The notes beneath the pieces were generated by a model that was not told the origin of the DNA, did not search any database, and saw nothing but the letters and a program-made list of their open reading frames with translations. DNA of 48,669 bases from Bacteroidota bacterium (GTDB lineage: Bacteria; Bacteroidota; Bacteroidia; Bacteroidales; VadinHA17). Numbering within the stretch: position 1 is the first letter of the stretch; each line of letters opens with the position of its first letter. The DNA lies in assembly GCA_022561875.1 (NCBI GenBank), contig JADFQJ010000019.1, positions 1 through 48,669 on the forward strand, read 5' to 3'. Positions 1-48,669 of this stretch are shown here, one piece after another. Both the position numbers and the translations under genes were made by a program.

Positions 1-2
1 GC

Positions 3-80
3 GTAGTTTTTCGTTATGATTTTATCCACCGGATAATTGTACCTGCCGAAGGCATTCCCACCGAAGAATGCAGCGTATAA
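3..80 (+). CDS. 3' end of an unidentified gene cut by the window edge
   Basis: The frame is open from base 3 to a TAA at 78-80 and encodes 25 residues ending in PAEGIPTEECSV. No start is present, so it can only be the carboxy end of a gene beginning outside the window. The residue mix looks protein-like, but there is no recognisable motif and no function is assigned. It could also be a chance open frame. Confidence 0.3.
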   Translation, partial: VVFRYDFIHRIIVPAEGIPTEECSV

Positions 81-169
81 CTCCTGATCAACTAAGGCAG
101 TTTTGGGGCTTTTTTCATGCTTAATAGGCTGGAAAGTCGTGCTCCGACCCGTCAAGAAAGCCGGGCAGG

Positions 170-219
170 CCCTGTGAAATGCTGCTCCGCAGCAGTGGCT
201 TCGACACTATTTCACGGGG
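170..219. repeat. Palindromic intergenic repeat, CGGGGCAGGC family
   Basis: Arms CCCTGTGAAAT (170-180) and ATTTCACGGGG (209-219) pair with one mismatch around an inner perfect hairpin GCTGC-tcc-GCAGC (181-193). The 10-mer CGGGGCAGGC follows at 215-224 and recurs exactly at 23595 and 30014 and, on the other strand, at 42278. The GTGAAAT/ATTTCAC arms also recur near 23520-23625 and 40921-40952. The gene-free stretch 81-407 otherwise holds one copy of the hipBA-flanking repeat and the hipBA promoter. Confidence 0.6.
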
Positions 220-287
220 CAGGCTTCAGTTCGTGGTACGACTAAGGGAGGCAGTACCCAGTCGGAATCCAAACTCCCATCCATCTG

Positions 288-312
288 GCCATCCCTCAGT
301 CGGAGTCCGACT
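288..312. repeat. 25-bp direct repeat, left copy flanking hipBA
   Basis: The 25 bases are identical to 2075-2099 and match no further on either side. The repeat contains a small palindrome, AGTCGG-agt-CCGACT, with a related partial copy (CAGTCGGAATCC) around 260. The two copies frame the whole hipBA unit, which suggests insertion or recombination at a repeat. Confidence 0.75.
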
Positions 313-356
313 TCCTCTGGCCTTTTCGGGCAAAAAAATTAAAAAAATACCATAAT

Positions 357-404
357 GTGTAATATGTTATACATTTTATATTATATTTGCATATTATATT
401 ACAC
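357..404 (+). promoter_or_regulatory. hipBA promoter with inverted-repeat operator
   Basis: A perfect 9-bp inverted repeat, GTGTAATAT (357-365) and ATATTACAC (396-404), brackets a Bacteroidota-type -7 box TATATTTG (382-389), just upstream of the hipB ATG at 408. No good -33 TTTG lies at the usual distance. The layout fits autorepression by the HipB-like dimer; binding is inferred. Confidence 0.6.
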
Positions 405-407
405 GTT

Positions 408-722
408 ATGAAAAAGAAGATTATATTATTACCTAAACAACAAAGAATTCTTCGGGAGCTTGGCGAAAACATCAAGTTGGCTAGATTAAGAAGAAAATTA
501 AGTGCAGATCAGGTATCAACCCGGGCTAATATTGCCCGAAAAACACTCTGGTCAATTGAAAACGGATCCTCTACAGTAAGTATTGGCGCTTATTTACAAG
601 TACTTTTTATTCTCGGTTTAGATAAAGATCTGGTTAATATTGCTAAGGATGATGAACTTGGAAGAAAATTACAGGATTCTAAATTAATAGTAAAAGAAAG
701 AGCCCCGAAAAAAAAAACGTAA
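408..722 (+). CDS. hipB: HipB-like antitoxin, XRE-family DNA-binding protein
   Basis: A 104-residue protein with a helix-turn-helix of the Xre/Cro type at about residues 17-62 (region containing LGENIKLARLRRKLSADQVS and TLWSIENGSST). The tail is very basic, ending in KERAPKKKT. It lies 7 bp before a hipA gene, the standard antitoxin-toxin order. Its role by family is to bind the operator and neutralise HipA. The open frame could start at a TTG at 387, but the ATG at 408 lies downstream of the promoter and operator and is preferred. The symbol rests on context and fold, not on close similarity to E. coli HipB. Confidence 0.82.
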   Translation: MKKKIILLPKQQRILRELGENIKLARLRRKLSADQVSTRANIARKTLWSIENGSSTVSIGAYLQVLFILGLDKDLVNIAKDDELGRKLQDSKLIVKERAPKKKT

Positions 723-729
723 AAGATAA

Positions 730-2004
730 ATGACACAAAATACGCACCAAAAAGAAGTACTTGTTTATGCTCATTGGTTGGGTTTAGATACTCCCTTTCT
801 AATGGGAACTTTAAATATTAATATTACCAGAGGAAAAGAGATTTTTTCCTTTGAATACAATGATAAGTGGTTGCAATCCGGAATCGCACAGGATTTAGAT
901 CCGGATATGGGACTATATTCAGGTCCTCAGTATTTAAGGGATGAAAAAGCAAATTTCGGATTGTTTATGGATTCATCTCCGGATCGGTGGGGACGGCTAT
1001 TAATGAGAAGAAGAGAAGCAGCTCTTGCAAGGAAAGAAGGAAGAGAAGTTAATACATTACACGAATCAGACTATCTACTGGGTGTTTTTGATGAGTATAG
1101 AATGGGTGCATTAAGGTTTAAAACTGACCCAAATGGTGAATTTCTCAATAATAATAAAAAATTCGCTTCTCCGTCATGGACTTCATTGCGAGATCTGGAG
1201 TATGCAAGTTTACAACTTGAAAAAGATGATATTTCTGAAGATCCGGAATATTTTACATGGTTAAGTATGCTTCTTGCTCCCGGTTCTTCATTAGGTGGAG
1301 CACGACCAAAAGCAAGTGTTGTAGACCCTAATGGTGAACTTTGGATAGCAAAATTTCCAAGTTTAAATGATCATAAAAACGTTGGCGCATGGGAGATGAT
1401 TATTAATCGCCTTGCAATAAAAGCCGGTTTAAATGTTGCTTATGCCAGAGCTCAAAAGTTTTATGGTAATCATCACACCTTCATAACAAAACGATTTGAT
1501 AGAAATACGAAAGGGCATAGAATTCATTTCGCTTCAGCTTTAACTATGTTGGGTTATAAAGATGGGACAGACAATACCGATGGAGTAGGTTATCTGGAGT
1601 TAGCAGAATTCCTCATACAGAAAGGTGCCAGAGTAAATGAAGATTTAGAAGAACTTTGGAGAAGAATTGTATTCTATATATGTGTTTCAAATACTGATGA
1701 TCACCTGCGCAACCATGGCTTTATCTTAACTGATAATGGATGGATTCTTTCTCCTGCATACGATATTAATCCTATCGAAACCGGCTCAGGACTAAGTTTA
1801 AATATCACTGAGGATGATAACTCATTGGATTTGAAACTGGCTTTGGAAATAGCTGAATATTTTAGACTTAACAATAAAAGAGCTAATGAAATTATCAAAC
1901 AAATAAAAGAATCAATACAACACTGGAGAGAAATATCCATCGAATATGGTATTCCGAAAACAGAGCAAGATTTAATGTCAAGAGCGTTTTCCAAAGCTTA
2001 TTAA
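730..2004 (+). CDS. hipA: HipA-family serine/threonine kinase toxin
   Basis: A 424-residue protein, close to the 440 of E. coli HipA. HipA kinases phosphorylate translation factors (glutamyl-tRNA synthetase in E. coli) and cause growth arrest or persistence. Visible elements are the HipA amino-terminal domain (about 1-130), the glycine-rich loop PGSSLGGARPKA (184-195), the ATP-contacting lysine in WIAKFP (K208), ITKRFDR (252-258), the catalytic loop SNTDDHLRNHG (320-330) and the metal-binding AYDINP (343-348). The kinase motifs look intact, so the toxin is probably active. It is cotranscribed with hipB (7-bp gap) and followed by a terminator. Its physiological substrate cannot be told from sequence. 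Confidence 0.92.
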   Translation: MTQNTHQKEVLVYAHWLGLDTPFLMGTLNINITRGKEIFSFEYNDKWLQSGIAQDLDPDMGLYSGPQYLRDEKANFGLFMDSSPDRWGRLLMRRREAALARKEGREVNTLHESDYLLGVFDEYRMGALRFKTDPNGEFLNNNKKFASPSWTSLRDLEYASLQLEKDDISEDPEYFTWLSMLLAPGSSLGGARPKASVVDPNGELWIAKFPSLNDHKNVGAWEMIINRLAIKAGLNVAYARAQKFYGNHHTFITKRFDRNTKGHRIHFASALTMLGYKDGTDNTDGVGYLELAEFLIQKGARVNEDLEELWRRIVFYICVSNTDDHLRNHGFILTDNGWILSPAYDINPIETGSGLSLNITEDDNSLDLKLALEIAEYFRLNNKRANEIIKQIKESIQHWREISIEYGIPKTEQDLMSRAFSKAY

Positions 2005-2023
2005 TATTCAAATATGTCCATTG

Positions 2024-2052
2024 CCCTAAGCTATTTTGTTTAGGGTCTTTTT
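2024..2052 (+). terminator. Intrinsic terminator of the hipBA operon
   Basis: The stem CCCTAA (2024-2029) with TTAGGG (2040-2045) has a 10-nt loop and is followed by TCTTTTT. It lies 20 bp after the hipA stop. Confidence 0.65.
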
Positions 2053-2074
2053 GTGCTTTTTGTCCCACCCACCT

Positions 2075-2099
2075 GCCATCCCTCAGTCGGAGTCCGACT
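2075..2099. repeat. 25-bp direct repeat, right copy flanking hipBA
   Basis: Exact copy of 288-312, including the AGTCGG-agt-CCGACT palindrome. It follows the hipBA terminator, so the hipBA unit with promoter and terminator sits precisely between the two copies. Confidence 0.75.
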
Positions 2100-2102
2100 G
2101 CT

Positions 2103-2204
2103 AATGATTTGAATGGGCATAACAAGAAAAATAAGCTGGGATTGAAGGGATTGAGTCCGGAGGATGTAAAAGGTTGGTTTACCAGCTTAAAAGATAAAGG
2201 ATAA
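2103..2204 (+). other. Possible gene-tail remnant between hipBA and the DUF1080 gene
   Basis: The frame 2103-2204 has no start codon but reads like a protein tail (GLSPEDVKGWFTSLKDKG followed by TAA). It begins directly after the 25-bp repeat, so it may be the end of a gene truncated when hipBA arrived. A short GCTC/GAGC hairpin with a T-run follows near 2230-2260. No family was recognised, and a chance open frame is possible. Confidence 0.3.
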
Positions 2205-2338
2205 AAGCCTGGTAACTCTTTGCACTCTGCTCTATGATATTTTGTTTGGAGCTTTTTTTACCTTCTATTTGTTTTGGTTGCCATTTACTTGACTCGCATT
2301 CGATAAATTCTTATATTAGTTGCTTTTAAACTTTATTT

Positions 2339-3058
2339 ATGAAAAGATATGTAAATAGATCAATTTTCTTTTCCACATTGTTTCTGCTGAGTAGTCTTAG
2401 TTCCTGGAGTCAGGACAAGGAATGGATCAGTTTGTTTGATGGGAAAACCTTAAACGGCTGGTCTGTTCACAGTGGTTTTGCGAAGTACAGAGTCGAGAAT
2501 GGAACAATTGTAGGAACAGCAGTAAAAGAAAGCCCCAACACGTTTTTATGTACGAATCGTGAATTCGGGGATTTTATTCTTGAATTTGAGGTATTGTTGA
2601 CCGATCCGAAGCTGAATTCGGGAGTGCAGTTCCGCAGTATGATAGCGGATAAGGAACTGATCTTCTGGTTCAGGAACGGGGATGGTATACCACAGCCAAA
2701 CACGGTTCCCGCCGACCGGGTTTATGGCTACCAGGTGGAGATTGCCACGGAAACAAATGGCAGCTCGGGAGGGGTATACGATGAGGCCCGCAGGGCATTT
2801 ATGCCATGGAGACCAGAAGCTGGTTCTGAAGCAAGCAAGGCCTTTAAAGACAATCAATGGAATAAATACAGGGTTGAATGTAAGGGAAATTCCATCAAGA
2901 CAATGGTTAATGGAATAGTATGTGCGGATTTCAGGGATTCATTGAATGACAGGGGGATAATCGGCCTGCAGGTACATGATGTTGGTGATGATCCTACACC
3001 GTATGAAGTACGCTGGAGAAATATCCGGATCATGCTGTTGAATAAGGGAACTAATTAA
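2339..3058 (+). CDS. Secreted DUF1080 (3-keto-disaccharide hydrolase-like) protein
   Basis: A 239-residue protein with a signal peptide (hydrophobic stretch about 8-24) and one DUF1080 domain. The domain is a concanavalin-like beta-sandwich now called 3-keto-disaccharide hydrolase domain. The family start EWISLFDGKTLNGW (28-41), the mid-domain LNSGVQFRS and the closing GIIGLQVHD and VRWRNIRI are all visible. Family members are abundant in Bacteroidota and Planctomycetota and act on glycans outside the cytoplasm; the exact substrate is unknown. It appears monocistronic. Confidence 0.85.
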   Translation: MKRYVNRSIFFSTLFLLSSLSSWSQDKEWISLFDGKTLNGWSVHSGFAKYRVENGTIVGTAVKESPNTFLCTNREFGDFILEFEVLLTDPKLNSGVQFRSMIADKELIFWFRNGDGIPQPNTVPADRVYGYQVEIATETNGSSGGVYDEARRAFMPWRPEAGSEASKAFKDNQWNKYRVECKGNSIKTMVNGIVCADFRDSLNDRGIIGLQVHDVGDDPTPYEVRWRNIRIMLLNKGTN

Positions 3059-3060
3059 GT

Positions 3061-3147
3061 GATTATGATAAGAAAAATTTTAATGGTGCAGTACTTTTAG
3101 CTGAGAAAGGAAACGCCATCTTTAAAAAGGGCCCGATAATTGCTTAA
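3061..3147 (+). pseudogene. Remnant of a serine hydrolase (beta-lactamase-related) gene
   Basis: The frame encodes DYDKKNFNGAVLLAEKGNAI then FKKGPIIA and stops. The pattern F-x-G-x-V-L-x-A-x-x-G-x-x-I-x-K-K-G is the characteristic amino-terminal strand of class C beta-lactamase-like serine hydrolases (PF00144), which have several hundred more residues carrying the SxxK motif. Nothing follows here and there is no start, so this is a short relic fused by chance to the DUF1080 gene end. Confidence 0.5.
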
Positions 3148-3199
3148 TAAAAAGCTCTTTTAAAAAAAATATTCAAGACAAATACTGTTTATCCAGTTC

Positions 3200-3742
3200 C
3201 TAATTCTTATCATAAACCAAAGTGGCTTTTCTTTCCCCCATTGGCGTTGAAGAAGAAGATTCAATAGAAAGAATTTTACCTCCATCGGTCAGTTTCCAAA
3301 GTTCAATACTTTTCATTTCAAAGGTTTCACCGCCTCTGTCAAAAACCATTGTTGAATTAATTGTCAGAGTCTTGCCATCATCAGACCAGGTTGCCGCTGA
3401 TTTTCTTGTCCCTCTACCAGTATCGTTTTCACTTTCATTACCATCCAGGGTCAGTTTATCTGTCGATTTCATTTCCTGACCGTCCCGGCCTGTTCGAAGC
3501 CTTTCAATAGTAAGATCGTTCCCTTCCTGCTTTATGGTCAATTTTGAAGAAGCCCCGCGAAATCTTCCTTCACCCATATTACTCTTTGATTCATTAAATG
3601 ACCACTCACCTGAAAAATTAACTTTTTCACCTTGTGAGTATAAACCCATTGGGATTAAAAAGAAAGAAACTAAAAAGGCAATTGTCAATACTTGCACAGG
3701 ATTTCTCAAGAAATTTGGATAGAGACTTTGTTTTTGTTTCAT
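3200..3742 (-). CDS. Secreted beta-rich protein of unknown function
   Basis: A 180-residue protein with a long hydrophobic amino terminus (about 15-36, ending before SQGEKVNF), so probably exported. The mature part has a lipocalin-like opening, VNFSGEWSFNESKSNMGEGR, followed by alternating strands (SSKLTIKQEGNDLTIERL, KSTDKLTLDGNE, AATWSDDGKTLTINSTM, LSIESSSSTPMGERKATLVY). Such small beta-sheet proteins are common and uncharacterised in Bacteroidota. It stands alone on the minus strand. Confidence 0.7.
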   Translation of the reverse strand: MKQKQSLYPNFLRNPVQVLTIAFLVSFFLIPMGLYSQGEKVNFSGEWSFNESKSNMGEGRFRGASSKLTIKQEGNDLTIERLRTGRDGQEMKSTDKLTLDGNESENDTGRGTRKSAATWSDDGKTLTINSTMVFDRGGETFEMKSIELWKLTDGGKILSIESSSSTPMGERKATLVYDKN

Positions 3743-3868
3743 GATATTTATTTTTAATGAGGTTTATAGTATTTAGACCAAAATGACCGGTGATTTATTC
3801 CATCGTACTACATTTTTTTCAAACTTCAAGAGACATTTGTTCAGAAAGTCGTTCTGCTAAATTACAAA

Positions 3869-4660
3869 CTAGTCAAAGCTCTTCTGTTTAATGTATTCAG
3901 GAAACAGCCGTACCTTCTTTGTTTCACCCTGGTTAAAGACCAGTTTTTCAAAATCCCGGGATTTTTTATTAAAATCGACTGTTTTGCAACTTTCTAAAAT
4001 TCGTTTCTTCATTTCCTCTCCTGAGCTTATTTTAAACTTTTCAGACAAATAGTCCCAATTCGGAGCTGTTTTACCCATAAGATGGATACAATCATAATAA
4101 TCCCGTCCCTTTTGTCTCTCCAATACAGCGCCAATTTTCATCGACAATAATATATCTATCGGTGTAACATTGATTTGAGTAAAAATATTGAATTTCTGAA
4201 TTACAGGTTTATCCGGTTCATAGTTAAAACGATGAGCTTCAGCTTCTATCTTAATTAGGAATCTTTGTTCCCGGTGACCTGATAAATTCTGATTAAAAAG
4301 TAGTTCAGGAAATATCAAATTCCGTCTGAATGCTTTTAGTTTCAGGTCTTTTTCTTTATCATCAACCCTTATATCAATACCTTCATTTTGTAATTTTTGA
4401 ATGATATTATCGGTTAATCCCATAAACACATCTCTGCTAAGATTGAAATGATCAAAGTCCAGATCTTCGCTGAAACGTTCAATGTTATGGATAATTCTAA
4501 TATTGGCGCCACCAATTAAACTTAATTTCTCACCCCATTGACTATTAAATATAATATCAAGTATCTTATACTGGAAATACTCTTTCAGCATATATCCGTA
4601 ATAGGGCTGACTGTGAAGTTGTGTTGGAAAATGTTGCCGTATTTCATTAATATCTATCAT
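3869..4660 (-). CDS. abiEii: AbiEii-family nucleotidyltransferase toxin
   Basis: A 263-residue protein of the AbiEii/DUF1814 family, the toxin of type IV AbiE toxin-antitoxin and phage-abortive systems. It has a DNA-polymerase-beta-like nucleotidyltransferase fold. Motif I, GGANIRII (50-57), and ERFSEDLDFD (61-70, D66 and D68 as metal ligands) are present, as is motif III, ERQKGRDYYDCIHL, near residues 182-195. It lies 5 bp after the AbiEi-like gene, the normal antitoxin-toxin order. All key residues look present. The cellular target is unknown here; related toxins transfer nucleotides to tRNA. Confidence 0.88.
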   Translation of the reverse strand: MIDINEIRQHFPTQLHSQPYYGYMLKEYFQYKILDIIFNSQWGEKLSLIGGANIRIIHNIERFSEDLDFDHFNLSRDVFMGLTDNIIQKLQNEGIDIRVDDKEKDLKLKAFRRNLIFPELLFNQNLSGHREQRFLIKIEAEAHRFNYEPDKPVIQKFNIFTQINVTPIDILLSMKIGAVLERQKGRDYYDCIHLMGKTAPNWDYLSEKFKISSGEEMKKRILESCKTVDFNKKSRDFEKLVFNQGETKKVRLFPEYIKQKSFD

Positions 4661-4665
4661 GGGAT

Positions 4666-5325
4666 TTAGTTTATTGCATAAACTTTTAGCATCTTAAACA
4701 CCTTGTAATCTAACGATTTACTTTTAAACCGATCTAAATATGTATATAACTTAGGTTTATTCAGACTATTTTCCAGAACAGAATTATCAAACCGGAGATG
4801 TTCTATATCTTTCTCTGTTTTATACTGGTGATTGATATAAAAAAAATCGAGAATGGCCTTCTCCATTTCTGCGAACAAGATTTTTCTGGAAAAAAGTCTC
4901 ATATTGTTTAATCCAATTTGGGAATCATAGTTAAAATCAAACAAAGTATGACCAAATCCAAACAGGGAGCTTTTTACAGTGTTATACGAGAAGTTACCGA
5001 CAGGAGTATTGAATTGATTCGTTTTTTTAGTTGTTATGGATGTTGTTGTATAAACGGCTTCCGGTATCAGATTATAAAATGACAAAGCTGTATGTAAACT
5101 AATATACGAGGGCTGGTATATCAGATTTGCTGCTAACCATGGTATGTTACCATGTATTTGCTGATCAGTGAAACAATACCATTCTCTGCGAATTTTTATA
5201 ACAAAGCCTTTTTTTTGCCAGTTGATAAGGTTTAGACGCAAAAAATCAGGAAACATTTTCTCAATATCGAAAATTGAGAAAACTTTGAATGAATCCATTT
5301 TATTTCGAAATTCTAAAAAATTCAT
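4666..5325 (-). CDS. abiEi: AbiEi-like antitoxin and transcriptional repressor
   Basis: A 219-residue protein with an amino-terminal winged helix (about 1-55, KVFSIFDIEKMFPDF and LINWQKKGFVIKIRREWYCF) and the typical AbiEi segment PSYISLHTALSFYNLIPE (about 88-105). Family members bind their own promoter through the winged helix and neutralise AbiEii through the carboxy-terminal domain without tight protein contact (type IV). It sits 5 bp before abiEii and directly behind a clear Bacteroidota promoter. Identification rests on the domain pattern and the toxin next door. Confidence 0.82.
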   Translation of the reverse strand: MNFLEFRNKMDSFKVFSIFDIEKMFPDFLRLNLINWQKKGFVIKIRREWYCFTDQQIHGNIPWLAANLIYQPSYISLHTALSFYNLIPEAVYTTTSITTKKTNQFNTPVGNFSYNTVKSSLFGFGHTLFDFNYDSQIGLNNMRLFSRKILFAEMEKAILDFFYINHQYKTEKDIEHLRFDNSVLENSLNKPKLYTYLDRFKSKSLDYKVFKMLKVYAIN

Positions 5326-5335
5326 TTTGTTTCCA

Positions 5336-5410
5336 TTAACTATACAAATATATAATTATAATTAATATATTCAAATTTTATTTCTGTTAACTATACTCTT
5401 GTATAATTAA
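5336..5410 (-). promoter_or_regulatory. abiE promoter with repeated TTAACTATAC operators
   Basis: On the minus strand a -33 TTTG (5372-5375) and a -7 TATATTTG (5345-5352) are separated by exactly 19 bp, the Bacteroidota promoter pattern, placing the start about 13 nt before the abiEi ATG. The 10-mer TTAACTATAC occurs at 5336-5345 and again at 5387-5396, one on each side of the core promoter. The second copy forms TATAC-tctt-GTATA. This fits AbiEi-style autorepression. The rest of the spacer to 5696 shows no gene or clear structure. Confidence 0.65.
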
Positions 5411-5696
5411 ATGAAATAAATGCATTCATTAAGATATTGCTTGAATAGCTTGATATTCAGCGTTCAAAAGAAATGAAAGGTCTTACGCAAAAAGCAAATT
5501 TAAAAACAAAAAGTCACATTCGGATTTATTAGAATTAATACCATGGTAAAGGTACGCTAAAGCGCACTATTTCAAATGTATACCATCCTCAGAATACCAT
5601 GCAGAAGCATGATGCTTTTTTTTAGAAGATGCAATTCAAATGCAGCAAAATATAATTTTAAACGTCTTTGTTTAAAGAACCAAAATTTATTAAACT

Positions 5697-6413
5697 ATGA
5701 AAACGTCAAAATTAATCTCATTAATCCTTGTAATTGTATTTACAACAAATGCATATGGCCAGATCAGGCTCAGAGTTACCGGTTCGGGAAAAGTTGTATC
5801 CGAAGAACGAAAAGCCGGGTACTTTAATGCCGTCGAGGTAAGTTCGGGTATAGATGTTTACCTGAGCCAGGGACAAAAGGAAAGTATTACAGTGGAAGCT
5901 GATGATAATCTTCACGAGTATATTATAACCGAAGTGAGGAATAATACACTAAAGGTTTATAGTAAAGCGAATATCCGGAAAGCAGAAGCAAAAAAGGTGC
6001 ATGTTACCATAAAAGATGTGGAAAAGATATCTGTTTCGAGTGCAGGTGATGTATATGGTGAAACTTTGATTAAGACGGATGAATTGTCACTTTCAGCAAG
6101 CAGCGCCGGTGATATTAAGTTAAAAATTGAAGTTACCAGGCTAAAATGCAGGATCAGCAGTTCGGGTGATATAGATCTTGAAGGCATTGCCGATGAACTG
6201 GAAGCTGACCTCAGCAGCGCTGGCGACCTGAAAGCTTTTGACCTTAAAACCCGTATAGCTGATGTTTCCACTTCGAGTGCCGGTGATGCAAGAATCACTG
6301 TGACAGAAAAACTTCGTGCCCGCGCCAGTAGCGCCGGTGATATTTATTACAAGGGTAATCCACAACAAGTTGACGCACATTCTTCAAGTGCGGGTGGTAT
6401 TCATAAAAAGTAA
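5697..6413 (+). CDS. Secreted GIN-domain (DUF2807) beta-solenoid protein
   Basis: A 238-residue protein with a signal peptide (ISLILVIVFTTNAYGQ, about 6-21). The rest is the putative auto-transporter adhesin head GIN domain (DUF2807). It opens with GSGKVVSEERKAGYFNAVEV and then repeats a turn motif S-S-A-G-D or a close variant about eight times (VSSAGD, SSAGDI, SSSGDI, SSAGDL, SSAGDA, SSAGDI, SSAGGI), each marking a beta-helix coil. Such proteins are periplasmic or surface-located in Bacteroidota, with no established function. A strong terminator follows. Confidence 0.85.
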   Translation: MKTSKLISLILVIVFTTNAYGQIRLRVTGSGKVVSEERKAGYFNAVEVSSGIDVYLSQGQKESITVEADDNLHEYIITEVRNNTLKVYSKANIRKAEAKKVHVTIKDVEKISVSSAGDVYGETLIKTDELSLSASSAGDIKLKIEVTRLKCRISSSGDIDLEGIADELEADLSSAGDLKAFDLKTRIADVSTSSAGDARITVTEKLRARASSAGDIYYKGNPQQVDAHSSSAGGIHKK

Positions 6414-6498
6414 AAACGAAGCTGATTCGTGCAGGAAAAAAGAACCGGGAAAATTCTCACGGACTCATATATAAACTGATCATTACACAGTATGTATT

Positions 6499-6536
6499 AC
6501 AGGGAAAATAATTAAAATTATTCTCCCTGTTTTTTT
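6499..6536 (+). terminator. Intrinsic terminator after the GIN-domain gene
   Basis: ACAGGGA-a-AATAAT pairs with ATTATT-c-TCCCTGT (to 6530) with one internal mismatch and a short loop, and is followed by seven T. It lies about 85 bp after the stop. Confidence 0.8.
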
Positions 6537-6641
6537 ATTCTACTTATTACTACGCAACTCATCAGTTGAGATATTTCTTTGTGATTTATGACTTATTATT
6601 TGTAATTTCATCAATGATTTTTGAATCAATATTTATTCATA

Positions 6642-9002
6642 ATGAAAAAGTTATTAAAACCTGGTAACAGGATATTCTCATTTATCCTGTTAATTTTTGG
6701 ATACTTGCTTTTCACTTCACAAATCTACTGTCAAAAACCGAAGCCTCTCACTGAAGGGGAAGAAAGACTGGCGCAATTTGAGTTGTACAGGCAAATGGCT
6801 GAATCTTCCCCGTATAAAGATCTGGCATGGCAATTTGTAGGGCCTGTAAATATAAGTGGTCGCTGTACCGATGTGGAGGTTGTTACTCCAAAAGGAGAAA
6901 ACTATACTGTTTATGTTGCTACTGCCTCCGGTGGGGTGTGGAAAACAGAAAATGAAGGCACTTCATGGGAACCCATTTTTGACAGGGCTGCTTCAGCCTC
7001 TATAGGTGATATTGCCCTCGACCCTTCCAACCCTGATATTTTATGGGTAGGCACAGGTGAGGCAAATATTTTTCGCAGTTCCCAGGCAGGTTCGGGTATT
7101 TACAGAACCACCGACAAGGGAAAAACCTGGAGCCATATGGGACTTGAAAATTCCCTGACCATATCACGTATTATTATACACCCGCAAAACAGCAATGTGG
7201 TTTATGTTGCAGTTTCCGGTAACGAATGGACCTCAAATAAAGAAAGGGGAGTATATAAAACCACCGATGGGGGCAAAACCTGGGAAAAAGCTCTGTACAT
7301 CAATGAATTAACTGGAGCCAATGATCTTGTAATGCATCCCACAGACCCTGACATCCTGTATGCCACTACCTGGCAACGTCTCAGGAAAAAATGGAATGAT
7401 CCCCGTAATGAGCCTGATTATGACGGCAGCGGTATCTGGAAAACTACCAACGGAGGTAAAGATTGGAAACAAATAAATGATGGCCTGCCGGCACCCCGTT
7501 ACAGGGGCAGGACCGGGATCGATATTGCCCGGTCAACCCCGGATGTGTTATATGCTTTTGTTGATAATTATGAAATTATAAGGGAAGGCGAAGATGATGA
7601 ATCAGACTCATACGGAAGACCAAAAGGAGGCGTGATCAAAGGCGCTGTAATTTACCGGACAGATAATGGTGGTGAAGAATGGACACAGGTAAGTGGACAG
7701 ACAGATAAAATGAAAAAGTATATGGAAGGTCATTCTGCAACTTATGGTTGGGTATTCGGGCAGATGCGTGTCGATCCGAACGATGAAAATACTATCTACA
7801 CCATGGGGCTTGCACTGAATGTTTCAACTGACGGTGGCAAAACCTTTAAACGATTGCGAGGCATGCACGGCGATCATCACGCCCTTTGGATTGATCCGGA
7901 AAATTCAGATTATCTCGTTAATGCCAATGATGGTGGTATTTGTATTTCTTATGACAAAGGGGCTAACTGGCGATGTTTTATCAAGGAGCTTCCTGTAGTA
8001 CAATTCTTTAACATTGCAGTTGACACCGAAGAACCTTTTCATGTTTACGGCTCTATCCAGGATCATGGCAGCCGCCGGGGTGTGGTTGACATGAGCCGTG
8101 GTCGGGATAATATCCCCGCTGTTGAATTTGAATATGCTCCCGGTGGTGAAGGCAGTAATCATGCTATCGACCCCAGGCATCCTAACCTGGTTTATTCAGC
8201 CGGATTCTACGGTACTCTTTACCGTTCAGACCTGAACAAGGAAAGACGGGAACGATCGAAAATGATCATGCCAAAACCATATGATAATGAACCCAAACTT
8301 CGTGGGCAATGGCTTGCTCCTTTTATTCTTTCTCCTCATAACCCGGATATGATCTACCATGGCATGCAACACCTTTTCCTCTCTCTCGATCGGGGAAGCA
8401 CCTGGAAACGGATCAGTCCTGACCTCACTTATAATGATCCCGGTAAGTCAGGCGATATTTCGTACCAGACCATCTTTACCATCTCTGAATCTCCTTTGAA
8501 ATTCGGATTGATCTATGCAGGTACAGATGACGGACGTATTCACATTACAAAAAACGGAGGTAAGAACTGGAAAGAGATCACATCAGGGCTGGTGAAAAAC
8601 AAATGGATATCCAGGGTTGTGGCGTCAAAGTATAAAATGAGCCGGGTTTACCTTACGCAGAACGGTAAACGGGATGATGATTTTGCTCCTTATGTGTGGA
8701 AATCAGAAGACTTCGGGAATTCATGGACCAGCATTGCTGCAAACATATCCATCGGACCGGTGAATGTGATCCGTGAAGATCCGTTAAATGAAAAAATTCT
8801 ATATGTGGGTACCGATACAGGAGTCTATACATCTACTGACAGGGGTAAAAGCTGGAGTGTTCTTGGCGATCTTCCCACTGTTTATGTTCACGATCTGGTA
8901 ATCCATTCAAGAGATAACATCCTTATTATTGCCACTCACGGCAGGGGCATCTGGGCTTTAGATGTTGCACCGGTCAACAGTCAGGAAGAAAAAAGAGATT
9001 AG
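6642..9002 (+). CDS. Exported beta-propeller protein with about ten Asp-box (BNR) repeats
   Basis: A 786-residue protein with an amino-terminal membrane/signal segment (IFSFILLIFGYLLFTSQIYC). It belongs to the sortilin/VPS10-like, WD40/BNR-type 'glycosyl hydrolase' group of Bacteroidota. Asp boxes S/T-x-D-x-G-x-T/S-W are seen repeatedly: TTDKGKTW, TTDGGKTW, TTNGGKDW, RTDNGGEEW, STDGGKTF, SYDKGANW, SLDRGSTW, TKNGGKNW, SEDFGNSW, STDRGKSW. This implies one large or two stacked propellers. It ends at GIWALDVAPV and lacks the extra carboxy-terminal domain often found in this group (over 1000 residues). No sialidase catalytic set was recognised, so an enzyme activity is not claimed. The ATG at 6642 is preferred over a TTG at 6621. 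Confidence 0.78.
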   Translation: MKKLLKPGNRIFSFILLIFGYLLFTSQIYCQKPKPLTEGEERLAQFELYRQMAESSPYKDLAWQFVGPVNISGRCTDVEVVTPKGENYTVYVATASGGVWKTENEGTSWEPIFDRAASASIGDIALDPSNPDILWVGTGEANIFRSSQAGSGIYRTTDKGKTWSHMGLENSLTISRIIIHPQNSNVVYVAVSGNEWTSNKERGVYKTTDGGKTWEKALYINELTGANDLVMHPTDPDILYATTWQRLRKKWNDPRNEPDYDGSGIWKTTNGGKDWKQINDGLPAPRYRGRTGIDIARSTPDVLYAFVDNYEIIREGEDDESDSYGRPKGGVIKGAVIYRTDNGGEEWTQVSGQTDKMKKYMEGHSATYGWVFGQMRVDPNDENTIYTMGLALNVSTDGGKTFKRLRGMHGDHHALWIDPENSDYLVNANDGGICISYDKGANWRCFIKELPVVQFFNIAVDTEEPFHVYGSIQDHGSRRGVVDMSRGRDNIPAVEFEYAPGGEGSNHAIDPRHPNLVYSAGFYGTLYRSDLNKERRERSKMIMPKPYDNEPKLRGQWLAPFILSPHNPDMIYHGMQHLFLSLDRGSTWKRISPDLTYNDPGKSGDISYQTIFTISESPLKFGLIYAGTDDGRIHITKNGGKNWKEITSGLVKNKWISRVVASKYKMSRVYLTQNGKRDDDFAPYVWKSEDFGNSWTSIAANISIGPVNVIREDPLNEKILYVGTDTGVYTSTDRGKSWSVLGDLPTVYVHDLVIHSRDNILIIATHGRGIWALDVAPVNSQEEKRD

Positions 9003-9015
9003 TAATCATCATATA

Positions 9016-9050
9016 GCACTTTAAACTTTAGGTACTTCCTCATTCTATAT
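9016..9050 (+). repeat. TTTAGGCAC-type word repeat upstream of the PIG-L gene
   Basis: This stretch (GCACTTTAAACTTTAGGTAC, then TTCCTCATTC) closely matches, on the opposite strand, the repeat array upstream of proA near 29812-29856. The 9003-9161 spacer holds nothing else that was recognised. Confidence 0.45.
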
Positions 9051-9161
9051 TCATAATTCATTCATTCTATAGAAAAAGTAACAGAAAATTAATCAGGGAT
9101 TTGCCAATAAACCGAAATAGACTTATATTTATTTTTTCTTAAAAACTTTAAATTTTATATT

Positions 9162-9998
9162 ATGAATAAATTTCTGATTTTATTTGCAATATCATTGTTT
9201 TTTCAATTTTCACTCAAGGGACAGCCAAAAGTTCCTGTAGAAGAATGGACCGGAAAAACTATTTTATTTATCGGTGCACATCCTGATGATGATGCCAGTT
9301 CGTTTGGCACTTTAGCAATGTTGCAGGACCACGGCAACCAGATACATATTATACTATTAACATCAGGCAATGTAGGCACACAGGACCCTCAAATTTCAAT
9401 GACCGATCTGGCAAGGATCCGAAAAAAAGAGGAGATCGATGCCCTGGCAGAACTTGGTATTCCTGCGGAACATTATATTAATTTGGGTTACAATGACGGC
9501 ATGCTGGAACTGCAGAATAAGAAAGAGATAATGACAAGATTAGTACGGCAAATCAGGAAATTTAAGCCGGATGTATTAATTGCTTATGATCCGGGAAAGG
9601 GGAAAATGCGGTGGCATAAAGCTGATCACAGAACTGCCAGCTGGCTTGCTGCCGATGCATGCCGGGCAGCAATGTGGCCTTTGCTTTACGAGGGACAAAT
9701 AATTCATGAGAACCTTGAAGCTCATGAAGTGCGTGAATACCTGCTGTTTGATGGTTTCCCGGAAGACCAGAATACTGAAGTTGATATAACAAAATACCTC
9801 GAAGTAAAGATCAATGCTTTTCTGAAATATGTTAGTCAGTTTACCTCAGGCTGGTCGAAATATGAAGGCCCTGAAATGTCTGCCGAAGAAGAAAAGCAAT
9901 TCAGGGAAAGAATAAAAAAGAGAACTGTTTATAAAAATGATAAAGTCATAGAACAGTTCAGATATTATTCAGGTTCACCTGATGGGATTGGAAGATAG
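9162..9998 (+). CDS. PIG-L (LmbE-like) family deacetylase, exported
   Basis: A 278-residue protein with a signal peptide (about 1-20, FLILFAISLFFQFSLKG). The zinc-binding signature AHPDDD (39-44) is followed by RIRKKEEIDALAELGI (86-101), INLGYNDGM, and the second metal motif WHKADHRT (151-158, H152/H156). PIG-L enzymes remove N-acetyl groups from GlcNAc-type substrates. An exported member probably acts on extracellular or periplasmic glycans; the substrate cannot be told. It follows the propeller protein with a 159-bp gap and may be separately transcribed. Confidence 0.87.
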   Translation: MNKFLILFAISLFFQFSLKGQPKVPVEEWTGKTILFIGAHPDDDASSFGTLAMLQDHGNQIHIILLTSGNVGTQDPQISMTDLARIRKKEEIDALAELGIPAEHYINLGYNDGMLELQNKKEIMTRLVRQIRKFKPDVLIAYDPGKGKMRWHKADHRTASWLAADACRAAMWPLLYEGQIIHENLEAHEVREYLLFDGFPEDQNTEVDITKYLEVKINAFLKYVSQFTSGWSKYEGPEMSAEEEKQFRERIKKRTVYKNDKVIEQFRYYSGSPDGIGR

Positions 9999-10096
9999 GA
10001 AACCGGATTTATATCAGGTTATTGATAAAATAACTCGAAAAACATTTTGTCGGAAGAAAATAAAGGATTAAACTGAATTCATAAAATTTACCCTGA

Positions 10097-10933
10097 ATGA
10101 ATTTAATTATAAGAGCATTTAAAATGATCCGCTCAGGCATCTCAACGGATCACTATTATAATGTTATGAACCACGCTCTTAAGAGGTTAGCTGATGAATA
10201 TACTATGTTACACTATCCTTTTCACATAAATGAGACAGACACTTTTTTACAGGCGCAAAAAAATCTCACAGATCACTGTCTCTCCAGGATCGACTCCCTG
10301 AATAATAAAAACATTCTGGAAATTGGTTGCGGAAACGGGGTACAGACAATGTACATACTTAACAAATACAAACCGGAAAGTATAACAGGTATTGACCTGA
10401 ACGAGGAGAATATCAGGATCGCCAACAAGGAGAAATCACGCAAGGAGATAAAAAATGTCCATTTTCTGGTTGATGATGCACAACAATTAACAAATTTCAA
10501 AGAGAACTCAATTGATGTAATAATCAATATTGAGAGCGCTTTTCATTACCCTGATAAACCTTTGTTTTTAAAACAGCTTTTTCGTGTGCTTAAGCCCGGA
10601 GGACATTTCCTCATTGCAGATATACTAACTATTCGCAGGAAAAAAAGAGGGCTGGGAAAAAGATGGAAAAAGAAGATGGTCCTTCACCACTGGGATCAGC
10701 AGAAGTATGAAGATGAACTGGCTGCTGCTAACCTGACTGTAATCCGTAACGAGGACATCACTAACAGGGTAATCGAGGGATTCGGGAATTATAAGAGATG
10801 GTTAAAACAAATGAAAAAAGGAAACTTTCTTGAGGATCAATTCTACAAGCTCTTTTATATCATCAATGCGAAACTGAACATTTTCCTGCTACGTACAAAA
10901 CGTCAGTATTACATCTTTTCCGGGACCAAATAA
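10097..10933 (+). CDS. Class I SAM-dependent methyltransferase
   Basis: A 278-residue cytoplasmic protein. The SAM-binding motif ILEIGCGNGVQTMYI is at about 75-89, and the acidic loop ending strand 2, ITGIDLNEENIRIA, follows. VIINIESAFHYPDKPLFLKQ and FRVLKPGGHFLIADIL correspond to motifs II and III of the Methyltransf_11/25 type. The region after the core is lysine-rich (RRKKRGLGKRWKKKMVLHHW). This layout resembles small-molecule or lipid/quinone methyltransferases, but the substrate is unknown. A later in-frame ATG (10124) is also possible as start. Confidence 0.82.
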   Translation: MNLIIRAFKMIRSGISTDHYYNVMNHALKRLADEYTMLHYPFHINETDTFLQAQKNLTDHCLSRIDSLNNKNILEIGCGNGVQTMYILNKYKPESITGIDLNEENIRIANKEKSRKEIKNVHFLVDDAQQLTNFKENSIDVIINIESAFHYPDKPLFLKQLFRVLKPGGHFLIADILTIRRKKRGLGKRWKKKMVLHHWDQQKYEDELAAANLTVIRNEDITNRVIEGFGNYKRWLKQMKKGNFLEDQFYKLFYIINAKLNIFLLRTKRQYYIFSGTK

Positions 10934-11082
10934 ACCCTCTGCTTATGAGTTTCGCAACCAAAATTTTTCAGTGGCTTTTAACGTAAATCATAATCACCTT
11001 TTTGTTCCTGCTAAAACAGCTTTTGATATTTTTTTTCAATTATCATTCAGGATTTCTTTATTTTGTCTGAAAATAGCGCCTT

Positions 11083-12078
11083 ATGAAAAAAAAGCCTGTT
11101 ATTGCAGTGTTTGGAGGAGGGAGCTGGGCCACAGCTATTGTTAAGGTATTGCAGGAAAGCCTGGATCAAATCAACTGGTTCATAAGAAGAAAAGAAAATA
11201 TTGAGTTCATTCAGAAACACAACCATAATCCATATTATCTTCGGTTTGTTGAGCTTGATCCGGGAAAGCTGAATATTTCTGATGATATTAACTCTATCGT
11301 TAAAAAATCCGATATTCTGATATTTGTCATACCTGCAGCTTTTCTGAAGGGAACTCTCGAAAAGCTTAATGAGGATATCTCAGGGAAAACAGTTGTTTCA
11401 GCTATTAAGGGGATCATTCCCGGGGATAATCTTGTGATCGCTGATTTTTTCAATAAAAAATACAACACACCCCTCGAATCGATTGTAGTATTATCAGGGC
11501 CAAGTCATGCTGAGGAAGTTGCCATGGAAAGACTATCGTATCTTACCTTTGCCTCGGTTGACGTTAAACTGGCCAGAAGCATTGCAAACCTCCTTGATAT
11601 TCACTATATTAAAACAATTATTTCAGATGATATTTATGGTATTGAATATGCAGCCGTGCTAAAGAATATTTTTGCAATTGCTGTGGGTATATGCCACGGA
11701 CTGGATTATGGGGACAATTTTCAGGCTGTACTGGTGTCGAATGCAATCCAGGAGATAAAACGCTTTGTGGATACCGTTCGTCCAACCACCCGCGACATTA
11801 AAAATTCGGTGTATCTTGGCGATCTTATTGTGACAGCTTACTCTCAATTCAGTCGCAATCGTACATTTGGCACTATGATCGGGAAAGGCTATTCGGTAAA
11901 ATCAGCCGTTATTGAAATGAACATGGTGGCTGAAGGATATTATGCAACAGAATGCATACACCAGATAAATGAAAAGTACCTGATAAATATGCCTATTACC
12001 GATGCTGTTTACAACATCCTTTATGAAAAGATCAGTCCGGCTATTGAGATAAAACTCTTAACTGAAAACCTTGGCTGA
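11083..12078 (+). CDS. gpsA: NAD(P)-dependent glycerol-3-phosphate dehydrogenase
   Basis: A 331-residue enzyme reducing dihydroxyacetone phosphate to sn-glycerol 3-phosphate for phospholipid synthesis. The Rossmann motif VFGGGSWATA (9-18), SAIKGIIPG (106-114), the family signature LSGPSHAEEVA (about 138-148), the catalytic lysine in EYAAVLKNIFAIAVG and the substrate-loop motif SRNRTFG are all present. It precedes pgi on the same strand, a frequent pairing in Bacteroidota. The 202-bp spacer suggests pgi has its own promoter. Confidence 0.95.
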   Translation: MKKKPVIAVFGGGSWATAIVKVLQESLDQINWFIRRKENIEFIQKHNHNPYYLRFVELDPGKLNISDDINSIVKKSDILIFVIPAAFLKGTLEKLNEDISGKTVVSAIKGIIPGDNLVIADFFNKKYNTPLESIVVLSGPSHAEEVAMERLSYLTFASVDVKLARSIANLLDIHYIKTIISDDIYGIEYAAVLKNIFAIAVGICHGLDYGDNFQAVLVSNAIQEIKRFVDTVRPTTRDIKNSVYLGDLIVTAYSQFSRNRTFGTMIGKGYSVKSAVIEMNMVAEGYYATECIHQINEKYLINMPITDAVYNILYEKISPAIEIKLLTENLG

Positions 12079-12089
12079 AAAGTAATAAA

Positions 12090-12148
12090 CAGTTTTGCAG
12101 TTTTGCAGTGATGCAGTTGGAAGTGAGAAATGAGGAAATGAGAAGGGG
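12090..12148 (+). repeat. Simple repeats and purine-rich tract after gpsA
   Basis: Direct copies of GTTTTGCA are followed by GATGCAG and then a 30-base purine-rich tract (12119-12148, GGAAGTGAGAAATGAGGAAA...). It is one of several purine-rich tracts in the window found on the coding strand after a stop codon. Confidence 0.5.
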
Positions 12149-12280
12149 TATACTTATTTTGCTAAGGGTATGCACAAATTTTAACCGAAAAACGGAACAT
12201 GAATTCTTCACGATTTTTCAATTTTAGACATTTTATACACTTCTTTATTTAGTCATTAATAATAATATAACTTTACAACA

Positions 12281-13630
12281 ATGGAACCAGTAAAACTGAA
12301 TTTTGACCAGGCCCTTGATTTTATAAAAGAAGGTGAATTTAACAAACAGCAGGATCTCGCCAGGGAAAAACTAAAATTATTGCATGAAAAAACAGGACCG
12401 GGTAACAATTTTCTTGGTTGGTTAAACCTCCCCTCATCCATTAATGATAAACAGATACAGGAAATAGTTTCTGCTGCAAATGAGCTACGTAATAAAGCTG
12501 ATGTTATTGTTATTATCGGTATCGGCGGTTCATACCTGGGTGCGAAAGCTGTTATTGAAGCTCTGGATCATAACTTTGGTCAGTTACTACAAACCGGAAA
12601 AGATCCGCTTATCCTGTTTGCCGGACAAAATCTTAGTCAGGATTATCTTGCCGATTTGCTTGAAGTAATTGATGATAAGAACTACGGAATTGTTGTAATT
12701 TCCAAATCGGGAACAACCACCGAGCCGGCTCTGGCGTTCAGGATCCTGAAAAATCATCTTGAATCGAAAGTTGGGAGAAAAAAAACAGGGGAAAGGATCA
12801 TTGCCATAACCGACAGAGAAAAAGGGGCATTAAAGCAACTGGCAAATGAGGAAGGATATAAAACATTTGTAATCCCTGACGATATCGGGGGCAGGTATTC
12901 GGTCCTTACACCTGTCGGACTCCTCCCTGCCGCACTGGCCGGTATCCGGATAGACAAACTGGTTGAAGGAGCCGGAGATATGGAAAAAATCACCGGTAAG
13001 GAAATATCTCAAGGAAATAATCCGGCAGTTCAATATGCTATCATCCGGAACCTGTTATATCAACAGGGCAGGAAAATTGAGATACTGGTGAATTACACTC
13101 CCAGGCTCCATTTTTTTGCTGAATGGTGGAAACAATTGTTTGGCGAAAGCGAAGGAAAAGAAGCCAAAGGTATCTATCCTGCAAGTGTTGACTTCACCAC
13201 TGATCTGCACTCACTCGGGCAGTATATTCAGGAAGGGGAAAGGATGTTGTTTGAAACTGTGATCTCTGTGACCAACCCTGTAAAACAATTGTATATCCCT
13301 TATGATGAAACCAACCTGGATAAGTTGAATTACCTGGCCGGAAAATCGCTGGATGAAGTAAATAAAATGGCTGAACTTGGGACTATGCTTGCTCATGTTA
13401 ATGGCGGGGTCCCCAACATACACCTGGAAATACCATTTCTTAATGAATTTTATCTTGGGCAGCTTATCTACTTTTTTGAAAAGGCCTGTGCAATATCCGG
13501 GTATCTCCTGGGGGTAAATCCTTTTAATCAGCCCGGTGTGGAAGCTTACAAAAAAAACATGTTTGCCCTTCTGGGTAAACCCGGATTTGAAGAAGAATCG
13601 GAGAGAATCAGGAACAAATTGAAGACTTGA
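12281..13630 (+). CDS. pgi: Glucose-6-phosphate isomerase
   Basis: A 449-residue enzyme, the short bacterial type, interconverting glucose 6-phosphate and fructose 6-phosphate in the cytoplasm. Sugar-phosphate-binding motifs IIGIGGSYLGAKA (about 77-89) and VVISKSGTTTEPA (about 136-148), the FAEWWKQLFGESEGKE segment and FTTDLHSLGQYIQEG are visible. Near the end, NPFNQPGVEAYKKNMFALLG carries the conserved catalytic lysine region. TAACTTTA just upstream (about 12268-12275) is a near match to the -7 box. It is convergent with the next gene. Confidence 0.97.
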   Translation: MEPVKLNFDQALDFIKEGEFNKQQDLAREKLKLLHEKTGPGNNFLGWLNLPSSINDKQIQEIVSAANELRNKADVIVIIGIGGSYLGAKAVIEALDHNFGQLLQTGKDPLILFAGQNLSQDYLADLLEVIDDKNYGIVVISKSGTTTEPALAFRILKNHLESKVGRKKTGERIIAITDREKGALKQLANEEGYKTFVIPDDIGGRYSVLTPVGLLPAALAGIRIDKLVEGAGDMEKITGKEISQGNNPAVQYAIIRNLLYQQGRKIEILVNYTPRLHFFAEWWKQLFGESEGKEAKGIYPASVDFTTDLHSLGQYIQEGERMLFETVISVTNPVKQLYIPYDETNLDKLNYLAGKSLDEVNKMAELGTMLAHVNGGVPNIHLEIPFLNEFYLGQLIYFFEKACAISGYLLGVNPFNQPGVEAYKKNMFALLGKPGFEEESERIRNKLKT

Positions 13631-13698
13631 TTTTTTATCCTTGTTTTACTGATAATATTTTCGAACCCGCCTTTCACTTGCCGTTTTTAAATTATTTT

Positions 13699-15045
13699 TC
13701 ACTTTTTCTGCAGATTATGTTTTTTCACAAACTCATCAATTACCTCTTCAAGATTTGGGTTTCCGATTTCCTGCAGGTAATAATATACCCTGGTATTAGG
13801 TTTCTTAATATTAATGATCCTGTTCAGATTTATTGGGGTTCCGATAACTACTGAATCACAATCAGTACCGTTGATCGTCTCTTCAAGGTCTTTCAATTGT
13901 TGTTTACCATATCCCATTGCAGGCAATAAAGCTCCAATGTTGGGATATATTTTGAAAGTCTCTGAAAGTTTTCCGACAGTAAACGGACGAGGATCAATTA
14001 TCTCGCCGGCTCCAAATTTCCGGGCTGCTACAGTACCGGCGCCAATTTTCATTTCACCGTGTGTAAGAGTTGGACCGTCCTCAACAACAAGTACTTTTTT
14101 CCCTTTGATAACTGAAGGATCATCAACTATAATTGGCGAAGCTGCGTCTATAACTGTTGCATTGGGAGCTACTTTTTCAATGCTCTCCCTGACAGTTTGA
14201 ATATCTTCAGGTGCAGCGCTGTCAATTTTGTTAATAACAACCACATCGGCCAGACGCAACGTAATCTCTCCCGGGTAGTATTTCAACTCATGACCGGGAC
14301 GATGCGGGTCGGTTACTGTGATAGAAAGATCTGATTTATAAAATGGGAAATCATTATTACCTCCGTCCCACAGAATGACATCACATCCTTTCTGATCAAT
14401 CTCAGCTTTACGCAGAATTGCTTCATAATCCACACCTGAATAGATCACGTTCCCCCTGATAACATGCGGCTCATACTCTTCCATCTCTTCGATAGTACAA
14501 TTATGCTTCGCCAGGTCTTCTATATCAGCGAACCTCTGGACTTTTTGTGCAACAAGATCACCATATGGCATAGGGTGCCTTATTGCAACAACTTTTAATC
14601 CTTTTTCCATCAGAAGTTCTATCACTCTCCTTGATGTCTGGCTCTTACCACATCCTGTACGTACTGCACATACGGAAATTACCGGCTTTTTACTTTTGAC
14701 CATAGTATCTGCAGGTCCGAGCAAGACAAAGTTTGCCCCTGCAGCATTAACAATTGCACTTACCGACATTACTTTTTGGTAAGTGATATCACTATATGAA
14801 AACACACAATAATCTACTTCAAGGTCAACGATAAGTTTTGTCAATTCCTCTTCACCGTAAATAGGAATACCATCCGGGTAGAGGTCTCCGGCTAATTCAG
14901 CAGGATATTTCCTGCCCTCAATATCAGGTATCTGTGCAGCTGTAAAAGCAACAACATTATTATCTTTCTTGCCGCGGAAGTATGTATTGAAATTATGAAA
15001 ATCCCTTCCGGCAGCACCAATAATTAAAACATTTTTCTTAGCCAT
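13699..15045 (-). CDS. Cyclic 2,3-diphosphoglycerate synthetase-like P-loop protein
   Basis: A 448-residue protein of the COG2403 group, whose studied archaeal member makes cyclic 2,3-diphosphoglycerate. It opens with a Rossmann-like VLIIGAAGRDFHNFN (6-20). A P-loop VRTGCGKSQTSRR (128-140) lies in the middle, followed by AIRHPMPYGDL, ILWDGGNNDFPFY and VVVINKIDSA (G4-like NKID, typical of GTPases/G3E-like proteins). Its role in bacteria is unproven. The start is taken at the ATG at 15045, 8 bp behind a strong GGAGG; the open frame runs 81 bp further upstream in unconserved-looking residues. Confidence 0.75.
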   Translation of the reverse strand: MAKKNVLIIGAAGRDFHNFNTYFRGKKDNNVVAFTAAQIPDIEGRKYPAELAGDLYPDGIPIYGEEELTKLIVDLEVDYCVFSYSDITYQKVMSVSAIVNAAGANFVLLGPADTMVKSKKPVISVCAVRTGCGKSQTSRRVIELLMEKGLKVVAIRHPMPYGDLVAQKVQRFADIEDLAKHNCTIEEMEEYEPHVIRGNVIYSGVDYEAILRKAEIDQKGCDVILWDGGNNDFPFYKSDLSITVTDPHRPGHELKYYPGEITLRLADVVVINKIDSAAPEDIQTVRESIEKVAPNATVIDAASPIIVDDPSVIKGKKVLVVEDGPTLTHGEMKIGAGTVAARKFGAGEIIDPRPFTVGKLSETFKIYPNIGALLPAMGYGKQQLKDLEETINGTDCDSVVIGTPINLNRIINIKKPNTRVYYYLQEIGNPNLEEVIDEFVKKHNLQKK

Positions 15046-15383
15046 CGTTCCTCCGTTTTTAGTATTTTTGTAATCAATGGTATGAACCCCAAAGCAATTC
15101 CGATACTCATCGGGGTGGAAATACAATTCAGCAGTAGAGCTATGGGGAAGTATATCACAGCCTACTTGTCCGCCGATTTCGTTAGACGTAGCCCACTATG
15201 CCGGCCTAAGTCCGAAACATTCGCACAGGCGGATTAAAAATTTTTCTTCTGAAAAACCAACACAAATGTAATCTTTTGCACTTATAAAAATCAGATTGAG
15301 GCATATGTTAAAAATCATGAATTATTTTTCCTCAAAAATGGAGCAACCTTTTCGTTATTTTACTCGTCAATAGTAATAGGAGT
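15046..15383. other. Gene-free spacer between divergent genes
   Basis: Between the diphosphoglycerate-synthetase-like gene and acpH, 338 bp lack a supportable gene. The segment 15078-15235 is richer in G+C than the other spacers and contains TCCGCC (about 15170) facing GGCGGA (about 15231), a weak long-range inverted repeat. The right part is AT-rich and must hold the acpH promoter. No tRNA was found. Confidence 0.4.
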
Positions 15384-16007
15384 ATGAATTTTTTAGCACA
15401 CATATACCTTTCAGGAAATTCCGATGAAATCAGTATCGGTAATTTTATTGGTGATTATGTCAAAGGGAGAGACTATAACCACTATCCTGACCTGATCAGG
15501 AAGGGTATTCTCCTCCACCGGAGCATTGATGATTTCACCGACCACCATCCTGTTGTTCGCCGGAGCAAATCCTTTTTATACGAAAAGTACCGCAGATACT
15601 CCGGTGTTATTGTAGATGTTTTTTATGATCATTTTTTAACAGTTGAATGGGATAACTTCTCACAACAACCACTTTTAGATTATGTCTCTCATTTTTACAA
15701 GAATTTGCTTGTTCATCGTGTTTTTTTACCCCAGGCGATAAAAAATTTCCTGCCATCATGTATGGTTGAAAGCTGGATTGAAACATACGGAACTCTTGAT
15801 GGAATAAAAAAAGTTTTTAGGAAAATGAGCAGAAGAACATCCCTCCCAAAAAACTCATGGCAATCTGTCAGGGAATTGAAAAGGAATTATTCAGCTTTCC
15901 GGGAGGATTTTGTGGAATTCTTTCCTCTTCTGATAAACTTCGTGGACGAAGAACATAACATTAATATTGAATATCCACAAGCAATTCATTTCAAAGAATC
16001 AGGCTAA
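15384..16007 (+). CDS. AcpH-like acyl carrier protein phosphodiesterase (DUF479)
   Basis: A 207-residue protein similar in length to E. coli AcpH (193), which removes the phosphopantetheine group from acyl carrier protein. The HD-like family pattern is visible: MNFLAHIYLSGNSDEISIGN at the start with NFIGDYVKG, GILLHRSIDDFTDHHPVVR (about 41-59) and VIVDVFYDHFL (about 75-85). A GGAG ribosome-binding site precedes the ATG. Its last 4 bp overlap the end of rodA on the opposite strand. Function by family; not all homologues are proven phosphodiesterases. Confidence 0.8.
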   Translation: MNFLAHIYLSGNSDEISIGNFIGDYVKGRDYNHYPDLIRKGILLHRSIDDFTDHHPVVRRSKSFLYEKYRRYSGVIVDVFYDHFLTVEWDNFSQQPLLDYVSHFYKNLLVHRVFLPQAIKNFLPSCMVESWIETYGTLDGIKKVFRKMSRRTSLPKNSWQSVRELKRNYSAFREDFVEFFPLLINFVDEEHNINIEYPQAIHFKESG

Positions 16008-17428
16008 ATAAAATATTCCTGCCTGCTGATATCCAGCCGCAGAAATACAAACAACAAAATAGTAAATGCCCAGAGGGAAGAACCTCCGTAACTCATAAAG
16101 GGTAATGGTATTCCGATAACGGGTAATAATCCAATTGTCATTCCAATGTTAATTACAATATGAAACAGAAAAATCACGAAAACCGAATACCCAAAAACCC
16201 TGCCGAATTCGGATCTTTGTCTTTCAGCCAGGAAAAGTATCCTGAAAAGAAAAACAGTATACAATATTATTATTAAGCTTGTTCCAAGGAAACCCCATTC
16301 TTCACCGACAGTACAAAAAATAAAGTCGGTACTTTGTTCAGGAACAAACTCGAATTTGGTTTGAGTCCCTTGCAGAAAACCTTTACCGTACAGACCACCT
16401 GAACCTATAGCAATTATTGACTGGTTGACATTATAACCACTGCCATAAGGATCAGACTCAATATTCAGTAGTATATTTATTCTTTTCTGCTGATGTGGTT
16501 TTAAAATATTATTAAATGTATAATCAACTGTAAATGTAAAAATAATGCTCCCAAACATCAACAGGTACATCAAAACGGCTTTTTGTATCCTGTGGAAATA
16601 AACAAAGTAGATGTAAATGAAACCAGAAATGATTAAAGAGAATATCAGGATAAAGTAAACAGACAATTCTAAACCGGTAAATTCTTTAAGTCCGAAAAGA
16701 GATCCTGCCAGACCAATATATATTAATGCTGCTATCAGGAATCTCTTTATATTCCTGTCAAGAATCCAGAAAACCAGGTATCCAACTACCAACAGTGCAA
16801 TAATTATGGTCATTTTATCCATAATCAATGTAAGTATAAATAAGACAACCATCAAAATACCAATTATCAGTATGCCACCTGATAATCCTTCACGATACAG
16901 TACCAGGATAAAGGCAAAATATACAAGTGTTGAACCTGTATCGGGTTGAATAAGAATCAGAAGTGCTGGAACAAAAATGATTAGCCCCGTATTGAACAGA
17001 TTTTTTAAATTCCGGATATTAAAACCCCTTGAACTCAGATACCTGGCCAGGGCCAGTGCTGTACCTGCCTTGGCAAACTCAGCAGGTTGTAACCTGAAGG
17101 CACCAAGCTCGAACCATGATTTTGCACCATGTATATCTTTCCCGAATAACAGGACGGTAATCAGCAAAAGTATTACAACAGCATAAAGAAAATATGCAAA
17201 TAATGAATAGAAGCGGCTGTCAGTCACAATAACCAGCAGGGCAATTATCAGTGCACCAAAAATAAGAACCAGTTGTTTCCCATATCTTTGCGACAGATCA
17301 AAAATTTTATGATGCTCTTCATTGTAAACAGCCGAGTAAATATTGACCCACCCCAGAAATACAATGAGCAGGTAAAGCATTACCGTGACCCAGTCAATTT
17401 TAGTCCATATGTTAATCCTTCTTATCAA
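16004..17428 (-). CDS. rodA: Rod-shape peptidoglycan polymerase RodA (SEDS family)
   Basis: A 474-residue multipass membrane protein of the FtsW/RodA/SpoVE family. It is the glycosyltransferase of the elongasome working with PBP2. SEDS motifs are visible: LQPAEFAKAGTALALARYL, LIQPDTGSTLVYF, AIGSGGLYGKGFLQGTQ, FVPEQSTDFIFCTVGEEWGF and LPFMSYGGSSLWAF near the end. It is longer than E. coli RodA (370) because of an extra hydrophobic stretch in the middle, about residues 190-300. The start is a TTG that reads MIRRINIWTKIDWVTVM; no better upstream start exists and the first ATG lies inside the first membrane segment. It overlaps mrdA by 17 bp. Confidence 0.95.
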   Translation of the reverse strand: MIRRINIWTKIDWVTVMLYLLIVFLGWVNIYSAVYNEEHHKIFDLSQRYGKQLVLIFGALIIALLVIVTDSRFYSLFAYFLYAVVILLLITVLLFGKDIHGAKSWFELGAFRLQPAEFAKAGTALALARYLSSRGFNIRNLKNLFNTGLIIFVPALLILIQPDTGSTLVYFAFILVLYREGLSGGILIIGILMVVLFILTLIMDKMTIIIALLVVGYLVFWILDRNIKRFLIAALIYIGLAGSLFGLKEFTGLELSVYFILIFSLIISGFIYIYFVYFHRIQKAVLMYLLMFGSIIFTFTVDYTFNNILKPHQQKRINILLNIESDPYGSGYNVNQSIIAIGSGGLYGKGFLQGTQTKFEFVPEQSTDFIFCTVGEEWGFLGTSLIIILYTVFLFRILFLAERQRSEFGRVFGYSVFVIFLFHIVINIGMTIGLLPVIGIPLPFMSYGGSSLWAFTILLFVFLRLDISRQEYFI

Positions 17429-19253
17429 TGTGTATCAAATCTGTTTCAAGAATAAAATTTTCAAGCCATTGACGGGAAATTTCCCGGTTCAGATATTTTT
17501 CAATCATTAAGCTGGCAATAGGAGCTGCATAAGTCGATCCGAATCCGCCATTTTCAACGTGAACCGATAGTGCGATTTTCGGATTATCCCTTGGAGCAAA
17601 TGCAACAAAGATTGAATGATCCTCCCCATGTGGATTTTCAGCGGTTCCTGTTTTCCCGCATACTGTTATATCCTTTATCCTTGCAATGCGTGCAGTACTG
17701 CCACTACCCGGAGGGCCATTAACTGCCTTATCCATACCATCAATGATAATCGGGAAATAAACAGAATCGATAGTTGTTTGATGCTTTACGGAAAACCGTT
17801 CATCAATACCTTTTTCCCCTTCTATTTCCTTAACAATGTGAGGAGTAAAATAATAACCATGGTTAGCTATTGCAGCTGTCATATTAGCCATTTGCAGTGG
17901 TGTTATACCCAATTCTCCCTGACCTATTGCAAGTGACAGTACTGTCAGGGAACTCCATCCTGTTATCCCGTAATACCGGTCGTAATAAGAGTCCATTGGC
18001 ACAAAACCTTTCAGCTCATAACTAAAATCGCTTTCAAGTTTATGTCCGAATCCAAAAGATAAAACATGATCTTTCCAGGCATTATACCCTTGCCTGACAG
18101 AAGAATAAACGGGATTATCAAGTATCCACCTGAAAACATTGCAGAAATAAGCATTGCATGAATTTTGCACAGCCTCAGGCAAATTCAGCGGAGTATCATG
18201 ATTATGACATCCCACATGGATACTCCTCGAATAATAACCTCCATAGCAGTAAAATTCCGTTTGTTTGTAGATTACCTTTTCCTGCAAACCGATCAATCCG
18301 TTTATCAGTTTAAAAGTTGAACCAGGAGGATATGTTGCCATAAGCGGGCGGTTAAAAAATGGTTCAAGGGTGTCGCTGCTTAGTTTTTCAAAAACTTTTG
18401 AACGACCGCGACCTAATAAGCTTGAGGGATCGTAAGTTGGGGATGAAACTAGAGCCAGAATTTCTCCTGTTGAGGGTTCTATAGCTACAATACTACCAAT
18501 TTTATTCACCATCAGTTTTTCGCCATATTCCTGAAGATCAGCATCAATAGTTGAAATAATATTTGTCCCGACAATTGCAGGTTTGTCATTTTTCCCGTTC
18601 TGGAATGAACCTTTTATCCTGTTATGAACGTCCACCAGATATACGTTAACGCCTTTTTCACCTCTTAATACTTTCTCATATGATTTTTCAATACCGCTTA
18701 TACCAGTATAATCGCCCATTTTATAAAAGGGATTATCCTTAATAGTACGTTCATCTACCTCACCAACGTATCCTAACGCATGTCCGGCAATATGTTTACT
18801 GTATTTTCTTATAGGACGTGGTTGTACGAAAAACCCCGGAAACTGATACAATTTCTCCTGCAGTACCGCATAGGTTTCTGAGGAAACCTGCTTAAGAAAA
18901 GGAGATGATGTATAATAAGAATATTCCTTTGCATTTTGTATCCACCTGCGAACATCATTATGTGTAATTTCAAGAATTTCACAAAAAGCCGACGTGTCAA
19001 ATTCTTTAACTTGAATTGGCAAAACCATCAGGTCATAAACAGCTTCGTTGTAAACTAAAAGTTTACCTGTACGGTCGTAAATCAAACCACGGGCCGGATA
19101 CTGTGTGATATACCTTAGAACATTATTGCTGGCTGTTGACTGGTACGATTTGTCCAATACCTGAAGACTGAACAGTTTGCCAATATAAACAACGGCAATC
19201 AGTAGCAGGAAAGCCCCAAAAACATATTTCCGGTTTTCATAAGTATTCTTCAC
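17412..19253 (-). CDS. mrdA: Penicillin-binding protein 2, peptidoglycan transpeptidase
   Basis: A 613-residue class B PBP of the elongasome, anchored by one amino-terminal membrane helix (about 11-30). The dimerisation domain includes YPARGLIYDRTGKLL (52-66). Transpeptidase motifs are SxxK as PPGSTFK (S312-K315), SxN as SCN (365-367) and KTG as CGKTGTAEN (534-536). It starts with GTG and overlaps rodA by 17 bp, consistent with the PBP2-RodA pair being made together. Part of the mreBCD-mrdA-rodA operon. Confidence 0.96.
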   Translation of the reverse strand: MKNTYENRKYVFGAFLLLIAVVYIGKLFSLQVLDKSYQSTASNNVLRYITQYPARGLIYDRTGKLLVYNEAVYDLMVLPIQVKEFDTSAFCEILEITHNDVRRWIQNAKEYSYYTSSPFLKQVSSETYAVLQEKLYQFPGFFVQPRPIRKYSKHIAGHALGYVGEVDERTIKDNPFYKMGDYTGISGIEKSYEKVLRGEKGVNVYLVDVHNRIKGSFQNGKNDKPAIVGTNIISTIDADLQEYGEKLMVNKIGSIVAIEPSTGEILALVSSPTYDPSSLLGRGRSKVFEKLSSDTLEPFFNRPLMATYPPGSTFKLINGLIGLQEKVIYKQTEFYCYGGYYSRSIHVGCHNHDTPLNLPEAVQNSCNAYFCNVFRWILDNPVYSSVRQGYNAWKDHVLSFGFGHKLESDFSYELKGFVPMDSYYDRYYGITGWSSLTVLSLAIGQGELGITPLQMANMTAAIANHGYYFTPHIVKEIEGEKGIDERFSVKHQTTIDSVYFPIIIDGMDKAVNGPPGSGSTARIARIKDITVCGKTGTAENPHGEDHSIFVAFAPRDNPKIALSVHVENGGFGSTYAAPIASLMIEKYLNREISRQWLENFILETDLIHIDKKD

Positions 19254-19273
19254 AGCGAAAGATCAATAAATTG

Positions 19274-19786
19274 TTATATCTGTTTACGGTATACGAAGTA
19301 CTGGCTTAAAATAATCAGAAAAACTGAGAAAATGGCACTTAGAATAATCCTAAGCATGGTATGAAAAAAATATGTCGTTCTGAAAACTTCAACATAAAAC
19401 AAAAATATATGATGAAGAAACACCAGCACAAGGGAATATTTGAGAAACCAGGAAAACCCGTAATAAAAAAGCCTGGGATAGGTTCCCGGTTCATAATCAT
19501 CATGGGGCACAAGCAGTTTTAAAACATACGGCCGTAAAAATGCCATGAACACTGTGGCTGATGTATGCATTCCCGGTGTATTGGCAAAAAGGTCTATTGA
19601 CAGACCAATGGCGAATCCTGAGATAAGTAAAAGCCACCGGGGTGTTTCAAAAGGAAGCAGCAGAATAAAAAGTACATACATATAAGGGTTAACATAGCCG
19701 CTTATCTGGATGTTGTTCAATATCAACACCTGGAAAAGCACCAGGACAAACATGCGTAACATGTTCCTTAATACAGGGTTATTCAT
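19274..19786 (-). CDS. mreD: Rod-shape-determining protein MreD
   Basis: A 170-residue, very hydrophobic inner-membrane protein with about five or six transmembrane segments (MLRMFVLVLFQVLILNN, YMYVLFILLLPF, LLISGFAIGLSIDLF, YSLVLVFLHHIFLFYV, ILSAIFSVFLIIL). The family pattern GLSIDLFANTPGMHTSATVF is clear. It connects MreC with the elongasome membrane proteins. It overlaps mreC by 8 bp and precedes mrdA by 20 bp. Confidence 0.9.
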   Translation of the reverse strand: MNNPVLRNMLRMFVLVLFQVLILNNIQISGYVNPYMYVLFILLLPFETPRWLLLISGFAIGLSIDLFANTPGMHTSATVFMAFLRPYVLKLLVPHDDYEPGTYPRLFYYGFSWFLKYSLVLVFLHHIFLFYVEVFRTTYFFHTMLRIILSAIFSVFLIILSQYFVYRKQI

Positions 19787-20603
19787 TTATCACCTCCTCC
19801 AGCTCTGTTTGTTCCTCTCTCCGTAAATTGCTTATCACCTTAACATAAACCAGGCTCTTAAAATCAATTGACAGATCAACGTCAATCTCATAAAAATTTC
19901 CCCCTTTAACTTCAGAATTACGTACTGTTCCTATGATAATTCCTTCAGGTAAAATCGCAGAATAACCACTGGTAACTACAGTATCTCCCACAGTAACATC
20001 AATATGATATGGGATCTCGTTTAATTTAACACTTCTGTAATCCTTCCCATCCCAGTGAAGTGATCCGAAATAATTATTCTTTGCAAGTTTGGCACTGACT
20101 CTGAAATCAGAATTCAGCAGTGATATCACTGTTGAAAACCGTTTTGAGACACTCACTACTATTCCGATCACTCCACCGTTTGAGACAACACCCATTTCAG
20201 GGATGATTCCAGCATCACTACCCTTATCCAGAGTTAAGAAATTGTGCTGCTTATTAACTGTTTGATTGATCACCTTTGCAGATGTATAGAAATAATGCTG
20301 GTGATATATCGTGTCATGTTCACTAAAAAAGAATAGTTCATCAGCCCGGTAAGTTCGCTGAAGGATATTTTTCAGTTTGGTGTTTTCTTCAGCCAGTTTA
20401 TCATTGATCTTTTTTAGGGCAAGATACCGGGTAATATTATTAACCTTCTTATAGACCCTGCCTGTAATACTATGGGTAAAACTAATAAACCGCGCTTTTT
20501 GAAAATCATTATGATTTAGCAGCAATGAAATGGAAATCGCTTCAAGAACTATAAAAAGGATTTGGAAATGATATGCTATAATGAACCTGAATAAGTTCCT
20601 CAT
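19779..20603 (-). CDS. mreC: Rod-shape-determining protein MreC
   Basis: A 274-residue bitopic membrane protein with one amino-terminal helix (about 10-28), a coiled coil (KKINDKLAEENTKLKNILQ, about 64-82) and a periplasmic beta-barrel domain. The MreC marks VINQTVNKQHNFLTLDKGSDAG with GVVSNGGVIGIV and VTSGYSAILPEGIIIGTV are present. It scaffolds the elongasome and activates PBP2. Its end overlaps mreD and it starts 26 bp after mreB. Confidence 0.93.
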   Translation of the reverse strand: MRNLFRFIIAYHFQILFIVLEAISISLLLNHNDFQKARFISFTHSITGRVYKKVNNITRYLALKKINDKLAEENTKLKNILQRTYRADELFFFSEHDTIYHQHYFYTSAKVINQTVNKQHNFLTLDKGSDAGIIPEMGVVSNGGVIGIVVSVSKRFSTVISLLNSDFRVSAKLAKNNYFGSLHWDGKDYRSVKLNEIPYHIDVTVGDTVVTSGYSAILPEGIIIGTVRNSEVKGGNFYEIDVDLSIDFKSLVYVKVISNLRREEQTELEEVINE

Positions 20604-20629
20604 TCGCCGCCTTGTTTAAATAATTCTGC

Positions 20630-21652
20630 TTATCTCATCAGGAATGAAAATTTATCTACATTCTTCAGAGCAATACCCGTACCCCTGGCAACTGCATGCA
20701 TTGGGTTCTCAGCCATCTGGAAAGGAATACCTATTTTATCATATAATCGTTTGGTAAACCCCCTGAGCAGGGCTCCTCCTCCGGCAACATAAATACCTTT
20801 ATCCACTATATCCGCATATAGTTCCGGTGGCGTTTGCTCAAGAACACCCAGAATGGCTGTTTCAATCTTTGAAATTGATTTATCAAGACAGTGAGAGATC
20901 TCCTGGTATGAAACCGGTATCTCGATCGGCATAGCTGTCATTAAATTAGGACCATGGACAACAAAATCAGCAGGTGGTTCCTCAATATCAGGAAGAGCTG
21001 ATCCCACATTTATTTTAATTCTTTCAGCCATTCTTTCACCAATTTTTATATTGTGCTGGTGCCTCATATATGATTGAACATCATTGGTAAAGACATCACC
21101 GGCAATCCTTATTGATTTGTTGCATACTATACCACCCAAAGCGATCACAGCAATTTCCGTGGTACCACCCCCCACATCAATCACCATACTTCCAAAAGGT
21201 GCTTCTACATCGATACCTATTCCTATTGCCGCAGCCATGGGTTCGTATATCATGTACACATCCCTGCCACCGGCATGTTCCGAAGAGTCTCTGACAGCAC
21301 GTACCTCCACTTCAGTGCTTCCTGAAGGGATACATACAACCATCTTTAAAGATGGGGTAAAAAACCGGGGCTTTTGATTAATCATCTTGATCATTCCCCT
21401 GATCATTTGCTCAGCCGCGTTAAAGTCAGCTATAACACCATCTCTCAAAGGGCGAATGGTTTTGATATTGTCATGAGTTTTTCCATGCATCTGTTGCGCT
21501 TTTTCACCTATGGCAATCATCCTGCCGGTATTCTTATCAATAGCCACAATAGAGGGTTCATCTACAACAATCTTATCGTTATGAATTATGATGGTATTAG
21601 CGGTCCCCAGATCAATAGCAATTTCCTGCGTAAAAAACGAAAATATTCCCAT
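20630..21652 (-). CDS. mreB: Rod-shape-determining actin-like ATPase MreB
   Basis: A 340-residue actin homologue that forms filaments under the membrane and guides cell-wall elongation. Nucleotide-binding motifs are IDLGTANTIIIHND (13-26), VIDVGGGTTEIAVIALGG (about 160-177) and YVAGGGALLRGF (about 293-304). It is first in mreBCD-mrdA-rodA. The upstream spacer contains seven-base direct repeats (GTTAAAA) that may include the promoter. Confidence 0.97.
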   Translation of the reverse strand: MGIFSFFTQEIAIDLGTANTIIIHNDKIVVDEPSIVAIDKNTGRMIAIGEKAQQMHGKTHDNIKTIRPLRDGVIADFNAAEQMIRGMIKMINQKPRFFTPSLKMVVCIPSGSTEVEVRAVRDSSEHAGGRDVYMIYEPMAAAIGIGIDVEAPFGSMVIDVGGGTTEIAVIALGGIVCNKSIRIAGDVFTNDVQSYMRHQHNIKIGERMAERIKINVGSALPDIEEPPADFVVHGPNLMTAMPIEIPVSYQEISHCLDKSISKIETAILGVLEQTPPELYADIVDKGIYVAGGGALLRGFTKRLYDKIGIPFQMAENPMHAVARGTGIALKNVDKFSFLMR

Positions 21653-21664
21653 GGGTTGTAATAT

Positions 21665-21832
21665 GTTAAAAGTTAAAAGTTAAAAGTTATCTCACCCTAC
21701 GCTATTCGCATTTTCCTTTACATCAAATTGTTACGAGTTGCGAGTTACGGGTAAACAGCATGTTTCTTTACTCTATCCTCTTCTCCTCTTCCCAATCTTC
21801 CATCATTCCACTATTCCATTCCTCCGCTCTTC
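21665..21832 (-). repeat. Spacer repeats between purH and mreB
   Basis: On the plus strand GTTAAAA is repeated three times plus GTTA at 21665-21689, directly upstream of mreB; read on the minus strand it gives overlapping TAACTTTT boxes. From 21762 to the purH stop the sequence is almost all pyrimidine on the plus strand, so purine-rich on the purH coding strand. Confidence 0.5.
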
Positions 21833-23359
21833 CTAATGTTTAAAATGCCGGATACCGGTAAATACCATTGACATATTGTGCCGGTCACAAAATTCAATAG
21901 AATCTTTATCCCGGATTGACCCACCTGGTTGAATAACAGCGGTTATTCCTGAATCATGGGCTATTTCAACCGAATCGGCAAAGGGGAAAAATGCATCTGA
22001 TGCCATAACCGCACCATTAAGATCAAACTTGAAATTCCCGGCTTTCGCAATAGCCTGATTCAATGCATCAACTCTGGATGTTTGTCCAACACCACTTGCA
22101 ATCAGTTGTTTACCTTTAACCAAAACTATACAATTTGATTTAGAATGTTTCACGATCTTATTGGCAAATACCAGATCGGTTGTTTCCGAAGCAGATGGTC
22201 TCTTTATTGTTACAGTTTCCATATCCGTTTCATCTTCCACTTTCATATCCTTGTCCTGGAATATAACACCATTCAATAATGAGCGAAATAAATGCCCACC
22301 GGAACCGGATGATTTCTGTAACAGTATGATCCTTTTCTTTTTCTGCTTCAATACCTCAAGCGCATCATCTGAAAATTCAGGGGCAATGATCACTTCAAAA
22401 AATATTTTGTTTATCTCTTCAGCCGTTTCTTTATCCACCTTCACGTTTGTTACCAGGATACCACCAAAAGCAGATACCGGATCGCCTGCAAGTGCATCCT
22501 TCCATGATTGAAGAAGACTGTTTCCTGACGCAATCCCACAGGCATTATTATGTTTTAAGATTGCAAAAGCAGGGTCGGAATATTCTGACATCAGGTTCAC
22601 GGCAGCATCAATATCCAGAAGATTATTGTATGAGATTTCTTTTCCATGAAGCTTATCGAACAGCTTATCAAAATCACCATAGAATACCCCTCTTTGATGT
22701 GGGTTCTCTCCATACCTCAGAGTATAACCTTTCCGCACACTTTCCTTAAAGCTCATTACCTGGTTTTCAGCATTGAAATATTTAAAAATGGCAGTATCAT
22801 AATGTGAGGAAATATCGAAAGCTTCTGTTGCAAACTTTCTCCTCTCTTCAAGAGTGGTTTTTCCTTTGTTTTTTTGAAGAAGCTGTTTAAACTCATCGTA
22901 TTGGTCATTATTCGAAATAATAACCACATCCCTGTAATTTTTGGCAGCTGCACGAATGAGTGATATCCCACCAATATCTATTTTCTCAATAACAGATTGC
23001 TCGTCAGCTCCGGAAGCAACAGTTTCTTCAAAAGGATACAGATCAATAATAACAAGGTCAATTTCAGGGATCTGATATTCCTGCAATTGTTTCTTATCAT
23101 CTCCCTGTTCACGCCTTGCAAGAATACCGCCAAACACTTTTGGATGCAGGGTTTTCACACGCCCGCCTAAAATAGACGGATAAGCAGTGAGATCTTCCAC
23201 TGAAAAAACTTCTGCGCCAAGATCCTTAATATAGTTTTCCGTTCCCCCTGTAGAATAGATTTTTATATCCAGGTCTTTCAGAATATGAATAATACTGTCC
23301 AGGTTCTCTTTATGAAAAACAGAAATTAAAGCTGAATTAATCTTTTTTAATTCATTCAT
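21833..23359 (-). CDS. purH: Bifunctional AICAR formyltransferase / IMP cyclohydrolase
   Basis: A 508-residue enzyme catalysing the last two steps of IMP synthesis. The amino-terminal MGS-like cyclohydrolase domain is marked by ISVFHKENLD, YSTGGTENYIKDLG, LGGRVKTLHPKVFGGILARR (about 65-84) and VIIDLYPFEETV. The AICAR transformylase domain carries LRYGENPHQRGVFYG (about 217-231), ILKHNNACGIASG with the catalytic lysine-histidine pair, and SDAFFPFADSVEIA with QPGGSIRD near the end. Start chosen at the ATG giving MNELKKINSAL. A TAACTTTG -7 box lies on the minus strand at 23384-23391. Confidence 0.97.
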   Translation of the reverse strand: MNELKKINSALISVFHKENLDSIIHILKDLDIKIYSTGGTENYIKDLGAEVFSVEDLTAYPSILGGRVKTLHPKVFGGILARREQGDDKKQLQEYQIPEIDLVIIDLYPFEETVASGADEQSVIEKIDIGGISLIRAAAKNYRDVVIISNNDQYDEFKQLLQKNKGKTTLEERRKFATEAFDISSHYDTAIFKYFNAENQVMSFKESVRKGYTLRYGENPHQRGVFYGDFDKLFDKLHGKEISYNNLLDIDAAVNLMSEYSDPAFAILKHNNACGIASGNSLLQSWKDALAGDPVSAFGGILVTNVKVDKETAEEINKIFFEVIIAPEFSDDALEVLKQKKKRIILLQKSSGSGGHLFRSLLNGVIFQDKDMKVEDETDMETVTIKRPSASETTDLVFANKIVKHSKSNCIVLVKGKQLIASGVGQTSRVDALNQAIAKAGNFKFDLNGAVMASDAFFPFADSVEIAHDSGITAVIQPGGSIRDKDSIEFCDRHNMSMVFTGIRHFKH

Positions 23360-23507
23360 TAACAATATTTATTATTGTTCGGGCAAAGTTATGAAACAAT
23401 TAAAGATCTGTTTAGAAAAAACCGTTTAAAAATAGTTAAATTTGCTGATGAATTAGAATTATTGTTGTAATAATTTCTGTAGGGAATAGGGAAGAATGAC
23501 TCGCCTT

Positions 23508-23693
23508 AACTCGTAACCACAGTGAAATATGCTCCTTCCCTGGTGAAATATTTTCGTACCTCAAATTTAACCCCGGCACGGTCATTCTTCCTTACGGGGC
23601 AGGCAGGGCAGGCGTCGCATTTCACCCCGATGAAATAAAAAGAATTTCATGGGGTAAACGTGGCAAGCCCGTAACACGAAACTCGTAACACTT
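23508..23693 (+). repeat. Mosaic palindromic repeat element, longest copy
   Basis: This spacer combines several modules: CGTAACCACAGTGAAATATG (23512-23531); a second GTGAAATA block leading to CCTCAAATTTAACCCCGGCA; CGGGGCAGGC (23595-23604); GCGTCGCATTTCAC; a hairpin CCCC-g-ATGAAAT / ATTTCATGGGG (23626-23653); and CGTGGCAAGCCCGTAAC. Bases 23543-23625 match 42258-42341 on the opposite strand at roughly 90%. Parts of the outer modules match 40899-40965 on the opposite strand. The spacer 23360-23752 has no gene. Confidence 0.7.
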
Positions 23694-23752
23694 TAGACAT
23701 TTACTCATTTATTCATTTATCTTTGTAACGCCCCGGTAAAAATAAAAATGGA

Positions 23753-25012
23753 ATGAAACGTTTCATATTAATTCGATTAATTAAAGAAAGTTTTCTGTTT
23801 GCTTATCAGGAAGTTATTATTAATAAGCTAAGAACATTCCTGTCATTGCTTGGAATAACCGTAGGGATTTTCGCGATCATCTCTGTTTTTACGATTATCG
23901 ACTGGATGGAACGATCGATAAAAGAAAGTATAGCTTCGATGGGCGATAATTCGGTTTATGTAATGAAATGGCCATGGTCATTTTCCCAAGACCTTGAGTG
24001 GTGGAACATTCTAAAATGGCCCGTACCAACTATTGAAGAATATGAGGAGATAAAACAAAAAGCAATAACTGCCGAATCAGTTGCATTCCTTATACAAACA
24101 AGTGTTACAGTAGAATACAGGAACAACTCTGCTGAAAATATTGATTTACTTTCTGCTACACATGATTTTGATATTGTAAGAAACTTCGATATTGAAAAAG
24201 GCAGGTATTTTTCAATTAACGAATCCAATAATGGAAGGAACAGTGCAGTGATCGGGGCTGAGCTTGCCGACAGGCTTTTCGAAAGTTCCAATCCTGTTGG
24301 AAGAGAGATAACCCTCAGGGGAAGAAAACTTTTGGTTATCGGAGTGTTTAAGAAAGAGGGAATGGGAGGTTTTAGTGATGAAGGTTTAGACCGGGTAGTC
24401 CTGGTACCGATTAATTTTACCAGGAATATTGTTAATATCAGAAGTGAGAGTCTTAACCCTATGATTATTGTTAAAGCAAAACCAAATATTTCTCTTCCGC
24501 AATTGAAAGATGATCTGAGAATGATCCTGCGGGCAAGCAGAAGAATAAGGCCACAGGATGAAGACAATTTTTCTCTTAACCAGGTAAGTTTGTTACAACA
24601 AGGATTTCAATCGGTTTTTTCAGCTATAAATCTGGGTGGATGGATAATAGGTGGATTTTCTATCCTTGTGGGCGGTTTCGGGATTGCAAATATTATGTTT
24701 GTATCAGTAAAAGAACGCACCAATATGATTGGTATTCAAAAATCACTTGGCGCCAAGAACAATTTCATCTTACAGGAATTTCTCTACGAATCCATTATGC
24801 TTTCCATTGCAGGAGGGATTCTGGGCTTAGCGCTTGTTTTTTTTGTTACTCTTATTATCAACTGGAAAATGGATGTGACAATCACCCTGACGACCGGAAA
24901 TATTATGACTGGAATTGTGATCTCATCTGTTATAGGGATTATATCGGGTTATGCACCGGCATATTCTGCATCACGACTCGACCCGGTGGAAGCTATGGGA
25001 ACCACTTTTTAA
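23753..25012 (+). CDS. MacB/FtsX-type ABC transporter permease
   Basis: A 419-residue membrane protein with the MacB architecture: a first helix after NKLRTFLSLLGITVGIFAII (about 26-45), a large periplasmic MacB_PCD domain (about 50-270), and an FtsX domain with three carboxy-terminal helices (GGWIIGGFSILVGGFGIANI, SIMLSIAGGILGLALVFFVT, GIVISSVIGIISGYAPAYSA) ending in the family signature ASRLDPVEAMG. Such permeases work with a separate LolD/MacB-type ATPase, which is not adjacent here. Typical roles are efflux or lipoprotein/envelope transport; the substrate is unknown. Confidence 0.87.
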   Translation: MKRFILIRLIKESFLFAYQEVIINKLRTFLSLLGITVGIFAIISVFTIIDWMERSIKESIASMGDNSVYVMKWPWSFSQDLEWWNILKWPVPTIEEYEEIKQKAITAESVAFLIQTSVTVEYRNNSAENIDLLSATHDFDIVRNFDIEKGRYFSINESNNGRNSAVIGAELADRLFESSNPVGREITLRGRKLLVIGVFKKEGMGGFSDEGLDRVVLVPINFTRNIVNIRSESLNPMIIVKAKPNISLPQLKDDLRMILRASRRIRPQDEDNFSLNQVSLLQQGFQSVFSAINLGGWIIGGFSILVGGFGIANIMFVSVKERTNMIGIQKSLGAKNNFILQEFLYESIMLSIAGGILGLALVFFVTLIINWKMDVTITLTTGNIMTGIVISSVIGIISGYAPAYSASRLDPVEAMGTTF

Positions 25013-25072
25013 TTTTTTTAGTGCTATTTTTTATCCTGTCTCTTACCTTCCTCAGCCTTAGCCTCAACTTTA

Positions 25073-26437
25073 TTAAAACATCCCGTACATTAATCTTCCT
25101 ATCATCAGATACAGAAACAGCCCGATGATATCATTCAGGGTAGTGATAAAAGGACCTGTAGCAAGTGCCGGATCAATTTTCACTCTGTGGAGCATCAGAG
25201 GTATCAGTGTACCAAATACAGCTGCGAACAGAATAACAGCCATCAGTGCAAGACTCACTGTTAAGGTTAGTGCATATGAATCGGTAAAGAAATAATTGTA
25301 AACGAAAATCAACGACCCTAAAACAGCACCATTTATTATTGCAACTAAAGACTCCTTCCCTATTTTCGTCCATATACTGCCCGGGTCAAGCGACCGGCCG
25401 GCTAAACCCTGAACCACAATAGCCGACGACTGGATACCTACATTTCCGCCCATAGCTGCAATAAGAGGTATAAAAAATACCATCTGGGGATTTATTTTCA
25501 GGTCCCCTTCATAATGTGAGATCACCAGTGCACCTAAAATACCTCCCAAAAGGCCAATTAGCAACCACGGTAAACGCGCTCTGGTTATAACAAAAACCTT
25601 GTCCGAATGTTCTATATCCTCAGAGATACCGGAGGCCATCTGGTAATCCTTTTCAGCCTCATCCCTGATAAAATCAACAACATCGTCAATGGTGATCCGC
25701 CCTATGAGACGGTCAATTGAATCAACCACCGGCAAAGCAACCAGATCATACTTGTCCATGATATTGGTTACTTCTTCTCCTGAAGTGTCAGTCTTTACAT
25801 ATATAACATCTTCATTAGCAACGTCTTTGATTTTTTTAATATTTTTTGCTAAAAGCATCTTCTTCAACGAAACGGTACCTTTTAACTTATTGTTATCATC
25901 TACTACGTAAACATAATATACCTCATCAACATTCTCAGCCTGTTTGCTCATCTCCTTCAGGCATTTCATAATTGTCCAGTTCTCATTTACTTTGATCAGC
26001 TCTTTTCCCATCAATCCGCCGGCTGAATCTTCATCGTATGAAAGCAGATCAACAATATCTCCGGCTCTTTCAACATCATGTATATGCAAAAGGACATCTT
26101 CTTTTTTCTCATCAGACAACTCACCGATTATATCAGCAGCGTCATCAGAATCCATATTATCAATAAACTGTCTGGCAATAACTTCACCCGGAATTACTTT
26201 CAGGAACCGTTCCCTGTCATCCTCTTCAAGTTCAGCAAGAACATCAGAAGCAGTCTCCCCCTCAAGCAACAAGTATAGAAACCTTGCCTCTTCAATATTC
26301 AACTCGTTATACAGTCCTGCTATATCTGCAGCATGAAGATCCCGGATAAGCTCTTTTGCTTTATTTTCATCTTCTGTCCCGATAACTTCCCTGAGTTCCT
26401 TCAGGTATTCCCGTGTTAATTCAAACTGGCTTGCCAT
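25073..26437 (-). CDS. mgtE: Magnesium transporter MgtE
   Basis: A 454-residue Mg2+ channel. The amino-terminal helical domain (about 1-130, ERFLKVIPGEVIARQFIDNM with DDAADIIGELSDE) is followed by paired CBS domains (about 135-255, with LPVVDSIDRLIGRITIDDVV) that sense Mg2+. The membrane domain has five helices, including the pore signature AAMGGNVGIQSSAIVVQGLA (about 330-349) and DPALATGPFITTLNDIIGLF near the end with the conserved Mg2+-selective aspartate. It is convergent with the permease gene, 60 bp apart, with no clear terminator between them. Confidence 0.95.
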   Translation of the reverse strand: MASQFELTREYLKELREVIGTEDENKAKELIRDLHAADIAGLYNELNIEEARFLYLLLEGETASDVLAELEEDDRERFLKVIPGEVIARQFIDNMDSDDAADIIGELSDEKKEDVLLHIHDVERAGDIVDLLSYDEDSAGGLMGKELIKVNENWTIMKCLKEMSKQAENVDEVYYVYVVDDNNKLKGTVSLKKMLLAKNIKKIKDVANEDVIYVKTDTSGEEVTNIMDKYDLVALPVVDSIDRLIGRITIDDVVDFIRDEAEKDYQMASGISEDIEHSDKVFVITRARLPWLLIGLLGGILGALVISHYEGDLKINPQMVFFIPLIAAMGGNVGIQSSAIVVQGLAGRSLDPGSIWTKIGKESLVAIINGAVLGSLIFVYNYFFTDSYALTLTVSLALMAVILFAAVFGTLIPLMLHRVKIDPALATGPFITTLNDIIGLFLYLMIGRLMYGMF

Positions 26438-26457
26438 ATAGGAGTTTTTTTATTTAT

Positions 26458-27231
26458 TCATAAATTATTTGAAATAAAATTGGTGAGGGTTATAAATTCT
26501 TCTACCCCTAATTCTTCAGGTCTTTTGCTCATCAATGCCTCATCTGTCTGCTGATTGAATAAACCATTTTTTAACGAATTACGCAAAGTTTTTCGCCTTT
26601 GATTAAAACCGGTTTTAACTACACGAAAAAACAGGTGTTCATCACATGCCAAATTTTTCCTCTTATTCCGCGTTAATCTCAGAACAGCCGACTTAACTTT
26701 GGGAGGGGGAGAAAAAACTTTTTCACTCACCGTAAACAGGTATTCGATATCGTAATATGCCTGAAGCAGAACACTCAGAATCCCGTATTTTTTTGTTCCC
26801 GGCCCTGACCCTATCCGTTCAGCCACCTCTTTTTGCACCATGCAAACCAACTCTGTTACCTGATCCTTGTTCTCAAGCACCTTAAAAAATATCTGGCTTG
26901 AAATGTTGTACGGGAAATTTCCGATTAAAGAAATTTTTCCGGTGAACATATTACCCAGGTCAATTTTGAGGAAGTCTTTCTCTATGATCCGTTCATTCAT
27001 TTCGGGAAATTTTCCCCTTAAAATCTGTACTGCTCTATTGTCTATTTCAACAAGCCATGTTTTATCTTTGAATCTTCCGGGTAAAAACCGGGTTAATGTA
27101 CCTGTTCCTGCACCTATTTCAACCAATGACTGCACATCCTCAGCCTGCAATGAATTGGCAATCTTCTTTGCAATATTGTGGTCTGTCAGAAAATGCTGGC
27201 CCAGGCTTTTTTTTGGTCTGAAATAGGTCAT
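26458..27231 (-). CDS. rsmA: 16S rRNA dimethyladenosine transferase
   Basis: A 257-residue KsgA/RsmA methyltransferase that dimethylates two adjacent adenosines in the 3' hairpin of 16S rRNA. It starts with the conserved FRPKKSLGQHFLTDHNIAKK. The SAM site LVEIGAGTGTLTRFL (about 36-50), LIGNFPYNISSQIFFK (the NxPY catalytic motif) and VFSPPPKVKSAVLRL are all present. The ATG at 27231 was chosen; a GTG one codon upstream is possible. It lies 20 bp downstream of no other gene on its strand and is followed by mgtE, possibly cotranscribed. Confidence 0.96.
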   Translation of the reverse strand: MTYFRPKKSLGQHFLTDHNIAKKIANSLQAEDVQSLVEIGAGTGTLTRFLPGRFKDKTWLVEIDNRAVQILRGKFPEMNERIIEKDFLKIDLGNMFTGKISLIGNFPYNISSQIFFKVLENKDQVTELVCMVQKEVAERIGSGPGTKKYGILSVLLQAYYDIEYLFTVSEKVFSPPPKVKSAVLRLTRNKRKNLACDEHLFFRVVKTGFNQRRKTLRNSLKNGLFNQQTDEALMSKRPEELGVEEFITLTNFISNNL

Positions 27232-27362
27232 CACAATCTTAAATTAAAACAGTTTCAAATTTCGTAAATCTCATTGCCTTTTCCAAAGTAAAAAATCAGT
27301 ACATTTTGTTAATAACTCTTCCTTGTCTTGCCGGAGTTTTTGGATTACATTTGCCTGACAGG

Positions 27363-27382
27363 TTTTTAATACATTTTTAATA
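27363..27382. promoter_or_regulatory. Possible ArgR-type site before carA
   Basis: The AT-rich stretch TTTTTAATACATTTTTAATA contains ATACATT, similar to the TATACATT words before argG and argR, and lies 15-34 bp before the carA start. The match is weak and binding is only inferred. Confidence 0.25.
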
Positions 27383-27396
27383 TTCTATCTTTTCCA

Positions 27397-28533
27397 ATGC
27401 CCTATAACTTCGATAAAATTGTTCCGGGAGAAGGAACCCGACAGATAAAGCAAAAAGTAAAACTTATCCTCGAAGACAACACTGTTTTTGAAGGAAAATC
27501 CTTCGGGGCGGAAAAGGCTATATCGGGTGAGGTGGTATTCAACACTGCGATGACCGGTTACCCTGAAAGTCTGACCGATCCATCCTATAAAGGACAAATC
27601 CTCGTCCTGACCTACCCTTTGATAGGAAATTATGGCGCTCCTCGTACTGAAATGGAGAATAACCTTCATAAATTTCATGAATCAGGTAATATACATATCT
27701 CAGGATTGGTAGTTTCAGATTACTCCTTCGAATACAGTCACTGGAATGCAGAGGAAAGTCTTGCCAACTGGCTCAAAAACAATGATATACCCGGAATATA
27801 TGGAATTGACACAAGAGCTCTCACTAAAAGGCTCAGGGAGAAAGGAACTATGCCGGGGAAAATTATTGTGGATGATGATATACCTTTTTATGATCCCAAC
27901 GATAGAAACCTTGTCGAAGAAGTATCCGTTAAGGAAAAGCAAATATACGGCAACGGGAAGTACAAGATCCTGCTTATCGATTGTGGCGTGAAATATAATA
28001 TAATCCGGTCGTTGCTTGAAAGAAACACCACAGTGATAAGGGTACCCTGGGACCATGATATCAGCAGGGAGGAGTATGACGGACTGTTTATCACGAACGG
28101 ACCGGGCGACCCGAAGCAATGCCGGGCTACCATCGAAAATATCCGGAAAGCGTTCACTGCAGATAAACCAATATTCGGAATATGCCTTGGTAATCAATTG
28201 ATGGCATTGGCATCCGGCGCTGATACTTACAAGCTTAAATATGGCCACCGGAGTCACAACCAGCCGGTTATACGGACAGGGTCAAACAGGGCGTATATCA
28301 CTTCCCAGAATCATGGCTTCGCGGTTGATAACAAAACCCTGAACAACGATTGGGAACCTTTTTTTATTAATTTGAACGATGAAACCAATGAGGGAATGAT
28401 CCACAAATCAAAACCTTTCTTTTCAACCCAGTTCCATCCGGAGGCATCGGGAGGACCAACCGATACTGCATTCCTGTTTGATAAGTTCATCGAAAACATT
28501 GAAAAACATCAATCCACAATTAAAAAAGGGTAA
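27397..28533 (+). CDS. carA: Carbamoyl-phosphate synthase small (glutaminase) subunit
   Basis: A 378-residue subunit that hydrolyses glutamine to feed ammonia to CarB. The amino-terminal CPSase_sm_chain domain is marked by LILEDNTVFEGKSFGAEKAI and FNTAMTGYPESLTDPSY. The class I glutamine amidotransferase domain carries LFITNGPGDP, the nucleophile in FGICLGNQLMALASGA (about 264-279) and STQFHPEASGGP with the catalytic His-Glu. carB lies about 8 kb away in the same orientation. The stop directly abuts the proA stop on the other strand with no spacer. Confidence 0.97.
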   Translation: MPYNFDKIVPGEGTRQIKQKVKLILEDNTVFEGKSFGAEKAISGEVVFNTAMTGYPESLTDPSYKGQILVLTYPLIGNYGAPRTEMENNLHKFHESGNIHISGLVVSDYSFEYSHWNAEESLANWLKNNDIPGIYGIDTRALTKRLREKGTMPGKIIVDDDIPFYDPNDRNLVEEVSVKEKQIYGNGKYKILLIDCGVKYNIIRSLLERNTTVIRVPWDHDISREEYDGLFITNGPGDPKQCRATIENIRKAFTADKPIFGICLGNQLMALASGADTYKLKYGHRSHNQPVIRTGSNRAYITSQNHGFAVDNKTLNNDWEPFFINLNDETNEGMIHKSKPFFSTQFHPEASGGPTDTAFLFDKFIENIEKHQSTIKKG

Positions 28534-29781
28534 TCATTCACGGATTTGTCCGTTACCGTAAATGATATATTTTGTGGTTGTCAGCTCCTTAAGCCCCATC
28601 GGTCCGCGGGCATGTAGTTTTTGTGTGCTGATACCTATCTCTGCACCAAAACCGAACTCAAAGCCATCGGTAAACCGGGTAGAGGCATTAACATATACTG
28701 CTGCTGCATCGACCTTTTCAAGAAAGGTCTGTGCATTGGAATAATTATCGGTGATAATACTCTCTGAGTGTCCCGTTCCATAACGGTTAATGTGTCTAAT
28801 GGCAGATTCCAGGGAGTCGACCATATCAACAGCAATGATCAGGTCAAGAAACTCCTTCTCCCAATCCTCATCGGTGGCCGGAGTAGTGTCAGGGAACTGC
28901 TTATATATTTCCGGGCTTGTTCGAATCTCGACATTGTGATTTTGCAGTTCCTGAAAAAGGGGAGATAACACCTTTCGGGCAATATTTTTATGTACCAGCA
29001 CCGTTTCGGCAGCATTACAAACACCCGGGCGCTGTGTTTTGGCGTTCACCGCGATCCTTACAGCCTGATCAATTTTTGCATGTTCGTCAATGTATATGTG
29101 GCAATTGCCACCTCCTGTTTCGATAACGGGAACAGTACTGTTCTCTACCACCGCCTTTATCAGTCCTGCACCACCTCTCGGTATCAGGACATCGATATAT
29201 TCATTGAGTTTCATCATAGCTACAGCGCTTGCCCGGCTTGTATTTTCGACAAGCTGGAATACACCTTCCGGCAGACCGGCGCCGGCAACCTCTTTGTTGA
29301 TGGTTGCTGTGATGGCCCTGTTTGACTGAAAAGCTTCCTTTCCACCCCTTAATATGGCAGCATTTCCCGTTTTGAGACATAACCCGAATACATCGGCTGT
29401 AACATTGGGTCTTGACTCGTATATGATCCCGATAACACCCAGCGGCACTCTTTTTTGTCCTATCAACAACCCATTGGGCCGTTTTTTCATTTGTATCACA
29501 TCTCCAACAGGATCATCCAGCGCCGCTACCTCTTTAAGCCCTGTGATCATGCTGTCGATCCTTTCGTCTGACAGCTTCAGCCTGTCGAGAATAGCGCCGG
29601 TCAACCCGGCCTTCTGTGCCTGTAACATATCATCCCTGTTGGCTTCAAGAATGGCTGCCCTGTTCCGGTCAATGCCGTCTGCCACTCGAAGAAGGACAGC
29701 ATCTTTTTGCGTTGTTGTCATACTGCCCAGGTAATATGAAGCCGATTTTGCTTTTTGTCCCTTAATTTTTAACTCATCCAT
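28534..29781 (-). CDS. proA: Gamma-glutamyl phosphate reductase
   Basis: A 415-residue aldehyde-dehydrogenase-fold enzyme reducing gamma-glutamyl phosphate, the second step of proline synthesis. VPLGVIGIIYESRPNVTADV (about 112-131), ETGGGNCHIYIDEHA, the catalytic cysteine in NAKTQRPGVCNAAETVLVH, and STRFTDGFEFGFGAEIGIST (about 364-383) are diagnostic. It follows proB in the same direction, but 309 bp of repeat-rich spacer separate them. The element CACTGAATAGTTA lies 15 bp upstream of its start. Confidence 0.97.
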   Translation of the reverse strand: MDELKIKGQKAKSASYYLGSMTTTQKDAVLLRVADGIDRNRAAILEANRDDMLQAQKAGLTGAILDRLKLSDERIDSMITGLKEVAALDDPVGDVIQMKKRPNGLLIGQKRVPLGVIGIIYESRPNVTADVFGLCLKTGNAAILRGGKEAFQSNRAITATINKEVAGAGLPEGVFQLVENTSRASAVAMMKLNEYIDVLIPRGGAGLIKAVVENSTVPVIETGGGNCHIYIDEHAKIDQAVRIAVNAKTQRPGVCNAAETVLVHKNIARKVLSPLFQELQNHNVEIRTSPEIYKQFPDTTPATDEDWEKEFLDLIIAVDMVDSLESAIRHINRYGTGHSESIITDNYSNAQTFLEKVDAAAVYVNASTRFTDGFEFGFGAEIGISTQKLHARGPMGLKELTTTKYIIYGNGQIRE

Positions 29782-29796
29782 ATTAAATTTAATTTT

Positions 29797-29905
29797 TAAC
29801 TATTCAGTGTCTAAATGAAGAAGTGCCTAAAGTGCCTAAAGTGCCTAAAGTTTAAAGTGCCTGAAATTGGAAATACCTGGAATACCTGAAATTCAAAATG
29901 CCTAA
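29797..29905 (-). repeat. Word-repeat array upstream of proA
   Basis: On the minus strand the array runs through several TTTAGGCAC/ATTTCAGG words and ends in CACTGAATAGTTA (29797-29809) just before proA. The plus strand shows AAGTGCCTA three times in tandem (29821-29847). The same CACTGAATAGTTA end lies at 35351-35363 and 36164-36176, and similar words lie upstream of argG and of the GNAT gene. Confidence 0.65.
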
Positions 29906-30001
29906 AGTTTTAAATTAATAATGCTAATTGTGAATTTCTTAGTCTTGATTTCTAATTGCTTACTAAATTACTCATGTTGTTAATATTTTTTAAAAGGTAT
30001 T

Positions 30002-30023
30002 CCCCGAAAAAAACGGGGCAGGC
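30002..30023. repeat. Small palindrome of the CGGGGCAGGC repeat family
   Basis: CCCCG-(a-tract)-CGGGG hairpin joined to the exact 10-mer CGGGGCAGGC (30014-30023), in the proB-proA spacer. The rest of the spacer to 30090 is AT-rich and contains TTTAGGCAC words in inverted orientation near 30066-30090. Confidence 0.5.
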
Positions 30024-30090
30024 TGTGAGATCGCTGCGCTTAGTTCTTTATTATCCATTTTTAATAACTTTAGGCACTCTTAACTTTAGT

Positions 30091-30927
30091 TCACTTTAAG
30101 TACTTATTAATTACGATATTTTGTTTATTAACCTGTGGTGAAATAAATAGTGTACCGATATCTTCTCCTGCCATTAGCCGGTATAAATTTTTCGGGTCAT
30201 TCCCGTTTATGATAGCGGTATCAATATTATTGTTCATACATAATCTGGCTGCATTCAGCTTGGAAGACATTCCTCCTTTTCCAAAGGCTGACGATGATTG
30301 ATAAATAACACTCTCCAGCTCCTGGTTGATCTCTTCCACAACCCTTATCCGTTCAGCTTCGGGATGATGTTCAGGATCGGACGTGTACAACCCATCCGTA
30401 TCGGTTAGCAGGATCAGTATGTCGGCCTTCAGCATTACGGATACTTTGGCCGACAGGTTGTCATTATCCCCAAACTGTATCTCAGCTGTGGATACCGTAT
30501 CATTTTCGTTTATAATAGGGATGACCTTCATCAGCAATAACTCATTAAGTGTATTGACGGCATTGTTTCGTCGCTGTTCATCATCCAGCCCGTCTCTTGT
30601 CAGCAAAACCTGGGCAACCATCTGGCCATACTCATCGAAGAATTTCTGGTAAATACGGATAAGTTCAGCCTGTCCGATAGATGCCAGTGCCTGCCTGGGT
30701 ATCAGTGCATCCGGGGGGCATTCCATTTTCAGTCTGTTAGCTCCTATACCTACTGCGCCTGAAGATATCAGAATAACCTCTTTTCCGCTACTGCGAATAT
30801 CGGATAATACCATGGTAAGTTTTTCCAATCTTGAATAGTTTATCCTTCCATTCGGGAAGGACAATGACCTGGTTCCGATCTTCACAACAATTCTCTTTTT
30901 TTCTTTCAAAGTGTTCCTGTAATTCAT
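30091..30927 (-). CDS. proB: Glutamate 5-kinase, short form without PUA domain
   Basis: A 278-residue amino-acid kinase phosphorylating glutamate, the first step of proline synthesis. KEKKRIVVKIGTRSL (8-22), VILISSGAVGIGANRL (about 56-71), the substrate loop PIINENDTVSTAEIQFGDND (about 137-156), LLTDTDGLYTSDP and the late GKGGMSSKLNAARL are intact. The protein ends after the kinase domain, whereas the E. coli enzyme (367) continues into a PUA domain. It overlaps argH by 4 bp at the end of the argG-proC-argE-argH-proB operon. Confidence 0.95.
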   Translation of the reverse strand: MNYRNTLKEKKRIVVKIGTRSLSFPNGRINYSRLEKLTMVLSDIRSSGKEVILISSGAVGIGANRLKMECPPDALIPRQALASIGQAELIRIYQKFFDEYGQMVAQVLLTRDGLDDEQRRNNAVNTLNELLLMKVIPIINENDTVSTAEIQFGDNDNLSAKVSVMLKADILILLTDTDGLYTSDPEHHPEAERIRVVEEINQELESVIYQSSSAFGKGGMSSKLNAARLCMNNNIDTAIINGNDPKNLYRLMAGEDIGTLFISPQVNKQNIVINKYLK

Positions 30928-32261
30928 AATAAAAGTTTTTCCGTCTTTCCCCGGTATATCTCCACAGCTTGCTGTATGGGAAGATATCTTTGTTCAAGTT
31001 TTTCCCTGATCTTGTCATTACACAGGTTACCCAGACTTCCCTCATGGGTATGATGGAGTTTTGTATCCGGAATGAAAGAACCGTTTTCAATTTTTTCTGC
31101 AATCAGCCGGTAGGCTTCCCTAAAAGGTATTCCTTTGATCACCAACCGGTTTACCTCTTCAACACTAAACATATAGCGATACTTTTCCTGGTTAAGGTCC
31201 GGGGGAACAACCTGAATCGCCGGCAGTGCATGTATCACGATCTCAAGGCAACCGGAGAGGTCTTCAAAACAATTTAAGTAGTCCTCCTTGATAATCTGAA
31301 AATCCCTGTGGTATCCCGATGGCAGATTTGTTAAAACCTGGGTAATTGCGACAGGCAGTGCCTGCAACTTGTTGCATTTTCCCCGTACCAGTTCAAACAG
31401 GTCGGGATTTTTTTTGTGGGGCATGATGCTTGATCCTGTGGTCATGTTATCCGGAAATTTGATAAATCCCATATCCTGACCCATATATAAGCAAATATCG
31501 GTGGCTAGTCTCGAGAGAGTCGAGGCGAGTGATGCCACAGCCTGTGCCGCTATCTTTTCCATTTTCCCACGCATATTCATTGCATGCATCGAGTTATAGC
31601 GAAGATCCCCGAAACCAAGCAGACCGGATGTAAAGCTTCTGTCGATAGGAAATGAAGTGCCAAAACCGGCTGCAGAACCTAACGGACATTGATTTGAAAT
31701 TCGGAATGCAGCATCAAGCAGGAATAAATCATCGGCCATGGTTTCAGCAAAACCGGCAAACCATAGTCCGAAAGAGGCAGGCATAGCCACCTGGAAATGG
31801 GTATATCCCGGCAGAATTGTCTTACGATGTTGCTCACTTAGCCGTAGCAGCTCTTCGGAGAGTTTAACAGCCAGATGGGCAAGGTCTGCTATTTTATCTC
31901 TTGTAAAAAGATGGATATCCAGCAGTACCTGGTCATTTCTTGATCTGGCAGTATGGATTTTTTTCCCCGTATCCCCGAGTTTTGCGGTCAGCATCTTCTC
32001 AACCTGGCTATGAATATCCTCCACGCCCTGTTCTATAATAAGCTCTCCGGTGATGGATTGCCGGTATAGTTCCTTCAACGATCTTTTCAGTTCCTTACCC
32101 TCTGACGAGCTTAACAGGCCAATTTTCTCAAGCATTGCAGCATGAGCCAGGCTGCCAAGAATATCGTAGGGGGCAAGCAACAGATCCAGTTCACGGTCTT
32201 TGCCAACCGTGAATTCTTCCATCCGTTGATCTGCCGGTACACCTTTATCCCATAACTTCAT
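30924..32261 (-). CDS. argH: Argininosuccinate lyase
   Basis: A 445-residue enzyme splitting argininosuccinate into arginine and fumarate. TARSRNDQVLLDIHLFTRDK (about 103-122), LPGYTHFQVAMPASFG and the superfamily signature GSSIMPHKKNPDLFELVRGK (the flexible SSIMPxKxNP loop) are clear. The ATG at 32261 is chosen because it gives the family start MKLWDKG and overlaps the argE stop (ATGA). The open frame extends 171 bp further upstream in argE shadow. It overlaps proB by 4 bp. Confidence 0.97.
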   Translation of the reverse strand: MKLWDKGVPADQRMEEFTVGKDRELDLLLAPYDILGSLAHAAMLEKIGLLSSSEGKELKRSLKELYRQSITGELIIEQGVEDIHSQVEKMLTAKLGDTGKKIHTARSRNDQVLLDIHLFTRDKIADLAHLAVKLSEELLRLSEQHRKTILPGYTHFQVAMPASFGLWFAGFAETMADDLFLLDAAFRISNQCPLGSAAGFGTSFPIDRSFTSGLLGFGDLRYNSMHAMNMRGKMEKIAAQAVASLASTLSRLATDICLYMGQDMGFIKFPDNMTTGSSIMPHKKNPDLFELVRGKCNKLQALPVAITQVLTNLPSGYHRDFQIIKEDYLNCFEDLSGCLEIVIHALPAIQVVPPDLNQEKYRYMFSVEEVNRLVIKGIPFREAYRLIAEKIENGSFIPDTKLHHTHEGSLGNLCNDKIREKLEQRYLPIQQAVEIYRGKTEKLLL

Positions 32262-33316
32262 AATATGATCAGATTGTTTAAAAGCGACACATAAGTATCT
32301 ATACCTTTGTTTATCTCTTCGACAAGAACATATTCTCCGGCGGTATGTGAGCGGAGCGGATTTCCCGGACCGGTTTTCACGGTTGGGAAATTCATCAGTG
32401 CCTGGTCGGAAAGTGTATCGGAACCGGTGCATTCGATACCCAGCTCCAGGGCACGGACCACCACAGGATGGTCTGTTGGTACGGAGGAGGAATTCAACCG
32501 GAACGAGCGGCTTTGGACATTTGAAGAGATGTGTTCCCTGATGAACCGGAAAATTTCTTTATTTGTATACCGGTCATTACTGCGTACATCCAGCACGAAG
32601 GAGCAGTTTCCCGGAACAACATTATGAGCCTGTCCTGCTTCGATCATAGTTACCTGCATCTTTACCTCTCCCAGCAGTGAAGACTTTTTGGGAAACCGGT
32701 AGTTCCTTATCCATTCAATGTCGCCCATAGCTTTATATATAGCATTTATACCACCATTTCGTGCTGCATGAAAGCTTCTGCCTTCTGCCATGCAATCGAT
32801 AACCATCAGCCCTTTTTCAGCAACGGTCATTTTCATTCCGGTAGGTTCACCGACGATTCCCAGGTGTACCGGAGAGATCTCAGGTAATACCTGTTCTATT
32901 CCGTTCTTCCCGGAGATCTCCTCTTCAGCAGAAACAGCAAAAACAAGATTGTAGGGCAGACCCGTCATCTCCGAGAAATATAAAAAGGTTCCCAGCAGGG
33001 CCACCAGGGAAGCTCCCGCGTCATTGCTTCCAAGTCCGTTGATCTTTTCCTTATCTGTACCGGGATCAAATGGATCCGTTATCCAGTCTTCTGCCGGTTG
33101 AACAGTATCAATATGTGAATTCAGCAGGATCACCGGCAGGTTGTCACCATTGTGTATCACTGACCACAGGTTGTTTTTTTTACGTCCGGTCTTAAGACCA
33201 TAGTTTTTCATAACTCCTTCCAGGTAATCCGAAGCCTTTTCCTCCTTTTCGCTGTATGAAGGTATCCTGATCAACTCCCTGAGGATTTTTGTCATATTTT
33301 CTTTAATGTGCTTCAT
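32258..33316 (-). CDS. argE: M20-family N-acyl-ornithine deacylase
   Basis: A 352-residue zinc hydrolase of the ArgE/DapE group. Metal ligands appear in LLNSHIDTVQP (H and D), GLGSNDAGASLVAL, the general-base AEEEISGKNG and GEPTGMKMTVAEKG, followed by the dimerisation domain with FHAARNGGINAIYKA. The final zinc histidine lies in SHTAGEYV. Flanked by argG, proC and argH it is almost certainly the deacylase releasing ornithine. Bacteroidota may use N-acetyl or N-succinyl intermediates and the sequence alone does not decide. The ATG at 33316 is chosen over a GTG two codons upstream. Confidence 0.87.
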   Translation of the reverse strand: MKHIKENMTKILRELIRIPSYSEKEEKASDYLEGVMKNYGLKTGRKKNNLWSVIHNGDNLPVILLNSHIDTVQPAEDWITDPFDPGTDKEKINGLGSNDAGASLVALLGTFLYFSEMTGLPYNLVFAVSAEEEISGKNGIEQVLPEISPVHLGIVGEPTGMKMTVAEKGLMVIDCMAEGRSFHAARNGGINAIYKAMGDIEWIRNYRFPKKSSLLGEVKMQVTMIEAGQAHNVVPGNCSFVLDVRSNDRYTNKEIFRFIREHISSNVQSRSFRLNSSSVPTDHPVVVRALELGIECTGSDTLSDQALMNFPTVKTGPGNPLRSHTAGEYVLVEEINKGIDTYVSLLNNLIIL

Positions 33317-33326
33317 CCACACCGTA

Positions 33327-34124
33327 TTATTTCAATTTTGCAATTTCATCATAGGATTTTACGATTCCTTTGATCAGGGCTGAGCTTAATCCGTTATGTT
33401 CCATCTCATTCAAACCTGCGATAGTACATCCCCTGGGAGTTGTCACCTTATCAATCTCATCTTCAGGATGATTCCCGTAGCCAAGGAGCAGGGAAGCTGC
33501 ACCGCGGGCAGTCTGGGCAGCGATCAGTTGTGCCTCATCAGCATGAAAACCCACTTGAATACCTCCCTGAGAGACTGCACGTATGGAACGCAGGAAAAAA
33601 GCTATTCCACAGGCACAAAGGATAGTTGCGGCTGACATCAGTTCCTCTTCGATCACCATAGCTGTGCCCAGCCGGTCGAAAATGCTTTTAATAATCCCCA
33701 GGGCATCGGCATTTTCACCGGCGGCAGCCAGGCAGGTCATCGATTCCCCTGTGGAGATGGCCGTATTGGGCATAATTCTGACCAGCTTCACCGGTATTCC
33801 GATTATTTTGAGGATATCTTCCAGCGCATAGGAAGTGATAACTGAGCCGATGATGTGCCTGTTAACATCTATTTCTGTTTTTATTTCCGAAATCAGCTCC
33901 TTTAGTTGCCTGGGTCTGACTGCCAGGATTATGATATCCGCACTGCGAACAGCCTCCTTGTTGTCTGTCCCTGTTATTATACCTTTTTTGGCAAGCCCGC
34001 CAAGACGATCCGTTGTTCTTCTTGTGACAAAAATATTCTCCGGAGCCCATCCGGCATGATCAACCAGTCCAAGGGCTATGGCTGTTCCTATATTTCCTCC
34101 ACCTAATATGGCAATGTTTTTCAT
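33327..34124 (-). CDS. proC: Pyrroline-5-carboxylate reductase
   Basis: A 265-residue enzyme for the last step of proline synthesis. The Rossmann start MKNIAILGGGNIGTAIALGL, DIIILAVRPRQLKEL, VRIMPNTAISTGESMTCL and the carboxy-terminal signature DEIDKVTTPRGCTIAGLNEM are visible. The ATG at 34124 gives the canonical beginning; a TTG seven codons upstream overlaps the argG stop and could also be used. Placing it inside the arginine operon joins proline and arginine synthesis from glutamate. Confidence 0.95.
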   Translation of the reverse strand: MKNIAILGGGNIGTAIALGLVDHAGWAPENIFVTRRTTDRLGGLAKKGIITGTDNKEAVRSADIIILAVRPRQLKELISEIKTEIDVNRHIIGSVITSYALEDILKIIGIPVKLVRIMPNTAISTGESMTCLAAAGENADALGIIKSIFDRLGTAMVIEEELMSAATILCACGIAFFLRSIRAVSQGGIQVGFHADEAQLIAAQTARGAASLLLGYGNHPEDEIDKVTTPRGCTIAGLNEMEHNGLSSALIKGIVKSYDEIAKLK

Positions 34125-34141
34125 GTCTGTTTTATCTGTAT

Positions 34142-35317
34142 TCAACTCCTGAATTTGTTTATAGAATAATATATCTTCAGCGGATTACTGATGATGCGGG
34201 TAAAACCTTTTACATCCTCCCCCGTCCATCCGTTGTGCATCTCACCATATTTTGCACCGGAAGCATTCATCAGGTCGTAGGGGGAAAAGACTCCTTCAAC
34301 AGAACAATTGTATGGTCGTAATTTTAAGGATACTTTGCCGGTAACGGTTTCCTGGGTATCTTTCAGGAACGTTTCAATGTTTCTCATCACTGGATCCAGC
34401 AAGTGACCTTCATGCAGCATCATTCCGTACCATTCCGACAGCTGGTCTTTCCAGTAAATCTGCCATTTGGTTAAAACATGTTTTTCCAGGGCATGATGTG
34501 CCTGCAGGATCATTATTGGGCCGGCAGCCTCAAATCCTACCCTTCCCTTGATACCGATGATGGTATCACCAACATGAATCCCCCTCCCTATGGCATAGGC
34601 TGACCCCAGCTTATTCAGGTTTCGTATGGTTTCGATACCCCCGACCGGCTCTCCTTTTTTAAACTCTACTTCAATATCAATGGGGTCACTGATCTCCATC
34701 TGACCACCCGGGTAGGCTGTTTCCGGAAGCGGCTGGTCAGATGTCAGTGTCTCTTTGCCACCTACGGAGGTCCCCCATAATCCTTTATTGATACTATATT
34801 CATACTGCCCGAAGGTATCCTTTACATTATGTTTCTTCAGGTAATCTATTTCCTGTTGCCGCGAAAATCCAAGTTCCCTAACCGGTGCGATTACTTGCAT
34901 TTCGGGGACCAAAATATGAAAGATCATTTCGAAACGTACCTGATCATTGCCTGCACCGGTGCTTCCGTGGGCCAGTTTATTTATGCCCTGGTTGCGTGCA
35001 TACTCTGCCACTGCGATGGCCTGAAATGTTCTTTCGGAGCTTACTGACATCGGGTAAGTTTTGTTTCTCAGCATATTGCCGAAAATCAAGTACCTGATAC
35101 ATTCCTGATAATACCGTTTGGCAACATCGATGGTTTCGTGATGTCTGACGCCAAGGGAAATAGCCTTTTCACGGATTTTATTTTCTTCCTGTTTATCAAA
35201 ACCACCGGTATTTACAAACAGGGTGTATACTTCCAGGTCTTTTTCTTCCGTAAGGTATTTGACACAAAAAGATGTATCCAGTCCGCCACTAAAAGCCAGC
35301 GCTATTTTTCCTTTCAT
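34142..35317 (-). CDS. argG: Argininosuccinate synthase
   Basis: A 391-residue ATP-dependent enzyme joining citrulline and aspartate. The PP-loop ALAFSGGLDTSFCVKYL (7-23), HGSTGAGNDQVRFE (about 113-126, the citrulline/aspartate-contact loop) and DTIIGIKGRVGFEAAGPIM are visible. It leads the argG-proC-argE-argH-proB run of overlapping or closely spaced genes. A TATACATT-containing candidate ArgR site and the element CACTGAATAGTTA lie upstream. Confidence 0.97.
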   Translation of the reverse strand: MKGKIALAFSGGLDTSFCVKYLTEEKDLEVYTLFVNTGGFDKQEENKIREKAISLGVRHHETIDVAKRYYQECIRYLIFGNMLRNKTYPMSVSSERTFQAIAVAEYARNQGINKLAHGSTGAGNDQVRFEMIFHILVPEMQVIAPVRELGFSRQQEIDYLKKHNVKDTFGQYEYSINKGLWGTSVGGKETLTSDQPLPETAYPGGQMEISDPIDIEVEFKKGEPVGGIETIRNLNKLGSAYAIGRGIHVGDTIIGIKGRVGFEAAGPIMILQAHHALEKHVLTKWQIYWKDQLSEWYGMMLHEGHLLDPVMRNIETFLKDTQETVTGKVSLKLRPYNCSVEGVFSPYDLMNASGAKYGEMHNGWTGEDVKGFTRIISNPLKIYYSINKFRS

Positions 35318-35322
35318 TTTGG

Positions 35323-35335
35323 ATATTTATACATT
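35323..35335 (-). promoter_or_regulatory. Candidate ArgR operator before argG
   Basis: The 13-mer ATATTTATACATT (plus strand) is identical to 36873-36885 in front of argR. It lies 6-18 bp before the argG ATG. Arginine regulation is inferred from the shared word and from the argR gene nearby. Confidence 0.45.
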
Positions 35336-35350
35336 AAAATTTATTTTTCG

Positions 35351-35515
35351 TAACTATTCAGTGCCTTATGTTTGGAATGACTAAAATTCAAAATGACTAA
35401 ATTTGAAGAATCGTGAGTCGTGAATCGTGAATCGTGAATCGTGAGTCGTGAGTCGTGAAACAACATTCATCACTCATCGCTTTCTTCTTACTCAACTACT
35501 CAACTACTCAACTAC
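35351..35515 (-). repeat. Word and tandem repeats between the GNAT gene and argG
   Basis: From left: the CACTGAATAGTTA element (35351-35363), words like TTTAGTCATT on the minus strand, seven tandem copies of the 7-mer TCGTGAR (35410-35458), and four copies of the 8-mer CTCAACTA (35491-35522). The last copy includes the GNAT stop codon. No gene is present. Confidence 0.7.
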
Positions 35516-36124
35516 TCAACTCTTCTCCTTTACAAATCGTCCGATAAGCTGACCTTTTATTTTGTGAAATATTTTGCCGTTTTTGCCGGCTTTTTCAGGG
35601 TCATATAGCATGGCTGTACACAGACAATGCGTCCTGTTGGTTCTGAAGAGGATATCATAATAGGCACAGGTCTGGCATCCCTTCCAGAACTCATTATCAT
35701 CGGTCAGTTCAGAAAAGGTTACCGGTTTGTAGCCCAGGCCTGAGTTTATCTTCATAACTGCCAGACTGGTAGTCAGACCGAAAAGTTTAGCTGCCGGAAA
35801 TAGTATCCGGGAAAGATTTAAAGCCTCCCGTTTAATAGTCATGGCCAGTCCCATTCCCCGGAATTCTTCAGGCACGATAAGTCCGGAATTGGCTACAAAC
35901 CGCTTATGGCCCCACGACTCGATGTAACAAAATCCGGCAAATTTCTTATCATCGAATATTGCAATAATGGCCTTTCCTTCCAGGATCTTTCCTTTAATAT
36001 ATTCCACGGATCTTTTAGCCAGCCCGGTTCCTTTTTTCTTTGATGCAAATATTATTGCTTTTTCAATCTCGGGCACATAACCCAGATGTTCTTTTCCTGC
36101 AACGGTAACTTTAATTTTTTTCAT
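35516..36124 (-). CDS. GNAT N-acyltransferase, probable first enzyme of arginine synthesis
   Basis: A 202-residue GNAT protein. The acyl-CoA loop is IVPEEFRGMGLAMTIK (83-98) after strand FVANSGL. The carboxy part is unusual: it carries Cys150 and Cys153 (CQTC) and Cys167 and Cys169 (CLC), a possible metal site. Bacteroidota commonly have such a gene between argR and argG, and it has been proposed to act as N-acetyl- or N-succinyl-glutamate synthase; that role is adopted here by context only. Long repeat-filled spacers separate it from both neighbours. The element CACTGAATAGTTA lies 40 bp upstream. Confidence 0.75.
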   Translation of the reverse strand: MKKIKVTVAGKEHLGYVPEIEKAIIFASKKKGTGLAKRSVEYIKGKILEGKAIIAIFDDKKFAGFCYIESWGHKRFVANSGLIVPEEFRGMGLAMTIKREALNLSRILFPAAKLFGLTTSLAVMKINSGLGYKPVTFSELTDDNEFWKGCQTCAYYDILFRTNRTHCLCTAMLYDPEKAGKNGKIFHKIKGQLIGRFVKEKS

Positions 36125-36163
36125 ACGAATTAAATTCTGTTTTCATAATAAAGTATTTCATTG

Positions 36164-36395
36164 TAACTATTCAGTGGCTAAAAAAAATAAGCGCCTAAAG
36201 TTAAAGATGCTAAACCACTCATTTCACTTTCTCATCTTCACCTCTTCTCTCTTCCCTTCTGCCTTCTGCCTTCTGCCTTTTCCTCTTCCTTACTTCTTTT
36301 CTCATCTTCACCTCTTCTCTTCTTCGCCCCGTCGCCCTATCGCTCTTTCGCCTCTTCTCATCTTCTCTCTTCCCTTCTGCCCTTTTCCTTTCCTA
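36164..36395 (-). repeat. Word repeat and long purine-rich tract between argR and the GNAT gene
   Basis: CACTGAATAGTTA (minus strand, 36164-36176) with adjacent TTTAGGCGC words lies next to the GNAT start. From about 36228 to the argR stop the plus strand is nearly all pyrimidine (CTTCTGCC, CACCTCTTCTCT, CGCCCCGTCGCC). The argR coding strand therefore reads as a purine-rich tail sharing GCGAAGAAGAGAA with the tail after carB. Confidence 0.65.
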
Positions 36396-36866
36396 TTATC
36401 CCTGAAGCTCAGGGAATAATCCGGCCAATGTATTCGATACATCATTTCGTGAAGCCCCGTCGCGTGGTACGATCAGAATGGTATCATCTCCTGCCACCGT
36501 GCCGAGGATCTCAAACGGGTGTGTTTGGTCAATTGCCGAAGCCAGGCTGCTGGCATACCCGGGCAATGTTTTCATTACTCCCAGCCCGGATCCGAACTCA
36601 AGGGATACAAAACCCTTCAGAAGAAATTCATCTGTCTTAACTGGTATTTCCTGATCCTTTACTTCTCCTGAAAGTTTATAGATATAACCTTTACGCTCAT
36701 CAGGGATTTTACCGGCTTTTAAATATTTTAAATCCCTTGAAAGAGTTGCCTGCGTAATCTGATATCCCTCTTTATCGAGTTTCTTCAATAATTCATCCTG
36801 GCTCGAAACTTTCTTTGTCTCAATAATTCTTTTTATCGATGACAGCCGTTGAACCTTTGTTTTCAT
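36396..36866 (-). CDS. argR: Arginine repressor ArgR
   Basis: A 156-residue regulator with an amino-terminal winged helix (about 1-70, KKVSSQDELLKKLDKEGYQI and TQATLSRDLKYLKAGKIP) and a hexamerising arginine-binding domain (about 80-156, with GTVAGDDTILIVPRDG). Length matches the family. The open frame begins 18 bp further upstream, but the ATG at 36866 gives the typical MKTKVQRLSSI start and lies behind a TATATTTG box. It represses arginine genes with arginine as corepressor. The likely operator overlaps its own transcription start. Confidence 0.94.
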   Translation of the reverse strand: MKTKVQRLSSIKRIIETKKVSSQDELLKKLDKEGYQITQATLSRDLKYLKAGKIPDERKGYIYKLSGEVKDQEIPVKTDEFLLKGFVSLEFGSGLGVMKTLPGYASSLASAIDQTHPFEILGTVAGDDTILIVPRDGASRNDVSNTLAGLFPELQG

Positions 36867-36979
36867 TACTGTATATTTATACATTTAATTTGCAAATATA
36901 TACATTATTTATTTTTAACATCAACTTTCCTGATAAAAAATTGTATTTTTGGCCATTATTCCTATAAAAAAAATTATCT
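36867..36979. promoter_or_regulatory. Divergent argR/carB control region with ArgR-like sites
   Basis: A minus-strand -7 box TATATTTG (36893-36900) serves argR and a plus-strand TATTTTTG (36944-36951) serves carB. TGTATA-tt-TATACA (36870-36883) is an inverted repeat at the argR transcription start. TATACATT occurs at 36878-36885 and 36899-36906. Two sites near one promoter suggest ArgR autorepression and perhaps joint control of carB; binding is inferred. Confidence 0.55.
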
Positions 36980-39900
36980 ATGAAGGAATCTGTTGAAAAA
37001 GTTATTGTTTTAGGTTCCGGTGCTCTGAAGATCGGTGAGGCAGGCGAATTTGACTATTCCGGGTCACAGGCGCTGAAAGCTCTTCGTGAAGAAAATATTA
37101 AAACTGTCCTTATTAATCCGAATATCGCAACGGTTCAAACTTCAGAAGAGTTAGCAGACAAAATATACTTCCTCCCGGTAACTCCTTATTTTGTTGAAGA
37201 GGTTATTAAAAAAGAAAAACCGGATGGTATACTTCTCGCGTTCGGAGGTCAGACTGCCCTGAATTGCGGAATAGATCTGTATAAGAAAAATGTATTCGAA
37301 AAATATAATATCCGGGTACTGGGAACTCCTATCCAGTCCATTATTGATACTGAAGACCGGGATTTATTTATCAAAAAACTGACAGAGATCAATGTCCTGA
37401 CACCCAGAAGTGTCGCAGTCGGCAAGGTTGAAGATGCAATAATAGCAGCAGAGAGTCTTGGTTATCCCGTAATTATCAGGTCGGCATATTCACTTGGCGG
37501 GCAGGGAAGCGCTTTCTGTAAAAACAAGGAAGAATTGCATGAAATGACATCCAGGGCATTTTCCTATTCCGGTCAGATCCTTGTGGAAGAATCACTGAAA
37601 GGATGGAAAGAGGTTGAATATGAAGTGGTACGCGACCGGTACGACAACTGTATCACAGTTTGTAATATGGAGAATTTTGACCCTCTGGGCATCCACACGG
37701 GCGAAAGTATCGTGGTAGCGCCATCACAAACACTTACCAACACAGAATATCATAAGCTGCGGGAACTATCCATTAAGGTTATCCGGCATATCGGTATTAT
37801 AGGGGAATGTAACATTCAGTATGCGCTCGATCCGAATTCAGAGGAATACAGGGTAATTGAAGTGAACGCCCGCCTCTCCCGGTCAAGCGCCCTTGCATCC
37901 AAAGCAACCGGATATCCCCTGGCATTTATTGCAGCTAAACTTGGTGTCGGGTACGGACTTCATGAGCTTAAGAATTCTATTACCAAAACAACCACCGCCT
38001 TCTTTGAACCGGCGCTGGATTATATTGTTTGTAAAATACCGCGGTGGGACCTGAATAAATTCGACGGTGTTTCTCACCTTATCGGCAGTAGTATGAAAAG
38101 TGTGGGCGAGGTAATGTCTATCGGGAGAACCTTTGAGGAAGCAATCCAGAAAGGGTTAAGAATGATAGGACAGGGAATGCACGGGTTCGTGGGAAACCGG
38201 ATCGCCGGATTTGAGAACATCGGGAATGAGCTTGCGCAACCTACCGATATGCGCATATTTGTTATTGCCGAAGCCCTGGAGAAGAAATTTTCCATTGACA
38301 AGATACACGAACTGACAAAGATCGATAAATGGTTCCTCTACAAACTGAAGAATATCATTAACCTTAAAGAGGAACTTACGAAATACAATAAGATCGACAA
38401 GTTGCCGGTTGATACCCTCCGGGAAGCAAAGATCCTGGGATTCTCAGATTTCCAGCTTGCCAGGTTCGTCATGAAATCAAAAGTTGATCAAATAGCAAAT
38501 GACATGATTACCGTCAGGGAGTACAGGAAATCGCAGGGAATATTACCGGCTGTAAAACAAATCGATACGCTGGCAGCCGAATATCCTGCACAGACCAATT
38601 ACCTGTATCTCACCTACGGTGGAAAAGAACATGATATTGATTATCCCCTGTCCGGGAAATCGATCATAGTCCTGGGATCCGGTGCATACCGTATCGGCAG
38701 CAGCGTTGAGTTCGACTGGTGCAGCGTGAATGCACTGAACACCATAAACAAAAATGGTTACCAGTCGGTAATGATCAATTACAACCCTGAGACTGTAAGT
38801 ACTGATTATGATATATGCGACAGGCTCTATTTTGACGAACTTTCCCTGGAAAGGGTACTGGATATTACTGACCTGGAATCACCTGAAGGAGTGATTGTTT
38901 CCACCGGCGGACAAATACCGAATAACCTGGCTATCCGGCTGTACGAGCAAAACGTAAAAATACTGGGTACCTCTCCGCTTTCAATTGACCGGGCTGAGAA
39001 CAGGCATAAATTTTCCTCGATGCTTGACAATATCGGGGTTGACCAGCCACGCTGGAAAGAGCTTACCAGCACCGGTGATATTCATAGCTTTGTTGACGAG
39101 ATAGGGTTTCCCGTTCTGGTGAGACCATCTTATGTTTTGTCCGGTGCGGCAATGAATGTGGTGTCTAACAAGGACGAGCTCGGACATTTCCTGGAAATGG
39201 CATCCCTGGTTTCCAAACAATACCCGGTTGTGGTTTCAGAATTTATTGAAAATGCCAAGGAAATTGAGATTGATGCAGTTGCCGGTTCCGGTGAGCTGAT
39301 CGCATATGCTATTTCGGAGCATGTTGAGTTTGCCGGTGTCCACTCGGGTGATGCAACCATGATATTCCCGCCACAGAAAATCTATTTTGAAACGATAAGG
39401 CGTATTAAGCGTATCACCCGCCAGATATCAAAAGAGCTCGATATTTCCGGTCCGTTTAATATACAATTTCTTGCAAAAGACAACGATATAAAGGTGATTG
39501 AATGTAACCTCAGGGCAAGCCGCAGTATGCCTTTTGTATCAAAGGTACTGAAAACCAATCTTATTGAAATGGCTACACGGGTGATGCTCGGAGAAAAAGT
39601 GGAAAAACCGAATAAATCCATTTTCGACCTGGATTATGTAGGCATCAAGGCGCCACAATTTTCATTCTCACGACTTCAAAAGGCTGACCCGGTCCTGGGA
39701 GTTGATATGTCGTCAACCGGAGAAGTCGGATGTATCGGCGAAGATTTTTATGAGGGTATACTGAAGTCGATGTTGTCGGTCGGCTATTCCATACCCCGGA
39801 AAGCAATCCTTCTCTCAACCGGAGAACCCCGTTCGAAGGTAGAGCTGATAGAAAGCGCCAGGGAACTGAATAAGAAAGGGTATAAATTATACGCCACACG

Positions 39901-40207
39901 AGGCACTCAGAAATTCCTTGAGACCAACGGGATAGAAGCTGAAGTAGCTTACTGGCCCGATGAAAAGGAAACCCCGAATACCATTGATCTGATACGTAAT
40001 AAAGAAGTAGATCTTGTGATCAATATCCCCAAGAACCTTTCGAAAAGTGAACTTGAAAACGATTACAGTATCAGGCGAAACGCCGTGGATTTCAACGTTC
40101 CGCTTATTACCAACGCACGCCTTGCCAGCGCTTTTATACTGGCCTTTTGTAAGCTGGATATGTCAGACATTGCTATAAAAAGCTGGGATGAGTACCAAAC
40201 GTTGTAA
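36980..40207 (+). CDS. carB: Carbamoyl-phosphate synthase large subunit
   Basis: A 1075-residue enzyme, normal length (E. coli 1073), making carbamoyl phosphate for arginine and pyrimidines. Two homologous halves each have a pre-ATP-grasp and ATP-grasp domain (VLGSGALKIGEAGEFDYSGS at 11-30 and VLGSGAYRIGSSVEFDW near 564; EVNARLSRSSALASKATGYP and ECNLRASRSMPFVSKV). An oligomerisation region lies between them and an MGS-like allosteric domain is at the end (KGYKLYATRGTQKFLETNGI). It is divergent from argR. carA is separate, so the two subunits are not in one operon here. Confidence 0.98.
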   Translation: MKESVEKVIVLGSGALKIGEAGEFDYSGSQALKALREENIKTVLINPNIATVQTSEELADKIYFLPVTPYFVEEVIKKEKPDGILLAFGGQTALNCGIDLYKKNVFEKYNIRVLGTPIQSIIDTEDRDLFIKKLTEINVLTPRSVAVGKVEDAIIAAESLGYPVIIRSAYSLGGQGSAFCKNKEELHEMTSRAFSYSGQILVEESLKGWKEVEYEVVRDRYDNCITVCNMENFDPLGIHTGESIVVAPSQTLTNTEYHKLRELSIKVIRHIGIIGECNIQYALDPNSEEYRVIEVNARLSRSSALASKATGYPLAFIAAKLGVGYGLHELKNSITKTTTAFFEPALDYIVCKIPRWDLNKFDGVSHLIGSSMKSVGEVMSIGRTFEEAIQKGLRMIGQGMHGFVGNRIAGFENIGNELAQPTDMRIFVIAEALEKKFSIDKIHELTKIDKWFLYKLKNIINLKEELTKYNKIDKLPVDTLREAKILGFSDFQLARFVMKSKVDQIANDMITVREYRKSQGILPAVKQIDTLAAEYPAQTNYLYLTYGGKEHDIDYPLSGKSIIVLGSGAYRIGSSVEFDWCSVNALNTINKNGYQSVMINYNPETVSTDYDICDRLYFDELSLERVLDITDLESPEGVIVSTGGQIPNNLAIRLYEQNVKILGTSPLSIDRAENRHKFSSMLDNIGVDQPRWKELTSTGDIHSFVDEIGFPVLVRPSYVLSGAAMNVVSNKDELGHFLEMASLVSKQYPVVVSEFIENAKEIEIDAVAGSGELIAYAISEHVEFAGVHSGDATMIFPPQKIYFETIRRIKRITRQISKELDISGPFNIQFLAKDNDIKVIECNLRASRSMPFVSKVLKTNLIEMATRVMLGEKVEKPNKSIFDLDYVGIKAPQFSFSRLQKADPVLGVDMSSTGEVGCIGEDFYEGILKSMLSVGYSIPRKAILLSTGEPRSKVELIESARELNKKGYKLYATRGTQKFLETNGIEAEVAYWPDEKETPNTIDLIRNKEVDLVINIPKNLSKSELENDYSIRRNAVDFNVPLITNARLASAFILAFCKLDMSDIAIKSWDEYQTL

Positions 40208-40289
40208 AGGTCGAAGAGTGGAATGGTGGAAGAGGCGATGGAGCGACTGGGCGATGGAGCGAAGAAGAGAACAGGAGAATAAGAAAATA
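40208..40289 (+). repeat. Purine-rich tail after carB
   Basis: Directly after the stop the coding strand is purine-rich, with repeated words GGCGATGGAGCGA (twice, in variant form) and GAAGAAGAGAACAGGAGAA. Similar words appear after argR on its own coding strand. The rest of the spacer to 40422 is AT-rich with ATTGAATATTGAATTA-type simple repeats and no gene. Confidence 0.55.
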
Positions 40290-40422
40290 TTGAATATTGA
40301 ATTACGAATTATGAAGTGTGAAAGAGGTGATGAGTTAATAAGTTTAGGAGTAATGTAATTACTAAATTTGATGCTATATTTTATTAGCCAACCTATGGGT
40401 CATAATATTCCAATATTCTAAA

Positions 40423-40881
40423 ATGATAACTGTCAGAAAAGCAAAACCCGGTGACGAAAATGTTATCGTTGATTTCCAGGTAAAGATGGCAAAGGAAACC
40501 GAGCAGGTTGACCTGAACAGGGATACTGTTATAAAAGGAGTGAATGCTGTATTTAACGGTCCCGGTAAAGGCATTTATTTTGTTGCTGAATCAGAAAATA
40601 AAAAAATCGCCTCCCTGATGATCACATTTGAGTGGAGCGACTGGCATAACGGGAATGTTTACTGGATACAGTCGGTTTATGTATTACCGGAATTCAGGAA
40701 GAAGGGTGTTTTCAGGAAAATGTATATGCATCTGAAAAACCTGGTGCAGCAGGATAATAATTTACAGGGACTTAGATTATATGTCGACAGCGCCAACACC
40801 GATGCTCAGGAAGTGTACAAAACTCTGGGAATGGATGGTGAGCATTACCGGCTGTTTGAATGGATGAAGAAGAAGATTTGA
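40423..40881 (+). CDS. GNAT-family N-acetyltransferase
   Basis: A 152-residue single-domain acetyltransferase. Motif A is IQSVYVLPEFRKKGVFRKMY (about 86-105; R/K-x-x-G-x-x pattern RKKGVF), and motif B is LRLYVDSANTDAQEVYKTLG (about 126-145), typical of protein or small-molecule acetyltransferases related to RimI. The substrate is not predictable. It stands between repeat-rich spacers. Confidence 0.85.
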   Translation: MITVRKAKPGDENVIVDFQVKMAKETEQVDLNRDTVIKGVNAVFNGPGKGIYFVAESENKKIASLMITFEWSDWHNGNVYWIQSVYVLPEFRKKGVFRKMYMHLKNLVQQDNNLQGLRLYVDSANTDAQEVYKTLGMDGEHYRLFEWMKKKI

Positions 40882-40898
40882 GTAGTAAGAGTTAAGAA

Positions 40899-40965
40899 TG
40901 TTACGGGTTACGGGCTTGCCACGTGAAATGCGACGAAGGAGCATATTTCACTGTGGTTACTGGTA
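40899..40965 (-). repeat. Mosaic palindromic repeat, short copy
   Basis: Reverse-complement matches to the outer modules of 23508-23693: CGGGCTTGCCACGT, GTGAAATGCGACG and GGAGCATATTTCACTGTGGT. The central CCTCAAATTTAACCCC block is missing, so the module order differs from the longest copy. Confidence 0.6.
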
Positions 40966-40999
40966 TCTGGTTAGCGAAACATATTCTTTTAAACAAAAA

Positions 41000-41037
41000 A
41001 GGATTTTGCGAGGAGTGAAACGACGAAGCAATCTCCT
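41000..41037. repeat. Hairpin repeat with GCGAGGAG / CGACGAAGC core
   Basis: AGGATTTTGC pairs with GCAATCTCCT (8 of 10 positions) around GAGGAGTGAAACGACGAA. The TTGCGAGGAGTGAAACGACG word with its GAAGCAATCTC continuation looks like a widespread bacterial intergenic repeat type (from memory). The remaining spacer to 41106 holds only AT-rich sequence. Confidence 0.45.
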
Positions 41038-41106
41038 AAGAACAACATAAATTCCTGAAGGAATCCTTAATTTTATCTTTTGTCTTTTATCTTTTTACTT
41101 GACACT

Positions 41107-42213
41107 ATGCCTGTCCTTACACTCTTAGTATTATTATCCGGACTGGTTTATATGCTGATGATCCTCTATTTTTATATAGGATGGAGAAAGCTTAAGGATT
41201 TTTCGGTTGAAAATAAAAAATTCACCACCCCTGTATCGCTGATAATTCCCGTAAGGAACGAAGAACAAAACATTCCCGGTCTCATCCGCGGCATCCGCGA
41301 TCAGGATTATCCCGCCCGGCTTCTGGAGGTTATTTTTGTGGATGACCATTCAGATGACCGGAGCTTTCAGCTGATAAGTGAAAATATTGCCGGAATGGGA
41401 AATTTTCTCCTGACCCGGAACAACGGAACAGGAAAGAAAATGGCTCTGCAAACCGGGCTTGAGAACGCCACCGGGAATCTGATCATCACCACCGATGCTG
41501 ATTGCCACCACCCTGCCGCATGGATATCCACGTTTGCAAGTTACTACGAGAGATATCATCCCAAACTAATGGCAGGACCGGTGCTCCTTAAAAGCAACAA
41601 TAATTTCTTTCAGCGCATACAACAAATAGAATTTCTCAGTCTCACTGCTTCAACTGCCGGGGCATTCGGGGCAGGACATCCCATAATGTGCAACGGGGCA
41701 AACCTGGCTTTTGACAGGAAAGTAATTGAAGATCACGAGGATATCATGCAAACACGTTTCAGTTCGGGTGATGATATTTTCCTGCTCCACCGGATGAAGC
41801 AACTATGCCCGGGAGAACTTCATTTTGTAAGATCAAATAATGCTGTTGTTACGACTAACGGACAGCCTGACTTCAGATCATTCATTCAACAACGCATCCG
41901 GTGGGCTTCCAAAAGCCGGGGTTACAGCGATATTGATACTATCATTACCGGACTGGTGGTACTTCTTATCAATTTTATGCTTTTATGGACACTTGCAGGC
42001 GCTTTTTTTGAGCCTGGCATGTTCACCTTTTTTGTTTTTCTGTACATTATCAAAACTCTCCCCGATATTCTACTGGTAACCGCCCTGTCTTCATATTTCC
42101 GAAAGAACCTGTGGCTTTTTCCACTAATGCAGTTATTTTACCCCATTTACGTTGTCTTCACAGCGCTCGCCTCCCTTACCGGAAAGCACAGTTGGAAAGG
42201 GAGGAGGTACTAG
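41107..42213 (+). CDS. Membrane-bound family 2 glycosyltransferase
   Basis: A 368-residue GT-A processive-type glycosyltransferase. It has one amino-terminal membrane helix (about 4-25), then SLIIPVRNEEQNIPGLIRGI, the nucleotide-binding VDDHSDDRS, the metal-binding TTDADCHHP, an FSSGDDIFLLHRMK acceptor-site motif and the QQRIRW (QxxRW) signature. Two or three further membrane helices follow at the end (GLVVLLINFMLLWTLAGAFF onwards). This architecture fits polysaccharide or glycolipid synthesis at the inner membrane; product unknown. The ATG at 41107 is preferred to a TTG at 41080. Confidence 0.88.
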   Translation: MPVLTLLVLLSGLVYMLMILYFYIGWRKLKDFSVENKKFTTPVSLIIPVRNEEQNIPGLIRGIRDQDYPARLLEVIFVDDHSDDRSFQLISENIAGMGNFLLTRNNGTGKKMALQTGLENATGNLIITTDADCHHPAAWISTFASYYERYHPKLMAGPVLLKSNNNFFQRIQQIEFLSLTASTAGAFGAGHPIMCNGANLAFDRKVIEDHEDIMQTRFSSGDDIFLLHRMKQLCPGELHFVRSNNAVVTTNGQPDFRSFIQQRIRWASKSRGYSDIDTIITGLVVLLINFMLLWTLAGAFFEPGMFTFFVFLYIIKTLPDILLVTALSSYFRKNLWLFPLMQLFYPIYVVFTALASLTGKHSWKGRRY

Positions 42214-42247
42214 TCATTGTAGAGGTCAATAGGTAGTCATTAAAGAA

Positions 42248-42341
42248 GTTTACCCCGTAAAATGCGACGCTTGCCCTGCCTGCCCCGCAGGGAAGAATGA
42301 CCGTGCCGGGGTTAAATTTGAGGCACGAAAGTATTTCACTG
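42248..42341 (-). repeat. Mosaic palindromic repeat, inverted copy
   Basis: The reverse complement of this stretch matches 23543-23625 with about seven differences in 83 bases, including TCAAATTTAACCCCGGCACG and the CGGGGCAGGC core (42278-42287 on this strand as GCCTGCCCCG). It marks the left boundary of the downstream defence island. Confidence 0.75.
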
Positions 42342-42461
42342 ATAACAAAATAATGCCATCCCATGAATCCTGGTCCAACCCGGCAAATTTGCCCGGGTAA
42401 AAAAATATTACTAAATTTATGGATCAACTATACATGACCTGAAGCTATATATTTATTTAGA

Positions 42462-42551
42462 ATGAGACGAAATAGAAATAAGAAAATCATTCCTCATTTA
42501 ACAAATGAAATAAAAAGAAAAGTCAGAGAGTCAGTAAATGCTAAACTATGA
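42462..42551 (+). CDS. Possible small basic peptide coupled to the helicase gene
   Basis: A 29-codon frame, MRRNRNKKIIPHLTNEIKRK then VRESVNAKL, ends with a TGA overlapping the ATG of the helicase gene by 4 bp (ATGA). The same type of overlap joins the helicase and dprA genes, which suggests translational coupling. The peptide is strongly basic. It could be a real microprotein, a leader, or a chance frame; no family was recognised. Confidence 0.35.
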   Translation: MRRNRNKKIIPHLTNEIKRKVRESVNAKL

Positions 42552-44563
42552 ACAGGCAGGAGGCAGAAAACATATTAAAACGCACATTTGACATAGACCG
42601 TTTTTATAATAAGCAATGGGGAACCATTGAAAAAATCCTGAAAGGCGAACGGGTATTGCTTATCGAAAAGACAGGATTTGGTAAATCTTTGTGCTTTCAG
42701 TTTCCTGCCATAATGTTTAAAGGAACCACGATTATCTTCTCTCCCTTAATTGCCTTGATGCGCGATCAGGTTAAAAATCTGAATAGTCTTGGTATTGCAG
42801 CCAAATGTATAAATAGTGAACAAACCCCGGAAGAAAACTCTCAAATTATGAGTGAAGCAAAAGAGGGAAAACTCAAAATCCTCTACATTGCACCTGAGCG
42901 GCAGGAGAATTCAGAATGGATAGAAGCCACCAGGCAAATGAGCCTTTCAATGGTGGTAGTTGATGAAGCTCATTGTATTTCGGTTTGGGGACATGACTTC
43001 AGGCCGTCATTCCGAAGAATACTTAATCTCGTGAATTTATTGCCAAAAGGTATGCCCGTATTGGCAACCACAGCCACTGCCACAAAAAAAGTTGAAGCAG
43101 ATATTGCACAACAGATGGGTGGTAATCTAACCATTATTAGAGGCAATCTGATGCGTGAAAATTTCAGGTTATTTGTTATCAAAGTAAATTCTGAGGATGA
43201 AAAACTGATCTGGCTTGGAAAAAACCTTTCAAAATTGCCTGGTTCGGGTATACTTTATACCGGAACACGCGTCGATACCGAAATTTATTCCAAATGGTTT
43301 GAATATCTGAAGATATCCTCTATTGGTTACAATGCAGGTCTTGATCCTGATTCCAGAATTGCCATTGAAAACGGTTTGATGAAGAACCAATGGAAATGCG
43401 TGATTTCAACTAATGCACTGGGTATGGGAATTGACAAACCCGATATTCGTTTTATCATTCACACCCAAATTCCGCAATCGCCTGTTCACTACTATCAGGA
43501 AATAGGCCGTGCCGGAAGGGACGGGGAACCGGCAGATATTATTCTCTTTTACAATCCGGAGGACCGAGATTTGCCGGAAGCATTCATTGAGGGTGGCAGA
43601 CCTGCCATTCCAAAGTATGAAAAAGTTATCGAAGCCGTTAAAAGCGAATTGCTTGGCGAAAGAGAGCTTATGCGAAGGACAAATTTAAAGCAAACCCAAA
43701 TAAGGGTCATCAAAGCTGACCTGGTCGAGCAAAAGATCATCCGGGAGGTTACCATCGATAGAAGCAAGAAGTTTGAATATATCACAGGTGCACCCAAATT
43801 AAATCCAAAGGCATTTGAAGAATTGAGGGCTTTAAAAACGGCAGATCTTGAGAAAATGATAGGATACGTTGAAACTACAGGTTCGAGAATGAAATATTTA
43901 TGCAACTTTTTGGGGGATTCCGATAACAGGTTTTTCAAAAATTGCGACAATACAGGGTTACAAAAGCTTAAAGTGGCAATCACACCTGATTGGACAGAAA
44001 AACTGCAGGCTTACAGGGAGAATTATTTCCCCGAACTGAAAGTTGAGACAAAAGGATCAAATCTGGTGAATGGTGTTGCTGCATCCTATTATGGTGTATC
44101 AAATGTGGGGGCAGCCATCCACAGGAGTAAATATGAAAACGGTGGCGACTTCCCCGATTTTCTGCTTCGGTTTACACTTAAAGCATTCAGAAAAAAATTT
44201 GGTCAGGAAAAGTTTGACATGATTCTTTATATACCACCCACCAAGTCGGGAGAACTTGTAAAGAATTTCGCAATAAAAATTTCACAGGTACTTAAAATCC
44301 CGATTTCTCACAATCTCAGGAAGCAACGTCAAACCAGCGAGCAGAAAGTATTTGAAAACAGTTATCTTAAAGCAGATAATGTCAGGGATGCTTTTACATA
44401 TAACAATCCGACAGAAATTGAAGATAAAAGCATCCTGTTGATTGATGATATTTTTGATAGTGGAGCAACAGTGAAAGAAATTGGGAGATATTTGATAAAT
44501 TCAGGTGCAAAAAAAATCGCACCGCTGGTTATCGCCAAAACTGTAGGAGGAGATTTAACATGA
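42548..44563 (+). CDS. RecQ-type helicase fused to a ComF-like phosphoribosyltransferase
   Basis: A 671-residue two-part protein. Residues 1-340 form a RecQ superfamily 2 helicase: motif I KTGFGKSLCF (41-50), motif II VVVDEAHCISVWGHDF (136-151), motif III ATTATAT (173-179), motif V STNALGMGIDKPDI (287-300) and motif VI QEIGRAGRDGE (317-327). The usual RecQ four-cysteine zinc site is reduced to C452 and C466. Residues about 480-671 form a ComF-type phosphoribosyltransferase: VGAAIHRSKYENGGDF (520-535), YIPPTKSGELVKNFA (561-575) and the PRPP loop LLIDDIFDSGATVKEI (630-645). There is no RQC or HRDC domain. It overlaps the dprA gene by 4 bp. The PRTase/DprA pairing recalls the ShosTA defence system; here the PRTase would be the effector and the helicase a possible sensor of phage DNA. 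The role is inferred. Confidence 0.87.
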   Translation: MNRQEAENILKRTFDIDRFYNKQWGTIEKILKGERVLLIEKTGFGKSLCFQFPAIMFKGTTIIFSPLIALMRDQVKNLNSLGIAAKCINSEQTPEENSQIMSEAKEGKLKILYIAPERQENSEWIEATRQMSLSMVVVDEAHCISVWGHDFRPSFRRILNLVNLLPKGMPVLATTATATKKVEADIAQQMGGNLTIIRGNLMRENFRLFVIKVNSEDEKLIWLGKNLSKLPGSGILYTGTRVDTEIYSKWFEYLKISSIGYNAGLDPDSRIAIENGLMKNQWKCVISTNALGMGIDKPDIRFIIHTQIPQSPVHYYQEIGRAGRDGEPADIILFYNPEDRDLPEAFIEGGRPAIPKYEKVIEAVKSELLGERELMRRTNLKQTQIRVIKADLVEQKIIREVTIDRSKKFEYITGAPKLNPKAFEELRALKTADLEKMIGYVETTGSRMKYLCNFLGDSDNRFFKNCDNTGLQKLKVAITPDWTEKLQAYRENYFPELKVETKGSNLVNGVAASYYGVSNVGAAIHRSKYENGGDFPDFLLRFTLKAFRKKFGQEKFDMILYIPPTKSGELVKNFAIKISQVLKIPISHNLRKQRQTSEQKVFENSYLKADNVRDAFTYNNPTEIEDKSILLIDDIFDSGATVKEIGRYLINSGAKKIAPLVIAKTVGGDLT

Positions 44564-45702
44564 ACAAAGATGCAGCATATTGGATTGCATTGGCACATTT
44601 GCCGAGATGGGGTCGTTTAAAAATAAACAACCTCATTATTAAATTTTATCATAAAAATAAGCTTACGCCGGAGGACTTTTTTCAGTTATCTGTAAACGAC
44701 TGGAAAAATAATTATGACTTGGAATATAAAGAAATCGAGGATCTGGAAAAGGCAAAGTCTGAATTGGCAAATTCTGCATTTTTAGCAGAATCACTGCTCA
44801 ATGAGGGTTATGAAATCATTCCCATCACCTCTTCTGAATATTCAAAAACATTAAAAGATAACCTTAAGGTTGCACATGCCCCGGCTTTGCTTTATGTAAA
44901 AGGGAACAGGCAAATCATGCAGGAGAAATCCATAGCCATTGTCGGTTCCCGGAATACATCAGAAATATCGCTTCGATTCACCGACAATATTGCCAAACTG
45001 GCCAGTAAGGAATACAAGGTGATTGTTAGCGGATTTGCAAAAGGTGTCGATAAACAGGCCCTGGATTCTGCCATAAAATATAAAGGTCAAAGTATTATTG
45101 TCTTGCCACAAGGCATTATGACTTTTGGCTCGGGGTATAAAAAGTACTATAAGCAAATTATTGATGGAGATGTGTTGGTGTTGAGCACATTCCATCCCAA
45201 AGCCCCATGGAAAGTCGAGTTAGCCATGGCACGAAACCCCATTATTTACGGGTTAGCAGCCGAAATTTATGTTGCAGAGTCCTCTGATAAAGGGGGTACA
45301 TGGTCAGGAGTTATAGATGGGTTAAGAAAGAACAGGAAAATATTTGTAAGAAAACCGGAAGAATCTGAAAAGAATGCTAATCATTTACTCATTCAGAAAG
45401 GGGCAATTCCAATAGATTTCAATGGCAAAACAATTAAAGATTACGTTCCAGTTGAAAATAAAGACCTGTTTTCATCTATGAATGAACCGATGGCTGACTA
45501 TGAAAAAAAGATCATAGATTTTCTGAGAAATGGCGAGTATGCGGTAAAAGATATAATAAAAAAGTTCAATTTGAATATTTCTGAAAAAAAACTAAGGGAT
45601 TTTTTAAAATCGCATAAAGAAGTAGAAATTTTGAATAAAAAACCATTACGGTTCACCCTTAAAAGAAATATTGAACAACAGAAAAGACTATTTGATCAGT
45701 AA
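44560..45702 (+). CDS. DprA/Smf-family protein partnered with the RecQ-PRTase
   Basis: A 380-residue protein with an amino-terminal helical part (about 1-75), the DprA Rossmann domain (about 120-285) and a carboxy-terminal winged helix (about 305-370). DprA motifs are SIAIVGSRNTSE (124-135), VIVSGFAKGVDKQALDSA (154-171), IIVLPQGI and ELAMARNPIIYGLAAEIYVA (220-239; equivalent of the FPxRNRI loop). Housekeeping DprA loads RecA on transforming ssDNA, but this gene overlaps the RecQ-PRTase gene and starts a defence island. In ShosTA the DprA homologue is the antitoxin of the PRTase. That assignment is by analogy; a simple competence role is less likely. Confidence 0.85.
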   Translation: MNKDAAYWIALAHLPRWGRLKINNLIIKFYHKNKLTPEDFFQLSVNDWKNNYDLEYKEIEDLEKAKSELANSAFLAESLLNEGYEIIPITSSEYSKTLKDNLKVAHAPALLYVKGNRQIMQEKSIAIVGSRNTSEISLRFTDNIAKLASKEYKVIVSGFAKGVDKQALDSAIKYKGQSIIVLPQGIMTFGSGYKKYYKQIIDGDVLVLSTFHPKAPWKVELAMARNPIIYGLAAEIYVAESSDKGGTWSGVIDGLRKNRKIFVRKPEESEKNANHLLIQKGAIPIDFNGKTIKDYVPVENKDLFSSMNEPMADYEKKIIDFLRNGEYAVKDIIKKFNLNISEKKLRDFLKSHKEVEILNKKPLRFTLKRNIEQQKRLFDQ

Positions 45703-46073
45703 TGAGATATAATAACCAGGATTACAGTGGGAAAGCGTGAAAAATACTTTAGCGAAATTATGAGTGATTTTTGTGGAATAAACTACATTAAGCATTGATA
45801 ATACTTAATACAGAAATATTCACCCTGATTTTTATGGTCTTGTTTATCAATAGTTTGTTTAAAAGAATTAGCTGTATTATTCAGTAAACAATCAGAATTT
45901 TATATACTTTATACAAAAAATACACAACGGTGAGAATACAAATGTTTCAGAAAATAGTTTTAAAAACTTTAAAAACCCTATAGACGACCTTGATATTTGA
46001 GAAAGATAATAATATGTTCATAGCCCTTAATTTTGGGTGTGGAAGAACACTTTTTAAGATAGATAAATAAGAA
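45703..46073. other. AT-rich spacer between the dprA and methyltransferase genes
   Basis: No supportable gene. A short frame at 45727-45798 (GTG start) reads VGKREKYFSEIMSDFCGINY then IKH, which looks protein-like and may be a relic. GATATTTG at 45992-45999 is a seven-of-eight match to the -7 box and could drive the restriction-modification genes. Confidence 0.35.
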
Positions 46074-46093
46074 ATATAAGCAATTGCTTATAT
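46074..46093. promoter_or_regulatory. Perfect 20-bp palindrome before the methyltransferase gene
   Basis: ATATAAGCAATTGCTTATAT is fully self-complementary. It lies about 80 bp upstream of the methyltransferase start and abuts the GTTGGGGC cassette-like end at 46091-46111. It may be an operator, the tip of a recombination hairpin or a terminator arm; no T-run follows. Confidence 0.45.
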
Positions 46094-46111
46094 AACATCG
46101 TTGGGGCTAAG
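46091..46111. repeat. Left inverted end of the restriction-modification module
   Basis: TATAACATCGTTGGGGCT and three further bases match, in inverted orientation, the sequence at 48419-48440 (whose reverse complement reads TATACATTGTTGGGGGCT). The methyltransferase, winged-helix remnant and endonuclease lie exactly between. This resembles the ends of a gene cassette or small mobile unit. Confidence 0.5.
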
Positions 46112-46175
46112 AGAACAGCGAAATCAAGCAGAAATCGCAATATTATGACTAGCTTCACTCAAAAAATAAAGACAA

Positions 46176-47459
46176 TTGAAGACAAAACATAAAATAATAA
46201 ATGGAGATAGCCGACAGATGAATCTTATCCCTGACAAGTCGGTTCATCTAGTTGTGACATCCCCGCCTTATTGGCAGTTAAAAGACTATGGGACAGAAAA
46301 CCAAATAGGCTACCACGAAGACTATGAAACATACATCAATAATCTCAACCTTGTTTGGAAAGAATGTTATCGAGTACTTGACAATAGTTGTCGCTTGTGT
46401 GTGAATATTGGGGATCAGTTCGCACGCGCAGTATATTATGGGCGATATAAAGTAATTCCTATACGAACAGAAATAATAAAATTCTGTGAAAGTATCGGAT
46501 TTGACTATATGGGTGCAATCATTTGGCAAAAACAGACAACCACAAATACAACAGGAGGTGCATCATTAATGGGAAGCTTTCCTACTCCTCGTAATGGCAT
46601 TTTGTCGATTGACTATGAATTTATTCTAACCTTTAAAAAATTGGGTACACCATCAAAAGTAAGTAAAGACATAAGAGACCAATCAAAATTGACTACCGAA
46701 GAATGGAAAAAATATTTCTCGGGTCATTGGAATTTTGGTGGGGCAAGACAGGATGGACATATAGCAATGTTTCCCGAAGAGTTACCCCACCGTTTAATTA
46801 AAATGTTTGCTTTCAAAGGAGAAACAGTATTAGACCCCTTTATGGGAAGCGGCACTACTTCTTTAGCAGCACGAAATCTAGAGAGAAATTCTATTGGCTA
46901 TGAAATTAATGCAGAATTCATTGAGATTGTAAAACAGAAACTGAACATCAATCAAGCGGATATTTCCGGAACAACTTATGAATTTTTCATAGATGAAATC
47001 AATTTAGACATTGATAAAGAATTAGAAAAACTTCCATATCGCTTTGTAGATTTTCACAATCTGGATAAAAAAGTTGACCCTAAAAAATTACAATTTGGCT
47101 CAAGAATAGATAATAATAGTTCTTATCGTGAAGAGTACTATTCAGTAAAAGAAGTTTTAAGCCCAGAGCTTTTAAAACTTAATAATGACCTTATAGTAAG
47201 ATTGATTGGTATTAAGGAGAAGAAAAGTTTGATTAGTGCTGCAAAACAATTCCTTTATGCCAAAACCAAAGGACAAAAAGTATTTTTAAAGTTTGATAAT
47301 CAGAAATATGATGATAACAATAATTTAATGTGTTATTTATATTTAAAAAATAAAACCTTCTTAAATGCACATTTGCTTAAAGAAGGATTGGTTATACCTG
47401 ATACCTCATTAGATTTTAAATACAAAGAAAAGTTTTTAACCTTGAATAATTATGAATGA
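46176..47459 (+). CDS. MjaI-type N4-cytosine DNA methyltransferase with SNase-like tail
   Basis: A 427-residue beta-class modification enzyme. Catalytic motif IV is TSPPYW (28-33), the SPPY form typical of N4-cytosine methylation, and it precedes the SAM motif LDPFMGSGTTSLAA (219-232). The neighbouring MjaI-like endonuclease implies CTAG as the target. Residues about 336-423 resemble a staphylococcal-nuclease OB fold (LIVRLIGI, GQKVFLKFD, LMCYLYLKNKTFLNAHLLKE then GLVIP). The D/E residues after RLIGI and the GRxLAYV arginine are missing, so this tail is probably not a nuclease and may bind DNA. The start must be the TTG at 46176: an in-frame stop lies at 46167 and the next ATG (46218) would delete the conserved NGDS segment. 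Confidence 0.85.
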   Translation: MKTKHKIINGDSRQMNLIPDKSVHLVVTSPPYWQLKDYGTENQIGYHEDYETYINNLNLVWKECYRVLDNSCRLCVNIGDQFARAVYYGRYKVIPIRTEIIKFCESIGFDYMGAIIWQKQTTTNTTGGASLMGSFPTPRNGILSIDYEFILTFKKLGTPSKVSKDIRDQSKLTTEEWKKYFSGHWNFGGARQDGHIAMFPEELPHRLIKMFAFKGETVLDPFMGSGTTSLAARNLERNSIGYEINAEFIEIVKQKLNINQADISGTTYEFFIDEINLDIDKELEKLPYRFVDFHNLDKKVDPKKLQFGSRIDNNSSYREEYYSVKEVLSPELLKLNNDLIVRLIGIKEKKSLISAAKQFLYAKTKGQKVFLKFDNQKYDDNNNLMCYLYLKNKTFLNAHLLKEGLVIPDTSLDFKYKEKFLTLNNYE

Positions 47460-47785
47460 CGAAGAAATAAAAGGAGCTATTATTTAGATTTTGGAACATA
47501 CTGAAACTGATATCATTGCCGATCAGATTTACGAAGAGATTGGATAGAGTCGTAGATCCAGGAAGAACCCAAGAACAGATTAGAAGATTAATCCGAGAAT
47601 TAGTTAATGATGATAGTTATTTAGTTGGGAGTTCGAGTACTGGGTTCTTTAAAATTAAAACTAAACATGATGCAGAAAGAGCCATAAGATACTTAAAAAA
47701 TCGAATTCCCGATTTGCAAGATCGAGCAAGTAGTATTGCTGAAAGATGGAATATTGAAAACCCAGAAAATCAAGTTGAACCATAA
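47452..47785 (+). pseudogene. Broken winged-helix gene inside the restriction-modification operon
   Basis: An ATG at 47452 overlapping the methyltransferase end begins MNDEEIKGAII, then TAG (47485-47487), then continues in frame as ILEHTETDIIADQIYEEIG to a second TAG (47545-47547). A different frame, open from a TTG at 47516, carries on with RVVDPGRTQEQIRRLIRELV, then LVGSSSTGFFKI and RAIRYLKNRIPDLQDRASSI to a TAA at 47783. Joined, the pieces form one winged-helix protein of about 110 residues of the SSS-x-GYF type. One nonsense codon plus one frame change therefore separate it from an intact gene. The 47516-47785 frame alone (89 residues) might still be made. The TAA overlaps the next ATG. 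Confidence 0.6.
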
Positions 47786-48417
47786 TGGCTAAAGAGTGGA
47801 TTTTAAATAGTGCAATGAATAGATTTCAACTGAACTTTAAAAGGAATGTTGGGCCGACATCAGAAAGCATAAGAAAGTGTGAACCTAAAACTTTGGATGA
47901 GTGGCAAGAATACTACTTCTATAATGTTCGGTCAAAAGAACATATCATTGACCTTGGAAAAAAACTCTACATTAAAATTACAGAAGTCATATCAGCAGAA
48001 GTTGAAGAAATTACCGAAGAAGACTGCATAGAATATTTGCTTAAACTCGTCATCGACAAAACCTTTGATGGTTATATGACCGAGATAAAAACCATTTACG
48101 GACAGTTGGAAAGAGAACTTGGGTACAAAATTGAACCTGCTCCTGATAAATGGGACAGATTGTTCAATGTGGACTTTTTCATCAAGATTAAAGACAAATA
48201 TATCGGACTTCAAATTAAACCGGTAAATCAAGGAATCCAACTATCTCAAATTTTCAAGGAAAAAGGACTTCAAGAAAAGACTCACGAAAAATTCGAGAAA
48301 GAATTTGGAGGTAAAGTGTTCTACATTTTCTCATCAAAAGCAAACGGGAAAAAAGTCATAAGGAATGTAGACGTAATTGATGAAATTCGTACCGAAATAA
48401 ACCGACTTGAAGGGTAA
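47785..48417 (+). CDS. MjaI-family type II restriction endonuclease
   Basis: A 210-residue enzyme recognised as MjaI family by its opening KEWILNSAMNRFQLNFKRNV (3-22) and the segments KTLDEWQEYYFYNVRSKEHI, ITEEDCIEYLLKLVID and DGYMTEIKTIYGQL. The putative PD-(D/E)xK-like core is NVDFFIKIKDKYIGLQIKP with D130 and Q143-x-K145. The founder, MjaI of Methanocaldococcus jannaschii, cuts CTAG; that specificity is expected here. The ATG overlaps the previous stop (TAATG), so it is translationally coupled to the broken winged-helix frame. No internal defect is seen. Confidence 0.87.
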   Translation: MAKEWILNSAMNRFQLNFKRNVGPTSESIRKCEPKTLDEWQEYYFYNVRSKEHIIDLGKKLYIKITEVISAEVEEITEEDCIEYLLKLVIDKTFDGYMTEIKTIYGQLERELGYKIEPAPDKWDRLFNVDFFIKIKDKYIGLQIKPVNQGIQLSQIFKEKGLQEKTHEKFEKEFGGKVFYIFSSKANGKKVIRNVDVIDEIRTEINRLEG

Positions 48418-48418
48418 A

Positions 48419-48440
48419 GCCCAGCCCCCAACAATGTATA
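48419..48440. repeat. Right inverted end of the restriction-modification module
   Basis: AGCCCCCAACAATGTATA directly after the endonuclease stop is the inverted counterpart of 46091-46111. Together they bracket the methyltransferase-endonuclease unit. Confidence 0.5.
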
Positions 48441-48547
48441 AAAATAATAGCCGAGGTAGTAGTAAATTCAAGGGCTGTAACCCTCTTCAAAGTTCGTGTA
48501 ACTTGACATGAAAGTGCTACGAAGTCGGCTACTATTCTTATACTAAC
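48433..48547. repeat. Large imperfect hairpin at the end of the module
   Basis: AATGTATAAAAATAATAGCC (48433-48452, then GA) pairs with TCGGCTACTATTCTTATACT (48525-48544, then AAC) with few mismatches. Inside are smaller hairpins AGGG-ctgtaa-CCCT and AAGTT-cgtgt-AACTT. The overall shape, about 115 bp with CCCCAAC at its left, recalls integron attC sites, but no GTTRRRY end is present. No gene was seen in 48418-48669. Confidence 0.5.
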
Positions 48548-48669
48548 CGTCAGACTGTCTAAAAACCTCTTGATTTTGTTGATAACTTTGTAGTAAATCT
48601 TCATATTAAGATACTGGTTATTAGTATCTTTAAGTATGAAATTCATAAAAGGACACAATCGAACACAAA

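Follow-up and report, generated by a model that had tools for sequence, protein, structure and literature searches.

A type II restriction-modification (R-M) pair has a modification enzyme whose C-terminal tail (residues about 321-427) belongs to the SNase (staphylococcal nuclease) fold superfamily and, judged by its residues, is catalytically dead. The gene was found in the window, which is the whole stretch of 48,669 nucleotides analysed here, and its partner encodes an MjaI-family endonuclease. The fusion of the SNase fold to the methyltransferase (MTase) is ancient and stable, and it defines one clade of beta-class SPPY MTases, mostly situated beside RE_MjaI genes.

Gene and domain layout

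The features of the R-M pair are as follows.

46176-47459, + strand: open reading frame of a beta-class DNA MTase, 427 aa, TTG start
46176..46961, + strand: beta-class MTase catalytic domain (SPPY, motif IV before motif I), residues 1-262, from Pfam, motifs and the full-length model
46962..47135, + strand: conserved linker, residues 263-320, from column counts and model confidence
47136..47456, + strand: SNase-fold domain, predicted to be catalytically dead, residues 321-427, from Pfam, AF2, Foldseek and VIA
47166..47324, + strand: degenerate nuclease site, from the alignment with 8 free-standing SNases
47785..48417, + strand: partner gene, MjaI-family type II restriction endonuclease, 210 aa, Pfam RE_MjaI E 8.6e-51

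The Pfam profile N6_N4_Mtase matches residues 23-253 of the MTase (E 2.6e-44), and the motifs T28-S-P-P-Y32 and D220-P-F-x-G-S-G-T-T228 are invariant among 64 relatives. Since the SPPY motif IV precedes the SAM motif I DPFxGSGTT, the enzyme belongs to the beta class. The structures closest to its full-length model are TTHA0409 and the cytosine-N4 MTase 8s9m. The SPPY motif is typical of m4C enzymes, and on this motif m4C would be the modified base, while CTAG, taken solely from the endonuclease family, is the putative target; many genomes avoid this sequence in any case. By Pfam, the RE_MjaI gene is the next large gene after the MTase reading frame.

In the linker, the motif PYxFxD....DKKxDPKKLQFGSKID (residues 287-312, window 47034-47111) is near-invariant by column counts and may contact DNA in its own right. 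Residues 298-318 have pLDDT below 50 in the full-length model and are predicted to be disordered. This model has a pTM of 0.64 and does not fix the placement of the domains.

The tail has the SNase fold

The SNase profile PF00565 matches the whole protein with 25.3 bits against a gathering cut-off of 21, and the tail alone with 27.6 bits (E 4.2e-6); the same match was obtained in 63 of the 64 aligned relatives. An AF2 model of residues 263-427, computed with 75 sequences in the alignment, has a mean pLDDT of 83.2 and about 90 across the SNase domain, with strands and helices in SNase order. When this model was compared with the PDB by Foldseek, all 50 of the 50 matches listed were staphylococcal nucleases (best E 3.5e-7, E about 1e-6), and VIA superposed it on staphylococcal nuclease with Z 15-16 over about 107 aa at 1.7 A. 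Neither phmmer with the tail nor hmmsearch with the tail profile found a match among PDB sequences, and the kinship with solved SNases is therefore visible only through the Pfam profile and the fold. The tail profile also recovers genuine free-standing SNases from other genomes of the phylum.

An SNase-like domain in the MTase tail had been proposed from the DNA sequence, with structure prediction and fold search as the check. Both the profile and the modelled SNase (OB-barrel) fold agree with it, although its start had been put slightly late, at about residue 336, whereas the first strand starts at residue 321 (window 47136).

Loss of the nuclease site

The catalytic site was compared across 75 tails, a further 8 that are more divergent, and 8 free-standing SNases, all in one alignment. 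All eight free-standing SNases keep D21, R35, D40, T/A41, E43 and R87. Among the 75 tails, the D40 position is K in 73 and R in 2 (K347 in the window), the E43 position is variable, mostly K or P (K350), the R87 position is mostly N or H (N383), and the D21 position is mostly E (E331); the T41 position is E348 in the window. The only catalytic residue kept is R35, whose position stays basic (R in 58 of 75, K in 17; R342 in the window), so that from the set D21/R35/D40/E43/R87 of active staphylococcal-type nucleases the tails retain R35 alone, as R or K. The 8 divergent tails have lost the same catalytic residues by different substitutions. Two readings of the original prediction are borne out here: the acidic residues after RLIGI are replaced by KEKK (D40 by K347, E43 by the variable position 350), and the GRxLAYV region has lost its arginine to N383.

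Compared with staphylococcal nuclease, the tail shares the fold (Z 16), the sequence profile and the equivalents of R35, D83 and N100, but it is without D40, E43 and R87, and the active-site loop that comes after the 'DxPE' motif is shorter. It is also fused C-terminally to a DNA MTase, while SNases are free and often exported. One could still suppose that the tail cuts DNA through a rearranged active site, in view of R35 kept as R or K and D21 often replaced by E. The invariant change of D40 to K or R, the unconserved E43 and R87 positions and the shortened loop stand against this, and a linked DNase would endanger the very DNA that the enzyme protects. We regard a live nuclease as extremely improbable, and it was rejected on the losses of D40, E43 and R87.

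Other tail residues have become invariant or nearly so, namely D374, K377, D379, Y387, L390, N392, K393, T394, F395, N397, H399, K402 and F420. Together with the dead site, this indicates that the domain is conserved for a purpose other than nuclease activity. The description of the tail as a former nuclease fold, dead and fused to an MTase, thus fits both the fold and the lost site, and its reuse is probably non-catalytic.

Conservation and spread

In genome contigs of many phyla, relatives are 68-86% identical across the full length including the tail, among the best 80 of 573 confirmed matches. They come from about ten phyla and also from phages. A tblastn search of phage records with the tail gave no match, and the phage copies were found instead in IMG/VR contigs; none of the plasmid records carries most of the query. 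In the phylum sample of 395 genomes, the fused tail was present in 68, RE_MjaI in 61, and both in 48. The tail is clearly under purifying selection, the median omega over 34 disjoint pairs being 0.135 in the tail, 0.133 in the linker and 0.052 in the MTase domain.

The family is not new: PADLOC lists it as a type II MTase, and Pfam detects its SNase domain. The PADLOC-DB entry PDLC03259 'MTase_II' (423 positions) is the window family itself and matches the whole protein (E 2.4e-169), covering the tail; the entry consists of a name only and does not describe the tail domain. No published account of the dead SNase tail or of an SNase-MTase fusion was found in the open-access papers searched. The fusion had been called uncommon. 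This holds for type II MTases in general, among which one clade alone has the fusion, though a large and widespread one.

Two MTase clades and one endonuclease family

In a tree of the MTase domain, the window clade (SPPYWQLKDY) is separate from the M.MthZI-type class A clade (SPPYPM) with 100/100 support. The tail occurs throughout the window clade, with three changes on the tree that can be explained as one gain and two losses. The clade members without the SNase tail are L033, a virus contig, which has none, and L165, which has a different one. Lineages at 50% identity also carry the dead tail; taking sequence, model and phylogeny together, the nuclease site was evidently lost before the family spread.

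M.MjaI, M.MthZI and M.BfaI (CTAG, m4C) resemble the window MTase in being beta-class SPPY enzymes with an RE_MjaI-family partner. They differ in forming the separate clade with SPPYPM and in having no SNase tail, and the characterised CTAG MTases are shorter, at 303-364 aa (PMC5867850). The window enzyme had been taken for an MjaI-type MTase, but only its endonuclease is of the MjaI family. The search for the same fusion in MjaI-type MTases accordingly had a divided outcome, the fusion being absent from the M.MjaI/M.MthZI clade and present throughout that of the window.

M.MthZI has an MjaI-family endonuclease as its neighbour and no tail. In those genomes of the phylum that have RE_MjaI without the tail, 9 of the 10 RE loci with a recognisable MTase are of the M.MthZI type; the tenth (L177) has kept no more than a fragment of a window-type MTase. 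One endonuclease family is thus served by two clades of MTases, and the SNase tail is confined to one of them. At L165 (G105 C84 3500-9000), an M.MthZI-type MTase gene adjoins a window-type one, with two RE_MjaI genes behind them, and the window-type enzyme has an unrelated C-terminal tail in place of the SNase fold.

Relation to the endonuclease

The original prediction offered DNA binding or contact with the endonuclease as the new use of the fold. A tail that serves as the docking site for the MjaI-family endonuclease would explain the strong co-occurrence of the two (48 of 395 genomes with both, odds ratio 58). However, the co-occurrence is accounted for by operon linkage, the MTase and RE_MjaI genes lying within 3 kb of each other in 47 of the 48 genomes with both. 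Moreover, the tail is kept where the endonuclease is missing: in the whole genomes L082, L083 and L095 there is no RE_MjaI anywhere, and the phage contig L032 has a tailed MTase (4986-6386) between its tail-sheath and tail-tube genes. RE_MjaI was absent from the 26-kb record of L032, which may be a fragment; the phage MTase probably provides self-protection against R-M systems of the RE_MjaI type. Three candidate orphans (L061, L087 and L101) were excluded because they lacked the endonuclease by BLAST while Pfam detected RE_MjaI, and L102 was left out of the clean orphans for a marginal RE match elsewhere.

The divergence of the tail leads to the same result. Over the 68 loci with complete pairs, tail distances follow those of the MTase domain (partial r 0.79, p 0.0005), whereas the partial correlation of the tail with the RE, given the MTase, is 0.10, compared with 0.09 for the MTase domain itself. 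One tail family is paired with REs that are 31-89% identical to that of the window, and RE_MjaI also works with the tail-less class A MTases. Endonuclease docking, for which the co-divergence analysis gave no support, is on these grounds quite improbable. Since the orphans keep the tail, and since it co-diverges with the MTase domain and not with the RE, it most likely works in cis with the MTase; the observations support a tail that cooperates with the MTase domain and not with the endonuclease.

It might also be supposed that the tail binds an operator and lets the MTase repress or time its own R-M operon, as in HTH-bearing MTases. The RE gene lies directly downstream in most cases, and timing would therefore matter. 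Yet the orphan and phage MTases keep the tail with no RE to time, and many loci have a separate small HTH-like gene, which together make operator binding improbable, if slightly less so than docking.

The 20 genomes in the phylum sample that have the tail but no RE_MjaI are all from the genus g240. The g240 loci L149, L150 and L151 consist of arrays of partly deleted MTase copies, often with the tail and without RE_MjaI. A recurrent internal junction (..GSFPYPR|KLTFGSR..), in which about residues 140-301 are deleted, was seen in these copies, and the arrays represent either decay or a recombination reservoir.

Neighbouring genes

Upstream of the MTase (window 42548-45702) lies the gene of a RecQ-type helicase that has a phosphoribosyltransferase domain at its C-terminus, and a DprA-like gene overlaps it. 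They match the PADLOC entries PsyrT (E 3e-263) and PsyrA (E 6e-80) over the full length, and the R-M pair thus adjoins a PsyrTA anti-phage system in a small defence island. Between the MTase and the endonuclease (window 47452-47785) is the remnant of a small winged-helix-like gene of at most 89 aa, which could be an R-M regulator. It is intact in the relatives L040 and L048 (about 57% identity), whereas in the window an in-frame TAG at about 47485 and a frameshift at about 47540 disrupt it, through either decay or an assembly error.

Proposed role of the tail

The reading that we favour, at about even odds, makes the tail a cis-acting, non-catalytic DNA-binding domain that would function like the C-terminal domain of CcrM. 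In CcrM, the best-studied beta-class MTase with an additional C-terminal domain, the non-target strand is bound by this domain, and the enzyme is inactive once it has been deleted (PMC6787082). Like the window MTase, CcrM is a beta-class enzyme with a flexible linker and an extra C-terminal domain after about residue 270. The likeness is purely one of function, as the CcrM domain is SAND-like and not SNase (PMC6787082); CcrM also methylates adenine (m6A) in GANTC and is cell-cycle regulated, while the window MTase is paired with a restriction enzyme. A precedent for the reuse is eTudor, in which the SNase fold outlived its catalytic residues and became a binding module (PMC7641849), although eTudor is eukaryotic, binds dimethylarginine peptides and has its Tudor domain inserted in the SNase fold.

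The protein joins an SPPY MTase domain and a conserved linker to a C-terminal SNase fold whose nuclease site was lost before the family spread; the tail has stayed under purifying selection ever since and most likely acts jointly with the MTase domain. In the proposed mechanism, the dead SNase would perform the job of the CcrM domain, non-target strand binding, with another fold. Candidate contacts are the invariant lysine that stands in for the metal ligand D40, the retained R35-equivalent, and a conserved patch of K, N, T and H residues that covers helix 2 and the last hairpin (K377, N392, K393, T394, N397, H399 and K402). The tail is basic, with a pI of 9.3 in the window, which is also the median in relatives, but its net charge is modest, with a median of +5. 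Against a need for the tail, the clade members L033 and L165 are without the SNase fold, and it is dispensable at least there.

The main rival is a structural or oligomerisation module that rests against the MTase domain or mediates its dimerisation, and so stabilises the enzyme without touching DNA. In its favour are the co-divergence with the MTase domain, the position of the strongest conserved patch, on the hairpin and helix 2 side and not at the old active site, and the complete or near-complete invariance of the hydrophobic residues L384, Y387, L390, F395 and F420. Conversely, K, N, T, H and D make up most of the conserved surface residues, only basic residues occur at the D40 position, and clade members without the tail exist. 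We consider a purely structural role rather unlikely. Of the two uses originally suggested, then, a non-catalytic role is supported, with DNA binding plausible by analogy, and endonuclease contact is not.

A bolder and more tentative version of the DNA-binding reading is that the nuclease fold was recruited once and disarmed to become an essential DNA-strand clamp of a base-flipping MTase, in which the former metal/phosphate site, with its invariant lysine for D40, would bind the backbone of the non-target strand. If this were true, the tail would represent a target-engagement domain of a new kind, unlike both the CcrM and the TRD type, and the R-M family that has it spans about ten phyla and is phage-borne. 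The family gives a clear example, from prokaryotes, of a nuclease fold that lost its catalysis and became fixed in a DNA-protecting enzyme. The SNase-tailed clade has spread widely, and in phages the MTase occurs without the endonuclease, presumably as a means of protection. As a compact module, the dead domain may show how beta-class MTases hold DNA.
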